NCBI RefSeq assembly: GCF_013032455.1
Contig: NZ_WQCF01000008.1
Coordinates: 62,001-126,000, forward strand
DNA: 64,000 bases
Origin: Ruegeria atlantica
GTDB lineage: Bacteria; Pseudomonadota; Alphaproteobacteria; Rhodobacterales; Rhodobacteraceae
Reading direction: 5' to 3'
The notes under the pieces were generated by a model. It was not told where the DNA came from and did not search any database. It was given only the letters and a program-made list of their open reading frames with translations. This document shows positions 1 through 64,000 of this stretch, piece after piece (the stretch's first letter is position 1; each line of letters starts with the position of its first letter). Made by a program: the position numbers and the translations under genes.

Positions 1-255
1 GTGGTTAAAGTGAACTTTGCCCATGTAATGATGCGCCGCTTGACTATTACAGGCAGCACCTTGCGCCCGCAAAGTGATCTGGCCAAAGCAAGGATTGCTC
101 AGGATCTGCGAGAGGCGGTCTGGCCATTGCTGGACGCCGGGAGAATTGCGCCGGTGATGGACAGTGAGTTCGCGCTAGCTGATGCCGCCGCCGCGCATGC
201 GCATATGGAAAGCTCAAAACATATAGGTAAGATCGTTTTGAACGTGGCAGGTTAA
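1..255 (+). CDS. NAD(P)H-quinone oxidoreductase, zinc-binding dehydrogenase family (3' part only)
   Basis: Only the last 84 codons are inside the window; the frame is open to base 1, so the gene begins upstream. The tail resembles the C-terminus of PIG3-type quinone oxidoreductases of the MDR superfamily: RRLTITGSTLRPQS, then a WPLLDAGRI segment and a closing HMESSKHIGKIVL motif typical of the end of the Rossmann/GroES-like fold. These enzymes reduce quinones with NADPH in the cytoplasm. The catalytic and cofactor-binding part cannot be seen, so substrate cannot be judged. It converges on the DUF2189 gene 22 bp downstream. Confidence 0.85.
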   Translation: MVKVNFAHVMMRRLTITGSTLRPQSDLAKARIAQDLREAVWPLLDAGRIAPVMDSEFALADAAAAHAHMESSKHIGKIVLNVAG

Positions 256-277
256 CCTAAACAGCGCGCGGGCCGTT

Positions 278-1138
278 TCAGGCGACGGCCCGGCGATACA
301 GGTGCCATGTGGCGTGGCCCAGTACCGGCATAACGACGATCAGACCCAGAAGCATCGGAATCGCACCGATAGCCAACATCGCGGCGACGATAAAGCCCCA
401 TGCCAGAATGACTCTCGGATTGTGGCGCAGCACCCGGACCGAAGTCACAACCGCCACTGGCAGACCCACTTTGCGGTCCAGCAGTAACGGAAAGCTGACC
501 ACACTAATCGCCAGCGCGACCAGGGCAAACAGGAAGCCTACAGCGTTGCCGAATATGATCATCGTCCAGCCTGCTCCGGTAGTGAACACCTGTGTTACAA
601 ACGAGCCGAAGGATGTGGGTAGATCAGGGCCAAGCGTGTGCACAAAAATGCTCTGCGCGACCATCAGCCATATCAACAGCCACATGACCAGATAAAAGCC
701 TAGCATCAAAATGGCCCCGAACGAGGGTGATCTGAACACACCGAACGCGTCCAGCCAATGCACGTCGCCGCCTTGCTCACGTTTGCGGCTGATTTCATAC
801 AGGCCCACTGCGGCAACAGGGCCAATCAGGGCAAATCCCATAATCAGCGGGGCCAGCAATGGCACCATGTTGCGATTCAAGCCAAAGCCAAACATCAACA
901 AGCCCGCGATGGGGTAGATTAGAACGATGAATATGGCATCGGCCCGAGTTTCCAGAAAATCGTTATAACCCGCCCGCAAACAGGCTTTCAGATCCTGCAT
1001 TGTCAGGGTCTGCACCACCGGCAAGTGCCGTGTATCTGCGCTGCCGATGCGGTTCACGCTTTCTGCTATGTGATCGCCGGTCGCACTGATGTTTCTAGCG
1101 GCCCAGCTGATCGGGTTTCCAATCGTTTTGGCCATCAT
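278..1138 (-). CDS. DUF2189 family integral membrane protein
   Basis: This is a 286-residue protein with a hydrophilic N-terminus of about 65 residues followed by about six hydrophobic segments (near residues 68-90, 93-118, 140-165, 190-222, 240-262 and the end), as in the DUF2189 family of inner-membrane proteins, whose function is not known. The closing segment VLGHATWHLYRRAV is characteristic of the family. I chose the first of two adjacent ATG codons (1138 and 1135) because GGGAGAGG lies just upstream; the longer reading from 1156 begins inside or before that ribosome site and is unlikely. It is transcribed alone, divergently from the quinone oxidoreductase at 1328. Confidence 0.8.
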   Translation of the reverse strand: MMAKTIGNPISWAARNISATGDHIAESVNRIGSADTRHLPVVQTLTMQDLKACLRAGYNDFLETRADAIFIVLIYPIAGLLMFGFGLNRNMVPLLAPLIMGFALIGPVAAVGLYEISRKREQGGDVHWLDAFGVFRSPSFGAILMLGFYLVMWLLIWLMVAQSIFVHTLGPDLPTSFGSFVTQVFTTGAGWTMIIFGNAVGFLFALVALAISVVSFPLLLDRKVGLPVAVVTSVRVLRHNPRVILAWGFIVAAMLAIGAIPMLLGLIVVMPVLGHATWHLYRRAVA

Positions 1139-1316
1139 TTTCCTCTCCCTTTGCATTGCAGCGCAGCAGAGTGGATCCGGAGACAGTTACCCTTGGCCGG
1201 ACCAGCCAGCAACGCCCGACGAATAGTATAGCACATTTTTTCACCTTGCGGTTGCGTGATGCAGATTCGAGCCGATTGCCCTTATTTTCAGGCGTGTTAG
1301 CTTGGGGTCAGGCAAC

Positions 1317-1322
1317 AGGAGG
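1317..1322 (+). promoter_or_regulatory. Ribosome binding site of the quinone oxidoreductase at 1328
   Basis: A consensus AGGAGG lies five bases before the ATG at 1328 and fixes that start. Confidence 0.8.
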
Positions 1323-1327
1323 TCAGC

Positions 1328-2311
1328 ATGCAGCAAACGGCAAGAACCGTCGTCATTCATGAACACGGCGGCCCCGAAGTTCTGAAGATCGAAGACCGAC
1401 CCGTGGGCGATCCCGGCCCCGGTGAGGTCCGTATCCGCCATCACGCCTGCGGGCTGAATTTCATTGATGTTTATCAGCGGACGGGGCTCTATCCGTTAAG
1501 CCTTCCGCACCCGTTGGGTATGGAAGCCGCTGGCGTGATCGAGGCTGTCGGCGAAGGGGTAACCCATCTTGAGCCCGGTCAGCGCGCAGCCTATGCCGCC
1601 GCGCCTGCCGGGGCCTACTCTGAGGCGCGCGTAATGAATGCCGCACAGGTGTGCCCGTTGCCTGATGGGATTTCTTACGACGCGGCGGCGGCAATGATGC
1701 TCAAGGGAATGACGGTTGAATATCTGTTTCATCGAACGACACCGCTAAAGCGCGGCGACACAGTCTTGTTTCATGCGGCTGCAGGCGGGGTTGGGTTGAT
1801 TGCCTGCCAGTGGGCCAAATCAGAAGGGATCACTCTGATCGGCACGGCCGGGACGGACGACAAATGCAGCCTGGCGCGGTTCAACGGCGCGACCCATTGC
1901 ATCAACTATCGCACCGAGAACTTTGCCGAGAGGGTGGCTGAGATCACTAGCGGCGAAGGAGTGGATGTGGTGATGGACTCGATCGGGGCCAGCACGTTCA
2001 ACGGATCTCTGGATAGTCTGAAACCACTGGGGATGATGATTTCCTTCGGCAATGCCTCGGGGCCGGTGCCGCTTATGGATATCGGGATTTTGGCCAAGAA
2101 GGGGTCGCTTAAGATCACGCGGCCAACCTTGTTCACCCATATTGCCGATAGCGCGGTCTGCCAGGCGATGGCCCGGCGTCTGTGCGGTAAGGTCGAGGGT
2201 GGAGAAGTGAAGATTCACATTGACCAGCGTTTCCCGCTGGATCAGGTGGCTGACGCGCATCGTGCACTTGAGGCGCGGCAAACCACCGGCAGTACGGTAT
2301 TGGAACTGTAA
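1328..2311 (+). CDS. qor: NADPH:quinone reductase (Qor family)
   Basis: A complete 327-residue MDR-superfamily oxidoreductase. The N-terminal GroES-like part carries GLNFIDVYQRTGLYPL and PHPLGMEAAGVIEAVG, and the nucleotide-binding part carries the AAAGGVGLIACQWAK motif (an AxxGGVG variant of the Rossmann loop used for NADPH). Zinc ligands of the alcohol-dehydrogenase branch are absent, as expected for Qor. It would reduce quinones or related carbonyl compounds in the cytoplasm. Length matches E. coli Qor (327 residues). The start has a perfect AGGAGG site. It is not obviously in an operon; the YHS gene downstream is on the other strand. Confidence 0.9.
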   Translation: MQQTARTVVIHEHGGPEVLKIEDRPVGDPGPGEVRIRHHACGLNFIDVYQRTGLYPLSLPHPLGMEAAGVIEAVGEGVTHLEPGQRAAYAAAPAGAYSEARVMNAAQVCPLPDGISYDAAAAMMLKGMTVEYLFHRTTPLKRGDTVLFHAAAGGVGLIACQWAKSEGITLIGTAGTDDKCSLARFNGATHCINYRTENFAERVAEITSGEGVDVVMDSIGASTFNGSLDSLKPLGMMISFGNASGPVPLMDIGILAKKGSLKITRPTLFTHIADSAVCQAMARRLCGKVEGGEVKIHIDQRFPLDQVADAHRALEARQTTGSTVLEL

Positions 2312-2391
2312 GGATGGTTGGCCCGACGTCATCGTGCCGGGTCTGATTTTTCCAAGTAGCTAATTGCGCCTCGGGCCAAGAACGGGAAATC

Positions 2392-2420
2392 AAAAAACGG
2401 CGACGGGGGATCCGTCGCCG
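2392..2420 (-). terminator. Rho-independent terminator of the YHS gene
   Basis: Perfect 9-bp inverted repeat CGGCGACGG (2398-2406) / CCGTCGCCG (2412-2420) with a 5-base loop. Read on the minus strand it is followed at once by six T (2397-2392), a textbook intrinsic terminator 23 bp after the YHS stop codon. The plus side has no T tract. Confidence 0.85.
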
Positions 2421-2443
2421 CAGTGTTGTCAGACGTCAGAGAG

Positions 2444-2917
2444 TTACTGCTGCAACTCTGCCGGAGTTTTGTCAGCAATGGTTTCCCAGTTGGTGCTGGC
2501 CTGCTCGATAAAGCCCGGGATATCACCTTCCCAACGTTCCTGAATGTCTTTCGACAGGTTCAGGTACAGCTTGTTGTCAACGATTTTCCAGTGGGTCGGG
2601 TCGCCGTCGAATTTAAAGCCCATCGCAGCGCCGAAGGCACAATAGCCACCATATGCCGGCAGGTATGCTTCTGGGTTTGCTTCAAACGCTACTTTGTTTT
2701 CTTCGTTGGCAAAGCGGTACAGCGCGTCATTGTGCAGTGCAGTGATGCGATAGTCGCCTTTGGCCGGTGCGCCTTCAGTGAAATAGGCAACAGGGTCGTA
2801 GCCCTGCATTGCCAGACCGGTCGAGCTTGCGTTCAGCTCAACGCCTGCGGCCAGCGCCGAGCTTGCAATTGCGACGGACAGGGCGACGCCGCCCAGAATG
2901 GATTTGAACTTGTTCAT
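2444..2917 (-). CDS. Secreted YHS domain protein
   Basis: A 157-residue protein with an N-terminal signal peptide (MNKFKSILGGVALSVAIASS followed by an ALA cleavage-like site) and a YHS-type domain: GYDPVAYF, then RFANEENKVAFEANPEAYLP and YGGYCAFG. YHS domains are small, often metal-related modules found in some metal-handling proteins; exported YHS proteins of this size are common in proteobacteria but their role is not established. I chose ATG 2917 because AAGG sits eight bases before it; the in-frame GTG at 2926 overlaps that site. It has its own terminator and a long leader with dyad symmetries (see the regulatory entry at 3038-3069). Confidence 0.85.
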   Translation of the reverse strand: MNKFKSILGGVALSVAIASSALAAGVELNASSTGLAMQGYDPVAYFTEGAPAKGDYRITALHNDALYRFANEENKVAFEANPEAYLPAYGGYCAFGAAMGFKFDGDPTHWKIVDNKLYLNLSKDIQERWEGDIPGFIEQASTNWETIADKTPAELQQ

Positions 2918-3037
2918 TTGTTTCACCTTTCGTGAACTGAGATACCGAATGACGCAGAAAATTGCGCTGTGGTATCCCGTTGAGATTGTTATGTCCGGGC
3001 GGCAATTGCCCGGTACGATCCCTAACTGGGCAGCGCT

Positions 3038-3069
3038 TTGATCACGTTCAAAGCAATCAATTGTGATTG
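3038..3069. promoter_or_regulatory. Two adjacent dyads upstream of the YHS gene, one FNR/CRP-like
   Basis: TTGATCACGTTCAA (3038-3051) matches the FNR/FnrL consensus TTGAT-N4-ATCAA at nine of ten defined positions. Three bases on, CAATCA-ATTG-TGATTG (3054-3069) is a perfect 6-bp dyad. They lie about 121-152 bp before the YHS ATG and about 45-75 bp before the stop of the neighbouring minus-strand small gene. Regulation by an FNR/CRP-family protein is an inference only. Confidence 0.35.
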
Positions 3070-3112
3070 TGCGGATACAAAGAGGGGCTGTTCAAAAATG
3101 CGCGAAGTGGGG

Positions 3113-3382
3113 TCATTCGTCGGGCTTAAATGCCAGCACGAAGTCGATGACTTTTTCTGAAGACATCTCGCATGGCCTCAACAAAGCTCCGCTGTCGCGT
3201 GTCAGATAGAGGTTGAGGCTGATGTAGTCGGTTCCGCCCAATTCGTGCGCGACCAATTTGTGGGATTTGCCCGAAACCTGTTCTGACCGGCTGACAATGT
3301 AGCGACGGCCATTGCTCTGCCCCGTCGATGATCCCGACGGGATGGCGAAGAACGCAGACAGGAAAGAGTCAGGTGCGCTCAA
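3113..3382 (-). CDS. Small conserved-looking protein of unknown function, coupled to plsY
   Basis: An 89-residue product with no motif I recognise; it is fairly polar with Ser/Arg-rich centre (GRRYIVSRSEQVSGKSHKLV) and ends FVLAFKPDE. The suggested start is a TTG at 3382 that overlaps the plsY stop as TTGA, the same kind of coupling used throughout this operon; the open frame extends further upstream to 3445 but that part is read inside plsY. No signal peptide or membrane segment. Its position as last gene of the pyrB-plsY operon is the only clue to its role. Confidence in the gene is moderate and in the start low. Confidence 0.5.
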   Translation of the reverse strand: MSAPDSFLSAFFAIPSGSSTGQSNGRRYIVSRSEQVSGKSHKLVAHELGGTDYISLNLYLTRDSGALLRPCEMSSEKVIDFVLAFKPDE

Positions 3383-3984
3383 GACTGGCCGATTTTTGGC
3401 TCGGTGCCTGCCTTGATCCGGGCCAGATTGGCGCTGTGGCGCCAATAGACCAGCAGGGTCAAAATAATGCCCAGCAAGAAGGTAGAGCCATCAGTCAGCA
3501 CAATGACCCAGATGGTCGAAAAGGCTGCAGCGAGAAGTGCTCCGAGGGACGAAATCCTCCAGATAGCGGCAGCCACCAACCACGTCAGGCAGCACGCCAC
3601 GCCCACGCGCCAGTCCAGTGCCAGCCACAAACCCAGAAAGGTAGCCACACCCTTGCCGCCCTTGAAGCTTAGCCAGACGGGAAAGCAATGGCCCAGAAAC
3701 GCGGCCAATGCGGCAATCTGGGCGGCGTCTTCCCCAGCTAATGCGCGCGCCAGCAGCACGGCCACCGCGCCTTTGGCTGCGTCGAATATCAGTGTCAGTG
3801 CAGCCGCGGCCTTGTTGCCGGTACGCAAAACATTGGTCGCGCCGATATTGCCGGACCCGATATTGCGCAAATTGCCCAGCCCCATGACCTTGGCAATGAT
3901 CATGCCAAAAGGGATCGAGCCCATCAGATAACCAAGCGCGGCCCAGAGGATAAGCTGGGTTATCGAACTGTCGAAGGGGGGCAT
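3379..3984 (-). CDS. plsY: Glycerol-3-phosphate acyltransferase PlsY
   Basis: A 201-residue, five-segment membrane enzyme that transfers an acyl group from acyl-phosphate to glycerol-3-phosphate, giving lysophosphatidate, the first step of phospholipid synthesis. The three family motifs are present: YLMGSIPFGMII near residue 20, GSGNIGATNVLR near 42-53, and the FKGGKGVAT glycine loop near residue 105. The ATG shares one base with the stop of the upstream pyrC-like gene (TGATG), so it is translated as part of the pyr operon. Length is usual for the family. Confidence 0.95.
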   Translation of the reverse strand: MPPFDSSITQLILWAALGYLMGSIPFGMIIAKVMGLGNLRNIGSGNIGATNVLRTGNKAAAALTLIFDAAKGAVAVLLARALAGEDAAQIAALAAFLGHCFPVWLSFKGGKGVATFLGLWLALDWRVGVACCLTWLVAAAIWRISSLGALLAAAFSTIWVIVLTDGSTFLLGIILTLLVYWRHSANLARIKAGTEPKIGQS

Positions 3985-5264
3985 CAGGATCTCCGGTAAA
4001 CTTCTTGGCCTGCAACATAAGTTGCTGTGACCTTACCCTGCATCCGCTGGCCGTCAAACGGTGTGTTCTGCGATTTTGATTTTAGCGAAAACCGGTCCAG
4101 CACAAAGGGCACATCCGGGTCGAACAGCACCAGATCGGCGGGTGCACCTTCGGTCAGGCGACCGCAGTCGAGCCCCAGTCGTTTTGCCGGGTTCAGCGCC
4201 ATGGCCCGGAACAGGGTCGGCAGGTCCAGCTGCTCCGAATGATACAGGCGCAGAGCCGCTGGCAGCAGTGTTTCCAGTGCCACTGCGCCCGAGGCCGCCT
4301 CTTCAAACGGCAGGCGCTTGCTTTCCTCGTCCTGAGGTGTGTGCATGGAGCTGAGGATGTCGATAAGTCCAGTCCGCACCGCCTCGATCACCGCCTGACG
4401 GTCGTCCTCGGACCGCAGCGGCGGCTTCACTTTGAAGAATGTGCGATAATCGGCGACGTCCATTTCATTCAGCGTCAGGTGGTGGATTGAGGTTCCCGCA
4501 GTGATGTCCAGCCCGTTGCGCTTGGCCCGTTCCAGCGCGGGCAGGGCGCGTGCGGTGGTGATCTGATCGGCATGGTATTTGGCGCCGGTCATCTCTAGCA
4601 GAGCGATGTCACGGTCCAGACCCATCCGCTCGGCCATGGGCGAGACGGCAGGCAATCCACGCAGGGTGGCGAACTTGCCGCTGGTGGCGGCTGCTCCGGC
4701 GCTGAGAACGGGTTCCTGCGGGTGTGCGATAACCAGTGCGCCGCATGAGCGGGCATAGGTCAGGGCGCGGGAAAATACCTTGGTATTGGCCACGACATGG
4801 TCGCAATCGGTAAACGCAACCGCTCCGGCATCCTGCAGGAAGCCGATCTCGGTCATCTCACGGCCATCACGGCCTTTGGTCAAAGCCGCCATTGGCAGCA
4901 CGTTGACCGGCGTATCCGCCTGCGCGCGGCGGGTGACGAACTCTAGACTTTCCGGCGTATCAATGGCGGGGCTGGTATCGGGGCGAGTGATAATGGTGGT
5001 CACCCCCCCGGCTGCCGCCGCCAGACCGGCAGATTTATAACTTTCCTTATGGCGCTCGCCCGGTTCGCAGACCTTTACGCCGATATCGACAATGCCGGGC
5101 GCCAAGCACTGGCCGCCGCAGTCGACGATCTGTGCATCCGACGCGGGGACATCTCCATCGCCCCGCGCGGTAATCCGACCATTGCTCACGTTTAGCCAAC
5201 CCAGGCTGTCGGTGCCGGATTCCGGGTCAATCAGGCGGGCGTTTGTGAAAAGAGCGTCAGTCAT
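3984..5264 (-). CDS. pyrC: Dihydroorotase homologue, probably non-catalytic (PyrC'-type)
   Basis: A 426-residue amidohydrolase of the type I dihydroorotase family; active enzymes interconvert carbamoyl-aspartate and dihydroorotate in pyrimidine synthesis. Here the metal site is gone: where active enzymes have HxH before REPG, this protein reads VDIGVKVCEPG (G62, K64); the YHxxH metal histidine is Q234 (YHADQ); the catalytic Asp of the DHAPH motif is M307 (SSMHTPQ). The fold-level motifs (ERHKES, ARALPALERAKRNGLDITAG, KVKPPLRSEDDR, PFEEAASGAVALE) remain. Pseudomonas has such inactive PyrC' proteins that serve as partners of aspartate carbamoyltransferase. pyrB is in the same operon, so a structural role is the best inference; databases would probably label it simply dihydroorotase. 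Confidence 0.85.
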   Translation of the reverse strand: MTDALFTNARLIDPESGTDSLGWLNVSNGRITARGDGDVPASDAQIVDCGGQCLAPGIVDIGVKVCEPGERHKESYKSAGLAAAAGGVTTIITRPDTSPAIDTPESLEFVTRRAQADTPVNVLPMAALTKGRDGREMTEIGFLQDAGAVAFTDCDHVVANTKVFSRALTYARSCGALVIAHPQEPVLSAGAAATSGKFATLRGLPAVSPMAERMGLDRDIALLEMTGAKYHADQITTARALPALERAKRNGLDITAGTSIHHLTLNEMDVADYRTFFKVKPPLRSEDDRQAVIEAVRTGLIDILSSMHTPQDEESKRLPFEEAASGAVALETLLPAALRLYHSEQLDLPTLFRAMALNPAKRLGLDCGRLTEGAPADLVLFDPDVPFVLDRFSLKSKSQNTPFDGQRMQGKVTATYVAGQEVYRRS

Positions 5265-5722
5265 TTCGTGGCCTCTTGGGCTTGGTGCAATGCCTTCAAC
5301 GCGGCATCCGGGTTCAATAGGTGCTCAAACGAGAAATACGGGTGGCCGTCAAAGGCCACTCCTTCGCGTTTTTCTGAGAAATGGAGGAAGCGATCGATTG
5401 TCAGGTTTTTCGATTTGATGTGCTTGTTGATTTCCCAAGCGTTTTGCGAGGTCACTACGTAGTAGCGAGACTTTCGGGTATAGCGATCTCCAAAGAGCAC
5501 GAAACCAAAGAAACCCGTGCAAAGAAGCAGCTTCCAAAAGTCCCAGGGTGTTTCAATGATCCAAGGGCTGGCAAGCCACAACCCTACAGTCAGAACGATC
5601 GTACTCTTGTACAGATGTCTGAAGCGCGACGGGAAAAACGTCTGATCAGGCTGGCTAAACCACAAAACTTCTTCATCCTTGGGAATTTGTGATTGCCACC
5701 AATCGTCGTTGGAATCCGTCAT
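5261..5722 (-). CDS. Membrane protein of unknown function, possible bacterial PH-like domain
   Basis: A 153-residue protein with a polar N-terminus (DEEVLWFSQPDQTFFPSR), two hydrophobic segments near residues 40-56 and 63-78, and a soluble C-terminal half beginning SRYYVVTSQNAWEINK. The order (short WxxxP-type start, hairpin of two membrane segments, beta-rich tail) resembles bacterial PH-domain membrane proteins, but that is weak inference. It overlaps both neighbours by 4 bp, so it is an operon member. Its DNA is visibly less GC-rich (about 50% in sampled rows) than the flanking genes (about 65%), suggesting later acquisition or relaxed constraint. Confidence 0.7.
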   Translation of the reverse strand: MTDSNDDWWQSQIPKDEEVLWFSQPDQTFFPSRFRHLYKSTIVLTVGLWLASPWIIETPWDFWKLLLCTGFFGFVLFGDRYTRKSRYYVVTSQNAWEINKHIKSKNLTIDRFLHFSEKREGVAFDGHPYFSFEHLLNPDAALKALHQAQEATK

Positions 5723-6105
5723 CCAATCGCCCTTTCGATTGCGGCCTTGGTGGCGGCTGGGTCCGCCTGGTATTTGATCAGGTGTTTGTCACCGCCTTTG
5801 GTGACGATCTGGACAAAGCTGCCCATGGTATTGACTGCTTTGATCTGATTCAGCGCGACCTTGCGGGGGCCGGGGCCGGTTAGGGTGGTCTCGGTCATTT
5901 CCCATGTGGCGACCAGTTCTTCCGAGGCCAGATACCATGCGCGAATGCCTATGGCGGCAAGACCCGCAGGTGCGCCGGTCCAGGGATAGGGGTTGCCGAT
6001 TAGCCATAGAACGATCATCGCCCCCGCCATCGCCACGGCGGCCATCCATGCGTTGGTGCGGATATAGGCCCCTTTATCAGGAGCGAAAGTCACAGGATCA
6101 GCCAC
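5719..6105 (-). CDS. Membrane protein of unknown function, possible PH-like domain
   Basis: A 128-residue protein with two hydrophobic segments (WMAAVAMAGAMIVLWLIG and the stretch around residues 42-58) followed by a short soluble domain: ATWEMTETTLTGPGPRKVAL, KAVNTMGSFVQIVTKGGDKHLIKY. The second half reads like the strand-turn-strand pattern of small bacterial PH domains that read a membrane-anchored context. Start at 6105 overlaps the previous gene by 16 bp; its stop overlaps the next ATG. No function known. Together with the neighbour at 5261 it forms a pair of similar topology, perhaps related by old duplication, although I see no clear sequence identity. Confidence 0.7.
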   Translation of the reverse strand: MADPVTFAPDKGAYIRTNAWMAAVAMAGAMIVLWLIGNPYPWTGAPAGLAAIGIRAWYLASEELVATWEMTETTLTGPGPRKVALNQIKAVNTMGSFVQIVTKGGDKHLIKYQADPAATKAAIERAIG

Positions 6106-6608
6106 AGTGCACCTCCGATGGCCAAAAGGAGCACCAGCGCCAGAAAGGCCGAGCCGATGCGGCGGGGTTTATCGTCTTGCGGTGCGGTCTGAGGGGCCGA
6201 GTACGGTTTCGCGCTTTCGGTTGCGATTGGTCCACCGGTCCAGTTGGTCGCCTCTTCGGTGAAAGGGCCAAAAAGGTGCAGCCGCCGGTCAGGGATCAGA
6301 GTGGCCGCGCGCCCACCAAAGGCTGCGCTGCGAACCACCATGACCCAACCTGTTATAGCGTCAAGCGCAATGCGATCCAGCTGGTCGGCCGACACACCGC
6401 AGCCTTCATTTAGATAACCGTACAGCCCAAGATCTTCGAGGTCGGAAACAGGGAAGACATCGATTTGATTCATATCCAGCCCGGCGACCCCCAGAACTTG
6501 ATCGGCGGCACCGGGTTCGCGCAGGAACATCGCCTCTTCCGGGCGCATGTTCAGCGCGAACAGGCGGATTACGCCATGTTCATGAGGGGCTACGGCCAGA
6601 TCGTTCAT
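6090..6608 (-). CDS. Conserved-looking protein of unknown function with C-terminal membrane anchor
   Basis: A 172-residue protein: a soluble N-terminal domain of about 115 residues ([39 protein letters not shown]), a Pro/Thr/Ala linker, and a single hydrophobic tail helix [20 protein letters not shown], suggesting a tail-anchored protein facing the cytoplasm. No motif I recognise. Its ATG overlaps the pyrB stop (ATGA), so it is the second gene of the operon. The placement directly after pyrB makes a link to carbamoyl-aspartate metabolism or to assembly of the PyrB complex conceivable, but nothing in the sequence proves it. Confidence 0.7.
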
Positions 6609-7540
6609 GCGGCCTCGCGCAGGTTGCGGGCCAGCAGTTCCATTGCAGCCATTCGAACGGCGACGCCCATCTCAACCTGTTCCTGAATGACGGATCGGTT
6701 GATGTCATCAGCTAGCGTGCCGTCAATCTCGACACCCCGGTTCATCGGGCCGGGATGCATGACGATGGCGTCGGGCTTGGCTTGTGCCAGCTTGGCGGCG
6801 TCCAGACCGTAGCGGTGGTAGTATTCGCGCTCGGATGGAATAAAGCCGCCATCCATCCGCTCTTTCTGAAGGCGCAGCATCATCACGACGTCGACATCTT
6901 TTAAGCCCTCGTTCATGTCGTCGTATATCTCGGCACCGAAATCGGCAAAGTGGCCGGGCACCAGTGTAGGTGGGCCGATCAGGCGAATTCGGTTTTCCAT
7001 CTTTCCCAACAGGATCAGGTTCGAGCGGGCCACGCGGGAATGCGCGACATCGCCGCAAATGGCGATGTTCAGTCGGTGCAGGCGACCTTTGGCACGGCGA
7101 ATGGTCAACGCATCCAGTAGCGCCTGCGTTGGATGTTCGTGCTTGCCATCGCCCGCGTTTAGCACGGCGCAGTTCACTTTTTGCGCCAACAAGTCGACCG
7201 CGCCGGAATGCGGATGCCGCACCACCAGCAGATCTGGATGCATCGCGTTCAGCGTCATTGCCGTGTCGATTAGGGTCTCGCCCTTTTTGATCGAGCTGGC
7301 CTGCATCGCCATGTTCATTACATCCGCGCCCAGCCGCTTGCCAGCAATCTCAAAACTGGCCTGCGTGCGAGTTGAGTTCTCAAAGAACATGTTGATCTGC
7401 GTTAGTCCCGACAGCACATCAGAATGCTTGGTCGACTGGCGGTTCATGTCGACATATTTCTCGGCCAAATCAAGAATGGCGGTGATATCGGACTGCGACA
7501 GGTGCTCGATGCCAAGAAGGTGACGATGGGCGAAACGCAT
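6605..7540 (-). CDS. pyrB: Aspartate carbamoyltransferase catalytic chain
   Basis: A 311-residue enzyme condensing carbamoyl phosphate with aspartate, the committed step of pyrimidine synthesis. The carbamoyl-phosphate loop is seen as [13 protein letters not shown], the second binding segment as HPHSG and [10 protein letters not shown], and the aspartate-side motif as [14 protein letters not shown] chose ATG 7540 ([15 protein letters not shown]) because AGGAG lies seven bases before it; the ATG at 7561 would precede that site. No regulatory chain gene (pyrI) is present. The inactive dihydroorotase homologue downstream in the same operon suggests a class B type PyrB-PyrC' complex. Confidence 0.95.
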
Positions 7541-7598
7541 TGGCGGGCTCCTGTCTGACAATCGGGCCGCTTATAGGAAGCTGCGCGGGTCAAGGCAA

Positions 7599-7619
7599 CC
7601 TAAGGATCAGATCCTTAGG
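7599..7619. other. Near-perfect palindrome between the cysteine-rich gene and pyrB
   Basis: Arms CCTAAGGATC (7599-7608) and GATCCTTAGG (7610-7619) are exact inverted repeats around one base. The palindrome contains the stop codon of the cysteine-rich gene and lies 59 bp before the pyrB ATG. It could fold as an 8-bp stem with a 5-base loop, but no T tract follows on either strand, so it is either a weak terminator or a protein-binding site. Confidence 0.4.
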
Positions 7620-8229
7620 GCAGTTTCTCACATCCGCCTTCTGGCAGACATTGCTCGCCGGGTTTGCACCACTTGCCATTGCCGCAGTCCACAGCCTTGA
7701 TTGGCACGCAGCCCTGATGTTCGGAACATTTGAAACCGGGACGGCACTGCGAGCCCGTTTCCTCGCACAGGAACCAGCCCGACCGCGTACATCCTCCGCC
7801 CGGCAAACAGGATGAACCCGCCGAACAGGACTGGCCATCGTCGCAAAGCGTGGGCAAGCCTTGCGTCGCCGTGTTCGGGTCAAACACAGGCGAGGTGCGT
7901 TCGCATTCGCCCCGCGCGTTACAGAAGGTTCCTCCCGGGCAATCCAGACGCGAGGTACACTTGTTTGCGCCGGCAGGTGCACACCGCGTTCCTCCGGCCA
8001 CGCAGCGTTCAAACGGTCCGCAGGTGCGCCCACCGCCGCAATATGTTCCTCCCAAGGGAATACAGTGGCCGTCAAAGCTGCATCGTTGTCCGGCTGAACA
8101 GCATCTTGCGCCGCACTGAACTTGTCCGGCGCGGCATTGGCCGTTGCGATCGAAGAGTTGCGCAAAGACAGGGCCGCTGAGTGTGATCAGCAGCAGAGTA
8201 ATCAGGAGGAATCGCAAAGTTATCAGCAT
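7615..8229 (-). CDS. Secreted cysteine-rich repeat protein of unknown function
   Basis: A 204-residue protein with a strong signal peptide (MLITLRFLLITLLLITLSGP, cleavage near VFAQ) and about 26 cysteines in roughly 180 mature residues. They fall in tandem modules of the form C-x4-7-C-xxGxxC-x4-5-C, e.g. CDDGQSCSAGSSCLPGGGC and CGNGKWCKPGEQCLPEGGC. The pattern implies a periplasmic or extracellular protein held by many disulfides and resembles small eukaryotic-like EB or granulin-type repeats; no enzyme motif is visible. I chose ATG 8229 so that the signal peptide is at the very N-terminus. It is divergent from the UDG gene (85 bp gap) and is the nearest gene upstream of pyrB. Confidence 0.8.
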   Translation of the reverse strand: MLITLRFLLITLLLITLSGPVFAQLFDRNGQCRAGQVQCGARCCSAGQRCSFDGHCIPLGGTYCGGGRTCGPFERCVAGGTRCAPAGANKCTSRLDCPGGTFCNARGECERTSPVFDPNTATQGLPTLCDDGQSCSAGSSCLPGGGCTRSGWFLCEETGSQCRPGFKCSEHQGCVPIKAVDCGNGKWCKPGEQCLPEGGCEKLP

Positions 8230-8314
8230 GAATAGCTCAATGCTCGGTGCGACGGGTCGCCCGATCAAGCCCTATTCGCTTTCCCTCGTTCAAAAGGTGG
8301 TTAGATTGAGGGGT

Positions 8315-9079
8315 ATGGAATCGGCTTTGGATTATCATACTGCGCGGGCGCTTCTGGAATGGCAGATTGAACTGGGCGCAACGGATGCAATCGGCAACGC
8401 GCCGATTGACCGTTATGCGTTGCCCGATACCGCGCCCAAAGTCAAAAAGCCTGCCGCTGTACAGACTGCTCCGGAAAAGCCCAAGCAGGTGGATCCGGTT
8501 GTTGTAGCGAAAGCTGCAGCCAATGGTGCCGGATCGCTGGATCAACTGCGCGCGGCGATGGACGCGTTTCAGCATTGCGAGTTGAAACGAGGTGCACGGC
8601 AACTGGTCTTTGCCGACGGCACACCGGGCGCGCAAGTTATGATCATTGGTGAGGCTCCGGGGCGCGAGGAAGACCGCGAGGGCAAGCCCTTTGTCGGACG
8701 GGCCGGGCAATTGCTGGACCGGATGCTGGCGGCAATTGATCTGGATCGCACCCAGAACGTCTATATCACTAATGTCCTACCGTGGCGGCCGCCACAGAAC
8801 CGCGACCCCAAACCGGAAGAGATCGGTATGATGAAGCCGTTTCTGGAACGGCATGTAGCGCTTGCCAAGCCCGAGGTCCTGGTGATCATGGGAAATATCA
8901 GCTGTCAGGCGGTGTTGGGCAAACGTGGTATCACCCGGTTGCGCGGGAAGTGGGAACAGGCGCTGGATTTGCCGGTGATTCCGATGTTTCACCCCGCATA
9001 TTTGCTGCGCCAGCCGCAGATGAAGCGGCAGGCTTGGGCCGATCTACTGGAACTGAAAGCTCGGTTGGAGGGCACGTGA
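8315..9079 (+). CDS. Family 4-like uracil-DNA glycosylase homologue lacking Fe-S cysteines
   Basis: A 254-residue protein of the uracil-DNA glycosylase superfamily, which excises uracil from DNA. The active-site loop GEAPGREEDREGKPFVGRAG (112-131) and the HPAYLLRQP motif (226-234) fit family 4 (UDGa), as does TNVLPWRPPQNRDPKPEEI. However the four cysteines that hold the family's 4Fe-4S cluster are missing: the N-terminal CxxC is reduced to one Cys (C88), the Cys of the NVVKCRPP motif is W157, and that of the EIxxC motif is Met (172/173). Only C88 and C197 exist. About 85 N-terminal residues are a poorly conserved, Pro/Lys-rich extension. Start MESALDYHTARALL chosen by family resemblance; the overlap with the phosphoesterase ATG implies co-translation. 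Confidence 0.85.
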   Translation: MESALDYHTARALLEWQIELGATDAIGNAPIDRYALPDTAPKVKKPAAVQTAPEKPKQVDPVVVAKAAANGAGSLDQLRAAMDAFQHCELKRGARQLVFADGTPGAQVMIIGEAPGREEDREGKPFVGRAGQLLDRMLAAIDLDRTQNVYITNVLPWRPPQNRDPKPEEIGMMKPFLERHVALAKPEVLVIMGNISCQAVLGKRGITRLRGKWEQALDLPVIPMFHPAYLLRQPQMKRQAWADLLELKARLEGT

Positions 9080-9678
9080 TGCGTATCCTAGCGTTTTCCG
9101 ATTTGCATATGGCACGCAACCGCGCTGCCGAGGTCGTCGCCGCCAGCACCGAGGCCGATTTGGTGATCGGTGCCGGAGATTACTGCAACATGCGGCAGGG
9201 TTTGGGTGCAGCTATGGAGATGCTGTCAGGTATCACGGCACCGCTGGTGCTGGTGCCCGGAAATGCCGAAAGCGCCGGAGAGTTGACTGATGCCGCGCCC
9301 GAGGGCGTGCACGTGTTGCATGGTACCGGGATGACGGTTGATGGTCTGCGCCTGTTCGGTTTGGGGTACGGGGTACCGGTCACGCCCTTTGGCGACTGGT
9401 CATGCGACATGACGGATGCCGAGGCTGCAGAACTACTGGACCGGTGCGATGCTGCCGACATTCTAATCGCGCATTCGCCGCCCAAAGGGCATGGCGATGT
9501 CACGTCGATGGGTGACGCGGTCGGCTCGGTTGCCGTGCGCGACGCGGTGGAACGGCTGCAGCCGCAATATGCGCTGTGCGGCCATATCCATGACAGCTGG
9601 GGTTATCGCGGCACAATCGGTCGTACTCAGATCGCCAATCTGGGCCCCAAGGTAAACTGGTTCGAGGTCACTTTATGA
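9079..9678 (+). CDS. Calcineurin-like metallophosphoesterase
   Basis: A 199-residue single-domain phosphoesterase. Metal-binding motifs in order: FSDLHMARN (DxH block), GAGDYCNM (GD), VPGNAES (in place of GNHE/D, i.e. the catalytic His is absent in this block as in the YfcE-like branch with shortened loop), AHSPPKG (the H in block IV) and CGHIHDSWG (GHxH). These enzymes use two metal ions to split phosphodiesters or phosphomonoesters; substrate unknown. The ATG shares its first base with the UDG stop (TGATG) and the gene overlaps the LysE gene by 4 bp, so UDG, phosphoesterase and exporter form one transcript. Confidence 0.85.
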   Translation: MRILAFSDLHMARNRAAEVVAASTEADLVIGAGDYCNMRQGLGAAMEMLSGITAPLVLVPGNAESAGELTDAAPEGVHVLHGTGMTVDGLRLFGLGYGVPVTPFGDWSCDMTDAEAAELLDRCDAADILIAHSPPKGHGDVTSMGDAVGSVAVRDAVERLQPQYALCGHIHDSWGYRGTIGRTQIANLGPKVNWFEVTL

Positions 9679-10295
9679 TAGAAACGGTCACTCTGCTGGC
9701 ATTCATTCCGGCAGCCCTTGCGCTGAATTTCACCCCCGGCGCCGATATGATGTTCTGCTTTGGTCAGGGCTTGCGCTCTGGTTCCCGACCGGCGTTGGTG
9801 GCAAGTGCTGGTATCTCTCTGGGGTTGATGGTCCACGTTTTGCTTGCCGGTTTGGGTCTGGGTGCGGCGGTAAACAGCTTGCCGTGGCTGTTCGACGTGA
9901 TCCGCTGGATGGGCGTAGCTTATCTGATGTACCTCGCCTGGGGGGCTATCCGGAACGGGGCGGTGTCCGCCGAAGCACCGGAAAAGCCCACAAGTCACGC
10001 GTTTCGCGACGGGATGATTGTGAACCTGACCAATCCCAAGGTCATCCTGTTCGTTCTGGCCTTTATCCCGCAATTCGTAAACCCTGACACTGGTCCAATC
10101 CTACCGCAGTTCCTGATCTTCGGTGTTATCATCGCCCTGGGTGGCTTCGTAGTGAATGGGCTGGTGGGTATTTTTGCCGGCGGTGCGGGAAAGGTTCTGA
10201 TCTCGAACCCGCGCGCCTCGCGTATTATGGGCTGGGTGACCGGGGGGATTTTCACCGCCCTCGCCGTCCGACTTGCCATCATGGAAAGGGCCTGA
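9675..10295 (+). CDS. LysE/RhtB family amino-acid exporter
   Basis: A 206-residue inner-membrane protein with six hydrophobic segments. The N-terminal signature FIPAALALNFTPGADMMF and the MYLAWGAIRNG and NLTNPKVILFVLAFIPQFV segments identify the LysE/RhtB translocators, which export amino acids or their derivatives using the proton gradient. Substrate cannot be told from sequence. It overlaps the phosphoesterase by 4 bp and is followed by moaB after 6 bp, so moaB may belong to the same transcript. Confidence 0.9.
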   Translation: MIETVTLLAFIPAALALNFTPGADMMFCFGQGLRSGSRPALVASAGISLGLMVHVLLAGLGLGAAVNSLPWLFDVIRWMGVAYLMYLAWGAIRNGAVSAEAPEKPTSHAFRDGMIVNLTNPKVILFVLAFIPQFVNPDTGPILPQFLIFGVIIALGGFVVNGLVGIFAGGAGKVLISNPRASRIMGWVTGGIFTALAVRLAIMERA

Positions 10296-10301
10296 CGCTA
10301 C

Positions 10302-10844
10302 ATGTCGCGCATTGACGAAAGCATGGAATTCATTCCGGTCCGGATCGCCGTTCTGACGGTCTCGGACACGCGGTCGCTGGACGAGGATCGCTCCGGCCAG
10401 ACGTTGGTGGATCGGATCGAACGAGCGGGCCATGCGGTGGCCGATCGCAAGATCATCCGCGATGAGCGCAATGAAATCGCAGCGCAGTTGCAGCTGTGGG
10501 TTAGCGATCCCGAAATCGACGTTGTGATCTCGACCGGCGGCACCGGTTTGACGGGTCGCGACGTGACGGTCGAGGCGCACCGGGATGTCTATGAAAAGGA
10601 AATCGAGGCATTCGGCACCGTATTCACCATCATTTCGATGGAAAAGATCGGTACATCCGCCGTGCAATCCCGTGCCACGGGCGGCGTGGCGCAAGGGACG
10701 TACCTATTCGCACTGCCAGGCAGTCCAGGTGCTTGCAAGGATGCTTGGGACGGGATTTTGGAAAAACAATTCGATTACCGCCACCGACCCTGCAATTTTG
10801 TGGAAATAATGCCCCGATTGGACGAACATCTGCGACGGAAGTAG
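10302..10844 (+). CDS. moaB: Molybdenum cofactor biosynthesis protein MoaB
   Basis: A 180-residue MogA/MoaB-family protein, which binds molybdopterin and adenylylates it before metal insertion by MoeA. Motifs: VLTVSDTRSLDEDRSGQTL near residue 18-35, VISTGGTGLTGRDVTVEA near 73-90 and ALPGSPGACKDAWDGIL near 138-154. Length agrees with MoaB-type proteins. The rest of the Moco pathway present in this window (fdhD, mobA, mobB, moeA) lies 16 kb away, so moaB is separate from that operon. The first ATG is used; a second in-frame ATG seven codons on is possible. Confidence 0.95.
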   Translation: MSRIDESMEFIPVRIAVLTVSDTRSLDEDRSGQTLVDRIERAGHAVADRKIIRDERNEIAAQLQLWVSDPEIDVVISTGGTGLTGRDVTVEAHRDVYEKEIEAFGTVFTIISMEKIGTSAVQSRATGGVAQGTYLFALPGSPGACKDAWDGILEKQFDYRHRPCNFVEIMPRLDEHLRRK

Positions 10845-10950
10845 ACTGGTTGCGCGTATAACAGTTCGTAACCGCTTTGTGGCTTGGCATTTTTCTAGGT
10901 GCGGCTACCTTTTGCACGTAGCAGCCTGATGCGACCGGGGTAAGTGATTG

Positions 10951-12399
10951 ATGCGATTTCTGAGGCAAAGCCTTGTAGGTATCTTTCTGGCGTTTCTGAC
11001 GCTGGCCTTGGTATTTGTTGCGGTGCAACTGGTCACCAGCGCAGTGCAAGAGGCATTGAACCGCGAAAGCGAGCCTCCGGAAGCGCGCGAACGTATTTTT
11101 GCCGTTAGTGTTCAACCCGCCGAGCTTGAGACCGTAACACCCTATCTGGAAGCCTTTGGCGAAGTGCAAAGCCGCCGCCGATTAGAGTTGCGCGCGGCGC
11201 TGGGCGGACGTGTCATCACTCTGGCAGATGACTTTGAGGATGGCGGTGTCGTGGCGGCAGGCGAGGTTCTGGTTGAGCTTGACCCGGCCGACGCACAATC
11301 GGCTCTGGATCGGGCCAAATCCGATCTTCTGGATGCTCAGTTCGAAGAACGCGATGCCGAACGCTCGCTGCTGCTGGCGCAAGACGAGTTGAACTCGGCC
11401 GAGGCGCAGGCGAGTTTGCGAGGGCGAGCGTTGCAGCGCCAGAAGGACTTGCAGAGCCGTGGGGTGGGCACGCCTGCTGCCGTTGAAGAGGCGGAACTGG
11501 CCGAAGCGGCGGCCCAGCAAGCGGTTCTGGCCCGCCGCATCGCGCTGGCGCAGGCGGAATCCCGGGTGGATCAGGCCACAACATTGCTGGCCCGCGCACG
11601 GATTGCACTTGAGGCCGCTGAACGTGATCTGGATGACATGACGGTTCGCGCGCGATTTAGCGGAACTTTGACCGATGTGACTTTGGTCGAAGGGCGTCTG
11701 GTATCTGCGAATGAAAAGCTTGCTGAACTTGTTGACCCCAACGCGCTTGAGGTCGCATTCCGAGTTTCAACGGCGCAGTTCGTGCGATTGTTGGACGCCG
11801 AGGGTAAATTGATCGACGCGCCAGTCACGGTATCCCTTGAGGTGACAGGTGCGGATTTGACGGCCACAGGGCGTATCAGCCGTGATAGCGGATCGGCGGG
11901 CGAGGGGCAGACAGGTCGCCTGATCTATGCCCGCTTGGATGACGCACCGGGGTTCAAACCCGGCGATTTTGTCACTGTGACGGTCGAGGAACAACCGCTG
12001 GACAATGTTGTGCGTCTGCCTGCATCGGTTCTGGATGCAGCGGGCACGGTTCTGGTGTTGGGCCCTGATGACCGGCTCGAAGCGTTGCCGGTACAGTTGA
12101 TCCGTCGTCAGGGCGACGAGGTGCTGCTGCGTGGGCAGGGACTGGCCGGGCGCGAAGTGGTGGTGGGCCGGACGCCTTTGCTGGGCGGCGGGGTCCGGGT
12201 GAGGCCACTGCGGGTCGAGGCGCGTGCAGACCCCGATATGGTTGAACTGTCCGAGGAACAGCGCGCCCAGCTGATGGCGCAGGTTGAAGCCAGCGATCAG
12301 ATGCCGAAGGACGTCAAAGCCCGCGTATTGGGGCAACTGAGCGAGGCCAGGGTTCCTGCCTCACTGGTGCGTAGTATCGAGACGCGGGCTGGAGGGTAA
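10951..12399 (+). CDS. RND efflux pump periplasmic adaptor (membrane fusion protein)
   Basis: A 482-residue HlyD/AcrA-type adaptor that links an inner-membrane RND pump to an outer-membrane channel. An N-terminal membrane anchor (residues about 8-30) is followed by a lipoyl-like half (GGRVITLADDFEDGGVVAAG), a long alpha-hairpin rich in Ala/Gln/Glu (about 110-215), the second lipoyl half (ARFSGTLTDVTLVEGRLVSA), a beta-barrel and a membrane-proximal domain. There is no lipobox, so it is anchored by the helix. ATG 10951 was preferred to the preceding TTG. The permease follows after 5 bp; no TolC-type gene is in the window. Charged substrates or detergents are typical but unproven here. Confidence 0.9.
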   Translation: MRFLRQSLVGIFLAFLTLALVFVAVQLVTSAVQEALNRESEPPEARERIFAVSVQPAELETVTPYLEAFGEVQSRRRLELRAALGGRVITLADDFEDGGVVAAGEVLVELDPADAQSALDRAKSDLLDAQFEERDAERSLLLAQDELNSAEAQASLRGRALQRQKDLQSRGVGTPAAVEEAELAEAAAQQAVLARRIALAQAESRVDQATTLLARARIALEAAERDLDDMTVRARFSGTLTDVTLVEGRLVSANEKLAELVDPNALEVAFRVSTAQFVRLLDAEGKLIDAPVTVSLEVTGADLTATGRISRDSGSAGEGQTGRLIYARLDDAPGFKPGDFVTVTVEEQPLDNVVRLPASVLDAAGTVLVLGPDDRLEALPVQLIRRQGDEVLLRGQGLAGREVVVGRTPLLGGGVRVRPLRVEARADPDMVELSEEQRAQLMAQVEASDQMPKDVKARVLGQLSEARVPASLVRSIETRAGG

Positions 12400-12404
12400 G
12401 CGCC

Positions 12405-15400
12405 ATGATGCGCGAAATCCCCGGAGCGGCGGGCGGTATTCTCAGCTACTTCACTCGTCATCGGACGGTGGCCAATCTTTTGTTACTGGTGATGCTGGTT
12501 CTGGGTGCAGCCTCGATCCCGGCCATGCGAGCGCAGTTTTTCCCCGACGTGATCCTTGAGCGTGTTGACGTGAACGTTGAATGGGACGGTGCCGGTCCAG
12601 AGGACGTGGACAACGGTATCGTGCAATTGCTGGAACCGGCCCTGTTGGCGGTCGAAGGGGTGGCCAGCACGACATCGACCTCGCGCGAAGGGCGCGCCAG
12701 CATCCGGCTTGAGTTCGAACCCAACTGGGACATGTCGCGCGCCGTAGATGAGGTTCGAACCGCTGTCGATGGCGTGACAAACCTGCCCGAGGATGCCGAA
12801 GAACCCTCGATCCGGCGCGGGGCGTGGCGGGATCGGGTGACGGATGTGGTCGTGACAGGCCCGGTCGACCCGGACCAACTGGCCAAGTTCACCGACGAAT
12901 TGATAACCCGTCTGTTCGCGGTTGGCGTGACCCGTACCACGATCCGGGGTGTTGCCGCCCCGCGCGTGGTCGTCGAGGTGCCGACGGCGCAACTGATCGC
13001 CAACGACATCACGTTGAACGAGGTTGCTCAGGCCATCGCGGCCGAGGCCATGGCCAACCCGGCGGGTGACGTTACCGGGGCCAATGCTCGCATTCGCACC
13101 GGCACCGAAAAACGTACGCCGGAAGAGATCGAGGGCATCGCTCTGCGCAATTTCGCTGATGGCTCCAAGCTGTACGTGGGCGATGTGGCAACTATTCGGG
13201 TCGAAGGGGTTAATCGCAACCGCAGTTACTTTGTGGGCGAAAACCCGGCCATGTCCGTGCGCGTTGACCGCTCGAACCAAGGTGATGCCATCAAGATACA
13301 GCGCACGGTCGAGGAAGTGGTGGCTGAGCTTCAGGCCATCCTGCCCGAAGGCGTGACGATCGAACTGATCCGGACCCGTGCGCAGGCAATCACCGACCGA
13401 TTGGATATTCTGGTCGACAATGGGCTGGTAGGTCTGGGCCTTGTGGTCTGCTTGCTGTTTCTGTTCCTGAACGCACGCATCGCCTTTTGGGTTGCTGCGG
13501 GTATTCCGGTGGCGATGTCTGCTGCGATTGCGTTCATGTATATCGGTGGGTTGTCGATCAACATGATTTCGTTGTTCGGGCTGATCATTACGCTGGGCAT
13601 TGTAGTGGATGATGCCATTGTCGTAGGCGAGCACGCCGATTTCCGCTCGCGACGGCTGGGCGAGGCCCCTGTTGTGGCCGCCGAACGAGCGGCGCGCCGG
13701 ATGGCGATGCCGGTATTTGCCGCCACACTGACCACGGTGATTGCCTTTTTCGGCCTTACCGCAATTGGCGGTCGGTTCGGTGAGCTGATCTATGACATCC
13801 CGTTTACGGTAATCGCGGTGCTGATCGCGTCGTTGATTGAATGTTTCCTGATCCTGCCCAACCACATGGCCCATGCCATCGCGCATTCGGCCAAGGAACA
13901 TTGGTATGACTGGCCCAACCGCGTAGTCAATCGTGGCTTCCGCTGGGTGCGGGATCACTTGTTCCGCCCGCTGATCGCCTGGGTTGTCTGGGCGCGCTAT
14001 GTGGTCGTGGCGGTAATGGTGGTGATACTGGCCAGCCAGCTAGCGCTATTCATAAAAGGTGACGTGAACTGGCGGTTCTTCAACGCGCCTGAACGTGGCT
14101 CGGTCACCGGAAATTTCATCATGGCCGAAGGCGCTACTCGCGAAGATTCGCTTGCTATGATGCACGAAATCCAACGCGCCGCCGAAGAACTGGGCCAGAT
14201 TTACGAAGAACGCCATGGTCGCAACCCGATCGACTATGTCCTGGCCGAGGTCGGTGGCAACGCCGGATGGTTCAATCCGCCCGCGGCAGAGGGCAAGGAT
14301 CAGGATCTTCTAGGCGGGATTTCAATCGAGTTGATCGACGCCGACCTGCGCCCCTATTCCAGCTTTGAATTCGTAGGCGAATTGCAGGACTTCGTGCCGC
14401 GCCATCCCAAGGTCGAACTGCTGACCTTCCGTGGCTGGCGCTCGGGTCCCGGCGGCGATGCGATTGACGTGCAGTTTTACGGCTCTGATGTGAATACGCT
14501 CAAGGCCGCGTCTGAGGATTTGCAGGCCGAGCTGTCAAAATACCCCGAAGTGTCAGCGCTGGAGGATAATCTGGCCTATGACAAGGAAGATTTCATTCTG
14601 GACTTGACCGCCAAGGGGCAGGCGCTGGGCTTCCGCATCGAAACACTGGGCCGTGTGTTGCGCGACCGGTTGAACGGGATCGAGGCCGCGACCTTCCCCG
14701 ACGGCCCGCGTAGCTCTGAAATCCGAGTGGAACTGCCCGAGGGTGAGTTGACCGCCGATTTCCTGGAACGCACCCTGATGCGCACGCCGGACGGGGTCTA
14801 TGTTCCGCTGGCCGATATCGTCTCGGTCGAGCGTAAATCGGGTTTCTCGGCCGTGCGGCGTGAAAACGGCCTGCGGGTGATTTCTGTAATCGGCGACATT
14901 TCAGAGGATGATCCGGCCCGTGCAGCAGAAATTGCCCGGGCTTTGAGTGACGAAATCCTGCCCAATATCGCCGCCGAACGGCAGGTCGAATGGCAGATGG
15001 CGGGTCTGAGCGAGCAAGAGGATGAATTCCTGACCGAGGCACGCACAGGCCTGATCCTGTGCTTGACTGGCATCTATCTGGTGTTGGCCTGGGTCTTTGC
15101 CAGCTGGACGCGGCCTTTGGTGGTTATGGCGATCATTCCGTTTGGTTTGGTGGGTGCGATCTGGGGCCATTACATCTGGGATGTACCACTAAGCATGTTC
15201 ACCGTGATCGGTCTGTTGGGGATGACCGGGATCATCATCAACGACTCGATCGTGCTGGTCACCACCATCGACGCCTATCAACAAGAGCGTGGGCTTGTGC
15301 CATCGATTGTCGAGGGTACGGCGGACAGGTTGCGACCGGTCATGCTGACGACGCTGACCACGGTTTTGGGGCTGACACCGCTTCTCTATGAGGGTTCGCA

Positions 15401-15806
15401 GCAGGCGCAATTCCTCAAACCTTCGGTGATCACGTTGGTTTACGGGCTCGGCTTCGGAATGCTCTTGGTGCTGTTGCTGGTGCCCGCGCTGCTGGCCATT
15501 CTGAATGACCTGTCGCGTCCGATGACGGCGATGCGCCGGGCGCTGCGGGCGCCGGATCGGATGGTGCAAGGTGCAGTGACGGCCACCGGGCTGGCGCTGT
15601 TGCTATGGTTCGGAGTGACAATGGTCTGGCCGATGTCTGCCGGTGCTCCGATTGGTGTGCTGTCAGAGCTTTATGGGGGCGAAGAAAGTGTCGCGGCGCT
15701 GCGCATGGGGCTGGTTGCCTTTGTCGCCGGGGCGCTGCCGATCCTGTTGTTGAGCATCGTGCTGTCCAGCCTGCTTTACGTGCGCATCCGAGGGCGCGCA
15801 GCCTAG
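12405..15806 (+). CDS. RND family efflux permease (AcrB-like), with extra C-terminal membrane segments
   Basis: A 1133-residue proton-driven exporter of the AcrB/HAE superfamily. It shows the N-terminal TM1, the first periplasmic porter loop, the TM3-TM6 block with the proton-relay pair in GIVVDDAIVVGEH near residue 400, the second porter loop (about 560-870) and TM8-TM12, where the TM10 block reads GMTGIIINDSIVLVTT. Typical members are 1020-1050 residues; this one has about 90 more at the C-terminus with two further hydrophobic stretches (about 1070-1098 and 1105-1128). It forms a two-gene operon with the adaptor. Its stop codon shares the tetranucleotide CTAG with that of the convergent NUDIX gene. 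Confidence 0.92.
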   Translation: MMREIPGAAGGILSYFTRHRTVANLLLLVMLVLGAASIPAMRAQFFPDVILERVDVNVEWDGAGPEDVDNGIVQLLEPALLAVEGVASTTSTSREGRASIRLEFEPNWDMSRAVDEVRTAVDGVTNLPEDAEEPSIRRGAWRDRVTDVVVTGPVDPDQLAKFTDELITRLFAVGVTRTTIRGVAAPRVVVEVPTAQLIANDITLNEVAQAIAAEAMANPAGDVTGANARIRTGTEKRTPEEIEGIALRNFADGSKLYVGDVATIRVEGVNRNRSYFVGENPAMSVRVDRSNQGDAIKIQRTVEEVVAELQAILPEGVTIELIRTRAQAITDRLDILVDNGLVGLGLVVCLLFLFLNARIAFWVAAGIPVAMSAAIAFMYIGGLSINMISLFGLIITLGIVVDDAIVVGEHADFRSRRLGEAPVVAAERAARRMAMPVFAATLTTVIAFFGLTAIGGRFGELIYDIPFTVIAVLIASLIECFLILPNHMAHAIAHSAKEHWYDWPNRVVNRGFRWVRDHLFRPLIAWVVWARYVVVAVMVVILASQLALFIKGDVNWRFFNAPERGSVTGNFIMAEGATREDSLAMMHEIQRAAEELGQIYEERHGRNPIDYVLAEVGGNAGWFNPPAAEGKDQDLLGGISIELIDADLRPYSSFEFVGELQDFVPRHPKVELLTFRGWRSGPGGDAIDVQFYGSDVNTLKAASEDLQAELSKYPEVSALEDNLAYDKEDFILDLTAKGQALGFRIETLGRVLRDRLNGIEAATFPDGPRSSEIRVELPEGELTADFLERTLMRTPDGVYVPLADIVSVERKSGFSAVRRENGLRVISVIGDISEDDPARAAEIARALSDEILPNIAAERQVEWQMAGLSEQEDEFLTEARTGLILCLTGIYLVLAWVFASWTRPLVVMAIIPFGLVGAIWGHYIWDVPLSMFTVIGLLGMTGIIINDSIVLVTTIDAYQQERGLVPSIVEGTADRLRPVMLTTLTTVLGLTPLLYEGSQQAQFLKPSVITLVYGLGFGMLLVLLLVPALLAILNDLSRPMTAMRRALRAPDRMVQGAVTATGLALLLWFGVTMVWPMSAGAPIGVLSELYGGEESVAALRMGLVAFVAGALPILLLSIVLSSLLYVRIRGRAA

Positions 15807-16222
15807 CAGCTGCGCAGAGCTGTTTCCAGCAGATCAGTGACACGATTGCTCATGGGCAGATCGCCTTGTCGAATCTGTTCAACGGGAAACCAGCGTGCAT
15901 CCAGTGCATCGTCTCCGGCCAATGGGCTTCCCGATTGGTAGTGACAGGCGACCCCGACCAGCAGGTAATGCGACTGCACTGCGCCGTCTTCGCCGTGTCG
16001 TAGCAGGTCCAGATTATCGAGGTAGTGCAGCGGTTCGGCAATGACCGAGGTTTCCTCATGCAGTTCCCGCTGCGCGGCCTGCATGACGGTTTCGCCCCAT
16101 TCCACGTGACCACCGGGAAACCCCCACAGCCCCGCGTCGGGCTGTTTGCTGCGTTGCACCAACAGCACCTTGGCGTCGTGCACAACTACGGCCAGCGCGC
16201 CGATCTTTGGGGATTTCTCCAT
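15803..16222 (-). CDS. NUDIX hydrolase
   Basis: A 139-residue NUDIX-fold pyrophosphohydrolase. The Nudix box is readable as GGHVEWGETVMQAAQRELHE followed by ETSV (GX5EX7REUXEEXGU), with the glycine after the EE pair replaced by Ser, a tolerated change in the family. The N-terminus VVVHDAKVLLVQRSKQPDAG and the GLWGFPGG lead-in are typical of MutT/ADP-sugar type enzymes, which clear oxidised or surplus nucleoside diphosphate derivatives. Substrate unknown. It is downstream of and 3 bp from the DsbD-domain gene on the same strand, so they are likely cotranscribed. Confidence 0.9.
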   Translation of the reverse strand: MEKSPKIGALAVVVHDAKVLLVQRSKQPDAGLWGFPGGHVEWGETVMQAAQRELHEETSVIAEPLHYLDNLDLLRHGEDGAVQSHYLLVGVACHYQSGSPLAGDDALDARWFPVEQIRQGDLPMSNRVTDLLETALRSC

Positions 16223-16225
16223 GCT

Positions 16226-17038
16226 TCAGCCCGCGCTGCAGCCCTGAATGTCCACGGCGTGATTGGCGCCCAGAACCGTGATCCTGATCTCAGACCGATC
16301 CAGCGCAAAAGTCGCGCCCGAGGCACTGATCACTTCCGACGTCGCCACCAGGGTATCGCCCTGCCGTGTTGTCTTGGGTGGCGCGGCCCAGAGCACCGGA
16401 TTGCCCGGTTCAATCACCGCAATTTCGTTTCCACCCGCCGAGGGCATGGTGACACGAGCCTCGATGTGCATCCCGTCCGAGGTCGGGGTCAGTTGGCAGG
16501 TGGCGGCGGTTACGCGCGCCTCTTTCGCGGAATAGGGGCGCTGCGCCAAGGCGGCAGCGATGGCCGGGTTGCGGCCTGCGTCGGCGTCCAGCGTATGGTC
16601 GAAATCCAGACGTTCGGGAATGCAGACATCCTTGCAGACGCCCAGATCCATATCCCCGCGCAGCCGCACGGGTTTCGCAGGGTTCAAGGGCGTGATTTCG
16701 ACCGGCAACACCAGTTGATGCGTATAGCCGATGGATTGCAGGCCGTTCTGCACAAACACCTCGGGCGCGGGCCATGTAATCGACACATCGCCCACATTTT
16801 GCGAGCCGTTCCAGTCAAACTGCGGCGGGATACCGGCGTCACCGGGCGCGCGCCAATAGGTTTTCCAGCCGTCCTTTAGCGTCAACCGCAACGCGCCCAA
16901 GTAGGTGCCGCTGGCGGTGCGCCCGCCATCGAGGACATCCAATTGCACAACCCCGTCCAACGCCTGTGCGTGCGCAGGGGCGGTCAGGGCGAAACAGGCG
17001 GTCAGGACGGCCGCAGACGACTTTAGTAAACGCTTCAT
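16226..17038 (-). CDS. Periplasmic DsbD N-terminal-domain protein
   Basis: About 270 residues with a signal peptide (MKRLLKSSAAVLTACFALTA, cleavage near AHAQA) and a domain matching the periplasmic alpha domain of thiol:disulfide interchange protein DsbD: YLGALRLTLKDGWKTYWRAPGDAG, IGYTHQLVLPVEITP and the cysteine pair in DLGVCKDVCIPERL that in DsbD shuttles electrons. The membrane and thioredoxin domains of full DsbD are absent, so it would need separate partners; a reductant-accepting or copper-handling role is conceivable. ATG 17044 two codons upstream is an equally possible start. Followed by the NUDIX gene after 3 bp. Confidence 0.85.
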   Translation of the reverse strand: MKRLLKSSAAVLTACFALTAPAHAQALDGVVQLDVLDGGRTASGTYLGALRLTLKDGWKTYWRAPGDAGIPPQFDWNGSQNVGDVSITWPAPEVFVQNGLQSIGYTHQLVLPVEITPLNPAKPVRLRGDMDLGVCKDVCIPERLDFDHTLDADAGRNPAIAAALAQRPYSAKEARVTAATCQLTPTSDGMHIEARVTMPSAGGNEIAVIEPGNPVLWAAPPKTTRQGDTLVATSEVISASGATFALDRSEIRITVLGANHAVDIQGCSAG

Positions 17039-17186
17039 ACCCATATAAATGCGCGTTCCGAACCGCGATTCCAAGTCACGTTCCGGTCACTCGGATGAAA
17101 TCTAGTGAAATATGGCCTGATCCCTTGCCAATCCCTACCTGCCGGGGTCATTGTTGAGAGGCGGACGAAGCAAGAGTTGTAATTCC

Positions 17187-17741
17187 ATGGACCTGACCGG
17201 AAAACTTTTGATTGCGATGCCTGGTATGGGTGATCCGCGTTTTGATCATTCGGTGGTTTACATATGCAGCCACGGAGACGATGGCGCGATGGGTCTGATC
17301 GTCAACAAGCCGTCGGACTTGCGGATCAAAACACTGCTGAGCCAACTGAATATCGCTTGCCGTATCCCTGTCGTGGGTGAACGCCTCGTGCATTTTGGCG
17401 GCCCAGTCGAGATGTCGCGCGGTTTTGTCCTGCACAGCGCGGACTACGACGCCAACCTGCATTCGATGAAAATCTCGGATGATTTCAGCATGACTGCGAC
17501 AATGGATGTGCTGGAAGACCTGGCTTCGGGCCGAGGGCCTTTGAATTCCACTCTGGCGCTTGGGTATTCTGGTTGGGGTCCCGGCCAGTTAGAGGATGAG
17601 ATCGCTATGAATGGCTGGCTGACTACCGAGGCGACCTCGGATCTGGTGTTCGATGTGCCCGATGATGAGAAATGGGAGGCCGCTTTGGCCACATTGGGTG
17701 TCGATCCCCTGACCCTGTCGGCCAGCGCTGGCCGCGCCTGA
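17187..17741 (+). CDS. YqgE/AlgH family protein
   Basis: A 184-residue cytoplasmic protein of the YqgE/AlgH (UPF0301) family. Hallmarks: LTGKLLIAMPGMGDPRFDHS at the N-terminus, GAMGLIVNKPSD, HFGGPVEMSRGFVLHS, and LGYSGWGPGQLEDEI. The molecular role is uncertain; in Pseudomonas AlgH affects alginate and other regulated traits. I chose ATG 17187 because the family begins right at the DLTGKLL segment; the frame is open upstream to 17151. It is convergent with the sua5 gene, with the two stops adjacent. Confidence 0.93.
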   Translation: MDLTGKLLIAMPGMGDPRFDHSVVYICSHGDDGAMGLIVNKPSDLRIKTLLSQLNIACRIPVVGERLVHFGGPVEMSRGFVLHSADYDANLHSMKISDDFSMTATMDVLEDLASGRGPLNSTLALGYSGWGPGQLEDEIAMNGWLTTEATSDLVFDVPDDEKWEAALATLGVDPLTLSASAGRA

Positions 17742-18692
17742 TCAACTGTCGCGCGGTGCTGCTGCTCGGCGAAGGCGATCGTTGATGGCAGCGCCCAGAC
17801 CATGATCTGGAATCGGGGTTACCGCAATAGGGCGGCCTGTGGTGTTGAGCGTATGCAGGGCCGAGAACAGGTTCGCAGCAGCTTCGGTCAATTCGCCCTT
17901 TTCCGACAGGTTCAGATCGCACGCAACCGAGCCGAACCCTAGCAGAACCTCATCACCCTGCGCGTTGGTCGCATTTAGCCGGACAGGGGCATCCGGTGCG
18001 TAATGCGATTGCAATTGACCCGGTGCGGTCAGCAAGTCTCCGGCCTGATGCACGTGCAACTGCGCATGCAGAATGGATTCGATCTGTTCCAGCGCCACAC
18101 CTCCGGGGCGCAGCAGAGACGGTTCCCCAGCCAGCCCGACGATTGTTGATTCCAGTCCTACACCGCAGGGGCCGTCATCCAGAATAGCGGCGATGCGGCC
18201 ATCCAGACCGGCGCGCACATGTTCGGCGGTGGTTGGGCTGATTTGCCCCGAGGGGTTGGCCGAGGGTGCCGCCACCGGCCCATCAAGCGACGACAGCAGC
18301 GCGCGGGCGGTGCCGTGTGCGGGCACGCGTACGGCAAGCGTATCAAGCCCTGCCGTGACCAGAGGTGAAATCCCGTGCCCGTCGCGCAATGGGAGTACCA
18401 TGGTAAGAGGGCCGGGCCAAAACGCGGCGGCCAATGCCTCGGCCGGGTCGGACCATTCCACATACCGTTGTGCGGACTCGATTGAATCCACATGCGCGAT
18501 CAATGGGTTAAAGCTGGGTCGACCCTTGGCGGCATAGATGCTGGCCACGGCCTCGCCATTGCGCGCGTCACCGCCAAGGCCATAGACCGTCTCGGTGGCG
18601 AAGGCGACCAGCAGGCCTTGTCGCAGCAGATCCGCTGCCTGAGCGATTCCGCTTGGGTCGGCGGTTAATTCCAATGTGCCGTTGGGGATCAT
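17742..18692 (-). CDS. sua5: Threonylcarbamoyl-AMP synthase, Sua5 type
   Basis: A protein of about 316 residues that makes threonylcarbamoyl-AMP from threonine, bicarbonate and ATP for the t6A modification of ANN-decoding tRNAs. The YrdC domain shows FATETVYGLGGDARN, AAKGRPSFNPLIAHV, FWPGPLTMVLP and APSANPSGQISPTTAEHV; the C-terminal Sua5 extension (from about residue 205) distinguishes it from the short TsaC. Start is uncertain: the frame is open to a TTG at 18755, but ATG 18692 (MIPNGTLEL) is close to the conserved part; neither has a strong ribosome site. Divergent from the acyl-CoA dehydrogenase gene. Confidence 0.92.
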   Translation of the reverse strand: MIPNGTLELTADPSGIAQAADLLRQGLLVAFATETVYGLGGDARNGEAVASIYAAKGRPSFNPLIAHVDSIESAQRYVEWSDPAEALAAAFWPGPLTMVLPLRDGHGISPLVTAGLDTLAVRVPAHGTARALLSSLDGPVAAPSANPSGQISPTTAEHVRAGLDGRIAAILDDGPCGVGLESTIVGLAGEPSLLRPGGVALEQIESILHAQLHVHQAGDLLTAPGQLQSHYAPDAPVRLNATNAQGDEVLLGFGSVACDLNLSEKGELTEAAANLFSALHTLNTTGRPIAVTPIPDHGLGAAINDRLRRAAAPRDS

Positions 18693-18818
18693 TTGTTGTG
18701 ACGCCGCGTTTTGATTGCTTGTGACATGTGGCCGGTTACGTTTTCGATTAATCAAGGATGCTTAAAGGTGGGCGTTGCAATTTCCAACCCCAACCGCGAA
18801 AAGCCGCACAGACAGTCC

Positions 18819-18825
18819 AGAGGAA
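18819..18825 (+). promoter_or_regulatory. Ribosome binding site selecting start 18830
   Basis: AGAGGAA ends four bases before ATG 18830 and favours this start over an upstream in-frame ATG at 18758. Confidence 0.6.
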
Positions 18826-18829
18826 AGCC

Positions 18830-20533
18830 ATGCCATACCGCGCGCCCATATCCGATTACGAATTGTTGTTCCGCCACGTTGTTGGATTCGATCAGATCGC
18901 GTCGACCGAGAAATTCTCAGAAGCCAGCGAGGATGTGGTCAGCGCGATCCTGACCGAGGCTGGAAAGATGTGCGAAGAGGTGATGGCCCCGTTGCAGCGT
19001 CCCGGCGATCTGGAACCTGCACGAATGGAAAACGGCGTGTTGCGGACATCTTCGGGCTATGCCGATGGTTGGAAAGCCATCGCCGAAGGGGGCTGGATCG
19101 GGATGAGCGGGGATCCGGAGCATGGAGGCATGGGCCTGCCGATGGCACTGACGAGCGCAGTGAACGAGATGATGTCGGCCGCCTGCCTGTCCCTGCAACT
19201 GGCGCCGCTAATGTCGCAGGGCCAGATTGAGGCGCTGGAACATCACGCAAGCGACGAGTTGAAGACGCTTTACCTGCCGAAGCTGATGTCTGGTGAATGG
19301 TCGGGAACTATGAATCTTACCGAGGCTCAGGCTGGTTCCGATGTGGGTGCACTGTCTTCAAAGGCGGAACGAAATGGGGACGGAACCTATTCGGTTTCGG
19401 GTCAGAAGATTTTCATCTCGTGGGGCGATAACGATTTTACCGAGAATGTCTGCCATTTGGTGTTGGCGCGCCTGCCGGATGGGGTGCCCGGAACCAAAGG
19501 GATTTCGTTGTTCCTGGTTCCCAAATACCTACCGGATGAAGATGGCAACCCGGGCGTGGCGAACGATCTGAAAGTGGTTTCGGTCGAGCACAAGATGGGT
19601 CTGCACGGTTCGCCAACCTGCGTGATGCAATATGATGGCGCCAAGGGCTGGCTTGTGGGCAAGGAACATGGCGGTATGGCCGCAATGTTCACCATGATGA
19701 ACAATGCCCGTCTGGGAGTTGGCGGTCAGGGCGTGGGTGCTGCCGAAGGTGCCTATCAGCACGCGCTGGCCTATGCGTTGGAGCGCAAGCAGGGCAAGAC
19801 GCCCTCGGGCACCATCATTGACCATGCAGATGTGCGCCGGATGCTGATGAGCATGCGCGCCGATACCTTTGCCGCGCGGGCGATCATGTTGGCCAACGCT
19901 GCGGCCATCGACATGGCCAACGCCACCGGCGACGCTGAATGGAGCGCGCGTGCGGCACTGCTGACCCCGATCTGCAAGGCATTCGGGACTGAAACCGGTA
20001 TTCGTGTCTCGGAAACGGGTGTGCAGGTGCACGGTGGCATGGGGTTCATCGAGGAAACCGGTGCGTCGCAGTATTACCGCGATGTGCGTGTGACTGCGAT
20101 CTATGAAGGTACCAACGGCATTCAGGCCATGGACCTTGTGGCGCGCAAGATGATGGACGGGGGCGAAGCGGCCTCCCGCCTGTTGGATGAGATCGAGGAT
20201 CACGCCGAACAGGCTCGCGCCACTCTGCCGGATCTGGCTGGCCCGGTCTGGGAGGCCACGGAAAGCCTGCGCGAAACCACAGAATGGATCGTGGCGCAGT
20301 CCGATATGAACGCCCGCTTTGCCGGAGCCGTTCCCTATCTACACGCCTTCGCCCGTGTTCTGGGCGCGCACTACCACCTGAAGGCGGCGCAGGCCGAACC
20401 CAACGGCCCGCGTTTCAAGCTGGCGCGGTATTACATCAATGCGCTGCTGCCGGAATATGCCGGTCTATTGGCGCAGGCGCAGAATGGCGCGGATGACCTG
20501 TACGCCCTCAGCGTTGAGGAGTTCGTGGCCTAA
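18830..20533 (+). CDS. Acyl-CoA dehydrogenase of the DmdC type
   Basis: A 567-residue FAD-dependent acyl-CoA dehydrogenase of the enlarged class that has an extra C-terminal domain. Motifs: MNLTEAQAGSDVGALSSKA (FAD/substrate block), KMGLHGSPTCVM, VQVHGGMGFIEETG and the catalytic glutamate in AIYEGTNGIQAMDLVARK. The best known member of this subfamily is DmdC, methylmercaptopropionyl-CoA dehydrogenase of the DMSP demethylation pathway; Roseobacters carry several paralogues, and no dmdB or dmdD gene lies here, so the substrate (MMPA-CoA or another short acyl-CoA) is open. The stop overlaps the ATG of the MBL hydrolase (TAATG). Confidence 0.9.
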   Translation: MPYRAPISDYELLFRHVVGFDQIASTEKFSEASEDVVSAILTEAGKMCEEVMAPLQRPGDLEPARMENGVLRTSSGYADGWKAIAEGGWIGMSGDPEHGGMGLPMALTSAVNEMMSAACLSLQLAPLMSQGQIEALEHHASDELKTLYLPKLMSGEWSGTMNLTEAQAGSDVGALSSKAERNGDGTYSVSGQKIFISWGDNDFTENVCHLVLARLPDGVPGTKGISLFLVPKYLPDEDGNPGVANDLKVVSVEHKMGLHGSPTCVMQYDGAKGWLVGKEHGGMAAMFTMMNNARLGVGGQGVGAAEGAYQHALAYALERKQGKTPSGTIIDHADVRRMLMSMRADTFAARAIMLANAAAIDMANATGDAEWSARAALLTPICKAFGTETGIRVSETGVQVHGGMGFIEETGASQYYRDVRVTAIYEGTNGIQAMDLVARKMMDGGEAASRLLDEIEDHAEQARATLPDLAGPVWEATESLRETTEWIVAQSDMNARFAGAVPYLHAFARVLGAHYHLKAAQAEPNGPRFKLARYYINALLPEYAGLLAQAQNGADDLYALSVEEFVA

Positions 20534-21579
20534 TGGACGGAGATTCCCCTTTGGCGATTCGGTATCCTTGGCCCGAGCCTCCGGCACAGGGTGAGGCGGT
20601 TGAGATTGCCGAAGGGGTGCTGTGGATGCGTCTGCCGCTGCCCATGGCCTTGGATCACGTCAACATCTACGCGCTGGATGACGGCGATGGCTGGACGGTG
20701 ATCGATACGGGCATGTCTTCGAACAAGACCCGCCGCATCTGGGCAGAGCTGATGGAAGGGCCACTGGCGGGTAAGCCGATCACGCGCGTCGTGGTCACCC
20801 ACCACCATCCCGACCATATCGGCAATGCAGGCTGGTTCCAGTCAGAGCATGGCGCCGAGCTGGTCACGACCCGCACCGCCTGGCTGTTTGCGCGGATGCT
20901 GCAGTTGGACGTGCAGGAAAGCTGGCCACAAGAAACACTGGATTACTATCGCAGCGCCGGGATGGACGCCGAGTTTCTCGCCAAGCGGATGACTCAGCGC
21001 CCGTTCAATTTCTGTGACACTGTGTATCCGATGCCTCTGGGCTTTACCCGGATCAAACAGGGCAGCGTGATCCGTATGGGAGGGCGGGACTGGGACGTGC
21101 ATATGGGCAATGGCCATGCGCCTGAGCATGCAACCTTTTGGAGCCGCGACGACAATCTGGTGATCACCGGGGATCAGATTCTTAGCTCGATCAGCCCCAA
21201 TCTGGGTGTCTATGTCACCGAACCGATGGCCGATCCGGTGGCCGAATGGCTTGAGGCGTGTGAGAGGCTGAAGGGTCTGGCACGCCCGGATCATCTGGCA
21301 CTGGGCGGGCATAAACTGCCGTTCACCGGCCTGCCGCTGCGCATGAAACAACTGATCGACAATCACCACGGCGCGCTGGACCGCTTGCAGGATTTCCTCG
21401 ACACGCCCAAAACCGCCGCCGATTGCTTTGTACCTTTGTTCAAACGCCAGATCGGTGAGGGCGAGTATGGGCTGGCGCTGGTCGAGGCGGTTGCACATCT
21501 GAACCATCTCTACCACATTGGAGCTGTTACACGGACGCGCCGCGCGGACGGGGCGTGGGAGTTTCAGCGCAAAGGGTAA
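20533..21579 (+). CDS. MBL-fold metallo-hydrolase
   Basis: A 348-residue metallo-beta-lactamase-fold enzyme. The metal site reads VVTHHHPDHIGN (HxHxDH type, near residue 95), followed by GNGHAPEHATFW (third His), VITGDQIL (bridging Asp) and a late His in LALGGHKLP. An alpha-helical C-terminal region of about 100 residues (from LKGLARPDHL) recalls the lactonase/thioesterase-like subgroup related to LACTB2. Translational coupling to the acyl-CoA dehydrogenase suggests a hydrolase acting in the same catabolic route, for example a thioesterase, but this is inference. Confidence 0.9.
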   Translation: MDGDSPLAIRYPWPEPPAQGEAVEIAEGVLWMRLPLPMALDHVNIYALDDGDGWTVIDTGMSSNKTRRIWAELMEGPLAGKPITRVVVTHHHPDHIGNAGWFQSEHGAELVTTRTAWLFARMLQLDVQESWPQETLDYYRSAGMDAEFLAKRMTQRPFNFCDTVYPMPLGFTRIKQGSVIRMGGRDWDVHMGNGHAPEHATFWSRDDNLVITGDQILSSISPNLGVYVTEPMADPVAEWLEACERLKGLARPDHLALGGHKLPFTGLPLRMKQLIDNHHGALDRLQDFLDTPKTAADCFVPLFKRQIGEGEYGLALVEAVAHLNHLYHIGAVTRTRRADGAWEFQRKG

Positions 21580-21583
21580 AGGC

Positions 21584-22036
21584 ATGCAGGACCAGATCGA
21601 AACATCGGCCGAAGCGGCGGAGGCAGCGGCTTTGCCCCGGTGTTATGAGGTGCACGCCAACCCGAATGCGAAATCCGGCGCCAAGGACCTGCCCGGTCAG
21701 CTGCAAAAACCCGTCGCGACCAAAAGCCCGGCGCAATGGGCCTATGAACGGCTGATCCTCTATATCCAGAATTTCGAACAGACGCTGGACGGTGATCAGG
21801 AGGTCGCCATGGGCTTTACCGGCGGTGATGCCGGTGTGATGCGGATCGAGGGCATGGGTTACTTCGACCCCGATATCATCACCTTCTACGGCTCAGACGC
21901 GACCGGCGCGCGAACCCAGCTGGTGCAGCATGTCAGCCAGTTGAACGTGATGCTGCGCGCCTTGCCCAAATCGGTCGAGGATAAGCCCGCCAATCGGATC
22001 GGCTTTCGTTTGGCCAAGGATCTGGAAGAAACCTGA
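21584..22036 (+). CDS. DUF6173 family protein
   Basis: A 150-residue soluble protein. The core QWAYERLILYIQNFEQTLDG, EVAMGFTGGDAGVMRIEGMG, FDPDIITFYG and LVQHVSQLNVMLRALPK matches the small alphaproteobacterial DUF6173 family, of unknown function. No membrane segment or signal. Starts four bases after the MBL hydrolase stop (ATG 21584, preceded by AAAGG), so it is third in that operon. Confidence 0.85.
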   Translation: MQDQIETSAEAAEAAALPRCYEVHANPNAKSGAKDLPGQLQKPVATKSPAQWAYERLILYIQNFEQTLDGDQEVAMGFTGGDAGVMRIEGMGYFDPDIITFYGSDATGARTQLVQHVSQLNVMLRALPKSVEDKPANRIGFRLAKDLEET

Positions 22037-22072
22037 TTACCTGACTTGCAATTCAGGTCTGCGCAGCCTTGA

Positions 22073-23938
22073 ATGAGTTCTCATTTCCGGGGGTGCAGCG
22101 TGACCAGTTTCTCAGCCGTTACAAAAGCCTACAGAGATGCATGGGCGCGCCGCCGCATCTTTGTGCCGATCTATGTTGCCGTGCGATTGTTGCTGGTGGC
22201 GCTGATAGCGCCCGGCGTGGCGATTACCGTGAACCTTGCGGTGTCGCTGTCAAACCAGACCGCTTTGACCGATCAGGCGATCGCCGCCTTCGTCCTCTCA
22301 CCTGCGGGATTCATCTCGGCCATCGTCGTCCTCAGCCTGTTTCTGCTGGCCGAAGTGTTTGTCTTCGCGGTCATGGCGGGATCCCTGAGAATGGGCGAAT
22401 CCGACCCATGGCGTGCTGGCAGTGCGGCCATCGGGCTGATCATTTCGCGTCTGCCAAATCTGTTCGGCTTTGCGGTGCGGTTCGTACTGCGGGTACTGCT
22501 ACTTGTTCTGCCTTTTGCGCTGGTTTCAGCTGTGATCGCGTGGTGGACGCTGACCGAATATGACATCAACTATTACCTGACTTTCCACCCACCATCCTTC
22601 TGGGTTGCAGTGGTGCTGATTGGTGTAGTGCTGTTGGCGATGGCGTGGGTATTGATCCGCCGCCTGTCGGCATGGGCTCTTTCCTTGCATCTGGTGCTGT
22701 TTGAAGGTGTCCACCCGGCACATGCTTTCAACATCAGCGACACCCGGATGGAGGGCAAGCGCGGGCGTCTCAAGATCGAGCTGGCGATCTGGTTGATCCT
22801 GCGCCTCGCCATCTCTTCTGCAATTGCCTGGATGGCTGGGGTGTTGTTCTCGGTTGTGCCCCTGCAAGGAGCGGACAATCTGCGTCTGGCGCTGATCTAC
22901 AGCCTTGTGATCGCGGGGATCTGGTCTTTGGCGGGGCTGGTGCTGGCGGCGACCGCGCTGGGCGCTCTGGCGGTTCTGCTGGACGGTTTTTTCGAGATCA
23001 GGACCTCGGAACCACCCCACCCCGAACCGGGAAGCTTGCGGATGCCCCTGTTCGCCGTCGTCGGCGCAGCAGTGGCGGCCGTGCTGATCGGGTTGTGGTT
23101 TGGCCAGCATCTGTTGGCACGAATTCAAGCTCCAGATCGGGCCGAGGTCATAGGCCATCGTGGTGCTGCGGCCTTACGGCCCGAAAATACCATGGCTGCG
23201 GTCCTCAAGGCGATTGAGGACGGGGCGGATTGGGTTGAGATCGACGTGCAGGAATCGGCTGATGATGTGGTCATCGTTGCCCATGACAGCGATTTCATGA
23301 AACTGGCGGGTGTGAATCTCAAGGTTTGGGATGCAACGATGGAAGATTTGGCCGACATCGACATTGGCAGTTGGTTCGACCCCGAATTTGCCGATGAACG
23401 CACACCAACATTGCGTCAGGTGCTTGAGGCCGCAAAAGGCAAATCCAAGGTCATCATCGAGCTTAAGTATTATGGCCATGACGTTGACCTGGAAAACCGC
23501 GTCGCAGCGATAGTCGAAGAGATGGCGATGCAGGACGACATCGCCACCATGTCGCTAAAATACCCGGCGGTGCAGAAAATGAAATCCATCCGTCCCGACT
23601 GGCGGGCAGGGGTTCTGGCCGCGACCGCCATCGGCGATCTGACCGGGCTTGAGGGTGACTTTATCGCCGTGAACGCCGCAATGGCGACGCCGGGGCTTGT
23701 GCGCTCGGTCCACGCAGCGGGCAAGGATATCTATGTCTGGACGGTCAATGACCCGTTGCAGATGTCAGCCATGGCCTCTTTGGGGGTGGACGGGCTGATC
23801 ACCGACCGCCCGGCAATGGCCAACGAGGTGTTGCGCATCCGGGCCGAAATGGGACCGGCAGAGCGGCTGTTGCTGTGGATGGCGACCACTTTCGGCATGA
23901 CCGTCGATACGCAGGCGATGCGCGATGAAAGCCCTTAA
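22073..23938 (+). CDS. Membrane-anchored glycerophosphodiester phosphodiesterase
   Basis: A 621-residue protein: an N-terminal half with about eight hydrophobic segments (residues about 20-350, the GDPD membrane domain) and a C-terminal GDPD catalytic domain starting EVIGHRGAAALRPENT, with DWVEIDVQESADDVVIVAHD, IIELKYYG and VWTVNDPLQM. GDPD enzymes split glycerophosphodiesters to glycerol-3-phosphate and an alcohol; the HRG His, the E/D pair and the second His are all present. The stop overlaps the start of the PLA2-like gene by 14 bp, suggesting a joint phospholipid-breakdown function. The start lacks a good ribosome site; a GTG nine codons in (22100) is an alternative. Confidence 0.92.
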   Translation: MSSHFRGCSVTSFSAVTKAYRDAWARRRIFVPIYVAVRLLLVALIAPGVAITVNLAVSLSNQTALTDQAIAAFVLSPAGFISAIVVLSLFLLAEVFVFAVMAGSLRMGESDPWRAGSAAIGLIISRLPNLFGFAVRFVLRVLLLVLPFALVSAVIAWWTLTEYDINYYLTFHPPSFWVAVVLIGVVLLAMAWVLIRRLSAWALSLHLVLFEGVHPAHAFNISDTRMEGKRGRLKIELAIWLILRLAISSAIAWMAGVLFSVVPLQGADNLRLALIYSLVIAGIWSLAGLVLAATALGALAVLLDGFFEIRTSEPPHPEPGSLRMPLFAVVGAAVAAVLIGLWFGQHLLARIQAPDRAEVIGHRGAAALRPENTMAAVLKAIEDGADWVEIDVQESADDVVIVAHDSDFMKLAGVNLKVWDATMEDLADIDIGSWFDPEFADERTPTLRQVLEAAKGKSKVIIELKYYGHDVDLENRVAAIVEEMAMQDDIATMSLKYPAVQKMKSIRPDWRAGVLAATAIGDLTGLEGDFIAVNAAMATPGLVRSVHAAGKDIYVWTVNDPLQMSAMASLGVDGLITDRPAMANEVLRIRAEMGPAERLLLWMATTFGMTVDTQAMRDESP

Positions 23939-24485
23939 GCCAGCGGCCTTGCTTGCACTGATGGCTGCCTCGGCGTCGGCTCAAGACTTTATGCGTACTA
24001 TCGAGATGCCTGCCCATCGCGCGCTGTTTGCGCAGCGGGGTGATGTCGAGCTTATCCCATTTGAAACGGATGGCTGTTCAGGTGGTCTGTCAACCAGTTG
24101 GCGTTTTGTGGCTGATACCTTCCCGAAGTTCAGAGCGCTCTACGAGGCGCACCCACCGTGGGAATACTGCTGTGTGACCCACGACCGTGCCTATCACAAT
24201 GCAGGCGGTGCGTCGAAGGCTGAGGCGAGTTTTGACGCGCGCCTGTCCGCAGACGAAGCCTTGCGCGCTTGTGTCAAACAGCACGGGGAAGACAACGCCG
24301 AGGATTTCGCTGACAGGTACGACATGACGCCTGATCAGATTCGTACAGCCCATTCCGTGACCGCCGAGGCCATGTATAGGGCGGTGCGATTGGGTGGAGG
24401 GCCCTGTTCGGGTTTGCCCTGGCGCTGGGGGTTCGGTTATCCGGGGTGTTCCGTGTTCAAATCCTTGACCCCTGCGCCCGAATGA
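23925..24485 (+). CDS. Secreted phospholipase A2-like protein
   Basis: A 186-residue protein with a signal peptide (MKALKPAALLALMAASASAQ). The mature part carries DGCSGG (49-54) and, about 30 residues later, YCCVTHDRAYHNAGGAS, which has the CCxxHD active-site signature of phospholipase A2 (H86, D87). Other cysteines (near 115, 159 and 173) could form disulfides. PLA2 enzymes release the sn-2 fatty acid from phospholipids. No other PLA2 landmark such as the classic YGCYC calcium loop is present; the DGCSGG turn could play that role. The 14-bp overlap with the GDPD gene supports a shared pathway. Assignment is from the motif only. Confidence 0.6.
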   Translation: MKALKPAALLALMAASASAQDFMRTIEMPAHRALFAQRGDVELIPFETDGCSGGLSTSWRFVADTFPKFRALYEAHPPWEYCCVTHDRAYHNAGGASKAEASFDARLSADEALRACVKQHGEDNAEDFADRYDMTPDQIRTAHSVTAEAMYRAVRLGGGPCSGLPWRWGFGYPGCSVFKSLTPAPE

Positions 24486-24553
24486 CGTGGTGACAGCACT
24501 TGGATTTTCATTTATCCAACATCTCAAACACGCGAATTAGGAATCTCTGAGTC

Positions 24554-24688
24554 ATGGCTGAACACAAGCACGGCGAAATGGACATCACCGTCCAAGAAAA
24601 AACCTTCCACGGCTTTATCAAGGCCACCACATGGTGCGTAGTTGCGATCGCCTTCCTCTGCCTATTCCTGGCGGTTTTCGCCTCTTAA
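24554..24688 (+). CDS. aa3-type cytochrome c oxidase subunit IV
   Basis: A 44-residue protein, [10 protein letters not shown] at the start, one membrane helix in the second half ([16 protein letters not shown]). It matches the tiny alphaproteobacterial subunit IV of aa3 cytochrome oxidase seen in Paracoccus and Rhodobacter structures, which packs against subunits I and III and is not essential for turnover. The [18 protein letters not shown] segment is characteristic. The other oxidase genes are not in the window. It stands alone between the PLA2-like gene and a lipoprotein gene. Confidence 0.9.
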
Positions 24689-24706
24689 TCCGAAACGGGG
24701 TCGACC

Positions 24707-25339
24707 GTGATCAGGATATTGCTTGCCTGCCTGCTGGCAGTAACCGTGGCGGGCTGCACTGGATCGCAGCGACCACAGGCAGATCAGTCGGAAATCGTGT
24801 CCCGGTCCTATCGGGATCCCGGGCCTTCGACCCTGACGCTGTATACGATGATCAGCACCCGGACAGGCTCGGGTGCTCATACCTCGTTGATGATCAGCGG
24901 CAGTGAGCGCGTGATTTTCGACCCTGCAGGCTCATTCCGGGCGGATGTGGTGCCGATCAAGGATGATGTGCTGTACGGTATCACTCCGAATGTCGAGCGC
25001 GCCTATCGCAGCAGTCACGCGCGCGAAACGCATTACGCGCGTATCCAAACCATCGAGGTGACGCCGCAACAGGCTGAGATTGCCCTACAATTGGCAAAAC
25101 AGTCAGGCCCGGTTGCGGGCGCGTTCTGCGCCAATTCAACGGCACAGTTGTTGCAACAGGTTCCGGGGTTCGAGCAGATCCAAACCACGTTCTACCCTGT
25201 CAAACTTTCCGATCAGTTCGGTCAGTTGCCCGGAGTTCAAACCGCCGAATACCGCGAAAACGACAACGCGGATTTGCAGCAAGGATTGGCGTTCAACAAT
25301 GCCCGACTGAACGAGCTGGAAGCAGCATCACCCCAATAG
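24707..25339 (+). CDS. Lipoprotein, possible permuted-papain (YiiX-like) fold
   Basis: A 210-residue lipoprotein: GTG start, signal sequence MIRILLACLLAVTVAGC with the lipobox Cys at 17. A histidine in SGAHTSLMI (H58) followed by RVIFDPAGSF, and much later a cysteine in GAFCANSTAQLLQQ (C141), give the His-before-Cys order of circularly permuted papain-like (NlpC/YiiX) enzymes, which act on amide or ester bonds at the cell envelope. This is pattern recognition, not a search, and could be wrong. The last 12 bases overlap the convergent azlD gene. Confidence 0.65.
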   Translation: MIRILLACLLAVTVAGCTGSQRPQADQSEIVSRSYRDPGPSTLTLYTMISTRTGSGAHTSLMISGSERVIFDPAGSFRADVVPIKDDVLYGITPNVERAYRSSHARETHYARIQTIEVTPQQAEIALQLAKQSGPVAGAFCANSTAQLLQQVPGFEQIQTTFYPVKLSDQFGQLPGVQTAEYRENDNADLQQGLAFNNARLNELEAASPQ

Positions 25340-25660
25340 ATACAGCAGCCCGTAGAGAGTGGCTGCCCCGGTAAAGATAGCCGCAAGCACGTTCTTGGTG
25401 ATCACGCCGACAGACAGTGCGACCGCTGCTGCGGTCATGCGCGGGACATCCGGCTGGCCTTCGGTGGCGGTAGGCCACATGACGAGCGGCGCGATCAGCG
25501 CCGGGATGATGGCAACGGCCGTATAGCGCAGATGGCGCAGCAGCCATGGCGGCATCGGGCGGTCCCCGACCAGACCGATAAAGGTAAAGCGCAAGGCAAA
25601 GCTGCCGATGGCCAGACCGATGATCACGATCCACATGGTTGTAGCGTCGATCTGGGTCAT
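25328..25660 (-). CDS. azlD: AzlD family branched-chain amino-acid transport protein
   Basis: A 110-residue protein with about three to four hydrophobic segments (WIVIIGLAIGSFALRFTFIG at the N-terminus, a central PALIAPLVM block, and a C-terminal NVLAAIFTGAATLYGLLYLLG). It is the small partner of AzlC; the pair exports branched-chain amino acids or analogues such as azaleucine. Its ATG overlaps the azlC stop (ATGA), and it converges with the lipoprotein gene. Confidence 0.9.
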   Translation of the reverse strand: MTQIDATTMWIVIIGLAIGSFALRFTFIGLVGDRPMPPWLLRHLRYTAVAIIPALIAPLVMWPTATEGQPDVPRMTAAAVALSVGVITKNVLAAIFTGAATLYGLLYLLG

Positions 25661-26379
25661 GTTCTTTCCCGCTCCAGCTTGCGTTCCAACATCAGCTCAG
25701 CTTGTGCGCCGGCCATCATGCCTGCCGCCCCGGCAATCAGCAGGCCCAGATTATAGGGAACTGCAACCGCCAGTAACGCGACAACGATGGCGACCAGAGC
25801 GGCCACCACATGCGCCAACGTACGCATCATCGGCCCGATCATGGCCAGAAAGGTGATCGGTAGCGCGAAATCCAGCGCCCAGCTTTCCGGGATTCGCGTG
25901 CCCAGCACTGCCCCCAGATACGATGCAAGAATCCACAGCGGAGTGATCAGTGTGACCGTGCCAATGAAATAGGCCATTCGCTGGGGCACGGTCATTTGTG
26001 GCTCTTTTTCGAACCGTACGATCGAACAGGCATAGGACTGATCCACCGTCAGGTAGGCGGCACAAGCCCGTTGCCATAGGGGCGCGGCCCCCAGATAAGG
26101 CGTCAGAGAGGCAGAATACATCGCCACCCGCAAATTTACCGCCAGCGCCGAGGCCAATACGATGGCGGTGGGTGTATTGTCCTGCAGCAATTGCAGTGCC
26201 GTGAACTGTGCGGCCCCCGCGAACACGGTGGCGGAAAAGGCGATGGTCTGGACGATGTCCAACCCGGCTTCGGTCGCAAAAACGCCGAATAGGGTGCCGA
26301 AAGGGATCGCGACGAAAATGAACGGGGACCCGTCGCGTAAACCCTTCCAGAAGTATGACTTGGATGTGGTGTCTGCCAT
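25657..26379 (-). CDS. azlC: AzlC family branched-chain amino-acid exporter
   Basis: A 240-residue membrane protein with about seven hydrophobic segments. Family features: FIFVAIPFGTLFGVFATEAG at the N-terminus, FAGAAQFTALQLL, and LRVAMYSASLTPYLG. It works with AzlD to export branched-chain amino acids. The start codon lies inside the palindrome CCATGG shared with the divergently read fdhD start, so the two operons start on top of each other with no separate leader; promoters of each must lie inside the other's coding region. Confidence 0.92.
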   Translation of the reverse strand: MADTTSKSYFWKGLRDGSPFIFVAIPFGTLFGVFATEAGLDIVQTIAFSATVFAGAAQFTALQLLQDNTPTAIVLASALAVNLRVAMYSASLTPYLGAAPLWQRACAAYLTVDQSYACSIVRFEKEPQMTVPQRMAYFIGTVTLITPLWILASYLGAVLGTRIPESWALDFALPITFLAMIGPMMRTLAHVVAALVAIVVALLAVAVPYNLGLLIAGAAGMMAGAQAELMLERKLERERT

Positions 26380-27319
26380 GGCTAAATCCTATGGTGTCCG
26401 CAGCAGAAGTAGCGGTCTTGGGAAAGGGTTGCAATTGGTTACGGAACTGGATGTCTCGGACTACATCATCGCCCCAGATCCCGGCGCGGCGCGATTGACT
26501 CGTGCAGTTGAGGGCGTGGACCAGAATGGAGAGGTCAGCCATATCTCGGTTGTCGAGGAGCGCCCTTTGACGATTTTCCTGAATAAACAGGAAATCGTGA
26601 CCGCAATGACCATCGGCGACTATCCAGAATACCTGGCGCTGGGGTTCCTGCGCAATCAGGGCATGCTGCTGTCGGATGATGAGATCACGCGCGTCGATTA
26701 CGATGATGACTTGGAAACCGTGGTTGTCCGCACAGCGCGCGAGACTTCTTATGAGGACAAGCTGAAGAAAAAGACCCGCACCAGCGGTTGCGCAGTAGGC
26801 ACCGTGTTCGGCGATATGATGGAGGGGCTCGAGGACGTGCGCCTGCCTCAGGTTCAGGTGCGCACCTCGTGGCTGTATGATTTGGCGGCCAAGATCAACC
26901 GCACCCCGTCGCTGTATCTTGAGGCTGGGGCGATCCACGGCACCGTCCTGTGTCGCGAAAATCGCCCGCTGGTCTATATGGAAGACGTGGGCCGCCACAA
27001 CGCGGTCGACAAGATCGCAGGCTGGATGCTGTCCGAGGGTGCGGCAGCGGAGGATAAGATTCTCTACACGACCGGTCGTTTGACCTCGGAAATGGTGATC
27101 AAGACGGCGATGATGGGCATCCCGGTTCTGGCATCCCGCTCGGGATTCACCGCCTGGGGTGTCGAGATTGCGCGCGAGGTCGGTCTGACCCTGATCGGCC
27201 GTATGCGCGGGCAGCGGTTTGTCTGCCTGTCGGGCGAGGACCGGTTGGTGCGTGACGTTGATCCGGCGACTGTTCAGGTTGAGGATAAGAAACATCGCAG
27301 GAAAAGTGCCAATGGCTGA
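26378..27319 (+). CDS. fdhD: Formate dehydrogenase accessory sulfurtransferase FdhD
   Basis: A 313-residue protein that delivers sulfur to the molybdenum cofactor of formate dehydrogenases, using a persulfide. Motifs: IGDYPEYLALGFLRNQG, TSGCAVGTVFG, HGTVLCRENRPLVYMEDVGR, HNAVDKIAGWML, TTGRLTSEMVIKTAMMGIPV. The CxxC of E. coli FdhD (Cys121/Cys124) is here reduced to a single Cys (C138 in GCAVG). The start is uncertain: ATG 26378 overlaps the azlC ATG, while TTG 26437 is preceded by GGAAAGGG at good spacing. First gene of the operon fdhD-mobA-mobB-moeA. Confidence 0.92.
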   Translation: MAKSYGVRSRSSGLGKGLQLVTELDVSDYIIAPDPGAARLTRAVEGVDQNGEVSHISVVEERPLTIFLNKQEIVTAMTIGDYPEYLALGFLRNQGMLLSDDEITRVDYDDDLETVVVRTARETSYEDKLKKKTRTSGCAVGTVFGDMMEGLEDVRLPQVQVRTSWLYDLAAKINRTPSLYLEAGAIHGTVLCRENRPLVYMEDVGRHNAVDKIAGWMLSEGAAAEDKILYTTGRLTSEMVIKTAMMGIPVLASRSGFTAWGVEIAREVGLTLIGRMRGQRFVCLSGEDRLVRDVDPATVQVEDKKHRRKSANG

Positions 27320-27968
27320 GGCGGCAAGAAAACCACTTGGCGTAATTCTAGCAGGCGGTCTTGCCACCCGAATGGGTGGTGGCGACAAGGGGCTGCTGCA
27401 GGTGGGCGGCCAAAGCCTGTTGCACCACGTGATCGAACGGCTGCAACCTCAAGTGGCTGGAGTCGCGCTGAATGCCAATGGTGATCCTGAACGGTTCGCC
27501 GATCTGAATCTGCCCATCCTACCCGACACGATCGAAGGTTTCGCTGGTCCTTTGGCGGGCGTTTTGGCGGGGCTCGAATGGGCGGCCACGCAAGGGGCTG
27601 ACAGTATCGTCACCGCTGCCGCCGACACACCGTTTTTTCCGCGCGATCTGGTGGCGCGCCTTCTGCAGGCAGCCGAAGGGCAAACCCATCCCCTGGTGCT
27701 GGCCACCACGCCGCGTACTGGGGATGAGGCGCTGAAATCCGGCGGGGGTAAGCGGATCAACCGGCATCCGACCTTTGGCCTCTGGCCTGTGGCGCTGCGC
27801 GATGATCTGCGGGATGCATTGAACGACGGGTTGCGCAAGGTCGTGCTGTGGACCGATCAACATGACGGGCGTGAGGCGCTGTTTCCGGCGGAGCCGTTCG
27901 ACCCGTTTTTCAACGTCAACACGCCTGATGATCTGGCACGGGCCGAACAACTGCAGGAGCAGGCATGA
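27312..27968 (+). CDS. mobA: Molybdenum cofactor guanylyltransferase MobA
   Basis: A 218-residue nucleotidyltransferase that adds GMP to molybdenum cofactor to form bis-MGD, used by enzymes such as formate dehydrogenase. Motifs: GVILAGGLATRMGGGDKGLL (P-loop type start) and VTAAADTPFFPRDL (metal-binding D), plus FFNVNTPDDL at the end. It overlaps fdhD by 8 bp and mobB by 4 bp. The ATG at 27312 is preferred to a longer upstream reading lying within fdhD. Confidence 0.95.
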   Translation: MAEAARKPLGVILAGGLATRMGGGDKGLLQVGGQSLLHHVIERLQPQVAGVALNANGDPERFADLNLPILPDTIEGFAGPLAGVLAGLEWAATQGADSIVTAAADTPFFPRDLVARLLQAAEGQTHPLVLATTPRTGDEALKSGGGKRINRHPTFGLWPVALRDDLRDALNDGLRKVVLWTDQHDGREALFPAEPFDPFFNVNTPDDLARAEQLQEQA

Positions 27969-28456
27969 GGGTCTACGGCGTCACCGGCTGGAAAAACGCA
28001 GGCAAAACCGGGCTTATGGAGCGGCTGGTGGCCGAGATCACCAGACGTGGTTTTACAGTATCGACCCTGAAACATGCCCATCACCGCGTCGATGTCGATC
28101 AGGAAGGTACCGACAGCTATCGACACCGGCTTGCGGGGGCATCCGAAGTGTTGCTGGCCTCGGGTCAGCGTATCGCCCTCATGCAAGAGCTGCGCGGTGC
28201 GCCTGAGCCATCTTTGGAAGACCTTCTGGGGCGCTTGTCGCCTGTCGATCTGGTGCTGATCGAAGGGTTCAAGCGCGAAGCCCATCCCAAGGTCGAAGCG
28301 TTTCGGGCCGAGGTGGGTAATGCTCTGATGGCTCCTGAAAACACCACTATTCGCGCCGTTGCCAGTGACACGCCGCTGAATGTGAAGGTGCCGGTTTTCG
28401 ATCTGAACGACACCGAATCTATCGCAAATTTCATCCTGCAGGAGGTTGGTTTGTGA
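27965..28456 (+). CDS. mobB: Molybdopterin-guanine dinucleotide biosynthesis protein MobB
   Basis: A 163-residue GTP-binding protein that assists MobA in forming the guanine dinucleotide cofactor. The P-loop reads GVTGWKNAGKTGLMERL and the second motif STLKHAHHRVDVDQEGTDS, with a D/E site in VDLVLIEGFKREAHPK. Length and order are standard. It overlaps both mobA and the moeA fusion by 4 bp. Confidence 0.95.
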   Translation: MRVYGVTGWKNAGKTGLMERLVAEITRRGFTVSTLKHAHHRVDVDQEGTDSYRHRLAGASEVLLASGQRIALMQELRGAPEPSLEDLLGRLSPVDLVLIEGFKREAHPKVEAFRAEVGNALMAPENTTIRAVASDTPLNVKVPVFDLNDTESIANFILQEVGL

Positions 28457-30528
28457 CCGGTTTCGACAGTTTCGCCATGGTCGACTGGTCCAGCGGCAAC
28501 GATACCGGCCCCCGACCGCGTAAGGATGCGATCTGGGCTTGTGTGGTGCGCAAGGGCGAAGCGGAAGAGCCGATGTATCTCAGAAACCGCGGCATTGCTG
28601 AACTGTGGTTGCGAAACCTGATCGAGACCGAGATTGCCGCCAGTCGGCGGCTGTTTCTGGGCTTCGATTTCCCTTTTGGCTATCCCAAAGGTTTTGCCCG
28701 TGCGCTGACGGGATCGGATGATCCGCTGAAACTGTGGGATTGGTTCGAACGCCGGACTGAGGACTCGCCCAAGGCCAACAATCGATTCGATCTGGCTGGT
28801 GAGATCAACCGGCACTTTGGCGGTAAAGGTCCGTTCTGGTTCAACGGTCTGCAACGCGACATCGACGGCCTGCCCAAAAATAAATCTGATTACCAAAATC
28901 CCTTCCCCGAGCGCCGGGCTGTCGAACTGATGCCGGAAGCCAAGGGCAGCTTTTCCTGCTGGCAGATGGGCGGTGCCGGGGCAGTCGGGGGTCAGGTAAT
29001 GATGGGCCTGCCAGTGCTGGCCCGCTTGCGTCACGCATTTGCCGGGCAGATCTCAGTTTGGCCGTTCGAGGCGCTGGACACGCCGGTTGCCTTCGTGGAA
29101 ATCTGGCCCTCGCTGACCCTTGGGGCTGCGCCGGACGGGCGGATCAAGGATGCCTGGCAGGTTGAACAGGTTGCCCAGTCACTTGCACGGATGCAGGTCG
29201 AGGAACTGGCGCAACATCTGAACGTGAACGCAGCAGAGGAAGGTTGGATTTTGGGAGTGTCACAGAGCAAACCGAATATCGCACCGCCGCCACTGCGTAA
29301 CGATTGTTTCGCTTTGCCCGCCGGAGTGAACTGGACGCCGGTGGACGATGCACTGGCGCTGTTGCGTGAGCGGTTGACTGTGGTCGCAACGCCCGAAAGG
29401 GTCGCACTGTCACAGGCCGCAGGGCGTATTTTGACTGAGGATGTCCTTGCGAACCGTTCGAACCCGCCGCAACCGAATACGGCGGTGGATGGTTATGGAT
29501 TTGCTGGTGCTGCCCAAGAGGGCGCGCAAGTCATGCCTCTGTATCCGGGGCGGGCGGCTGCGGGCATGCCTTTTGACGGGACTGTGCCGGATGGTCATGC
29601 CGTGCGCGTGCTGACGGGTGCCGCTCTGCCTGACGGCGTGGATACGGTCATTCTGGAAGAAGATGTGACGGTTCAGGACAACCACATCGCTTTTCACGGG
29701 CCTTTGAAACAGGGCGCCAACACCCGCCGCGCTGGCGAGGATGTGGCCGAGGGAAATCTGGTTCTGCCCGCCGGGCGCAGGCTGACGCCCGCCGATCTGG
29801 CCTTGCTGTCGGCAACGGGCATCGCGGAAATCCATGTGCGCAAGACCTTGCGCGTGGCAGTTCTGTCCACCGGGGATGAACTGGTTGAGCCCGGTGAAAC
29901 CGCTGGGCCCGGTCAGATATTTGATGCCAATCGGCCAATGCTTTTGTCGCTGATTGATCGGATGGGGTTTCAGCCGGTGGATTTGGGGCGCGTGCCGGAT
30001 GATCGCGCAGCGTTGCGCGACCGGTTGAACAACGCGTCAAAGCAGGCGGATGTGATCCTGACCAGCGGCGGAGCGTCCGCCGGGGATGAAGATCACGTCT
30101 CGGCCCTGCTGCGCGAGGCAGGTGCGATGCAGGAATGGCGGATTGCGCTGAAACCGGGTCGCCCTCTGGCGTTGGGCCTGTGGAACGGCACGCCAGTGTT
30201 TGGTCTGCCCGGAAACCCGGTGGCGGCTATGGTCTGCACTTTGATCTTTGCCCGCCCGGCGCTGGGGCTAATGGCAGGTGAGGGGTGGCAAGAGCCGCAG
30301 GCTTTTGATCTGCCTGCTGCCTTTGAAAAACGCAAGAAAGCGGGCCGTCGCGAGTATCTGCGCGCCCGTGTCAGGGATGGTCGGGCCGAGGTGTTCGCCT
30401 CGGAAGGGTCGGGCCGGATCAGCGGGCTAAGCTGGGCCGAAGGGCTGGTCGAAATTGAAGACGGTGCGCGTCATATCAAACCGGGCGATATGGTCCGGTT
30501 CATCCCCTATGGCAGTTTTGGGCTTTAG
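28453..30528 (+). CDS. moeA: Fusion of a DUF429-like domain with molybdopterin molybdotransferase MoeA
   Basis: A 691-residue two-part protein. Residues about 285-691 form a full MoeA, which inserts molybdate into adenylylated molybdopterin: PNTAVDGYGF, STGDELVEPGE, SGGASAGDEDHV, KPGRPLALG and GLPGNPVAAMV. Residues 1-280 are an unrelated domain with AMVDWSSGND (D11), LGFDFPFGYPKG (D72) and FVEIWPSLT (E216); this spacing of acidic residues and the GFDxPxGxP block resemble DUF429-type RNase H-like domains. E. coli MoeA lacks it. The function of the extra domain is unknown. The gene ends the operon and overlaps the convergent gene at its stop. Confidence 0.9.
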   Translation: MTGFDSFAMVDWSSGNDTGPRPRKDAIWACVVRKGEAEEPMYLRNRGIAELWLRNLIETEIAASRRLFLGFDFPFGYPKGFARALTGSDDPLKLWDWFERRTEDSPKANNRFDLAGEINRHFGGKGPFWFNGLQRDIDGLPKNKSDYQNPFPERRAVELMPEAKGSFSCWQMGGAGAVGGQVMMGLPVLARLRHAFAGQISVWPFEALDTPVAFVEIWPSLTLGAAPDGRIKDAWQVEQVAQSLARMQVEELAQHLNVNAAEEGWILGVSQSKPNIAPPPLRNDCFALPAGVNWTPVDDALALLRERLTVVATPERVALSQAAGRILTEDVLANRSNPPQPNTAVDGYGFAGAAQEGAQVMPLYPGRAAAGMPFDGTVPDGHAVRVLTGAALPDGVDTVILEEDVTVQDNHIAFHGPLKQGANTRRAGEDVAEGNLVLPAGRRLTPADLALLSATGIAEIHVRKTLRVAVLSTGDELVEPGETAGPGQIFDANRPMLLSLIDRMGFQPVDLGRVPDDRAALRDRLNNASKQADVILTSGGASAGDEDHVSALLREAGAMQEWRIALKPGRPLALGLWNGTPVFGLPGNPVAAMVCTLIFARPALGLMAGEGWQEPQAFDLPAAFEKRKKAGRREYLRARVRDGRAEVFASEGSGRISGLSWAEGLVEIEDGARHIKPGDMVRFIPYGSFGL

Positions 30529-31517
30529 TCGAAGGTCCCCGCAACCCGCCCCAGCAACATGAAGGCTCGCGCGGTGCGGGTTTCCCCCAGCGAGGTCAGG
30601 TCGGCATCGCTGGCCTCGGGTTCAAACGCGACGATCATGTGGTCAAAGCGCCGTAGGAAATGATGCGCGGCGTCGCGAAAGATCGGGTCCTGTTTCATTC
30701 GCGCAGCGGTCAGCGCCAGAGACGAGCGGTCGCGGATACCCCCGAGTGCGGCCACTGAACGCCCACGTGCACCTTGTGCGAACTGGCGCCAGATTTCAGG
30801 GCGGGCCATGTCGGGACGCAGGTCATCCATATAGATGCCTTCCTGGCTGAGCAGGGTCAGAACGTCTTGCGAGGCTTGTACCAACTGCGCGGTCTTGCGG
30901 TCTTTCAGCGCCAGACGCAGGGCGTTGAAGCCTTCGGTGTCTTCCTGAGTTTCGGGAAAATTCAGCGCGCGGATGAAGATATCCGTGCTCAGCGGCGGAG
31001 AAATATCCTCGGCCTGGGTGCCCAATTCAAGCGAGGTTTGATCGCTTGCCCCGTTTGGTTCCGCCACGGGGACGGGTTCCGTGCGCTTGGTCGAAAACGT
31101 GGCCAGCGCGTTTTCGGTCTTTTTCGCGGTTTCCGCAATTTCATCCAGTTTTTTGGTGACTGCTGGTTCATGCGAAATGGCGGCGCGCTGCTGCTGCCCC
31201 ACATAAGCCTGCCGGAGCGCGTCAATGGCGGTTTGAAGGCGCTCGCTTTCCTCGCGCATGATGCGGCTGGCGCGCATGGCCATCGCGGCGACCCAGATCA
31301 TAGCCACTGGCAAAAATACGGCCAGCAGGGTGATCACGAAGCCGCCGCCCTGAATGTTGTCAGGCAGCACGAGAAACAAAACCGCAATGACCAGCCAGAT
31401 CACGCTAAGCACGACGGCCGCGATCTCGATCGAGGTAATGGACGGCTCCGAGGGCTTGTCATAGACGCCCAGTGAAGTCGGCCGCTCTGTTTCGTGCTCA
31501 GGTGTGGGCTCGGACAT
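30525..31517 (-). CDS. Membrane protein of unknown function with coiled-coil region
   Basis: A 330-residue protein: polar N-terminus, two hydrophobic segments (about 28-50 and 59-80), a charged helix-forming stretch (about 85-145, RIMREESERLQTAIDALRQA, KKLDEIAETAKKTENALATF) likely to form a coiled coil, a Pro/Ser linker, and a C-terminal domain of about 150 residues (KDRKTAQLVQASQDVLTLLS, HFLRRFDHMIVAFEPEASD). I do not recognise a named family; similar proteins occur next to greA in related bacteria to my recollection. It is 13 bp downstream of greA's stop on the other side, i.e. upstream of greA? no: it is read first, and greA is read separately from 32001; both run on the minus strand with greA first, so this gene follows greA by 13 bp and is probably cotranscribed. 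Confidence 0.75.
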   Translation of the reverse strand: MSEPTPEHETERPTSLGVYDKPSEPSITSIEIAAVVLSVIWLVIAVLFLVLPDNIQGGGFVITLLAVFLPVAMIWVAAMAMRASRIMREESERLQTAIDALRQAYVGQQQRAAISHEPAVTKKLDEIAETAKKTENALATFSTKRTEPVPVAEPNGASDQTSLELGTQAEDISPPLSTDIFIRALNFPETQEDTEGFNALRLALKDRKTAQLVQASQDVLTLLSQEGIYMDDLRPDMARPEIWRQFAQGARGRSVAALGGIRDRSSLALTAARMKQDPIFRDAAHHFLRRFDHMIVAFEPEASDADLTSLGETRTARAFMLLGRVAGTFD

Positions 31518-31530
31518 GGGGATGCTCCGA

Positions 31531-32001
31531 TCAGGCGTACTCGATACTCAGAACTTCATAGGAGCGTACCCCACCGGGGGTACGTACCTCGACACTGTCA
31601 CCTTCGTCCTTGCCGATCAGGGCACGGGCGATGGGGGACTTTATGTTCAGCAGGCCGTTTTCGATATTGGCCTCATACTCACCCACGATCTGCCAGGTCT
31701 TTTCTTCGTCGGTGTCTTCGTCGACCAGAGTAACCTTGGCGCCGAACTTGATCGCGCCCGACAGCTTGGCCGGGTCGATCACATCGGCCAATGACAGGAT
31801 GCCTTCCAGCTCTTTGATCCGACCTTCGATAAAGCCCTGTTTTTCACGGGCCGAATGATACTCGGCGTTTTCCTTCAGGTCACCAAGTTCACGGGCGGTT
31901 GCGATCGCTTCGATGATCGCAGGGCGCTCAACTGATTTCAGGTTCTTCAGCTCTGCCGCAAGCGCGGCATTGCCCGCAGGCGTCATTGGAATTTTTTCCA
32001 T
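31531..32001 (-). CDS. greA: Transcription elongation factor GreA
   Basis: A 156-residue factor that enters the RNA polymerase secondary channel and triggers cleavage of backtracked RNA. The N-terminal coiled coil carries the acidic tip ([20 protein letters not shown], with D and E at the loop) and the C-terminal FKBP-like domain ends [19 protein letters not shown] chose ATG 32001 (MEKIPMTP), giving the usual length; a GTG at 32016 is upstream. The leader contains a strong hairpin (CGCCCCG 32030-32036 with CGGGGCG 32054-32060) between the VOC gene and greA. The unknown membrane protein follows 13 bp after its stop. Confidence 0.95.
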
Positions 32002-32141
32002 GTTCTTGTCGTCCACGCAGAAAGTGATGCGCCCCGCCGCATGGAACCAGCGTCGGGGCGATTTGATGGGTTGCTGATTACCTGACCCAAATGAAGCGTG
32101 AAATGCAAGAGGGATTGGCCGTGCAACGCGCGGAATACGGC

Positions 32142-32522
32142 CTAGTTGTAACTAATCACTTCGAACTCGATGTCATTGTCATCGTTGAAATAGAACCGTT
32201 TGCCGGGTTCGTAATCCGCATGTGATTTTGGAGTGAACCCTGCAGCGATCACTTTCTGCTCGGTTGCGTCGATATCTTCGACCAGAACACCCACATGGTT
32301 CAGCCCACCGACAATGTCATAGCTGCTTTCTTCAGACAGTTTTGGATCGCTGGGCGCGTAGAGCGCGAGATAGGTATGCTGACTGCCCACATGCAACGTA
32401 TATCCGCCTGCAATCGCCGGGCCTTCCCAGCGGGTTTTCCAGCCAAAAACCTTGTGCATCCACGCAGCCGATGCTTGCGGGTCGCGGACGGTAAAATTGG
32501 TATGTTCAAGCGTCGCCATCAT
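32142..32522 (-). CDS. VOC (glyoxalase/dioxygenase superfamily) protein, probable SoxR target
   Basis: A 126-residue single VOC-fold protein: [20 protein letters not shown] at the N-terminus, [20 protein letters not shown] and [16 protein letters not shown] at the end. Such proteins bind a divalent metal and include lyases, thiol transferases and drug-sequestering proteins; here the residues H8, H~88 and E~121 would be metal ligands. The start has an AAGGAG site. It is divergent from soxR, and its promoter contains a sox-box-like sequence with a 19-bp spacer, so induction by redox-cycling compounds is a reasonable inference. Confidence 0.85.
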
Positions 32523-32559
32523 GGGATCTCCTTTTCAGTCTTGAGGCGTGTCGCGACTC

Positions 32560-32590
32560 ACCGTAATTTCTAAACCTAACTTGAGGTCAA
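32560..32590 (-). promoter_or_regulatory. Probable SoxR-controlled promoter of the VOC gene
   Basis: On the minus strand, -35 TTGACC (32590-32585) and -10-like TACGGT (32565-32560) are separated by 19 bp, the long spacer used by MerR-family activators. Inside, CCTCAAGTTAGGTTTAGA (32586-32569) matches the E. coli soxS box CCTCAAGTTAACTTGAGG at 14 of 18 positions, with the first ten identical. SoxR is encoded divergently next door, so the element may serve both genes. Confidence 0.7.
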
Positions 32591-32610
32591 GGTAATTATA
32601 AGGAAAAGTC

Positions 32611-33066
32611 ATGGCCATTTCTGAAGGGTTGGCAATTGGCGCATTGGCCCGGCGTACCGGTTTGGCTGTTTCAGCCATTCGGTATTACGAGGCGCAGGGC
32701 CTGATCGCTCCTTGGCGTAACGCAGGCGGCCAGCGGCGGTATCAGCGCGCAGATATCCGGCGCCTGAGCTTTATCATGATCGCGCAGCAATTTGGCCTGT
32801 CCCTTCCAGAAATTCGCGAGGTACTGTCTGGGTTGCCCGGAAACCGCACGCCAACGCCGCAGGATTGGAAGGATATCAGCGTCGGATTGCGGGCCCATCT
32901 GGATAAGCGAATCGCCACCCTGACGCGATTGCGCGACAATCTGGACGGCTGCATCGGCTGCGGCTGCCTGAGCCTGCCGAAATGTGCCCTTTACAACCCG
33001 GATGACCGTGCCAAAACCTATGGTAGCGGTCCCAGGTACCTTATGGGGGACGCTCCCGAGGCATAA
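32611..33066 (+). CDS. soxR: Redox-sensing transcriptional activator SoxR
   Basis: A 151-residue MerR-family regulator. The N-terminal winged helix reads AIGALARRTGLAVSAIRYYE and GGQRRYQRADIRRL; a dimerisation helix follows; near the C-terminus CIGCGCLSLPKC (C114, C117, C119, C125) is the CX2CXCX5C site that holds the 2Fe-2S cluster whose oxidation activates SoxR. Length matches E. coli SoxR. In most non-enteric bacteria SoxR controls a few genes responding to redox-active metabolites; here the divergent VOC gene is the obvious target. No soxS is present. Confidence 0.95.
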   Translation: MAISEGLAIGALARRTGLAVSAIRYYEAQGLIAPWRNAGGQRRYQRADIRRLSFIMIAQQFGLSLPEIREVLSGLPGNRTPTPQDWKDISVGLRAHLDKRIATLTRLRDNLDGCIGCGCLSLPKCALYNPDDRAKTYGSGPRYLMGDAPEA

Positions 33067-33201
33067 CTGCCGTATTGCTGCTGTATTACGCCGTGTTTCG
33101 ATTGACCAAGGTCTTGCCAACCGGGTAATCAGCCGAGAAACAAAATTGCGCCAACCATGCGGTGAAAGCGCCAATTCGGAATGTTAGCTAAGGAGCCCGC
33201 G

Positions 33202-34848
33202 ATGGCCGAGATTGAACGCGAAGCGATGGAATACGATGTGGTTATCGTGGGCGCAGGTCCCGCGGGCCTGTCGGCGGCCATCCGTCTGAAACAGCTGGAT
33301 GCCGACCTGAATGTCGTGGTTCTGGAAAAGGGTTCAGAAGTTGGTGCGCATATCCTGTCGGGCGCGGTGCTGGACCCCTGCGGTCTGGATGCTCTGATCC
33401 CCGACTGGAAGGAAAAAGGCGCGCCGCTAAACACGCCGGTCAACGAAGATAACTTCTACATGCTGGGTGAGGCGGGCAAGATTCGGATCCCCAACTTCCC
33501 GATGCCGCCGTTGATGAACAACCACGGCAACTACATCGTTTCGATGGGCAATGTCTGCCGCTGGATGGCCGAACAAGCCGAAGAACTAGGCGTGGAAATC
33601 TTCCCCGGCATGGCCTGTTCCGAGCTGGTCTATGGCGACAACGGTGAAGTCAAAGGCGTTGTGGCTGGTGTCTTTGGTCTTGAAGCTGACGGTTCCTATG
33701 GTCCCAACACGGAACCGGGCATGGAACTGCACGGCAAATATGTCTTCCTGTCGGAGGGCGTGCGCGGCTCGCTGTCCAAGGAAGTCATCGCCAAATACGA
33801 TCTGTCTGCCGGCAAGGAGCCGCAAAAATACGGCGTCGGCATGAAAGAGATTTGGGAGATCGACCCGGCCAAGCACAAGGAAGGCTCGGTCACCCACACG
33901 ATGGGCTGGCCGCTGGGCAGCAACGCGGGTGGTGGATCGTTCATCTATCATCTTGAAAACAATCAGGTCTATGTCGGGTTCGTGGTCCACCTGAATTACA
34001 AGAACCCTTACCTGTACCCCTACATGGAATTCCAGCGCTTCAAGCACCACCCGATGGTTGCCGAGCTGCTGAAAGGCGGCAAGCGCGTGGCCTACGGCGC
34101 ACGGGCGATCACCGAAGGTGGCTATCAGTCGATGCCGAAACTGGTCGCGCCGGGTGTGGCGCTGCTGGGTTGTTCGGCGGGTATGGTCAACGTGCCGCGC
34201 ATCAAAGGCAACCACAACGCGATGTTGTCGGGCAAGGCCGCTGCCGAGGCCGCCTATGATGCGATCAAGGCCGAGCGTTCGGGTGATGAGCTGACCGCAT
34301 ACGAAACAGATGTGCGTGAAGGCGCCATCGGCGCTGACCTGAAAAAAGTGCGCAACGTCAAGCCGCTGTGGTCGAAATACGGCCTGACTGCCTCGTTGAT
34401 GTTGGGCGGCATGGACATGTGGACCAATACGCTGGGCTTTTCGCTGTTGGGTACATTGGGTCACGGCAAGAACGACGCGGAATCGACCGAAGAGGCCAGC
34501 AAGCACGAGCCCATCGACTATCCTAAGCCGGATGGGACGCTGTCATTTGATCGTCTGACCAACGTGTCCTTTGCTGCGACCAACCACGAGGAAAGCCAGC
34601 CTTGCCACCTGAAGCTGGCCGACCCATCGATCCCGGTCGGTGTAAACATGCCTAAGTTCGACGAACCTGCGCAGCGCTATTGCCCGGCGGGTGTTTATGA
34701 ACTGGTCGAGGAGGATGGTGAGTCGCGGTTCGTGATCAACTTCCAGAACTGTGTCCATTGCAAGACCTGCGATATCAAGGATCCCAGCCAGAACATCACA
34801 TGGACTACACCGCAGGGTGGGGATGGCCCGAACTATCCTAACATGTAA
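33202..34848 (+). CDS. Electron transfer flavoprotein-ubiquinone oxidoreductase
   Basis: A 548-residue membrane-associated enzyme that passes electrons from ETF (fed by acyl-CoA and other dehydrogenases) to ubiquinone. It begins with an FAD site (YDVVIVGAGPAGLSAAIRL), carries GGYQSMPKLVAPGVALLGCS and GMVNVPRIKGNHNAMLSG, and ends with the 4Fe-4S module: YCPAGVYE and NCVHCKTCDIKDPSQNI supply four cysteines. ATG 33202 follows an AGGAG site. The 135 bp between soxR and this gene hold no other gene that I can see. It would serve the DmdC-type dehydrogenase encoded at 18830, among others. Confidence 0.95.
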   Translation: MAEIEREAMEYDVVIVGAGPAGLSAAIRLKQLDADLNVVVLEKGSEVGAHILSGAVLDPCGLDALIPDWKEKGAPLNTPVNEDNFYMLGEAGKIRIPNFPMPPLMNNHGNYIVSMGNVCRWMAEQAEELGVEIFPGMACSELVYGDNGEVKGVVAGVFGLEADGSYGPNTEPGMELHGKYVFLSEGVRGSLSKEVIAKYDLSAGKEPQKYGVGMKEIWEIDPAKHKEGSVTHTMGWPLGSNAGGGSFIYHLENNQVYVGFVVHLNYKNPYLYPYMEFQRFKHHPMVAELLKGGKRVAYGARAITEGGYQSMPKLVAPGVALLGCSAGMVNVPRIKGNHNAMLSGKAAAEAAYDAIKAERSGDELTAYETDVREGAIGADLKKVRNVKPLWSKYGLTASLMLGGMDMWTNTLGFSLLGTLGHGKNDAESTEEASKHEPIDYPKPDGTLSFDRLTNVSFAATNHEESQPCHLKLADPSIPVGVNMPKFDEPAQRYCPAGVYELVEEDGESRFVINFQNCVHCKTCDIKDPSQNITWTTPQGGDGPNYPNM

Positions 34849-34952
34849 GCAAAAATCCGGGTATTGGCAGGGTCATGAAGGCTCTGCCATTGCCTCTTGC
34901 CAGCCAAAGCCCTAGCTTGTTGAGCAGTCAACAATAGCAAGGCAGGATTTTG

Positions 34953-36665
34953 GTGACTTCTCTGGTTCGTCGCGCGGTATTGGCCGCGCTGTTCACCTCG
35001 TCATTTGTGCTTCCGACTCAGGCGGATACAGGGTCCGGCGCCTATTTGGCCGGTCGTCAGGCGATTTACGAGAACGACTATACTGCGGCCGAGAAATACT
35101 ATGCGCAGGCCCTGAAAGCTGATCCCGAAAATGCTGCTTTGCTGGAAAGCGTCGTTGTCGCCCGCCTGTCGCTTGGCGAGCTGGAGCGTGCACTGCCGAT
35201 AGCTCAGTCGATCGAACAAGCCGGGCTGAACAGCCAAGCCGCGCGGGTCGTGATCACCGCAAATCTCGCATCTGAAGGTCAACTTGAAGAGTTGCTGAGC
35301 CGCGACCCTGAACTTCAAGGTGTGGGGCCGTTGGTCGATGGGTTGATGCAAGGCTGGGCATACATTGGCCAAGGCGCAATGACACGCGCGATGGAGGCTT
35401 TTGACGAGGTTGCAACGCAGGATGGCTTGCGGGAATTCGCCTTGTATCACAAAGCCTTGGCTCTGGCCTCTGTCGGCGATTTTGAAGGTGCCGAGCAGGT
35501 TTTCACGGCGCATAACGGCGCTGTCGCCCGCTTTTCCCGCCGTGCAGCCCTGGCCCGGACCGAGGTCTTGTCGCAGTTGGACCGCAATTCGGACGCGCTG
35601 CAGTTCGTTGAGGAAGTTTTTGCCGCTGGCAGCGACCCCTCGATTGAAGGATACGTGGCGCGGCTGACGGCCGGTGAAACTTTGCCGTTCACCCATGTCC
35701 AATCGGCACAGGACGGTATGGCCGAGGTGTTCTTTTCGGTCGGCGCAGCCCTAAGCAATGAAGCGGCGCAGAACTACGTTTTGCTCTATGTCCGTACAGC
35801 CGTGTTCTTGCGGCCTGATCACGTGGACGCGATTCTGCTGAGCGCTAACCTGCTGGATGCGTTGGGACAACATGATTTGGCGGTTGAAGCCTATCGCATG
35901 GTGCCTGCCAACAGCAGCGATTACCACGCGGCCGAGCTGGGCCGGGCCGAGGTTCTTAGCCGTTCAGGAAAAAAGGATGCGGCAGCCGAAGTGTTGCAGA
36001 CTCTGGCCGCTCAGAACCCTGGCCTGCCCAGCGTTCATGTCGCGTTGGCAGACCTGCAGCGGCAAGAAGAGGAATACAAAAGCGCGGTTGCATCTTATGA
36101 CCGCGCCATTGAACTGACCGAGGGCAACTCGGGTGCGAACTGGTTTTTGTACTATGCCCGCGGAATCTCGCACGAGCGTTTGAAGCAATGGGATGAGGCT
36201 GAATCTGACTTTCGTCGTGCGCTTGAGTTGAACCCGGACCAGCCGCAGGTTCTGAACTATTTGGGCTATTCGCTCGTCGAGCGGCGCGAGAAGTTGGACG
36301 AGGCGCTTGAGATGATTGAACGCGCCGTCGCTGCGCGCCCCGACAGCGGTTATATCGTCGATAGCCTGGGCTGGGTTCTGTTCCGCCTGGGCCGGTATCA
36401 CGAAGCGGTAGAGCACATGGAACGCGCGGTCGAGCTGATGCCGGTCGATCCGGTGGTGAACGACCATCTGGGTGATGTCTACTGGGCCGTGGGTCGCGCG
36501 CGCGAAGCCGAGTTCCAGTGGAAACGCGCCCTGTCATTCATCGACCCCGAGGACACCGATAGCGAAGCCGACCCTGAGCGCATCCGGCGCAAACTGGAAA
36601 TCGGGTTGGGCGCTGTATTGGCTGACGAAGGCGCGGAACCGCTGAAGGTTGCCAATGGCAACTAA
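34953..36665 (+). CDS. Exported tetratricopeptide-repeat protein
   Basis: A 570-residue protein with a signal peptide (VTSLVRRAVLAALFTSSFVL, then PTQADT) and TPR-type helical repeats: YENDYTAAEKYYAQALKADP near residue 40, then others toward the C-terminus such as WDEAESDFRRALELNPDQPQ, RRGK-like LDEALEMIERAVAARPDSGY and YHEAVEHMERAVELMPVDPV. It probably acts as a periplasmic scaffold; partner unknown. GTG 34953 (after AGGA at five-base spacing) is preferred to the TTG just before it. It overlaps ispE by 11 bp. Confidence 0.9.
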   Translation: MTSLVRRAVLAALFTSSFVLPTQADTGSGAYLAGRQAIYENDYTAAEKYYAQALKADPENAALLESVVVARLSLGELERALPIAQSIEQAGLNSQAARVVITANLASEGQLEELLSRDPELQGVGPLVDGLMQGWAYIGQGAMTRAMEAFDEVATQDGLREFALYHKALALASVGDFEGAEQVFTAHNGAVARFSRRAALARTEVLSQLDRNSDALQFVEEVFAAGSDPSIEGYVARLTAGETLPFTHVQSAQDGMAEVFFSVGAALSNEAAQNYVLLYVRTAVFLRPDHVDAILLSANLLDALGQHDLAVEAYRMVPANSSDYHAAELGRAEVLSRSGKKDAAAEVLQTLAAQNPGLPSVHVALADLQRQEEEYKSAVASYDRAIELTEGNSGANWFLYYARGISHERLKQWDEAESDFRRALELNPDQPQVLNYLGYSLVERREKLDEALEMIERAVAARPDSGYIVDSLGWVLFRLGRYHEAVEHMERAVELMPVDPVVNDHLGDVYWAVGRAREAEFQWKRALSFIDPEDTDSEADPERIRRKLEIGLGAVLADEGAEPLKVANGN

Positions 36666-37476
36666 GGCGTTTGCGCCCGCCAAGATCAATTTGACCCTGC
36701 ATGTGACCGGCCAACGGCCGGACGGATATCACCTGCTGGACTCGTTGGTGGTGTTTGCGGATGTGGGAGACACGTTGGAGTTTTCACCTGGACCCGCTTT
36801 GTCGATCTCTGTCACCGGTGAACATGCAGAAGGCGTACCCACAGACAGCCGCAATCTAGTTTGGAAAGCGGCCGAGGTTACGGGTTGGACCGGACATATT
36901 GATCTGAACAAAAACCTGCCCCATGGCGGCGGTATCGGCGGCGGGTCGTCCGACGCGGCCGCGACCTTGCGAATGGCGGTGGGTCAGGATGAATTGGTCC
37001 CACTGGATACAGCACTGTCTTTGGGCGCAGATGTGCCGGTATGCACGCAAACGCGTTCGACCCGGATGCGCGGTATTGGTGAGCAGCTAATGTCGGTCGA
37101 ACTTCCGCAACTGCCGGCCCTCTTGGTTAATCCGGGTGTGGAAGTGGCGACGGGGGCGGTGTTTTCGTCTCTGGGCAGTCGGGAAAACCCTCCCATGCCC
37201 GAGGTTATTCCTGAATTTCAAACAGTTGAAGATTGTGCCACTTGGTTGCAGAGCCAACGAAACGACCTGGAACCGCCAACGACACGGCTGGCCCCTGAAG
37301 TAGAGCGAGTGCTTGGCGATCTCGCCGAAACCAAGCATTCCCTTTTGACCCGCATGTCGGGCTCTGGTTCAACCTGTTTTGCGCTCTATCCCACAATGAA
37401 AGATGCGCATTTTGCGGCTTATGAGATCGGTGCGGCCCATCCCGGTTGGTGGTGCCGCGCGACGCAGCTTAATTGA
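36655..37476 (+). CDS. ispE: 4-diphosphocytidyl-2-C-methyl-D-erythritol kinase
   Basis: A 273-residue GHMP-family kinase of the MEP pathway that phosphorylates the 2-hydroxyl of CDP-methylerythritol. Motifs: FAPAKINLTLHVTGQRPDGY at the N-terminus, the ATP loop PHGGGIGGGSSDAAATL near residue 90, and TRMSGSGSTCFALY near 235. It lies next to a polyprenyl diphosphate synthase, so two isoprenoid genes are neighbours, although convergent (8-bp overlap of their 3' ends). Confidence 0.95.
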   Translation: MATKAFAPAKINLTLHVTGQRPDGYHLLDSLVVFADVGDTLEFSPGPALSISVTGEHAEGVPTDSRNLVWKAAEVTGWTGHIDLNKNLPHGGGIGGGSSDAAATLRMAVGQDELVPLDTALSLGADVPVCTQTRSTRMRGIGEQLMSVELPQLPALLVNPGVEVATGAVFSSLGSRENPPMPEVIPEFQTVEDCATWLQSQRNDLEPPTTRLAPEVERVLGDLAETKHSLLTRMSGSGSTCFALYPTMKDAHFAAYEIGAAHPGWWCRATQLN

Positions 37477-38467
37477 GACGCGAGACCACGTAATCGGCCA
37501 GATCACGCAGCAAGGTGCGGATTTCGTGATCGGGTAGGGCATTCAGAGCATCTTTGGCCTTGGCAGCCCAGCCGAACGCGTCAGACCGTGTCGCCTCAAG
37601 CGTGCCATACTTGTTCATCAGGTTTAGAGCCTGGTCCAGATCACCTTCTTCCTGACGGCCCCGGCCAATCGTGCGCTCCCAAAAGGCGTGCTCTTCCGGG
37701 GTTGCTTGTGCCACGGCCTTGATCACCGGCAGGGTCAGCTTCCGCTCACGGAAATCATCGCCGACATTCTTGCCGGTTGCTTTGCTGTCGCCCTGATAAT
37801 CCAGCAGGTCATCGGCAATCTGGAATGCTATCCCCAAAGCGTCGCCGTAATCGAACAGCGCTTTGACCTGTTCTTCGGACGCCCCGGCGATCACCCCACC
37901 AACTTCGGTTGCAGCTGAAAACAGAGCGGCGGTTTTACCGCGCACGACCTGCAGGTAAATAGCTTCATCAGTGCGAAGGTCCGTGGCGGCAGTCATCTGC
38001 AGCACTTCACCCTCGGCAATAGTGGCCGAGGCATTGGCCAGAATGTCCAGAACCCTCAACGATCCGGTTTCAACCATCAGCTGGAAGCTGCGCGAAAACA
38101 GGTAATCGCCTACCAGAACGCTGGATTTGTTGTCCCACAACAGGTTGGCCGTGGGCCGCCCGCGCCGCTGTCCGCTTTCGTCCACCACATCGTCATGCAA
38201 TAGGGTCGCGGTGTGAATGAATTCGACAGTTGCCGCCAAACGGATGTGATGGTCGCCCGAGTATCCCATCAACCGCGCCGCAGCCAATGTCAGCATCGGT
38301 CGCAAGCGTTTGCCGCCCGCTTCAACCAGATGTGCAGTGACCTCGGGAATACGTGGCGCGTGCTCAGAAGCCATGCGCGTACGGATCAGCTCATTGACCG
38401 CGTCCATTTCGCCGGCCAGAAGTTCTGCCAGCCGCTCATGCGGTTTCGTGATCGTGTCGGTATCCAT
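37469..38467 (-). CDS. Polyprenyl (octa/decaprenyl) diphosphate synthase
   Basis: A 332-residue trans-prenyltransferase that builds the side chain of ubiquinone by adding isopentenyl units. The first and second aspartate-rich motifs are LLHDDVVDESGQRRGRP and FQIADDLLDYQGDSKATGK, plus GGKRLRPMLTLAAARL for substrate binding. Small-residue placement before the first motif suggests a long-chain product (alphaproteobacteria usually make C50), but chain length cannot be fixed by eye. ATG 38467 has AGGAG at four-base spacing. Divergent from the DUF2007 gene. Confidence 0.93.
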   Translation of the reverse strand: MDTDTITKPHERLAELLAGEMDAVNELIRTRMASEHAPRIPEVTAHLVEAGGKRLRPMLTLAAARLMGYSGDHHIRLAATVEFIHTATLLHDDVVDESGQRRGRPTANLLWDNKSSVLVGDYLFSRSFQLMVETGSLRVLDILANASATIAEGEVLQMTAATDLRTDEAIYLQVVRGKTAALFSAATEVGGVIAGASEEQVKALFDYGDALGIAFQIADDLLDYQGDSKATGKNVGDDFRERKLTLPVIKAVAQATPEEHAFWERTIGRGRQEEGDLDQALNLMNKYGTLEATRSDAFGWAAKAKDALNALPDHEIRTLLRDLADYVVSRLN

Positions 38468-38523
38468 CACACTCCTGATACAAGGCTCGACTTTCCGCGT
38501 ACCTTGCCTTTACATCCATCCCC

Positions 38524-38739
38524 ATGAAAGAACTTTTGCGCAGCACCGATCCAACGATCCTGGCCTTTGCTTCAGCCCTTCTTGAGGGTGAGGATATAGA
38601 CTGCTTTCAAATGGACGTAAATATGAGCATCCTCGAGGGGGGCATCGGAATTTTCCCGCGCCGTCTGATGGTGCGCGCGGATGATTTGATCCGTGCTGAA
38701 CGGGTAATGCGCGACAATGATATCCCGCTGGGCCGATGA
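38524..38739 (+). CDS. DUF2007 family protein
   Basis: A 71-residue protein matching the small DUF2007 (putative signal-transducing) family: KELLRSTDPTILAFASALLE, GEDIDCFQMDVNMSILEGG and RRLMVRADDLIRAERVM. These proteins have a ferredoxin-like fold of unknown function. Its stop overlaps the start of the methyltransferase by 4 bp (ATGA). Confidence 0.85.
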   Translation: MKELLRSTDPTILAFASALLEGEDIDCFQMDVNMSILEGGIGIFPRRLMVRADDLIRAERVMRDNDIPLGR

Positions 38740-39509
38740 GCCTGTTTTCCGATAGCGATCTGACCTGCAATGATTTTCTGAGCGGGCGTGTGCGCCTTTG
38801 GCAGCCGCGTTCGGGTTATCGTGCCGGGGTGGACCCGGTGTTGCTTGCGGCGGCTGTCACAGCAACTCGTGGTCATACTGTGCTGGAACTGGGTTGCGGG
38901 GCAGGGGCGGCAATCCTGTGCCTTCTTGCGCGCGTTCCGGGGGCGCAGGGTGTGGGTGTTGAGCTGCAGCCTGCCTACGCCGATTTGGCCCGCCGGAACG
39001 CGATCGAAAACGACGCCACACTTGAGGTGGTTGAGGCTGACCTCAGTGCCCTTCCGGCAGAGCTGAAACAGCGCCAATTCGACCATGTCATCGCCAATCC
39101 GCCCTATTACCGCGCTGGGGCGCATAGTTCTGCCAACGATCAGGGGCGTAGTATCGCATTGGGAGAAGGGACTCCGCTTGATATCTGGTTCGATACGGCA
39201 GCCAAACGCCTCGCGCCCCGAGGGTATCTGCACATGGTTCAAAAGGCAGATCGTTTGCCGGATATGCTGGCAGGTTGTGCCGGACGTTTGGGTTCGGTCG
39301 AGGTGTTGCCGCTGGCGGCGCGTCTTGATCGCACTGCGGAATTGGTGATTCTGCGTGCCAGAAAGGGTGGAAAGGCCGCGTTTCGACTGCACGCACCGCT
39401 GATTTTGCATGCGGGTGAACGGCATGAGAAAGACGGTGACAGTTATACGACTCAGGTCTCGGATGTGTTGCGGAATGGGGCCGCGCTACCCGTGTTTTCC
39501 GGGCAATAG
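38736..39509 (+). CDS. tRNA1(Val) (adenine-N6)-methyltransferase-like protein
   Basis: A 257-residue SAM-dependent methyltransferase. SAM-binding motif I is VLELGCGAGAAILCLLAR, the acidic motif II follows in GVGVELQPAYADLARRNA, and the N6-adenine signature is VIANPPYYRAGAHSS. The N-terminal FLSGRVRLWQPRSGYRAGVD matches TrmN6/YfiC-type enzymes, which methylate adenine 37 of a tRNA; other small-molecule or protein N-methyltransferases share NPPY. Coupled to the DUF2007 gene. Confidence 0.85.
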   Translation: MSLFSDSDLTCNDFLSGRVRLWQPRSGYRAGVDPVLLAAAVTATRGHTVLELGCGAGAAILCLLARVPGAQGVGVELQPAYADLARRNAIENDATLEVVEADLSALPAELKQRQFDHVIANPPYYRAGAHSSANDQGRSIALGEGTPLDIWFDTAAKRLAPRGYLHMVQKADRLPDMLAGCAGRLGSVEVLPLAARLDRTAELVILRARKGGKAAFRLHAPLILHAGERHEKDGDSYTTQVSDVLRNGAALPVFSGQ

Positions 39510-39617
39510 GCATTAACCAGCCGAATTTGTCGGATTTATTGCAGATTCTGTGCGTATGCAGCGTGACAGGGTGGAAACGATGTGGTCAACTTCTTACGTG
39601 GAACTCAGACACCAACA

Positions 39618-39624
39618 AAGGAGT
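39618..39624 (+). promoter_or_regulatory. Ribosome binding site selecting start 39631
   Basis: AAAGGAG lies six bases before ATG 39631 and excludes the longer in-frame reading from 39550. Confidence 0.7.
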
Positions 39625-39630
39625 ATCGCC

Positions 39631-39795
39631 ATGAGCGTGAGCGCACACCTGACCGAACTGAAGAAAAAGCACGAAAACCTCGGTCTTGAAGTTGAACAAG
39701 CCCAACGCTCGCCTGGCATCGACGATCTCCATATAGCTCAACTCAAAAAGCAGAAGCTTAGGCTGAAAGAAGAGATCGAGCGCCTGTCCAACTAG
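39631..39795 (+). CDS. DUF465/YdcH family small protein
   Basis: A 54-residue, highly charged helical protein: HLTELKKKHENLGLEVEQAQ followed by IAQLKKQKLRLKEEIERLS. This is the DUF465 (YdcH) pattern, a helical hairpin that probably dimerises as a coiled coil; function is unknown. The stop shares CTAG with the convergent EamA gene. It has its own strong ribosome site and about 120 bp of upstream sequence in which I see no other gene. Confidence 0.9.
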   Translation: MSVSAHLTELKKKHENLGLEVEQAQRSPGIDDLHIAQLKKQKLRLKEEIERLSN

Positions 39796-40655
39796 CGACG
39801 CATACTGGCCCGCGCGGCAATGGCCGCGCCGCCGGTGATTAAAACAGCCGCGATCGCCAAACCCCAAGTCGGGGTGGCGATCCCGGCCACAACCAAAGCC
39901 AAGGTAGACAGCAAGGGTGCTGCATAGGATGCCGTGCCCAGAATCTGAATGTCTCCCTGCTTGACCCCGATATCCCAGACGTAGAACGCCAGCCCCACGG
40001 GCCCCAGCCCGAGTGCAGCCACTGAGGCCCAGCCGAAGGCGCTGTCAGGAAAGACTGTGTCTTCAAGCATTAGATGCAGCATGCCCGAGGCGATGGCAGT
40101 GGCGATACAGAACACGGCAACCGAACTTGTCGGTGTTTTCCCCAACCGTCGTGACAGGACCGAATAGCCTGACCATGTAAGTGCGCAGAGCAGCGCCAAC
40201 CCATATCCCGGCAGATGCGTGGCTTGAAACCCGGTGCCACCGCCTGCGATGATCACAGCGGCCCCGGCAAAGCCCAGGCAAGCGCCGAACAGGTGCCCAA
40301 TTCGCAAGTGTTCTCCGGGTAGCAATCCTGAGAATAATACGATCAGCAGCGGCCAGAGATAGGCGATTAACCCAGCTTCGGCAGCCGGTGCCATACGCAG
40401 AGCCGAAAAATAAAGCGCGTGATAGCCAAACAATCCGACTGTACCGAAAGCGTAGGTGGTCCAGCGTGCAGCGCGCAACTGGCCCAGCCCGCCGCTTGCC
40501 CATGTCCAGATCAGGCCCAAAGTCCCCCCGATCGAAAAACAGATCGTATTCAGCAACAATGGTGGGGTGGGCGTAGACCCGACCGTGAACAATGCCAGCA
40601 GGGACCATAACATGACGGCGATAAACCCAACCGCAGTCGCGCGCGTTCTGGTCAT
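39792..40655 (-). CDS. EamA/DMT family exporter (YddG-like)
   Basis: A 287-residue membrane protein with ten hydrophobic segments in two EamA halves: AVGFIAVMLWSLLALFTVG at the N-terminus, LFGYHALYFSALRMAPAAEA and LIAYLWPLLIVLFSGLLPGE in the first half, YGLALLCALTWSGYSVLSRR and VGLAFYVWDIGVKQGDIQ in the second. The last block is typical of YddG-type exporters of aromatic amino acids, but the substrate is uncertain. Its ATG overlaps the stop of the LysR gene, which suggests the regulator controls it. Confidence 0.88.
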   Translation of the reverse strand: MTRTRATAVGFIAVMLWSLLALFTVGSTPTPPLLLNTICFSIGGTLGLIWTWASGGLGQLRAARWTTYAFGTVGLFGYHALYFSALRMAPAAEAGLIAYLWPLLIVLFSGLLPGEHLRIGHLFGACLGFAGAAVIIAGGGTGFQATHLPGYGLALLCALTWSGYSVLSRRLGKTPTSSVAVFCIATAIASGMLHLMLEDTVFPDSAFGWASVAALGLGPVGLAFYVWDIGVKQGDIQILGTASYAAPLLSTLALVVAGIATPTWGLAIAAVLITGGAAIAARASMRR

Positions 40656-41599
40656 TTCAGAGCGACCTCTTCGACGGGGATGATCTCGAACTCGTCGGAG
40701 ATATGCGCGGTTTTTTCGATTTCGGCCAAAAACCAATCGCGGAAGGCGGCGACCTGAGGGCGTTCTTCGGCCCCTTTCAGGCATACAAAACGGAAACGGG
40801 CACGGGTTTCGATTGCGGTTTTAAAAGGCGCAACCAACCGCCCTTCTGAGATGTCCTTAAGGATCATCGGGCGGCGGCCCAGAACAACCCCGACACCGGC
40901 CACAGCTGCATCAATGGCATGATCCGCATTGGAAAAATGCGCGCCGTGAGTGGGCGTGAAGTCGATTCCTACTGCGCGAAACCACATCGGCCAGTCACAG
41001 GGTGGTTTCAGAAAGCTGATGGAGTCATCGTGGATCAGCGGGGCTTCTTTCAGGCTTTCAGGTGTTGGGAATTGAGCGGCCATTTCCGGGGTCATGACCG
41101 GAGTTAGCCATTCCTTGCGCACTGGCACGGAATACAGACCTTCATCCTCACCTTCGCCAAAACGAATCGCGACGTCTACATCGTCTCGCTCCAGATCCAT
41201 TTTTCGCAGCGTGGCTGAGAAACGCAGGTCGATCTCGGGGTGTGACCGCGCAAACTCGTACAGGCGCGGGGCGAGCCATTTCGCGGTCAAAGCGGGCCCG
41301 GCAGTGACTGTCAGGTTCGTGCTGTCCTGAAGTTTTCGAACCGCTCTCCAGGCCGTGTGTAATGTAGCAAACCCATCGGCCGCGCCAGGGGCCAGCATTC
41401 GCCCTGCCTCGGTCAGTTCCACGGCCCTGTTGAGGCGGCGAAACAGGGGCCGACCCAGATGTTCCTCTAGCGACTTGATTTGAAAGGACAGCGCCGCCGG
41501 GGTGACGTGCAGTTCCTCAGCCGCCTTTGCGAAGGACATGTGCCGTGCGGCGGCATCAAAAGCCCGCAAGGCAGTCAGAGGGGGAAGATAATCGTTCAT
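40652..41599 (-). CDS. LysR-family regulator of the GcvA type
   Basis: A 315-residue LTTR. The N-terminal helix-turn-helix reads PPLTALRAFDAAARHMSFAK and ELHVTPAALSFQIKSLEEHL, the linker and effector domain follow (LTVTAGPALTAKWLAPRLYE, DVDVAIRFGEGE). The opening LPPLxALRAFxAAARHxSF and the TAKWL block are typical of GcvA-like members, which respond to glycine or other small ligands. It forms an operon with the EamA exporter and is divergent from a 36-residue protein gene, with 113 bp between that could hold its operator. Confidence 0.9.
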   Translation of the reverse strand: MNDYLPPLTALRAFDAAARHMSFAKAAEELHVTPAALSFQIKSLEEHLGRPLFRRLNRAVELTEAGRMLAPGAADGFATLHTAWRAVRKLQDSTNLTVTAGPALTAKWLAPRLYEFARSHPEIDLRFSATLRKMDLERDDVDVAIRFGEGEDEGLYSVPVRKEWLTPVMTPEMAAQFPTPESLKEAPLIHDDSISFLKPPCDWPMWFRAVGIDFTPTHGAHFSNADHAIDAAVAGVGVVLGRRPMILKDISEGRLVAPFKTAIETRARFRFVCLKGAEERPQVAAFRDWFLAEIEKTAHISDEFEIIPVEEVALK

Positions 41600-41698
41600 T
41601 AATGCACAAGATATACTTAACTGAACTTCGGAGAAACCTCGTTTGTTTAATTAATTTGTAGGGTGCATGTTGGATTGAAGTCAAACAATGCTGATGTG

Positions 41699-41705
41699 AA
41701 AGGAG
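41699..41705 (+). promoter_or_regulatory. Strong ribosome binding site of the 36-residue protein
   Basis: AAAGGAG is seven bases before ATG 41713, the best evidence that this very short frame is translated. Confidence 0.7.
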
Positions 41706-41712
41706 TGTTGCC

Positions 41713-41823
41713 ATGATCGAGGCGACGACAAATCCGGCGGCCGCCCGCGCCTTTCAGCGGGCGCATGCAGAGCGTAGCAAGGCGATCGCACAGGCCTTCC
41801 ACTGGTTATTTGGTTCCCGCTGA
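41713..41823 (+). CDS. 36-residue basic helical protein of unknown function
   Basis: A 36-residue product beginning MIEATTNPAAARAFQRAHAE and ending AFHWLFGSR; the second half (residues about 12-32) is an amphipathic, Arg/Lys/Ala-rich helix ending in a hydrophobic FHWLF patch. It has a consensus ribosome site and is followed 32 bp later by a 10-bp-stem terminator, so it looks like a complete small transcription unit divergent from the LysR gene. I do not recognise a named family. It could be a DUF1127-like RNA-binding micro-protein by size and charge, but the motif is not shared. Real-gene confidence is fair. Confidence 0.65.
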   Translation: MIEATTNPAAARAFQRAHAERSKAIAQAFHWLFGSR

Positions 41824-41855
41824 ACGCAGCGCGCGCGTTCTTACGGGATAAAATA

Positions 41856-41879
41856 GGGCCGGTCCAAAAGGACCGGCCC
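41856..41879. terminator. Bidirectional terminator between the 36-residue gene and phaB
   Basis: Perfect 10-bp stem GGGCCGGTCC (41856-41865) / GGACCGGCCC (41870-41879) with an AAAA loop. On the minus strand TATTTTATCC follows; on the plus strand GTATTCATTCC. It lies between two convergent genes. Confidence 0.7.
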
Positions 41880-41900
41880 GTATTCATTCCGATTATCGGA

Positions 41901-42623
41901 TCAGACGAAGAACTGTGCGCCGTTGGCCGAAATTGTCGAACCGTTGATGAACTGAGAATCATCAGACGCCAGGAACGCGACGCAGCGCGCGATTTCTTCT
42001 GGCTCACCCAGGCGGCCAGCCGGAATCTGGCTGATGATCGAGTCACGGACCTTCTCAGGAACAGCCATCACCATCTCGGTCGCGATATAGCCGGGGCAGA
42101 TCGCGTTAGCAGTGATGCCCGCGCGCGCGCCTTCCTGCGCCAGGGATTTTACGATGCCCAGGTCTCCAGCTTTGGTCGCGGCATAGTTCACCTGCGCGAA
42201 CTGACCCTTCTGACCGTTGATCGAGCTGATGACGATCACGCGGCCAAACTTGCGTTCGCGCATGCCAGCCCAGACAGGGTGCACGGTGTTGAAGACGCCG
42301 GTCAGGTTGGTGTCGATCACCTGATGCCACTGTTCCGGGGTCATCTTGTGGAACGGCGCATCGCGCGTGATTCCTGCGTTGGCGACCACAATGTCGATGG
42401 GGCCAACTTCGGCTTCGACTTTTTCGATGCCTGCTTTGGATTCGTCATAATCCGCCACGTTCCATTTGTAGGTGGCGATACCGGTTTCCTCGGTGAATTT
42501 TGCCGCCGCTTCATCGTTCCCAGCATAAGTGGCTGCAACGTTGTAACCTTCGGCCTTGAGCGCCTTGGAAATTGATGCGCCGATGCCGCGGGAGCCGCCG
42601 GTGACGAGTGCTGTACGTGCCAT
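41901..42623 (-). CDS. phaB: Acetoacetyl-CoA reductase
   Basis: A 240-residue short-chain dehydrogenase that reduces acetoacetyl-CoA to (R)-3-hydroxybutyryl-CoA with NADPH, for polyhydroxybutyrate. NADPH loop ALVTGGSRGIGASISKALK; catalytic tetrad in VVANAGITRD, VISSINGQKGQFAQVNYAATK (Ser, Tyr-x3-Lys); the C-terminus LASDDSQFINGSTISANGAQ is typical of PhaB. ATG 42623 follows GGAGGA, whereas an upstream TTG falls within that site. It follows phaA but a terminator stands between, so it probably has its own promoter too. Confidence 0.95.
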   Translation of the reverse strand: MARTALVTGGSRGIGASISKALKAEGYNVAATYAGNDEAAAKFTEETGIATYKWNVADYDESKAGIEKVEAEVGPIDIVVANAGITRDAPFHKMTPEQWHQVIDTNLTGVFNTVHPVWAGMRERKFGRVIVISSINGQKGQFAQVNYAATKAGDLGIVKSLAQEGARAGITANAICPGYIATEMVMAVPEKVRDSIISQIPAGRLGEPEEIARCVAFLASDDSQFINGSTISANGAQFFV

Positions 42624-42674
42624 TGAGGAGTCCTCCAATTAAATCTGCTTGGTAATTCTGTTACTCTGAGAGAG

Positions 42675-42687
42675 ATTGCTGCGCAAT
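42675..42687. promoter_or_regulatory. Small dyad in the phaB leader
   Basis: ATTGC-TGC-GCAAT (perfect 5-bp arms) lies 52-64 bp before the phaB ATG. It is TGC/GCA-rich like PhaR sites but does not match CTGC-N3/4-GCAG exactly. Low confidence. Confidence 0.25.
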
Positions 42688-42760
42688 ATCGTTTCGTCGT
42701 CGTATTTGTCTTTCTGATCGGCGATATTGTCGCATCTAATGGGTGATGCCCGTGTGTAAC

Positions 42761-42785
42761 AAAAAAGGGCGCCCAACGGACGCCC
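42761..42785 (-). terminator. Intrinsic terminator of phaA
   Basis: GGACGCCC (42778-42785) pairs with GGGCGCCC (42767-42774) with one G-T pair and a 3-base loop; read on the minus strand it is followed by six T (42766-42761). It is 24 bp past the phaA stop. Confidence 0.8.
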
Positions 42786-42808
42786 TTTATGTTTAGCAGG
42801 CAAAGCGC

Positions 42809-43984
42809 TTAGTCGCGCTCCACGCACAGGGCAACACCCATGCCGCCACCGATGCAGAGAGTCGCCAGACCCTTCTTCGCGTCGCGGCGTTTCATTTCGA
42901 ACAGCAGCGTGTTCAGGACGCGGCAGCCGGAGGCGCCGATCGGGTGGCCAATGGCAATCGCGCCGCCGTTCACGTTCACGATCGAAGGGTCCCAACCCAT
43001 GTCTTTGTTCACAGCGCAGGCCTGTGCGGCAAAAGCTTCGTTGGCTTCGACCAAATCCAGATCGTCAACCGACCAACCTGCCTTTTCCAGTGCCTTGCGC
43101 GACGCGTAGATCGGGCCAACACCCATGATCGAAGGGTCCAAACCAGCGGTCGCGTAAGATGCGATGCGGGCCAGAGGCTCGATCCCGCGCTTTTCAGCGT
43201 TCTCAGCCGACATCAGAAGGGTCGCTGCTGCACCGTCGTTCAGGCCCGAGGCGTTTGCCGCAGTGACCGAGCCGTCTTTGGTGAAGGCAGGGCGCAGTTT
43301 GGCCATGGCTTCCATGGTCGCGCCGTGGCGGATGTATTCATCCTTGTCCATCACGATGTCGCCCTTGCGGGTCTTGATAGTGAACGGCACGATTTCGTCG
43401 GCGAATTTGCCAGCTTTTTGGGCTGCTTCGGCCTTGTTCTGCGATGCGACCGCGAATTCGTCCTGCGTATCACGGCTGATTTGCCACTTCTCGGCGACAT
43501 TCTCAGCGGTTTGGCCCATGTGGTAGCCGTTGAACGCATCCCACAGACCGTCGCGGATCATCGTGTCGATGTACTTCATGTCACCCATTTTGTGACCGGC
43601 ACGCAGGGCGGCGGCGTGGGGCGACAGGGTCATGTTCTCTTGGCCACCAGCGGCAACAATCTCGGCATCGCCCAGCCGGATGTGCTGGGCACCCAGAGCG
43701 ACAGCGCGCAGACCCGAACCGCAAACCTGGTTGATGCCCCATGCGGCGCTTTCTTGCGGCAGACCGGCATTGATATGTGCCTGACGTGCCGGGTTTTGAC
43801 CCTGAGCAGCTGTCAGGACCTGACCCATGATGGTTTCGCTGACCTCGCCTTTTTCGACACCGGCGCGTTCCACGACGGCCTCAAGAACGGCGGCACCCAG
43901 ATCATGTGCGGGTGTGTTTGCAAACGAGCCGCCAAAACTGCCGACACCGGTGCGTGCTGCGGATGCGATTACTACGTTGGTCAT
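42809..43984 (-). CDS. phaA: Acetyl-CoA C-acetyltransferase (beta-ketothiolase)
   Basis: A 391-residue thiolase that condenses two acetyl-CoA to acetoacetyl-CoA. Active-site Cys in [18 protein letters not shown] (about residue 88), catalytic His in [20 protein letters not shown] and the second Cys in [16 protein letters not shown], all as expected. Its position before phaB supports a biosynthetic role in PHB formation. A PhaR-like palindrome lies 123 bp upstream of the ATG. Length is usual. Confidence 0.96.
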
Positions 43985-44106
43985 TTAGACAATCCTTTAC
44001 CATCAAGGTCCTGTAAGAGCGGTAGCGGCGCAGATCACAGAGGCAAGACCCTGTGAACGAAAGCACCTCCTGATCCTCCGCTCCAGCTGCTCATGGCATA
44101 GCGTAA

Positions 44107-44122
44107 TGCTGCAATTGCAGCA
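44107..44122. promoter_or_regulatory. PhaR-like operator palindrome upstream of phaA
   Basis: TGCTGCAATTGCAGCA is a perfect 16-bp palindrome containing CTGC-AATT-GCAG. PhaR of Paracoccus denitrificans is known to bind CTGC-N3/4-GCAG in front of PHB genes. It is in the 182-bp gap between the EAL gene's end and phaA's start. Role in repression of phaAB is inferred. Confidence 0.5.
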
Positions 44123-44166
44123 ACGGTCAGCTTGTCTCAGGAGGAGAGGCGGCGGAAATTTTACGC

Positions 44167-45012
44167 CTAACTACCAGTTTTTTTGGTGTTTTCTCTCGTC
44201 CAGGGGGCCGAGACTGTGGGAGCGCCGAACAGAAACCCCTGCAAACAGTCCACACCATTGGCCACAAGAAATTCTGCATCTTCCTTGGTTTCGACCGATT
44301 CGGCGGTCACGAGAATTTCAAACTCGCGTGCCACGGCGATCAGTGCCCGGACCAGCGCTTGATTGTCGGGGTTGGTGTTGATGCCGCACACGAACTGGCC
44401 ATCGATCTTGGCGGCGTCGAACAAAAACTCGCGAAAATGGCGGAAACTGAAATTGCTGGCGCCGAAATCGTCCAGTGCAAAAGCGACACCGCGCGGTTGC
44501 AGCCGGTCCATAAAGTCGACCACAAGTTCGGGCACCGTCATGGCCGAGCTTTCCGAAATCTCAAGGATCAGGCGTTCGCCTAGACCGGCGTCTTTCTTAA
44601 GAAACCGCTCCAGCACTCGTGAATACCGCGCATATCCGATCGAACGGGCGGACATGTTGATGGATAGCCGGATGTCCGGATTTCTGACCAGCGTCCTAAG
44701 CCCCATCTCAAGCGCGACACAGTCCAGATCGCGGCCAATAGGTGTATTTTCCAGCTGGGGCATGAAATCGCGCGCGGGTATTACCCGCCCGGTTTCGTCC
44801 AGAACCCGAATGAACCCTTCGTAGAACGCCACGCCAAACGGCGGTTGGGCCTGCATGACGGGCTGAAAGGCCAATTTGCATTGCTTGTGCTTCACAGCTT
44901 CGGTCGCCATCTCAACTGTGGAGCTATCTCGGGATGCGACAGCCGCGTCCAGCGGGCTATCGGCACCCTCGGGCACGTCCGCCTGTTTTACGTCCCGCAT
45001 GTCCTGATCCAT
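44167..45012 (-). CDS. EAL-domain cyclic-di-GMP phosphodiesterase
   Basis: A 281-residue single EAL-domain protein with about 45 N-terminal residues of unclear structure and no GGDEF or sensor domain. EAL-type residues are all present: E65 of EGFIR, N119 (SINMSAR), E151 (LEISES), D181-D182 (DDFGASNFS), K202 (KIDGQF), the Glu of AESVET and the Gln of LQGFLFG. The DFG(T/A)G loop 6 reads DFGASNFS, so the usual glycine is Ser, which might affect dimer signalling. It would break down c-di-GMP in the cytoplasm. It is monocistronic. Alternative start ATG 45000. Confidence 0.9.
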   Translation of the reverse strand: MDQDMRDVKQADVPEGADSPLDAAVASRDSSTVEMATEAVKHKQCKLAFQPVMQAQPPFGVAFYEGFIRVLDETGRVIPARDFMPQLENTPIGRDLDCVALEMGLRTLVRNPDIRLSINMSARSIGYARYSRVLERFLKKDAGLGERLILEISESSAMTVPELVVDFMDRLQPRGVAFALDDFGASNFSFRHFREFLFDAAKIDGQFVCGINTNPDNQALVRALIAVAREFEILVTAESVETKEDAEFLVANGVDCLQGFLFGAPTVSAPWTRENTKKTGS

Positions 45013-45091
45013 CCCTTCACGTCGCCTGTCAGGGACTGATTTCAGGGCAAATTGATGAATCCGTGGTTAAGAGGTGCGAAAAAGACGCGGT

Positions 45092-45280
45092 TTAGCGCGA
45101 AGTTTCCCAGATACGGCCCAATGTAGCGGCACCGCCGATAACTGCGCCCGTAAATCCCAGCGCCAGCATGATGAAACCCAATACTACGATTGCCGATGAT
45201 CCTCCGGCCAACACCGTTAGCATTGCCAGAACGAGACCCAACAGACCAAGCGTGGTTGATGCTGTCGTCAAGCGAGTCAT
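45092..45280 (-). CDS. Small two-helix membrane protein
   Basis: A 62-residue protein with two hydrophobic segments (LGLLGLVLAMLTVLAGG and IVVLGFIMLALGFTGAVIGG) and a Thr-rich start. GGAGG lies six bases before its ATG. No family recognised; it stands between the EAL gene and the sterol-desaturase gene. Confidence 0.65.
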   Translation of the reverse strand: MTRLTTASTTLGLLGLVLAMLTVLAGGSSAIVVLGFIMLALGFTGAVIGGAATLGRIWETSR

Positions 45281-45371
45281 GTCGGCCTCCGGTTACTCGA
45301 AATGGATCACATCCGTTGCATATGGAATGCGAAATTCCGCATTCAAGGTAGCCGAGGCCAGATCGGTGGAT

Positions 45372-46343
45372 TTAAGCCTGTTTTGCTTGCGTTTTGGGTG
45401 TTTCGGCCTCGAAATGTTCAAAACCTGGCGTCCCGCGATCTTCAGGGTGTCGGGCCAGATGGCGCGTTTTGATCTGTTCCGAGTTTTCACGGCTGCCGTC
45501 ATGACTGTAGCCCGGCGGGGCAAAGCAATAAGCCAGGCGCTCGCGCAGGTTCAGCCCCGGTTGCGTTGCGTCACGCCAAATGCCGACCCATTCGTGGAAC
45601 GCCACGCGTAGCGGGTTGAACGTGCCGATATTGTGGACCAGCCCATAATCGACACGGTCATTTTTCTGCTCAGGAACGAAGGTGCCGAACATCTTGTCCC
45701 AGATGATGAAAACGCCCGCATAGTTGCAATCCAGATAGCGCGCGTTGCGGCCGTGGTGGGCGCGGTGGTGGCTGGGCGTGTTCATCACCGCCTCGAACCA
45801 GCGGGGCATTTTGCCGATGGCCTCGGTGTGTATCCAGAACTGGTAGATCAGGTTCAACCCGCCCACGAATAACACCATGGCCGGGTGAAACCCCAGCAAT
45901 ATCAAGGGTGCGCGTACGACCATCATAAAGGTGAATGTATAGGTCCAGGTCTGCCGCAACGCGGTGGTCAGGTTGTAGTGCTGAGAACTGTGGTGATTCA
46001 CATGGCTGGCCCAAACCCAGCGGATGCGATGCCCGAACCGGTGCACCCAGTAGTAACGCAGGTCATCCAGCACAAAGCACAGGACAATCACCGGGATCGA
46101 GGTGCCAAGGTTCAGCGGAGTGATCTGCCACAGCCACATAAAGAACCCATAGGCGATAAACCCAAGCAACAAGCCTGAGGCGATGTTTCCTGCACCCATC
46201 ACCAAAGAGGTCACTGCATCCCGCGTCTCGTACCGCCCGCCTTTGCTTTTGAAAGCGATCCACAGGAACTCGGCCAGAATGGCGGCGATGAAGAAGGGCA
46301 CGGCCCATTGCACGGCATCGGGAAAGTTCACTTGGTCGGTCAT
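45372..46343 (-). CDS. Sterol desaturase/fatty acid hydroxylase family membrane protein
   Basis: A 323-residue membrane protein with about four to five hydrophobic segments and the three histidine clusters of the fatty acid hydroxylase superfamily, which bind a di-iron centre: HRFGH, HVNHHSS and HHRAHH. Family members hydroxylate or desaturate lipids, sterols or carotenoids at the membrane. In bacteria the substrate is often a fatty acid or ornithine lipid; this cannot be told here. Its ATG overlaps the stop of the upstream 128-residue gene (4 bp). Confidence 0.92.
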   Translation of the reverse strand: MTDQVNFPDAVQWAVPFFIAAILAEFLWIAFKSKGGRYETRDAVTSLVMGAGNIASGLLLGFIAYGFFMWLWQITPLNLGTSIPVIVLCFVLDDLRYYWVHRFGHRIRWVWASHVNHHSSQHYNLTTALRQTWTYTFTFMMVVRAPLILLGFHPAMVLFVGGLNLIYQFWIHTEAIGKMPRWFEAVMNTPSHHRAHHGRNARYLDCNYAGVFIIWDKMFGTFVPEQKNDRVDYGLVHNIGTFNPLRVAFHEWVGIWRDATQPGLNLRERLAYCFAPPGYSHDGSRENSEQIKTRHLARHPEDRGTPGFEHFEAETPKTQAKQA

Positions 46344-46726
46344 GCAGGGTCCATCAGGTGTTGCCAATGGGGGCGTTCAAAATCATCGAGGCGAACAAGG
46401 ACTTTGGGCGTGCCGAAATCGTGGAACTGAACCTTGAACCCCTCTGGGTGGTCGATCCAATCGAAATCCAGCAGATGACGCGCCACCGTATCGGCGCCAA
46501 AGGACCACAATAGTCCGTTGCCGGTCTCGGCCCGGATCAGGGCGGACCGTTTGTCATGTGAGATTGTTATGTCGATGATGACGTCATCCGGTGCGTGGCG
46601 CAGCCATTCCGAGCGCGCAGATTGGGGGGTCAGTTCACGTACGCGCGACCGCCCTGACAGATGCAGCAGCACGGTGATGCCGATGATGCCTCCGACCACC
46701 AGAACCAGAAGTATTTCAAGCGGCAT
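46340..46726 (-). CDS. Membrane-anchored protein of unknown function
   Basis: A 128-residue protein with one N-terminal membrane segment (MPLEILLVLVVGGIIGITVL) and a soluble C-terminal part (DDVIIDITISHDKRSALIRA, GFKVQFHDFGTPKVLVRLDD). No family recognised. ATG 46726 follows GGGAGGAAAGA, so the upstream ATG at 46762 is not used. It overlaps the hydroxylase gene by 4 bp and is thus cotranscribed with it. Confidence 0.7.
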   Translation of the reverse strand: MPLEILLVLVVGGIIGITVLLHLSGRSRVRELTPQSARSEWLRHAPDDVIIDITISHDKRSALIRAETGNGLLWSFGADTVARHLLDFDWIDHPEGFKVQFHDFGTPKVLVRLDDFERPHWQHLMDPA

Positions 46727-46786
46727 TCTTTCCTCCCGCTCGGCAGAGTGCAGAGCGGTCATGACGCTGTCAAAGGTAGCGTCGCG

Positions 46787-47116
46787 TCAGCTTGCTTCGA
46801 GCGTGTCCAAGATTTGGTGCTGCACCACACGTTCGACAAAGGGCACCAGCCCGTCAGGGCCTGATGCCCTGTCTTTGAGGTGAATGCAGATGTCCGGCCT
46901 GCGTGCCGCGATTATGCCCACCATCTCTCCGCGTATCTTGTCATCCAGGCCCGCGCCTATGATGGCGCAGACGATCCGAGGTTCGGCATCCAGTTGCCGC
47001 CGGACCTCATCCTGATCATGCGCGCCCAGCCATTGGATTGGCATGTGATCCAAGCGCCGCGCCACGTCGCCGATGACATTCGGCAAGCGACCGATCAACA
47101 GAACCACTGGTTTCAT
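46787..47116 (-). CDS. Small soluble protein of unknown function
   Basis: A 109-residue protein with an alternating strand/helix feel (VVLLIGRLPNVIGDVARRLD, RIVCAIIGAGLDDKIRGEMV, GIIAARRPDICIHLKDRASG, VPFVERVVQHQIL), compatible with a Rossmann/receiver-like fold but without the conserved Asp, Thr and Lys of a response regulator. AAAGGAGG is at good distance before the ATG. It is 60 bp upstream of the 128-residue gene on the same strand. Confidence 0.7.
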   Translation of the reverse strand: MKPVVLLIGRLPNVIGDVARRLDHMPIQWLGAHDQDEVRRQLDAEPRIVCAIIGAGLDDKIRGEMVGIIAARRPDICIHLKDRASGPDGLVPFVERVVQHQILDTLEAS

Positions 47117-47147
47117 TGTCGCCTCCTTTCACTGGTAACCAACAGAA

Positions 47148-47171
47148 AAACCGGTCCAAAGGGACCGGTTT
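47148..47171 (-). terminator. Intrinsic terminator of the 120-residue exported gene
   Basis: 10-bp stem AAACCGGTCC (47148-47157) / GGACCGGTTT (47162-47171) with a 4-base loop. Read on the minus strand, TTTTTC follows at once. It lies 34 bp past the stop of the gene at 47205. Its core CCGGTCC-AAA-GGACCGG is the same as in the terminator at 41856. Confidence 0.8.
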
Positions 47172-47204
47172 CATTCTAGCACAAAAAAATGCAGTGTTTT
47201 CTGC

Positions 47205-47567
47205 CTAGTTGGAAATGGTCATAGGCACGGCCTCACCTTTTCCTTTATCGCGCGTGAAGGTTACTTGATTGCCGTCGATTGTAACTTTCTGGCAATCCTC
47301 GGGAAGTTGGTTGGTTCCAACAAAAACATTTCGGCAAAAATACCTTTTGTTCCAGACCCAAGCACCTTTGATTTTACCTTTCTTGGCGGTTTCCCCCTGA
47401 ATCGTGCCGTCTGCCTCGACGACAAGCCAAGACCCGCCGCTTACCAACTTTTTGCCAACGATTGTGTCCATGAATTGCTGCTGCTTCTTGATGTCTTTCG
47501 CATCTGCTGTCGTCGCCGCAATGCACAGAATACTGACCGCTGCGGCCAGTGTAGCAAATGATTTCAT
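47205..47567 (-). CDS. Exported protein of unknown function, low GC
   Basis: A 120-residue protein with a signal peptide (MKSFATLAAAVSILCIAATT, cleavage near ADAKD), then a Lys/Gly-rich mature part (IVGKKLVSGGSWLVVEADGT, KKGKIKGAWVWNKRYFCRNV, DCQKVTIDGNQVTFTRDKG) with two cysteines that may pair. GC is about 42-47% in the two rows checked, well below neighbours, so recent transfer is possible. It has its own ribosome site (GGGAGAA) and terminator, i.e. it is a cassette of its own. Confidence 0.75.
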   Translation of the reverse strand: MKSFATLAAAVSILCIAATTADAKDIKKQQQFMDTIVGKKLVSGGSWLVVEADGTIQGETAKKGKIKGAWVWNKRYFCRNVFVGTNQLPEDCQKVTIDGNQVTFTRDKGKGEAVPMTISN

Positions 47568-47632
47568 AACTATTCTCCCAACGATTAAAGCTGAGAGAAT
47601 AGCATGATTCGTGAATTTCTTATGTGTTGTAC

Positions 47633-48199
47633 TTAGCTTTCAGCACCGACCAGTGTCGCGATAATCGCCTTGGCGCTGTCTGAATTCCATTCCGCATCGC
47701 CAATCAGCCGCGCGATCTCTTGACCTTGCGGGTTCAGGATGACGGTGATTGGCAACGCCACGACGCCGAATTCACGCGCGGCGGCTGATTTGGGGTCCTG
47801 ATGGCGTGGTAGGTTGGTGATGCCGTTTTCTTCGAAGAACTTCTTGATCCCGGCCGGTGAGTTGCGCCCGGTGGCAAGGGTCAGAACCTGAAACTTGTCA
47901 CCGCCGAATTCTTCCTGCAGCTCGGCGATCTGAGGCATTTCTTTGCGGCAGGGCGCGCACCAGGTCGCCCAGAAATTCACCAGAACATATTTCCCGGCAT
48001 AGTCCTCAAGCGTGCCAATGCCGCCATCATCTTCCAACTGGAACTCGATTTCCTTGGCGGGTTTCGGTTCAGAATGCAGAATCAAGCGCTTCAGGGTGCC
48101 GTCCCGCAATGGACCCAGAGTTTCCGCATCCGTGGCCAAAGCCGCATTTGCACCCAGCGCAAGGGCCATATAAAGGGGGATCAAACGAAATAGGCGCAT
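47633..48199 (-). CDS. TlpA-like thioredoxin-family disulfide reductase
   Basis: A 188-residue periplasmic thioredoxin-like protein with signal peptide ([20 protein letters not shown]) and the redox motif [14 protein letters not shown], followed by an AhpC/TSA-like [15 protein letters not shown] (cis-Pro loop). TlpA-type proteins reduce disulfides in apo-cytochromes or copper chaperones. GGAG is five bases before the ATG at 48199; the much longer frame reading into argH is an artefact. Divergent from argH with 21 bp between start codons. Confidence 0.9.
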
Positions 48200-48220
48200 A
48201 TCAACTCCGGGTTTTCCAAC

Positions 48221-49609
48221 ATGACCGATCAATCCTCGAACCAGATGTGGGGCGGCCGCTTTGCCGCCGGTCCAGACGCGATCATGGAGGCGATCAATGC
48301 CTCGATCGGGTTCGATCAGCGGATGGCAGCCCAGGACATCGCAGGCTCGCGCGCCCATGCCGCCATGCTCGCGGCCACAGGCGTTATAACTGATAGTGAC
48401 GCCGAAGCCATTCGGGAAGGGCTGCTCACCGTTTTGTCAGAAATTCAGAACGGAGAATTTCAGTTCTCGACCGCGCTTGAAGACATTCACATGAATGTGG
48501 AGGCGCGCCTGAAAGAGGTCATTGGTGAGCCCGCAGGCCGTTTGCACACTGGCCGGTCGCGCAATGACCAAGTGGCGACCGATTTCAAACTGTGGGTGCG
48601 TGATCAGTTGGATGCGGCGGAAACCGGCCTGCTCGCTTTGATCCGCGCGCTTTTGGCGCAGGCCGAGGCCGGGGCTGATTGGGTCATGCCAGGCTTTACC
48701 CATCTGCAAACCGCACAGCCGGTGACGTGGGGCCACCACATGATGGCTTATGTCGAGATGTTTGGCCGTGACCTGAGCCGTGTTCGTGACGCCCGCGCCC
48801 GGATGAACGAATCCCCCTTGGGTGCTGCCGCGCTGGCCGGAACATCGTTCCCCATCGACCGCCAAATGACGGCCGAAGCGTTGGGCTTTGACCACCCTGC
48901 AGCAAACTCTTTGGATGCCGTTAGCGACCGCGATTTCGCGCTTGAATTCCTGTCGACCGCCTCGATCTGTGCCGTGCACCTGTCGCGCTTTGCCGAGGAA
49001 CTGGTGATCTGGTCCTCGGCCCAGTTCCGGTTCGTCACGCTTTCGGATCGCTTCTCGACCGGCTCGTCGATCATGCCGCAGAAAAAGAACCCCGATGCAG
49101 CGGAACTGATCCGCGCCAAAGTGGGTCGAATTTACGGTGCTAACACTGCGCTGATGATGGTGATGAAGGGCCTTCCGCTGGCTTATTCCAAGGACATGCA
49201 GGAAGACAAAGAACAAGTCTTTGATGCCGCAGACAACTGGATGCTGGCGCTGGCCGCGATGGAAGGAATGGTAAAAGACATGACCGCCAACCGCGAAAGC
49301 CTTGCCGCGGCGGCGGGTTCGGGCTTCTCAACCGCAACTGATCTGGCCGATTGGCTGGTGCGCGTGCTGGGCTTGCCCTTCCGCGATGCCCACCACGTCA
49401 CTGGGTCGCTGGTGGCCATGGCGGAAGGCAAGGGTTGCGATCTGCCGGATCTGACACTGGAAGACATGGAATCCGTCCATGCTGATATCACAAATGATGT
49501 CTATTCTGTCCTTACCGTCGAAAATTCGGTAAACTCGCGCCAGTCCTATGGTGGTACGGCGCCGGATCAGGTGCGTGCCCAGATCAAGCGGTGGAAGGCG
49601 CTGGTGTGA
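48221..49609 (+). CDS. argH: Argininosuccinate lyase
   Basis: A 462-residue enzyme of the fumarase/aspartase superfamily that splits argininosuccinate to arginine and fumarate. Signature [20 protein letters not shown] near residue 280 and the [12 protein letters not shown] block near 110; the catalytic His lies in [19 protein letters not shown]. Its stop overlaps the first small lipoprotein's start (TGATG), linking arginine and lysine biosynthesis genes through two tiny lipoprotein genes. Confidence 0.96.
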
Positions 49610-49791
49610 TGCGGATAATGCGTTTGGTGTTTCTGATTTCGGCCGGGTTTGTCCTGGCCGGATGCGGTGCGGATGGGGAGCCTGTCCAACCCTCGATGAG
49701 CGCCAACGTCGGAGTCGGCAGCAGCGGCACCTATGTCGGTGGTGGTGTCGGCCTGCGGCGTGGCGGCCTGGGCGTTTATCTTGGCATTTAA
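49609..49791 (+). CDS. Small LptM-like lipoprotein
   Basis: A 60-residue lipoprotein: [20 protein letters not shown] with lipobox LAGC, then ADGEPVQP. The CG-x2-G-x2-x-P beginning of the mature protein resembles the LptM/YifL pattern (CGxxGPLxxP) known from the gene found beside lysA/dapF in many proteobacteria, where LptM helps mature the LptDE translocon. The remaining residues (VGVGSSGTYVGGGVGLRRGG) are Gly-rich, unlike E. coli LptM. It is coupled to argH. ATG 49618 is an alternative start. Assignment moderate. Confidence 0.6.
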   Translation: MRIMRLVFLISAGFVLAGCGADGEPVQPSMSANVGVGSSGTYVGGGVGLRRGGLGVYLGI

Positions 49792-49879
49792 GCGTTGAGG
49801 CAATTGTATTTTCACGGCGCCTCACCCACTTGCTATGCATGACCGGCCCTGAGCCGAAATCACCGGAAAAGAAGTTAAA

Positions 49880-50029
49880 ATGAAAACCATCGGCCTGATT
49901 CTGTGCCTCGCTATACTGGCAGCCTGCGAACCTTCCTCCAGCTCTCGCCCCGAACCTGCGCCTGAATCCAGCGGGTCCGGCATCTCGATCTCAGGCTATG
50001 GCCGGGTTGGTGTGTCGACGGTCAATTAA
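49880..50029 (+). CDS. Second small lipoprotein
   Basis: A 49-residue lipoprotein: MKTIGLILCLAILAAC with lipobox LAAC, then Ser/Pro/Glu-rich linker and SGISISGYGRVGVSTVN at the end. It has a weak AGAAG ribosome site. Its Gly/Val/Ser-rich tail resembles the tail of the preceding lipoprotein, so the two may be paralogues. Lies between the LptM-like gene and lysA; function unknown. Confidence 0.7.
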   Translation: MKTIGLILCLAILAACEPSSSSRPEPAPESSGSGISISGYGRVGVSTVN

Positions 50030-50032
50030 AGG

Positions 50033-50077
50033 AATGCCCCGTCAGGCGTAGAATCCATTGATCCGCGGGGGCATTTT
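50033..50077 (+). terminator. Possible terminator or attenuator before lysA
   Basis: AATGCCCC (50033-50040) pairs with GGGGCATT (50068-50075), followed by TT; the 27-base loop is long for a simple terminator. It lies between the second lipoprotein and lysA and might attenuate lysA. Low confidence. Confidence 0.35.
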
Positions 50078-50094
50078 GGTCTAAGCGCGCAGTT

Positions 50095-51360
50095 ATGGAT
50101 CACTTTCTCTATCGCGACGGCGCGCTTCACGCCGAGGATGTCCCTATCTCTGAAATCGCTGCAGCGGTTGGGACACCTTTTTATGTCTATTCGACGGCAA
50201 CTTTGCTACGGCATTTCCAGCTGTTCGATGACGCGTTGGAGGGCACCGACCATCTTGTCTGTTACGCAATGAAGGCGGCCAGCAATCAGGCGATCCTGAA
50301 GACGTTGGCGCAGGCGGGTGCCGGGATGGACGTGGTCTCGGGCGGCGAGTATCTGCGCGCCAAGGCCGCAGGCGTTCCGGGCGACAAGATCGTATTCTCG
50401 GGCGTCGGCAAAACGGCCGATGAAATCCGCACCGCACTGACCGGCGGCATCCGCCAGTTCAACGTGGAATCCGAGCCCGAGATGGAAGTGATCAACGCCG
50501 TCGCACTGGAACTTGGCGTGGTCGCGCCAATCACCGTGCGGGTGAACCCGGATGTGGACGCCAAGACCCACGCCAAGATTGCCACTGGCAAGTCGGAAAA
50601 CAAGTTCGGCATCCCGATCGCCCGCGCCTCAGAGGTCTATGCCCACGCCGCCACCCTGCCGGGGCTGGAGGTGATCGGCATCGACGTCCATATCGGTTCG
50701 CAACTGACTGAACTTGAGCCGTTCGAACTGGCCTATACCAAGGTCGCCGAACTGACCGAGCAATTGCGCGCCGAGGGTCACAATATCCGACGCCTTGATC
50801 TGGGGGGCGGTTTGGGCATTCCCTATACCCGCGCCAATGATGCGCCGCCGCTGCCGATGGAATATGGCGCGCTGATCAAGAAGACACTGGGCCATTTGAA
50901 TTGTGAGATTGAGATCGAACCCGGCCGGTTGATCGCTGGTAATGCTGGGCTGATGATCAGCAAAGTGATTTATGTGAAATCCGGTGAAGGCCGTGATTTC
51001 CTGATTATTGATGGCGCTATGAATGACCTGATCCGCCCGGCCATGTATGAGGCGCATCATGACATTGTCTCGGTTCAGGAACCTGAGGCGGGTGTGGAAC
51101 AACAACCCTATGACATCGTCGGCCCGGTCTGTGAGACCGGCGATACGTTTGCCAAGCAGCGCAATATGCCGCCTTTGCGGGCGGGCGATCTGGTCGCTTT
51201 CCGCAGTGCGGGGGCTTATGGCGCTGTGATGGCCAGTGAATATAACACCCGACCGCTGATTCCCGAGGTTCTGGTGCATGGGGATCAATTTGCAGTCATT
51301 CGTGAACGTCCAAGCTTTGACGAAATCATAAACCGCGATACCATACCCGAGTGGCTCTGA
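50095..51360 (+). CDS. lysA: Diaminopimelate decarboxylase
   Basis: A 421-residue PLP-dependent enzyme, last step of lysine synthesis from meso-diaminopimelate. Lysine of the PLP Schiff base in CYAMKAASNQAILKTLAQAG, glycine loop GGGLGIPYT, HIGSQLTELEPF, EIEPGRLIAGNAG and CETGDTFAKQR (active-site Cys across the dimer). The start is ATG at 50095. Standard length. Confidence 0.96.
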   Translation: MDHFLYRDGALHAEDVPISEIAAAVGTPFYVYSTATLLRHFQLFDDALEGTDHLVCYAMKAASNQAILKTLAQAGAGMDVVSGGEYLRAKAAGVPGDKIVFSGVGKTADEIRTALTGGIRQFNVESEPEMEVINAVALELGVVAPITVRVNPDVDAKTHAKIATGKSENKFGIPIARASEVYAHAATLPGLEVIGIDVHIGSQLTELEPFELAYTKVAELTEQLRAEGHNIRRLDLGGGLGIPYTRANDAPPLPMEYGALIKKTLGHLNCEIEIEPGRLIAGNAGLMISKVIYVKSGEGRDFLIIDGAMNDLIRPAMYEAHHDIVSVQEPEAGVEQQPYDIVGPVCETGDTFAKQRNMPPLRAGDLVAFRSAGAYGAVMASEYNTRPLIPEVLVHGDQFAVIRERPSFDEIINRDTIPEWL

Positions 51361-51384
51361 CGCGATGACCGTCCGGGCCTGTTT

Positions 51385-51390
51385 AGGAGG
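51385..51390 (+). promoter_or_regulatory. Ribosome binding site supporting a TTG start
   Basis: AGGAGG six bases before TTG 51397 makes this unusual start codon convincing for the DUF4175 gene. Confidence 0.75.
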
Positions 51391-51396
51391 CCCGCC

Positions 51397-53943
51397 TTGA
51401 CCGCAAGACCGAATCTGCCGATCCCGAGACTGTCCCTGTGGCTGACATATGCAGGGATGCTGGCCGAGCGAGAATTGCGCGCATTCTGGCCGTTCTTTTC
51501 GATTTCCATGGCGATTCTGGCTGCTTTGATGTTGGGATTGCAGGATCACGTCCGGGTTGAAGTGGTCTGGGCTGTGGGTGCTGTGGCGGGTCTTGGCCTG
51601 CTGGTCGCATTGATTTGGGGCATCCGGCGGTTCCATTTTCCCAGCCGGGCCGAGGCGCTGGTGCGGCTGGACGAATCTTTGCCGGGACGCCCGATTCAGG
51701 CGTTGTTGGACGAACAGGTTATTGGCGCTATGGACGCGGATTCGGTGGCGCTGTGGCATGCGCACCAGACCCGAATGGCGCAGCGAGCGGCGCAAGCGGA
51801 ACCGGTCAAACCTGATCTGAGGTTGGCGGATCGCGATCCGTATGCCCTGCGCTATTCAGCATTGTTGGCGCTGGTGATTGCCGTGCTGTTCGGTTCCGTC
51901 TGGCGCATTGGCTCGGTGACCGAGATGGCTCCGGGCGCTGCTGTTGCCGGGCAGGGGCCAAGTTGGGAGGGCTGGGTAGAACCGCCGCGCTATACCGGGT
52001 TGCCCACGCTGTATCTGGCGGATCAGTCTGATCCGATGCTGTCGGTGCCGCAAGGCAGTCGCGTGACCTTGCGGTTCTATGGCGAGGTTGGTGCCCATAG
52101 CCTGACCGAGACGACATCGCCTCTGGGCGCTGAGGACAGGACTGAGCCGGAACAGGAATTTGTCGCCGAACGTTCGGGGACGTTGACGATTGACGGACCG
52201 TCTGGGCGCGACTGGGCGCTGCAGGTCATTGCGGACACCGCTCCGCAGGTTGCCGTGACTGAAGACGCCGAGTCCGAGGCAGGTGGGCAAATGAAGCTGC
52301 CTTTCGCGGCCACTGACGATTATGGTGTTGTGTCCGGGTCTGCCCTGGTCGAACTGGATTTGCCCGCGGTTGACCGTCGCTATGGTCTAATAACCGACCC
52401 CGAACCGCGCGATGTGATCGAGGTCGAGTTGCCGATGCCGATCATTGGTGATCGGGCCGATTTCACCGAAGACCTGATCGAGGATTTCTCGGAGCACCCC
52501 TGGGCGCACCTGCCTGTGAAAATTACTTTGATGGTGCGAGATGCCGCTGATCAGGAAAGCCAATCCGATCCCTACATGACTCAGCTACCTGCCCGCCGGT
52601 TCTTTGATCCGTTGGCGGCTGCAGTGATCGAACAGCGACGCGACTTGCTTTGGGCGAGAGATAACGCGTCGCGGGTGGCGCAGATTTTGAGGGCGGTCTC
52701 GCACTTGCCCGAAGATGTTTTCCGCTCAGACACCGCGTATCTGCGCTTGCGTGTGACCCTGCGGCGGCTGGAGACGTTCAACGATTATGGGCTGACATCA
52801 GAGCAGCAGGAAGAAATCGCGCAGGCGCTGTGGGATTTGGCGGTTTTGATCGAAGAAGGCACCTTGGCAGACGCTTTGGAACGCATGCGTCGGGCGCAGG
52901 AACGTCTGACCGAGGCGATGAAGAACGGTGCCACCGATGAGGAAATCGCCGAGTTGATGCAAGAGCTGCGTGAAGCGACGCAGGATTACATGCGCCAACT
53001 TCAGCGTTTGGCGCAGGAAAATGGTGAGTTCGACGAAAATCAGCAGGGGCAAAACGGCGAAACCCTGCAGATGACGCAGGATGATTTGCAGCGGATGATG
53101 GACCGCATTCAAGAACTGATGGAACAGGGCCGTATGGCCGAGGCGCAGCAGGCGCTGGAAGAGTTCCAGCAGATGATGGAAAACATGCGCATCACCCAAG
53201 GACAGGGTCAAGGTCAGCAATCCGAGGGTCAGCAGGCAATGGAAGGATTGGCTGAAACCCTACGCGAACAGCAGGGTCTGAGCGACCAGGCGTTCCGCGA
53301 TCTGCAAGAACAGTTCAATCCCGGCGCGCAGGCCGGTGAAAGCCAAGGCAATGAAGGCCGCAATGGCGGATTGGGTCGAGGCCAGAGCCACGAAGGTCAA
53401 GGCGGACAGGGGCAGGGCTCGGATCAGACAGATGGCGGTGGCCACCCGGGCCAGGACTCGCTGGCCGATCGTCAACAGGCGTTACGGGATGAGCTGGGGC
53501 GCCAGCAACAGAACCTGCCGGGTGCTGGCACGCCCGAGGGTGACGCGGCGCGGGATGCGTTGGGCCGAGCAGGCCGTGCGATGGATGAGGCCGAAGATGC
53601 GTTGCGCAGCGATGATCTGGCCGAAGCCATCGACCGCCAGTCTGAAGCGATGGAAGCCCTGCGCGAAGGTATGCGGTCACTGGGTGAGGCTTTGGCCCAG
53701 AACCAGCAAAACCAGCCGGGCCAGGGTTCGCAACAAGGCGATATGCAGGCAACAAACCGCGATCCGCTGGGTCGTAGCCCAGGCGCGAACGGATCAATCT
53801 CGACCGATGACAACCTGCTTCAGGGTGAGGATGTCTATCGGCGTGCACGCGAATTGCTGGACGAAATCCGCCGCCGCACCGGCGAGACGGACCGCCCCCA
53901 GATTGAACTGGAATACCTTAAACGTCTGCTGGAGCGGTTCTAG
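51397..53943 (+). CDS. DUF4175/TIGR02302 family membrane protein
   Basis: An 848-residue alphaproteobacterial protein starting at TTG. Two N-terminal membrane segments (about 32-50 and 58-74) and a third near 150-165 precede a large soluble region; the C-terminal third is dominated by Gln/Glu/Gly-rich low-complexity sequence (QGQGQGQQSEGQQAM, GQGGQGQGSDQTDGGG) and coiled-coil-prone helices. This arrangement is that of the TIGR02302/DUF4175 family, whose role is unknown. It follows lysA by 36 bp. Translation begins with L/M T A R P N L P. Confidence 0.85.
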   Translation: MTARPNLPIPRLSLWLTYAGMLAERELRAFWPFFSISMAILAALMLGLQDHVRVEVVWAVGAVAGLGLLVALIWGIRRFHFPSRAEALVRLDESLPGRPIQALLDEQVIGAMDADSVALWHAHQTRMAQRAAQAEPVKPDLRLADRDPYALRYSALLALVIAVLFGSVWRIGSVTEMAPGAAVAGQGPSWEGWVEPPRYTGLPTLYLADQSDPMLSVPQGSRVTLRFYGEVGAHSLTETTSPLGAEDRTEPEQEFVAERSGTLTIDGPSGRDWALQVIADTAPQVAVTEDAESEAGGQMKLPFAATDDYGVVSGSALVELDLPAVDRRYGLITDPEPRDVIEVELPMPIIGDRADFTEDLIEDFSEHPWAHLPVKITLMVRDAADQESQSDPYMTQLPARRFFDPLAAAVIEQRRDLLWARDNASRVAQILRAVSHLPEDVFRSDTAYLRLRVTLRRLETFNDYGLTSEQQEEIAQALWDLAVLIEEGTLADALERMRRAQERLTEAMKNGATDEEIAELMQELREATQDYMRQLQRLAQENGEFDENQQGQNGETLQMTQDDLQRMMDRIQELMEQGRMAEAQQALEEFQQMMENMRITQGQGQGQQSEGQQAMEGLAETLREQQGLSDQAFRDLQEQFNPGAQAGESQGNEGRNGGLGRGQSHEGQGGQGQGSDQTDGGGHPGQDSLADRQQALRDELGRQQQNLPGAGTPEGDAARDALGRAGRAMDEAEDALRSDDLAEAIDRQSEAMEALREGMRSLGEALAQNQQNQPGQGSQQGDMQATNRDPLGRSPGANGSISTDDNLLQGEDVYRRARELLDEIRRRTGETDRPQIELEYLKRLLERF

Positions 53944-53960
53944 TCGCATCCGAGGCCGGA

Positions 53961-54722
53961 TTAATTTTGTGCCGCGCCCGAGGTCTGCGTTTCAAGCCAG
54001 ATTCGCGCCTGATCAACCAACGAGACATAAGTAGACAGGATAGGTTCGGCTTGTGGGACCGCGTCGCTGATTCTTTGCGCGTTTCCGTAAACCAGTAGCA
54101 ATATGACGCCCACAATCAGGATCAACGCAAAACCACGCATGAACCCGCCACCGGATTTGCGCGGCGCGCGCTCCTCGACTTTGGGTTTCGTGGCAGCTTT
54201 ATCGCTGCGTAGGCTTGAATTGATCGCCTCAACATCAGGCAAGGCGCCCCTTTGTCGTATTTTCGCTGGGCGCTGCGAGGGCGGCACGTATTCGACCGAG
54301 CGTTCGGGTTCGGGCTCGGGGGCGAGCGGGGCGTCCAGTGCCAGATCGGGTTGGATTTCAAGGCTGCCGCCTTCTTTCGCGCGCAGGTCCGCCTCGCGGG
54401 CGGCTTCTTCCTTGAGAATGTTGGCAACCGCCGGATCGATACTTCTGCTGGTCGGTTGTGGTTCGGGTTCCGGGGCGGGCTCGGCCGTCATTTCCGGGGT
54501 TGGTTCTTCTTTTACCGGTTCAGGCTCAGGCTCAAGGGAAGGTTCAGGGGCCGCGGGTTCTTCAGCAACTGGGGCAGGTTCTTTTTCAACCGGCTGATCC
54601 GCATGCTTGACCTGAAACCAGGTTTTCTCGCAATTCGAACACTGAACGTCACGGCCCTCTTCTGGGATGACCTCATCAGGCACCTCATACTGGGCGCTGC
54701 AATTCGGACATGTAAGACGCAT
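53961..54722 (-). CDS. Zinc-ribbon membrane protein
   Basis: A 253-residue protein. The N-terminus holds a MJ0042-type zinc ribbon (CPNC ... CSNC, cysteines at 5, 8, 28 and 31), a long Pro/Glu/Ala low-complexity region (about 40-110), a basic stretch and one C-terminal membrane helix (GFALILIVGVILLLVYGN). AGGAGG precedes the ATG at 54722. It is divergent from ftsE, an arrangement seen in related alphaproteobacteria. The soluble end is probably cytoplasmic; function unknown. Confidence 0.85.
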   Translation of the reverse strand: MRLTCPNCSAQYEVPDEVIPEEGRDVQCSNCEKTWFQVKHADQPVEKEPAPVAEEPAAPEPSLEPEPEPVKEEPTPEMTAEPAPEPEPQPTSRSIDPAVANILKEEAAREADLRAKEGGSLEIQPDLALDAPLAPEPEPERSVEYVPPSQRPAKIRQRGALPDVEAINSSLRSDKAATKPKVEERAPRKSGGGFMRGFALILIVGVILLLVYGNAQRISDAVPQAEPILSTYVSLVDQARIWLETQTSGAAQN

Positions 54723-54905
54723 GCTGCCTCCTGGTCGGGGCTTTTGCCCGATATTAGTTTTTTCAGGGATGATATTCCGTTAAGACCTGACCGCAAAGGG
54801 TGTTTTCGGTTTCGTAGCACAAATGTCACCAATTCGACCCGGTGCAGGCATTGAAACAACAACCGCGCTCGGGCAAGAAGGGCGGCAACTAAAACGGGGG
54901 CCCTT

Positions 54906-55583
54906 GTGATCGAGCTGGAAAATGTCAGCTACACCTATGGCGGTGGAGAGTTATTGAGCGATGTTTCCCTGCAGTTGCAGTCGGGATCGTTTCATTTTCT
55001 GACCGGACCGTCGGGCGCTGGAAAGACCACATTGCTCAAACTGTGTTATGGTGCGCTGCTGCCTACATCAGGGCGGCTCAGCGCATTCGGCGAGAATGTT
55101 GCAGGTCTGGACCGGGATCAGATGGCCTTGCTGCGCCGCCGGATCGGGGTCGTGCATCAGGATTGCCGCTTTTTGGATCATATGACTGTGGCCGAGAATG
55201 TATCCCTTCCGCTGATGGTTTCCGGACAGGCCGAGGCTGCAAAGCGGGAGGACCTGAGCGAGTTGCTATCCTGGGTGGGCCTGGGCTCTCGATTGGACGC
55301 ACTTCCGCCGGAACTGTCAGGGGGCGAGCGTCAGCGCGCCGCAGTGGCCCGCGCGGTGATCCTGTCGCCCGATGTGGTGCTGGCGGATGAACCCACCGGC
55401 AATGTCGATTGGGAAATGTCGCAACGTCTTCTGCGGCTTCTGGTCGAACTGAATAGGATGGGTAAAACCGTTCTGATCGCCACCCACGACTTGAGCCTCA
55501 TACGTGCCGCCAAAAGCCACGTGCAGGCGCGCGTATTGCGCATTTCGCAACGTCAGGTTCAACTGGCAGGGGCGGATTTATGA
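54906..55583 (+). CDS. ftsE: Cell division ATP-binding protein FtsE
   Basis: A 225-residue ABC ATPase that with FtsX signals to peptidoglycan hydrolases at division. Walker A GPSGAGKTTLL, Q-loop HQDCRFLDHMT, signature LSGGERQRAAVARAV, Walker B VVLADEPTGNVD and switch His in LIATHDLSL. GTG start at 54906. Stop overlaps the ftsX start by 4 bp. Confidence 0.95.
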   Translation: MIELENVSYTYGGGELLSDVSLQLQSGSFHFLTGPSGAGKTTLLKLCYGALLPTSGRLSAFGENVAGLDRDQMALLRRRIGVVHQDCRFLDHMTVAENVSLPLMVSGQAEAAKREDLSELLSWVGLGSRLDALPPELSGGERQRAAVARAVILSPDVVLADEPTGNVDWEMSQRLLRLLVELNRMGKTVLIATHDLSLIRAAKSHVQARVLRISQRQVQLAGADL

Positions 55584-56479
55584 ACAAAGAGATCATCCAG
55601 AACCTGTTGCAGCGGGACGCGCGTGCGGATCGCGTCGTGCCTCCCACTGGCTACACCGCGCATCTGACACTGTTCGTGTCAGGTGCAATGGCGTTTCTGG
55701 CGGTGTTTGTGTTGGCCTTGTCTCTGGCCTCGGGCCGGTTAGCAGATCGCTGGGCGACCGAATTGGCCGGGGCGGCCACGCTGCGCATCAACGCCCCCGC
55801 CGACCAATTGGCGGCCCAGACCGAGGCCGCGTTGACCGTTCTCAGCCAGACGCCCGGTGTCGCCTCGGCACGGGCGTTGACGACCGAGGAGCAGGCCGCG
55901 TTGCTGTTGCCTTGGTTCGGACCCGACCTGCCGCTGGACACGTTGCCGATTCCGCAACTTATCGAGATCATCGAGGGCGATCCGGGCTTGGATACCGCTG
56001 GTTTGCGTCTGCGGCTTGGGGCCGAGGTGCCTGGCGCCGTGCTGGACGACCACACCCGTTGGCGCGAACCGCTGGTGGATGCTGCAATGTCGCTGCGGCG
56101 GCTGGGGTGGGTCTCGATCCTGTTGATCGGAGGAGCCACTGCAGCGATGGTCACGCTGGCCGCCAATGCCTCGCTGGCCGCCAATGCCCAGATCATCGAA
56201 GTGCTGCGTCTGGTCGGTGCCCGAGACAGCTTTATCGCCCGGGCATTTGTCCGCCGCTTCACCTATCGGGCTTTCTTTGGGGCTGTTGTCGGGGTGTTGC
56301 TGGGTATGACCGGGGTTCTCCTGCTGCCCGAAGCCTCGGATGAGGGCGGGTTTTTGACTGGTCTTGGGTTGCGGGGTGTGGGCTGGCTGTTACCAGCTCT
56401 GATCCCCTTACTGGGCGCAGCAGTCGCCTTTCTGGCGACGTGGACCGCCGCGAGCCGTAAATTGAAGGAACTTTCATGA
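55580..56479 (+). CDS. ftsX: Cell division permease FtsX
   Basis: A 299-residue membrane protein: one N-terminal membrane segment (about 38-58), a large periplasmic loop of about 110 residues, then three segments (about 176-200, 227-250, 270-292), the FtsX topology. EVLRLVGARDSFIARAFVRR matches the family's cytoplasmic coupling region. Works with FtsE. Overlaps both neighbours by 4 bp. Confidence 0.93.
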   Translation: MNKEIIQNLLQRDARADRVVPPTGYTAHLTLFVSGAMAFLAVFVLALSLASGRLADRWATELAGAATLRINAPADQLAAQTEAALTVLSQTPGVASARALTTEEQAALLLPWFGPDLPLDTLPIPQLIEIIEGDPGLDTAGLRLRLGAEVPGAVLDDHTRWREPLVDAAMSLRRLGWVSILLIGGATAAMVTLAANASLAANAQIIEVLRLVGARDSFIARAFVRRFTYRAFFGAVVGVLLGMTGVLLLPEASDEGGFLTGLGLRGVGWLLPALIPLLGAAVAFLATWTAASRKLKELS

Positions 56480-57219
56480 TGGCAACAGCGTTTCAATGGG
56501 TTCGCTCTTTGATCTTCATGATCACGATTTACGCTTGGATGCTGATCCTCGGCATCGTCTTTGCCCCCTATGCATTGTTCACCAAGCGCGGGGCGTTGCA
56601 GGCTTGCAAGACTTATGCCCGGTCTACCATGTGGTTGGCCCGCTGGATGGTCGGTATCCGCACCGAGGTGCGTGGAACAGTACCGGTGGACGAAGTGGTA
56701 ATCGGCGCCAAGCATCAGTCCTTCCTCGACATCATCATCATTTTTGATGCCATTCCCCACGGCAAGTTCATCATGAAGAAAGAGCTTTTGTGGACCCCGA
56801 TCATCGGCATGTATGCGCGCCGCCTAGGCTGTATCCCGGTCGATCGCGGCAAAAAGGGTGCTGCCGTGGCCAAGATGGTCAAGGATGTGGCCAAAGAATT
56901 CACGGAACCCGGCCAATTGGTCATCTACCCCCAGGGTACACGTGTCGCACCAGGGGTGCAGAAACCCTATAAGGTTGGAACAGCTGTATTGTACGAAGGT
57001 CTGGGCTTTCCCTGTGTTCCGGTCGCTACGAACGCTGGGGTATTTTGGCCGCGTACGGGCGTCATGCGTAAGCCGGGATTGGCGATTGTCGATTTCCTCG
57101 ACCCGATTGAACCGGGCGTTGCCCGCAATGAGTTCCTTGGTCGATTGGAAAGTGTGATCGAAACACGGTCTGACGCTTTGATGAAAGAAGTGGGGTTTGT
57201 TCGGGATGGAGTTCATTGA
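56476..57219 (+). CDS. plsC: 1-acyl-sn-glycerol-3-phosphate acyltransferase
   Basis: A 247-residue membrane-bound acyltransferase that adds the second acyl chain to lysophosphatidate. Motif I reads KHQSFLD (HX4D with His and Asp present), motif III has YPQGTRVAPG, and FIMKKELLWTPIIGMYARRL is the usual substrate segment. One N-terminal membrane helix. Coupled to ftsX (4-bp overlap); its stop overlaps the PNPOx-family gene by 14 bp. Together with plsY at 3379 it covers the two acyl transfers of phosphatidate synthesis. Confidence 0.93.
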   Translation: MMATAFQWVRSLIFMITIYAWMLILGIVFAPYALFTKRGALQACKTYARSTMWLARWMVGIRTEVRGTVPVDEVVIGAKHQSFLDIIIIFDAIPHGKFIMKKELLWTPIIGMYARRLGCIPVDRGKKGAAVAKMVKDVAKEFTEPGQLVIYPQGTRVAPGVQKPYKVGTAVLYEGLGFPCVPVATNAGVFWPRTGVMRKPGLAIVDFLDPIEPGVARNEFLGRLESVIETRSDALMKEVGFVRDGVH

Positions 57220-57811
57220 GGATATCGAAACGCTCGAAAGGCTTTACGGCACCCCCGGCGCGCCCGCGCTGAGGAAAGTGGCCAAAAGCCTGACGCCGCT
57301 TTACCGTAAATGGATCATGGCCTCGCGGCTGTGCATTCTCAGTACAGTTGGCCCCGAGGGCGTTGACGGCAGTCCACGAGGCGATGATGGCCCAGTGGTT
57401 CTTGAGCTTACTCCCAACAAGCTGGCCCTTCCGGACTGGCGTGGCAACAACCGCTTGGATTCCTTGCGCAATATCGTGCAAGATTCCCGTGTTGCACTGA
57501 TGTTTCTGGTACCCGGATCAAATAACGTGGTGCGTGTGAACGGCACGGCGCGTCTGACTTCGGATGCCACCCTGCGCGCGCGGTTCGAGAAAAACGGCAA
57601 ACAGCCAGCCACCGTCGCTATCATCGAAATTGCTGAAATCTACACGCAATGTGCCCGGGCCATGATGCGAGCCCGGACATGGACAGCCAGAGACGAAAGC
57701 GCCGATCTTCCCAGCATGGGACAAATTCTGGCTGAAGTAAGCCACGGAGAAGAAGGTGGCGAGCGCTATGATGCCGAATGGGGCGCACGCGCTGAAAAAA
57801 CGATGTGGTAA
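57206..57811 (+). CDS. Pyridoxamine 5'-phosphate oxidase-family flavoprotein
   Basis: A 201-residue FMN-binding split-barrel protein. The core WIMASRLCILSTVGPEGVDG, SPRGDDGPVVLELTPNKLAL, RGNNRLDSLRNIVQDSRVAL and NVVRVNGTARLTSDA matches the MSMEG_1061-like branch of PPOX-type proteins, which are flavin or F420-dependent reductases of unknown substrate. It is not a true PdxH. Start ATG 57206; overlaps plsC by 14 bp, last gene of the ftsE operon. Confidence 0.85.
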   Translation: MEFIEDIETLERLYGTPGAPALRKVAKSLTPLYRKWIMASRLCILSTVGPEGVDGSPRGDDGPVVLELTPNKLALPDWRGNNRLDSLRNIVQDSRVALMFLVPGSNNVVRVNGTARLTSDATLRARFEKNGKQPATVAIIEIAEIYTQCARAMMRARTWTARDESADLPSMGQILAEVSHGEEGGERYDAEWGARAEKTMW

Positions 57812-57864
57812 AAGGGGAGCTGCCCCCGCCGCGACGTTCCACGGCTCGGCCGGGAAATTTGGGG

Positions 57865-57932
57865 CCAGATGAACAAGGGATCTGATTCTTCATCTGGCTA
57901 AAAATATCCCGGAGCGCGAGGCAGAGCCTCGC
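57865..57932. repeat. Composite hairpin element downstream of the PNPOx gene
   Basis: CCAGATGAA (57865-57873) pairs with TTCATCTGG (57889-57897), followed by CTAAAAATATCCCGG and a second hairpin GCGAGGC (57916-57922) / GCCTCGC (57926-57932). The two convergent genes end on either side, so it could terminate both. The structure is that of a repeated palindromic element; I recall similar sequences in Roseobacter genomes but cannot verify copy number here. Confidence 0.45.
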
Positions 57933-57958
57933 AAACTCCAGTTTGTTTCAGTGCTGAC

Positions 57959-59347
57959 TTACGAATGGATCGGACCGTCGCCACAGGCCAACGCAGCTTC
58001 CCGCACGGCTTCCGAATATGTCGGGTGCGCGTGGCAGGTCAGGGCGAGATCCTCGGCTGAGGCGCCGAATTCCATTGCAACGCAGACCTCGTGTATAAGA
58101 TCGCCGGCTGCGGGGCCAATGATGTGGGCGCCCAGAATACGATCGGTATCTTTGTCGGCCAGGATTTTCACGAACCCGTCCGAGGCAAAATTCGCCTTGG
58201 CGCGGCCATTGCCCATGAACATAAACTTGCCGACCTTGTAGGCGCGCCCTTGCTCTTTTAGCGTTGCTTCGGTCTCGCCTACATTGGCGACTTCGGGCCA
58301 TGTGTAAATGACACCCGGAATGACGCCATAATTGACGTGGCCATGCTTGCCCGCAACCTGTTCGGCGGCGGCCATGCCTTCGTCTTCGGCCTTGTGCGCC
58401 AGCATCGGGCCTTCGGTGACGTCGCCAATGGCGTAGATACCCGGTACGTTGGTCTGCCAGTCGGCACCCACCTTTATCTGGCCGCGTTGGGTTATTTCCA
58501 CGCCCAGTGCTTCCAGCCCCAGGCCATCCGAGTATGGCTTGCGCCCAGTGGCGACCAGCACGGTGTCGGCATCGATCACATGCTCGCTGTCATCCTTGAG
58601 CAGCTTGTAGGTGACCTTGGCCTTGGTCTTGGTCGCCTCGGTTTTCTGAACCGCTGCGCCCATCACAAATTTCAGGCCCTGTTTCTTGAGGATACGCTGG
58701 AAGGTCTTCTGGACCTCTGGGTCCATGCCTGGCGTGATTTCCTTGAGGAACTCAATAACCGTCACGTCGGCCCCCAGACGGCTATAGACCGAGCCCAGTT
58801 CCAGACCGATAACGCCTGCGCCGATGACGACCATCTTTTTCGGGATCTTGCCAAGCGACAACGCGCCGGTCGAGGTCACGACGACCTTTTCATCGACTTC
58901 GACACCCGGCAAAGAAGATGGCTCAGAGCCGGACGCAATGATGATGTTCTTGGTCTCGTGTACTTCGTCACCCACCTTGACCTTGCCAGCAGCAGGGATC
59001 GAACCCCAGCCCTTCAGCCAGTCGATCTTGTTCTTCTTGAACAGGAACTCGATGCCCTTGGTGTTGCCTTCGATCACTTCGTCCTTATAGGCCTGCATCT
59101 GTTTCCAGTCGACCGAAGGGCTTTTGCCTTTCAGGCCCATTTTGGCAAAGTTATGCTCGGCCTCGTGCAGTTGATGGCTGGCATGCAGCAGTGCCTTGGA
59201 CGGGATGCAGCCCACGTTCAGGCAGGTGCCGCCCAGCGTTTCACGCCCTTCGACCACGGCTGTTTTCAGGCCCAGCTGGGCGCAGCGGATGGCACAGACA
59301 TAGCCGCCAGGGCCAGCGCCGATTACGATGACATCATAATTTGCCAT
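57959..59347 (-). CDS. lpdA: Dihydrolipoyl dehydrogenase
   Basis: A 462-residue FAD/NAD flavoenzyme, E3 of 2-oxo acid dehydrogenase complexes, re-oxidising lipoyl groups. FAD site [20 protein letters not shown], redox disulfide [23 protein letters not shown] site [20 protein letters not shown] and C-terminal catalytic His in [16 protein letters not shown]. Placement after sucA-odhB and the ABM-like gene assigns it to 2-oxoglutarate dehydrogenase. Length is standard. Confidence 0.96.
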
Positions 59348-59420
59348 TATACTCTCCTAAGTCGACCGGATTGACCGGTGGCTGCATGACCCAATGTGAA
59401 AGGGTCATGCCGTGCTTAAT

Positions 59421-59690
59421 TTAAACCGGTTCCAAAAGCTTGATCGTGATATGGGCGATACCGCCCCGTTCGTGGTGCATCGCCAGCTCTTCCGAGCCGA
59501 AAAAGGCCCGAGCCTTGTCCAGATTTGTAACCTCGAACATGGCGATGGCGTGGTCGCGCTGATCCGGGTCACGCCAGACGTGCAAGTCGCGGATACCCGC
59601 CGCTTTGCGCATAGGTTCGTCCTCGCGGAATACATTCAGCCAGGCATCGAAATCGGCCACATCGGCCTGCCACAATACATGAGTTGCCAT
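59421..59690 (-). CDS. Small ABM-like (dimeric ferredoxin-like barrel) protein of unknown function
   Basis: An 89-residue protein, ATHVLWQADVADFDAWLNVF at the N-terminus, RDLHVWRDPDQRDHAIAMFE in the middle and GGIAHITIKLLEPV at the end. Predicted beta-alpha-beta pattern of the antibiotic biosynthesis monooxygenase-like (ABM/NIPSNAP) fold; function unknown. It lies 2 bp after odhB and 73 bp before lpdA on the same strand, so it is cotranscribed with the 2-oxoglutarate dehydrogenase genes. Confidence 0.75.
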   Translation of the reverse strand: MATHVLWQADVADFDAWLNVFREDEPMRKAAGIRDLHVWRDPDQRDHAIAMFEVTNLDKARAFFGSEELAMHHERGGIAHITIKLLEPV

Positions 59691-59692
59691 AA

Positions 59693-61201
59693 TTACAGAT
59701 CCATCAACAGGCGGCGCGGATCTTCCAGCGCCTCTTTTACACGAACAAGGAAGGTCACGGCGCCTTTGCCGTCAACGATCCGGTGGTCATAGGACAGGGC
59801 AAGATACATCATCGGACGGATCACAACCTGACCGTTGATCGCCATCGGACGGTCCTGGATTTTGTGCATGCCCAGGATGCCCGATTGCGGGGGGTTCAGG
59901 ATTGGGGACGACATCAGCGAGCCATAGACACCACCATTCGAGATGGTGAAAGTGCCGCCCTGCATTTCCTCCATCGAAAGCTTGCCGTCACGCGCCCGCT
60001 TGCCTTTCTCGGCAATGGCTTTTTCGATAGCGGCAAAGGACATCGAGTCCGCGTCGCGGATAACCGGAACCACCAGACCGGTGGGTGTGCCGGCGGCCAC
60101 ACCCATGTGGACGAAGTTCTTGTAGACGATGTCAGTGCCGTCGATCTCGGCGTTCACCTCGGGCACTTCCTTCAGAGCATGGCAGCAGGCCTTGGTGAAG
60201 AAGGACATAAAGCCCAGACGCACGCCGTGCTTTTTCTCGAACTGGTCTTTGTACTGGTTGCGCAAAGCCATCACCTCGGTCATGTCCACCTCGTTATAGG
60301 TGGTCAGCATGGCGGCGGTGTTCTGACTGTCCTTCAGACGCTTGGCAATGGTCTGGCGCAGGCGGGTCATCTTGACCCGTTCCTCGCGTGCAGCGTCATG
60401 GGCCGCGACCGGTGCACGCGGCGCGGCAGCAGGGGCTGGAGCTGGCGCCGGAGCGGCGGCAGTTGCCACGGCGCGGGCCACGTCCTCTTTCATGATACGA
60501 CCATCGCGACCGGTACCGCTGACCTGATCGGCGGACAACCCGGCCTGCGCCATGGCTTTCTCAGCCGACGGCGCGTTGGCGATATCTTTGCCTGCGGTGG
60601 TAGCTGCAGCAGGGGCCGCTGCAGCGGCTGGGGCTGCGGCAGGGGCAGCCACAGCACCCGAACCAGAGATCACGGCCAGCTTGGCCGAAGCATCCACAGT
60701 GGTGCCTTCGGGGGCGACGATTTCGGCCAGAACGCCAGCGGCGGGGGCCGGAACCTCGACCGATACCTTGTCGGTTTCTAGTTCGCACAGCATTTCGTCT
60801 TGTGCGACCGCATCGCCAACCTGTTTGAACCATGTGGAAACAGTAGCTTCGGTGACGGATTCACCCAGAGTAGGGACCATCACATCAACGCTGCCAGCGT
60901 CTGCGGTCGGTGCGGCCTCGGCTGCAGGGGCAGGGGCTGCGGCTGGGGCCGGGGCAGCGCCTCCGCCTGCTGTTATGGTGGCCAGCAACGCGTCAACGCC
61001 AACGGTTTCACCTTCGGCGGCGACGATCTCGCCCATGACGCCGGCGGCAGGCGCCGGAACTTCAACTGTTACCTTGTCGGTTTCAAGCTCACAGAGCATC
61101 TCATCCATTGCCACCGCGTCACCTGGTTTCTTGAACCAGGTCGCAACCGTGGCTTCGGTGACAGATTCGCCAAGCGTGGGAACACGAACTTCAATGGTCA
61201 T
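59693..61201 (-). CDS. odhB: 2-oxoglutarate dehydrogenase E2 (dihydrolipoyl succinyltransferase), two lipoyl domains
   Basis: A 502-residue E2 subunit. Two N-terminal lipoyl domains are present, each with the modified-Lys motif CELETDKV (about residues 37-45 and 146-154), joined by Ala/Pro-rich linkers; then a peripheral subunit-binding domain ([20 protein letters not shown]) and the catalytic domain with SMTDLR-like [15 protein letters not shown] and the active-site block [16 protein letters not shown]. coli SucB has a single lipoyl domain. It transfers succinyl from lipoate to CoA. Overlaps neither neighbour: 3 bp from sucA. Confidence 0.94.
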
Positions 61202-61204
61202 CGT

Positions 61205-64000
61205 TTACTTTCCTTCGATGCTCAGCGCTTCGTTCACGAGCGCTTCTTGTTGGGCTTTGTGTTGGCTGGCCAGTCCCGTCGCGGGTGAAGCCGAGGTTGC
61301 GCGGCCGACATAGCGTGGCCGTGTGTGTTTGGCCTTGATGCGGGTCAGGACCCATTCGATGTTGGGTTCGATAAATGTCCAGGCACCTTGGTTCTTGGGC
61401 TCTTCCTGACACCAGACCATCTCGGCCCCTTTAAAGCGCTCAAGTTCATTGATCAGCGAATGTGCCGGGAACGGGTAGTATTGCTCGATCCGCATCAGAT
61501 AGACATCGTCGATGCCGCGTGCGTCGCGCTCCTCCAGCAGGTCATAATAGACCTTGCCGGAACACATCACCACGCGCTTGATCTTGTCGTCCTTGACCAG
61601 CTTAGTGTCCGAGTTGCCCTTTTGCGCGTCATCCCACAGCACCCGGTGGAAGCTCGACCCGGTGGTGAAATCTTCGGCCGTGCTGATCGCCAGCTTGTGG
61701 CGCAGCAACGATTTCGGGGTCACCAGGATCAGCGGCTTACGGAAGGTGCGGTGCAATTGTCGGCGCAGGATGTGGAAATAGTTCGCAGGCGTCGTACAGT
61801 TCGCCACGATCCAGTTGTCCTGGCCGCACATCTGAAGGAATCGTTCCAGACGAGCCGAGCTGTGCTCGGGACCTTGCCCTTCGAACCCGTGCGGCAGCAA
61901 GGTGACCAGACCGGACATGCGCAGCCACTTACTTTCGCCCGAGCTGATGAACTGGTCGAACATGATTTGCGCACCATTGGCGAAGTCGCCAAATTGCGCC
62001 TCCCACAGGGTCAGGGCGTTTGGTTCTGCCAGCGAGTAGCCGTATTCGAAACCCAGAACCGCATATTCGGACAGCATCGAGTCAATCACGTCATAATGTG
62101 ACTGACCCTTGCGTATATTGTTCAGCGGATAATAACGCTGCTCGGTTTCCTGATGGATAAAGCCCGAGTGGCGCTGGCTGAATGTACCGCGTGTTGCATC
62201 CTGACCAGACAAACGCACCGGGAAGCCTTCGGTCAGCAGAGAGCCAAAAGCCAGAGCCTCACCCGTGGCCCAGTCAAAACCTTTGCCGGTTTCAAACATC
62301 CGCTTTTTGTGATCAAGCAGGCGGCCAACGGTTTTGTGCAGTGCGAATCCGTCCGGGACTTTGGTCAGCGCTGTGCCGACCTCGGCCAGGGTTTCCGGCG
62401 TGATTGCAGTTTCACCACGGACGTATTCTTCTTTGTTCTTGTCCAGATGCGACCAGCGCCCATCCAGCCAGTCGGCCTTGTTGGGTTTAAAGTCTTTACC
62501 GGCCTCGAACTCATCGTTCAGATGGGCCTGGAAGGCGGCCTTCATGTCCTCGATTTCGCCCTCGGGGATCAGGCCATCTTTGACCAGGCGCTCGGTATAC
62601 AGCGACAAAGTGGTCTTATGCGTCTTGATCTTCTTGTACATGATCGGGTTGGTGAACATGGGCTCGTCGCCCTCGTTGTGACCAAACCGGCGGTAGCAGA
62701 AGATGTCGATAACAACATCCTTGTGGAACTTCTGACGGAACTCGGTCGCCACCTTGGCGGCGTGCACCACGGCTTCGGGATCGTCGCCGTTCACGTGGAA
62801 GATCGGTGCCTCGACCATCAGCGCGATATCTGTAGGATACGGGCTGGAGCGTGAGAAGTGCGGCGCGGTGGTGAAACCGATCTGGTTGTTCACGACGATA
62901 TGCATGGTGCCGCCGGTCTTGTGCCCTTTCAGGCCCGACAGGCCAAAGCCTTCGGCCACCACACCCTGACCTGCAAATGCCGCATCACCGTGTAGCAGAA
63001 CGCCCATGACCTTGGTGCGATCTTCATCATGCAGCTGATCCTGCTTGGCGCGGACCTTGCCCAGCACGACCGGGTTCACCGCCTCAAGGTGGGACGGGTT
63101 TGCGGTCAGCGACAAGTGCACGCTGTTGCCATTGAACTCACGGTCACTGGACGCACCGAGGTGATATTTCACATCGCCCGAGCCATCCACATCCTCTGGC
63201 TTGAAGCTGCCGCCCTGAAATTCGTTGAAAATGGCGCGATAGGGCTTGCCCATAACATTGGCCAGAATGTTCAGGCGGCCCCGGTGCGGCATGCCGATGA
63301 CGATGTCACTCAGGCCCAGCGCACCGCCACGCTTGATGATCTGCTCCATCGCCGGGATGAGCGCTTCACCACCGTCCAGACCGAAGCGTTTGGTGCCCAT
63401 GTATTTCACGTGCAGGAATTTCTCGAAGCCCTCGGCCTCGACCATCTTGTTTAGGATCGCCTTGCGGCCTTCTTTGGTAAAGGCGATTTCCTTGCCATAG
63501 CCCTCGATCCGTTCCTTCAGCCACGCGGCCTCTTCTGGGTTCGAGATATGCATGTACTGAAGCGCAAACGTACCGCAGTAGGTCCGCTTCACGATCTCAA
63601 CGATTTGACGCATGCTGGCCATCTGCAGGCCCAGAACATTGTCGATAAAGATCGGGCGATCCATGTCGGCATCGGTGAAGCCATAAGTCTTCGGGTCCAG
63701 CTCGGGATGCGTGCTGGCCGCGCGCATACCCAACGGATCCAGATCGGCGGCCAGATGGCCCCGGATACGATAGGCCCGGATCAGCATCAACGCCCGTAGG
63801 CTGTCCAGCACAGCGCGCTTGATCTGATCTTCGCTGACCTGAACGCCTTTGTCCGCCGCCTTTTCTTTGATCTTCTTGCCTGCGGCCTTGGCATCAATCT
63901 CAGCCCATTCGCCGGTCAGTGCGCCGGTCAGATCATCCGCTGGCATCGGCGGCCAGTCGGTCCGCGCCCAGGACGGCCCCTCGGCCTCTTTCTGTACGTC
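61205..64000 (-). CDS. sucA: 2-oxoglutarate dehydrogenase E1 component (5' end outside window)
   Basis: The thiamine-diphosphate-dependent E1 that decarboxylates 2-oxoglutarate and reductively succinylates E2. About 931 codons are visible; the frame stays open to the window edge, where it reads DVQKEAEGPSWARTDWPP before the Met at 63946, so the true start lies beyond base 64000 and that internal Met is not the start. Motifs: GMPHRGRLNILANVMGKPYR, ThDP/Mg region GDAAFAGQGVVAEGFGLSGL, VVNNQIGFTTAPHFSRSSPY, and C-terminal LPHGFEGQGPEHSSARLERF. First gene of the operon with odhB and lpdA. Confidence 0.95.
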   Translation of the reverse strand, partial: DVQKEAEGPSWARTDWPPMPADDLTGALTGEWAEIDAKAAGKKIKEKAADKGVQVSEDQIKRAVLDSLRALMLIRAYRIRGHLAADLDPLGMRAASTHPELDPKTYGFTDADMDRPIFIDNVLGLQMASMRQIVEIVKRTYCGTFALQYMHISNPEEAAWLKERIEGYGKEIAFTKEGRKAILNKMVEAEGFEKFLHVKYMGTKRFGLDGGEALIPAMEQIIKRGGALGLSDIVIGMPHRGRLNILANVMGKPYRAIFNEFQGGSFKPEDVDGSGDVKYHLGASSDREFNGNSVHLSLTANPSHLEAVNPVVLGKVRAKQDQLHDEDRTKVMGVLLHGDAAFAGQGVVAEGFGLSGLKGHKTGGTMHIVVNNQIGFTTAPHFSRSSPYPTDIALMVEAPIFHVNGDDPEAVVHAAKVATEFRQKFHKDVVIDIFCYRRFGHNEGDEPMFTNPIMYKKIKTHKTTLSLYTERLVKDGLIPEGEIEDMKAAFQAHLNDEFEAGKDFKPNKADWLDGRWSHLDKNKEEYVRGETAITPETLAEVGTALTKVPDGFALHKTVGRLLDHKKRMFETGKGFDWATGEALAFGSLLTEGFPVRLSGQDATRGTFSQRHSGFIHQETEQRYYPLNNIRKGQSHYDVIDSMLSEYAVLGFEYGYSLAEPNALTLWEAQFGDFANGAQIMFDQFISSGESKWLRMSGLVTLLPHGFEGQGPEHSSARLERFLQMCGQDNWIVANCTTPANYFHILRRQLHRTFRKPLILVTPKSLLRHKLAISTAEDFTTGSSFHRVLWDDAQKGNSDTKLVKDDKIKRVVMCSGKVYYDLLEERDARGIDDVYLMRIEQYYPFPAHSLINELERFKGAEMVWCQEEPKNQGAWTFIEPNIEWVLTRIKAKHTRPRYVGRATSASPATGLASQHKAQQEALVNEALSIEGK

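Follow-up and report, generated by a model that had tools for sequence, protein, structure and literature searches.

A domain predicted to be RNase H/RuvC-like is joined to MoeA in Ruegeria atlantica and lies beside cobalamin genes in other Alphaproteobacteria

Results

The X/moeA locus

The window analyzed here, a 64,000-nt stretch of Ruegeria atlantica DNA, carries on its plus strand the gene order fdhD-mobA-mobB-X/moeA, where X is our label for the ~270-residue N-terminal domain of the last open reading frame (ORF). The fdhD ORF (positions 26162 to 27319; Pfam FdhD-NarQ, E 1e-75) has its true start inside the frame, the domain beginning at about ORF residue 131, and is followed by mobA (27312 to 27968; putative start), which matches NCBIfam TIGR02665 above cut-off, and by mobB (27965 to 28456; Pfam MobB, E 2e-46). 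The X/moeA ORF (28453 to 30528, 691 amino acids) starts with a GTG at 28453 that overlaps the TGA of mobB (28454 to 28456) and ends with a stop codon at 30526 to 30528; the initial annotation had its coordinates, strand, and length correct.

The X domain spans positions 28453 to 29304 (residues 1 to 284), with a folded core at about residues 1 to 271 that we describe as RNase H/RuvC-like and DUF429-like. It holds the codons of D11 (28483 to 28485), D72 (28666 to 28668, in GFDFPFGYP), E216 (29098 to 29100, in VEIWPS), D233-A-W-Q236 (29149 to 29160), a stretch that probably corresponds to the DxxD site of RuvC/DUF429-like relatives, and E263-G-W (29239 to 29247), part of the conserved C-terminal signature EGWI. 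The linker (29266 to 29337, residues 272 to 295) contains SKPNIAPPPLRNDCFALP, and a peptide like it forms the start of MoeA in sister genomes without X. The MoeA part (29338 to 30513, residues 296 to 687) carries KPGR and NPVA motifs, and residues 296 to 685 are assigned to MoeA by three Pfam domains, all above cut-off (MoeA_N, MoCF_biosynth, and MoeA_C). Since the match to the Escherichia coli-type MoeA model NF007960 is likewise confined to residues 296 to 685, the ~280 N-terminal residues are extra, and their description as foreign to E. coli-type MoeA holds.

Conservation and predicted fold of X

D11, D72, and E216, the three acidic residues to which the initial annotation had drawn attention, lie at the positions claimed and are invariant, together with D233 and E263, in 133/133 nonredundant sequences (<75% mutual identity, counting that of the window); the same set is also invariant at W12, P78, N119, P127, W129, R155, Q181, G185, and P204. 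In an alignment of 56 rows (<62% identity), D11, D72, E216, and D233 are again invariant and E263 nearly so. A wider set comprised 61 rows from the order (Rhodobacterales), 35 from outside the order, and 11 from a family that is sister to X: D11, D72, E216, and E263 are identical in all of the 61, 35, and 11 rows, D233 is kept in 61/61, 35/35, and 7/11, respectively, and Q236 is present in 60/61 order rows and in 35/35 rows outside it. X is under purifying selection, with a median dN/dS of 0.104 (58 usable pairs of 66, from 12 close loci), compared with 0.080 (MoeA) and 0.094 (MobB) over 66 pairs in each case, at a median dS of 1.2 to 1.6, near saturation.

The AlphaFold2 model of X, built from 60 sequences (pLDDT 91.5, pTM 0.89), is made of strands 6-11, 27-33, and 41-43, helix 46-62, strand 67-71, an insert, helix 178-195, strands 200-203/212-217, and helix 232-246. 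By element order in the model, this is the RNase H succession of a three-stranded meander, helix, strand 4, helix, strand 5, and helix. The acids fall at RNase H-like sites, D11 at the end of strand 1 (6-11), D72 right after strand 4 (67-71), and D233 at the opening of the last long helix (232-246), with E216 on a late strand (212-217), all placed by element order and not by spatial distance. The top VIA-align rows were Spt6 (Z 7.2), Cas9 (7.1), phage RuvC (6.9), and Thermus thermophilus RuvC (6.7), in a list that also has bacterial RuvC, terminase nucleases, RuvX, Cas12a, and MutS, all at Z < 8, a range in which the tool warns of a merely common arrangement. Nearly all 50 rows, GspL excepted, are proteins that we take to be RNase H/RuvC-like. 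Foldseek returned nothing at E < 0.001 either against the PDB (best E 0.023) or against viral structure models, and the sequence search for a solved homologue gave none that was convincing (best E 0.18). Altogether, the predicted structure, together with VIA-align matches that all stay at Z < 8, supports an RNase H/RuvC-like fold for X, as had been suggested for residues 1 to 280 from sequence motifs.

The full-length X-MoeA model (43 sequences) reached a pTM of 0.55 with residues 272 to 279 below a pLDDT of 50; hence, no confident arrangement of X relative to MoeA is predicted, and a fixed one was dropped. Set against the pTM of 0.89 for X alone, these values point to a flexible tether.

Probable remote kinship with DUF429 and match to PRK14495

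The initial annotation had called the N-terminal domain DUF429-like, and this stands in a remote sense only. The Pfam scan of the window protein gave no match to the X part at E up to 1, PF04250 (DUF429) included, and PF04250 had no match in the whole genome at E up to 0.01; among 10 relatives of X scanned with PF04250, the best (L247) scored 13.5 bits, below the 23-bit gathering cut-off. In profile-profile comparisons, whose E-values are for single comparisons and not database-wide, X against 17 canonical DUF429 proteins gave E 0.097, which is not significant, and a direct match to canonical DUF429 was rejected. X aligned with five divergent DUF429 proteins, themselves above the Pfam cut-off, at E 5.5e-8 over 47 columns and with the sister family at E 6e-35, the sister family in turn giving E 2e-7 with the divergent and 0.16 with the canonical DUF429 proteins. 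As only divergent members provide the link, we use "DUF429-like" for X rather than assigning it to the family. The closing motif is DDxxDA in canonical DUF429 and, for the most part, DHxxDA in the sister family; X has DAxQ, which may be the counterpart of the DUF429 motif, with L260 as an intermediate in a part of the alignment that is gapped. Of 9 sister-family loci scanned for neighbors, 5 have the sister family next to the RuvB-like AAA+ protein RarA/MgsA.

X also matches positions 165 to 444 of NCBIfam NF011066/PRK14495, "MobB/unknown domain fusion protein" (E 8e-56); the two parts of that model score 190 and 209 bits here, far below the whole-protein cut-off of 596. Judging from this match, X is already known to NCBIfam as the "unknown domain" of the PRK14495 fusion. 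Among the titles and abstract openings searched, with subscription papers and preprints outside the scope, none describes X in the Mo/W-cofactor or cobalamin pathway.

Distribution and association with mob/moe genes within the order

Matches to X at E up to 0.001 occur in 182/292 genomes of the order (a few of them weak) and in 20/54 genomes of the genus, one of these over residues 260 to 284 only. At the level of the class, matches occur in 81/385 genomes and reach E < 1e-50 in 43 (4 within the family of the window and 39 outside it), the remainder being mostly weaker and of sister type. In the phylum, 43/349 genomes match and every one at E < 1e-50 belongs to the same class; thus, X looks alphaproteobacterial at this sampling. 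X relatives are encoded on 488 genome-contig stretches, of which the best 80 were kept; within these 80, the closest relatives are from Ruegeria, with at best 85% identity, records of the own genome being possibly left out.

We read 129 loci of the order besides that of the window, picked by eye among the matches listed, a choice that passed over 20 listed genomes; the weakest of the 182 matches lie outside the list. X is fused to MoeA in 80, to MobB in 3 (MobB-X), and to MobA in 1 (MobA-X); it stands between MobB and MoeA in 13, after MobA in 23, and after MobA and MobB in 3. X is, therefore, beside or inside mob/moe genes in 123/129 order loci, and in the other 6 the stretch read shows neither mob nor moe genes. 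The best 80 genome-contig loci, which partly overlap these 129, comprise 63 fused, 15 with X between MobB and MoeA, 1 MobA,X, and 1 MobA,MobB,X, and X-MoeA is a single open frame in 144/210 loci. The link to molybdenum-cofactor synthesis that the initial annotation had suggested is supported both by the arrangement of the genes and by the three fusion types (with MoeA, MobB, and MobA). At the MobA-X junction of L179 there are Met residues, so that two proteins without an intervening stop are possible in that locus.

A tungstate-type signature in the linked MoeA

MoeA is encoded three times in the genome. In Methylorubrum extorquens, MoeA1 together with MobB, MobA, and FdhD constitutes the tungsten branch, and Arg291 and Ala312 of MoeA1 are named as tungstate-favoring (PMC13197769, 2026). 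The window MoeA has Arg (in KPGR) and Ala (in NPVA) at the corresponding sites, matched by motif. R and A are present in 186/186 MobB-linked MoeA rows, with or without X, and K and S in 15/17 paralogue rows, the two exceptions (L302 and L303) adjoining MobB. The MoeA branch to which X is joined resembles the tungsten branch by this signature, which comes from one study. Since the tungstate-type residues are common to X-less genomes, they do not explain X. Late Mo/W-cofactor assembly includes proteins, MobB for one, whose exact role has yet to be settled (PMC13197769).

Repeated fusion, separation, and loss of X

In the MoeA tree (FastTree, 186 rows: 143 fused, 27 separate, and 16 without X), the presence or absence of X changes at least 10 times and, among X-bearing rows, the fused or separate state changes at least 13 times; well-supported branches alone force 6 changes for "no X" and 8 for "separate." X has been fused or split many times and is repeatedly absent. 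Separate encoding in close relatives had been named beforehand as a finding that would refute the proposed two-domain protein, and it applies in part: X and moeA are separate genes in 27/170 X-bearing loci, one of them in a strain of Ruegeria pomeroyi (L031), and fused in the others. The fusion is thus lineage-specific and not fixed.

Nine X-less genomes of the same genus keep mobA-mobB-moeA, with moeA directly after mobB and a MoeA 79 to 89% identical to that of the window. The MoeA frame leads in each of them into IxPPPL(R/K/Q)NDCFALP, the X-MoeA linker peptide of the window; the residues ahead of this peptide are KPD (five genomes), PPN (three), or PK (one). In a tenth genome (L328), EGWILGV, the last signature of X, is kept ahead of the linker, the scar of a deletion of X. 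Both the X-less sisters and this scar indicate that X is optional. The initial annotation had considered that X might supply a step of cofactor synthesis; as close sisters without X retain mobA-mobB-moeA, X seems to supply no obligatory step, and this part of the proposal is disfavored. X as a marker of more numerous molybdoenzymes was also dropped, as the mean number of PF00384 matches per genome of the genus does not differ between those with X (6.2, 19 genomes) and the others (6.3, 35 genomes). X-less MobB-MoeA fusions exist within the family of the window (L297 and L299).

Contexts outside the order, including a cobalamin cluster

Outside the order, X is found in a second cofactor setting that the initial annotation had not foreseen. 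We read 35 loci of the 39 genomes with strong matches outside the family, taking flanks of 1.5 kb for 26 of them and of up to 4 kb for the other 9. In 10 of these 35 loci (L218, L219, L221, L226, L228, L232, L233, L235, L237, and L240), CbiX, X, CbiC, and CbiET stand in a row on one strand, and in five (L221, L226, L232, L237, and L240) X and CbiC share one frame, the junctions shown having no internal Met. Read with a wider flank, the genome of L235 (L317) presents in succession CobS, a CobC-like phosphatase, CobU, CobW, RegB, RegA, CbiX, X, CbiC, CbiET, and CobI. Two short unassigned ORFs also lie within this cluster.

The other 25 loci have no CbiX or CbiC in the 1.5 to 4 kb read; among their neighbors are EamA transporters at 3 loci, convergent CCA-adding enzymes at 5, and HyuA/HyuB at L216/L324. 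The CCA-adding enzyme is on the other strand and convergent in 5/5 cases, hence not in an operon with X, and a link between them was dropped. X-HyuA of L216 was not counted as a fusion, as an internal Met at the junction may mean two proteins without a stop between them. In the X tree (FastTree, 96 rows), a 32-row clade from outside the order, which holds all ten cobalamin cases, is separated from a 64-row clade (61 rows from the order) with a starred support of 99; for the three non-order rows of the latter (L215 to L217), no mob or moe gene was found in the stretch read. Rfam at the gathering score gave no family in the window or in L317 to L320 (outside the order), and a riboswitch-linked RNA regulator was dropped.

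Discussion

Altogether, we propose that X is an RNase H/RuvC-fold domain, remotely akin to DUF429, that was co-opted into the assembly of metal cofactors (Mo/W and Co) as an optional accessory, a reading for and against which we find the case evenly balanced. In the order, X would act with MobA, MobB, and the tungstate-type MoeA, either as a neighboring product or flexibly tethered, and in other Alphaproteobacteria it would act beside the cobaltochelatase CbiX and CbiC. The acidic cluster D11/D72/E216/D233 could bind Mg2+ or Mn2+, and X could then hydrolyze a phosphoester, in a nucleotide, a nucleotidylated intermediate, or RNA. We infer a hydrolysis that depends on a metal and acts at, or close to, the insertion step, by which X would tune or protect the insertion rather than catalyze an obligatory step. 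Against the accessory reading, Q236 occupies what appears to be an Asp site of the relatives, so that the nuclease chemistry may be altered or lost. We also count against it the 25/35 outside-order loci without CbiX/CbiC, the 6/129 order loci without mob/moe genes, and the mixed neighbors, as well as the fact that the presence of X does not track how many PF00384 matches a genome of the genus has. Moreover, every fusion joins operon neighbors, and lost stop codons without any joint function could explain them; gene order is, therefore, the primary fact, to which the fusions add less than it seems.

The first alternative, which we consider unlikely, is that X works as a nuclease on RNA or DNA, with targets that either have nothing to do with the cofactor or, in a post-transcriptional feedback, are the operon's own transcripts. 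The RNase H/RuvC-like fold, the four conserved acids, and the proximity of the sister family to RarA/MgsA (5/9 scanned loci) would all suit such an enzyme, whereas the mob/moe linkage in 123/129 order loci, the probable Gln in place of the last Asp of the RuvC-type DxxD, and the lack of any Rfam family at the gathering score in the window and in L317 to L320 argue against it. That X is instead a catalytically dead scaffold, binding MobB, MobA, MoeA, or CbiX/CbiC and channeling an intermediate, appears slightly less likely to us: fusions to four partners, the conservation of many nonacidic residues (W12, N119, R155, and Q181), and the lack of X in sisters that retain the pathway are consistent with it, but the full conservation of D11, D72, E216, D233, and E263 (61 and 35 rows) goes beyond the needs of a scaffold, and the full-length model (pTM 0.55) shows no confident docking on MoeA. 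Finally, we hold it improbable that X is a passenger gene with an unrelated housekeeping role, whose place in cofactor operons and whose fusions, made with adjacent genes only, are by-products of gene order, since, despite the changes in the MoeA tree (at least 10 in presence and at least 13 in fusion) and the mixed contexts outside the order, its occurrence in two unrelated cofactor clusters (Mo/W and Co), as two clades with fusions in both, is unlikely to be due to chance.

Returning to X as an optional accessory, a bolder and somewhat doubtful hypothesis could be that one nuclease-fold domain was exapted, in two clades, as a shared accessory of metal insertion, into the W/Mo pterin with MobA, MobB, and a MoeA1-type MoeA and into the cobalt corrinoid with CbiX and CbiC. 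If so, there would be a common, undescribed chemical need at the metal-insertion stage that X meets, and a connection with both cofactors would suggest a quality-control or regulatory chemistry that they have in common and that is not yet described. X, fused to MoeA, MobB, or MobA and elsewhere to CbiC, would also offer a direct handle on how aerobic bacteria sort molybdenum from tungsten, with the X-less sisters, which have nearly the same MoeA, as natural controls and a tractable marine bacterium in which X can be deleted.

Comparison with known systems

Structurally, X is closest to the group of RuvC, YqgF-RuvX, and the YqgF domain of Spt6, yet its best rows (Spt6, Cas9, and the phage and T. 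thermophilus RuvC) have 6 to 12% identity and Z < 8. Compared with DUF429 (PF04250), a family assigned to the RNase H-like superfamily (PMC3985635), X has the same D at strand 1, the same D-x-P behind strand 4, and the same E-x-x-P in a late strand, but differs by a ~100-residue insert after strand 4 and, probably, by DAxQ in place of DDxxDA.

MoeA is likewise a module of a longer protein in the MogA-MoeA fusions (gephyrin and Cnx1) and in the archaeal MoeA-PBP (PMC11733289), whereas X differs both from MogA and from the periplasmic-binding-protein-like partner. The MobB-MoeA fusion (NCBIfam NF011060) and the M. extorquens MoeA1-MobB tungsten branch share with the window a MobB-linked MoeA with the R and A residues; X does not appear in the abstract, the passages, or sections 8 and 9 of the M. 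extorquens account (PMC13197769). A further counterpart is PRK14495, whose MobB half also matches the separate MobB of the window: there the domain is joined to MobB, whereas in R. atlantica it is joined forward to MoeA and MobB is a gene of its own.

Results

The MoeA reading frame on the minus strand of locus L328 retains the EGWILGV end of X, the RNase H/RuvC-like N-terminal domain, together with the linker, and this stretch ahead of MoeA is a deletion scar. MobB is fused to MoeA with no X between them at L297:1498-3321 and L299:877-2715, two loci from members of the window's own family whose genomes both lack X.

Next to the fdhD-mobA-mobB-X/moeA order of the window, two ORFs at 25328-26379 (-) adjoin fdhD, a pair that we take to resemble AzlD/AzlC; ORFs near MobA and X at L167 and L205 are presumably AzlC-like. 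X also precedes hydantoinase A and then hydantoinase B, in frame, at L216:1072-3906 and L324:3357-8359, and the in-frame stretch may be one protein or more than one. The X-containing cobalamin cluster of L317 includes two short ORFs (L317:4471-5010 and L317:12759-13088) with no NCBIfam matches at E <= 1e-8, the latter also having no Pfam matches at E <= 1e-4.

The sister family of X directly adjoins the gene for the RarA/MgsA AAA+ ATPase in 5 of the 9 scanned loci (L252:2587-3459, L254:2848-3765, L255:2764-3645, L256:2995-3951, and L257:2824-3729), where it is a stand-alone protein of ~300 residues. This pairing places a RuvB-like ATPase beside a RuvC-like fold.
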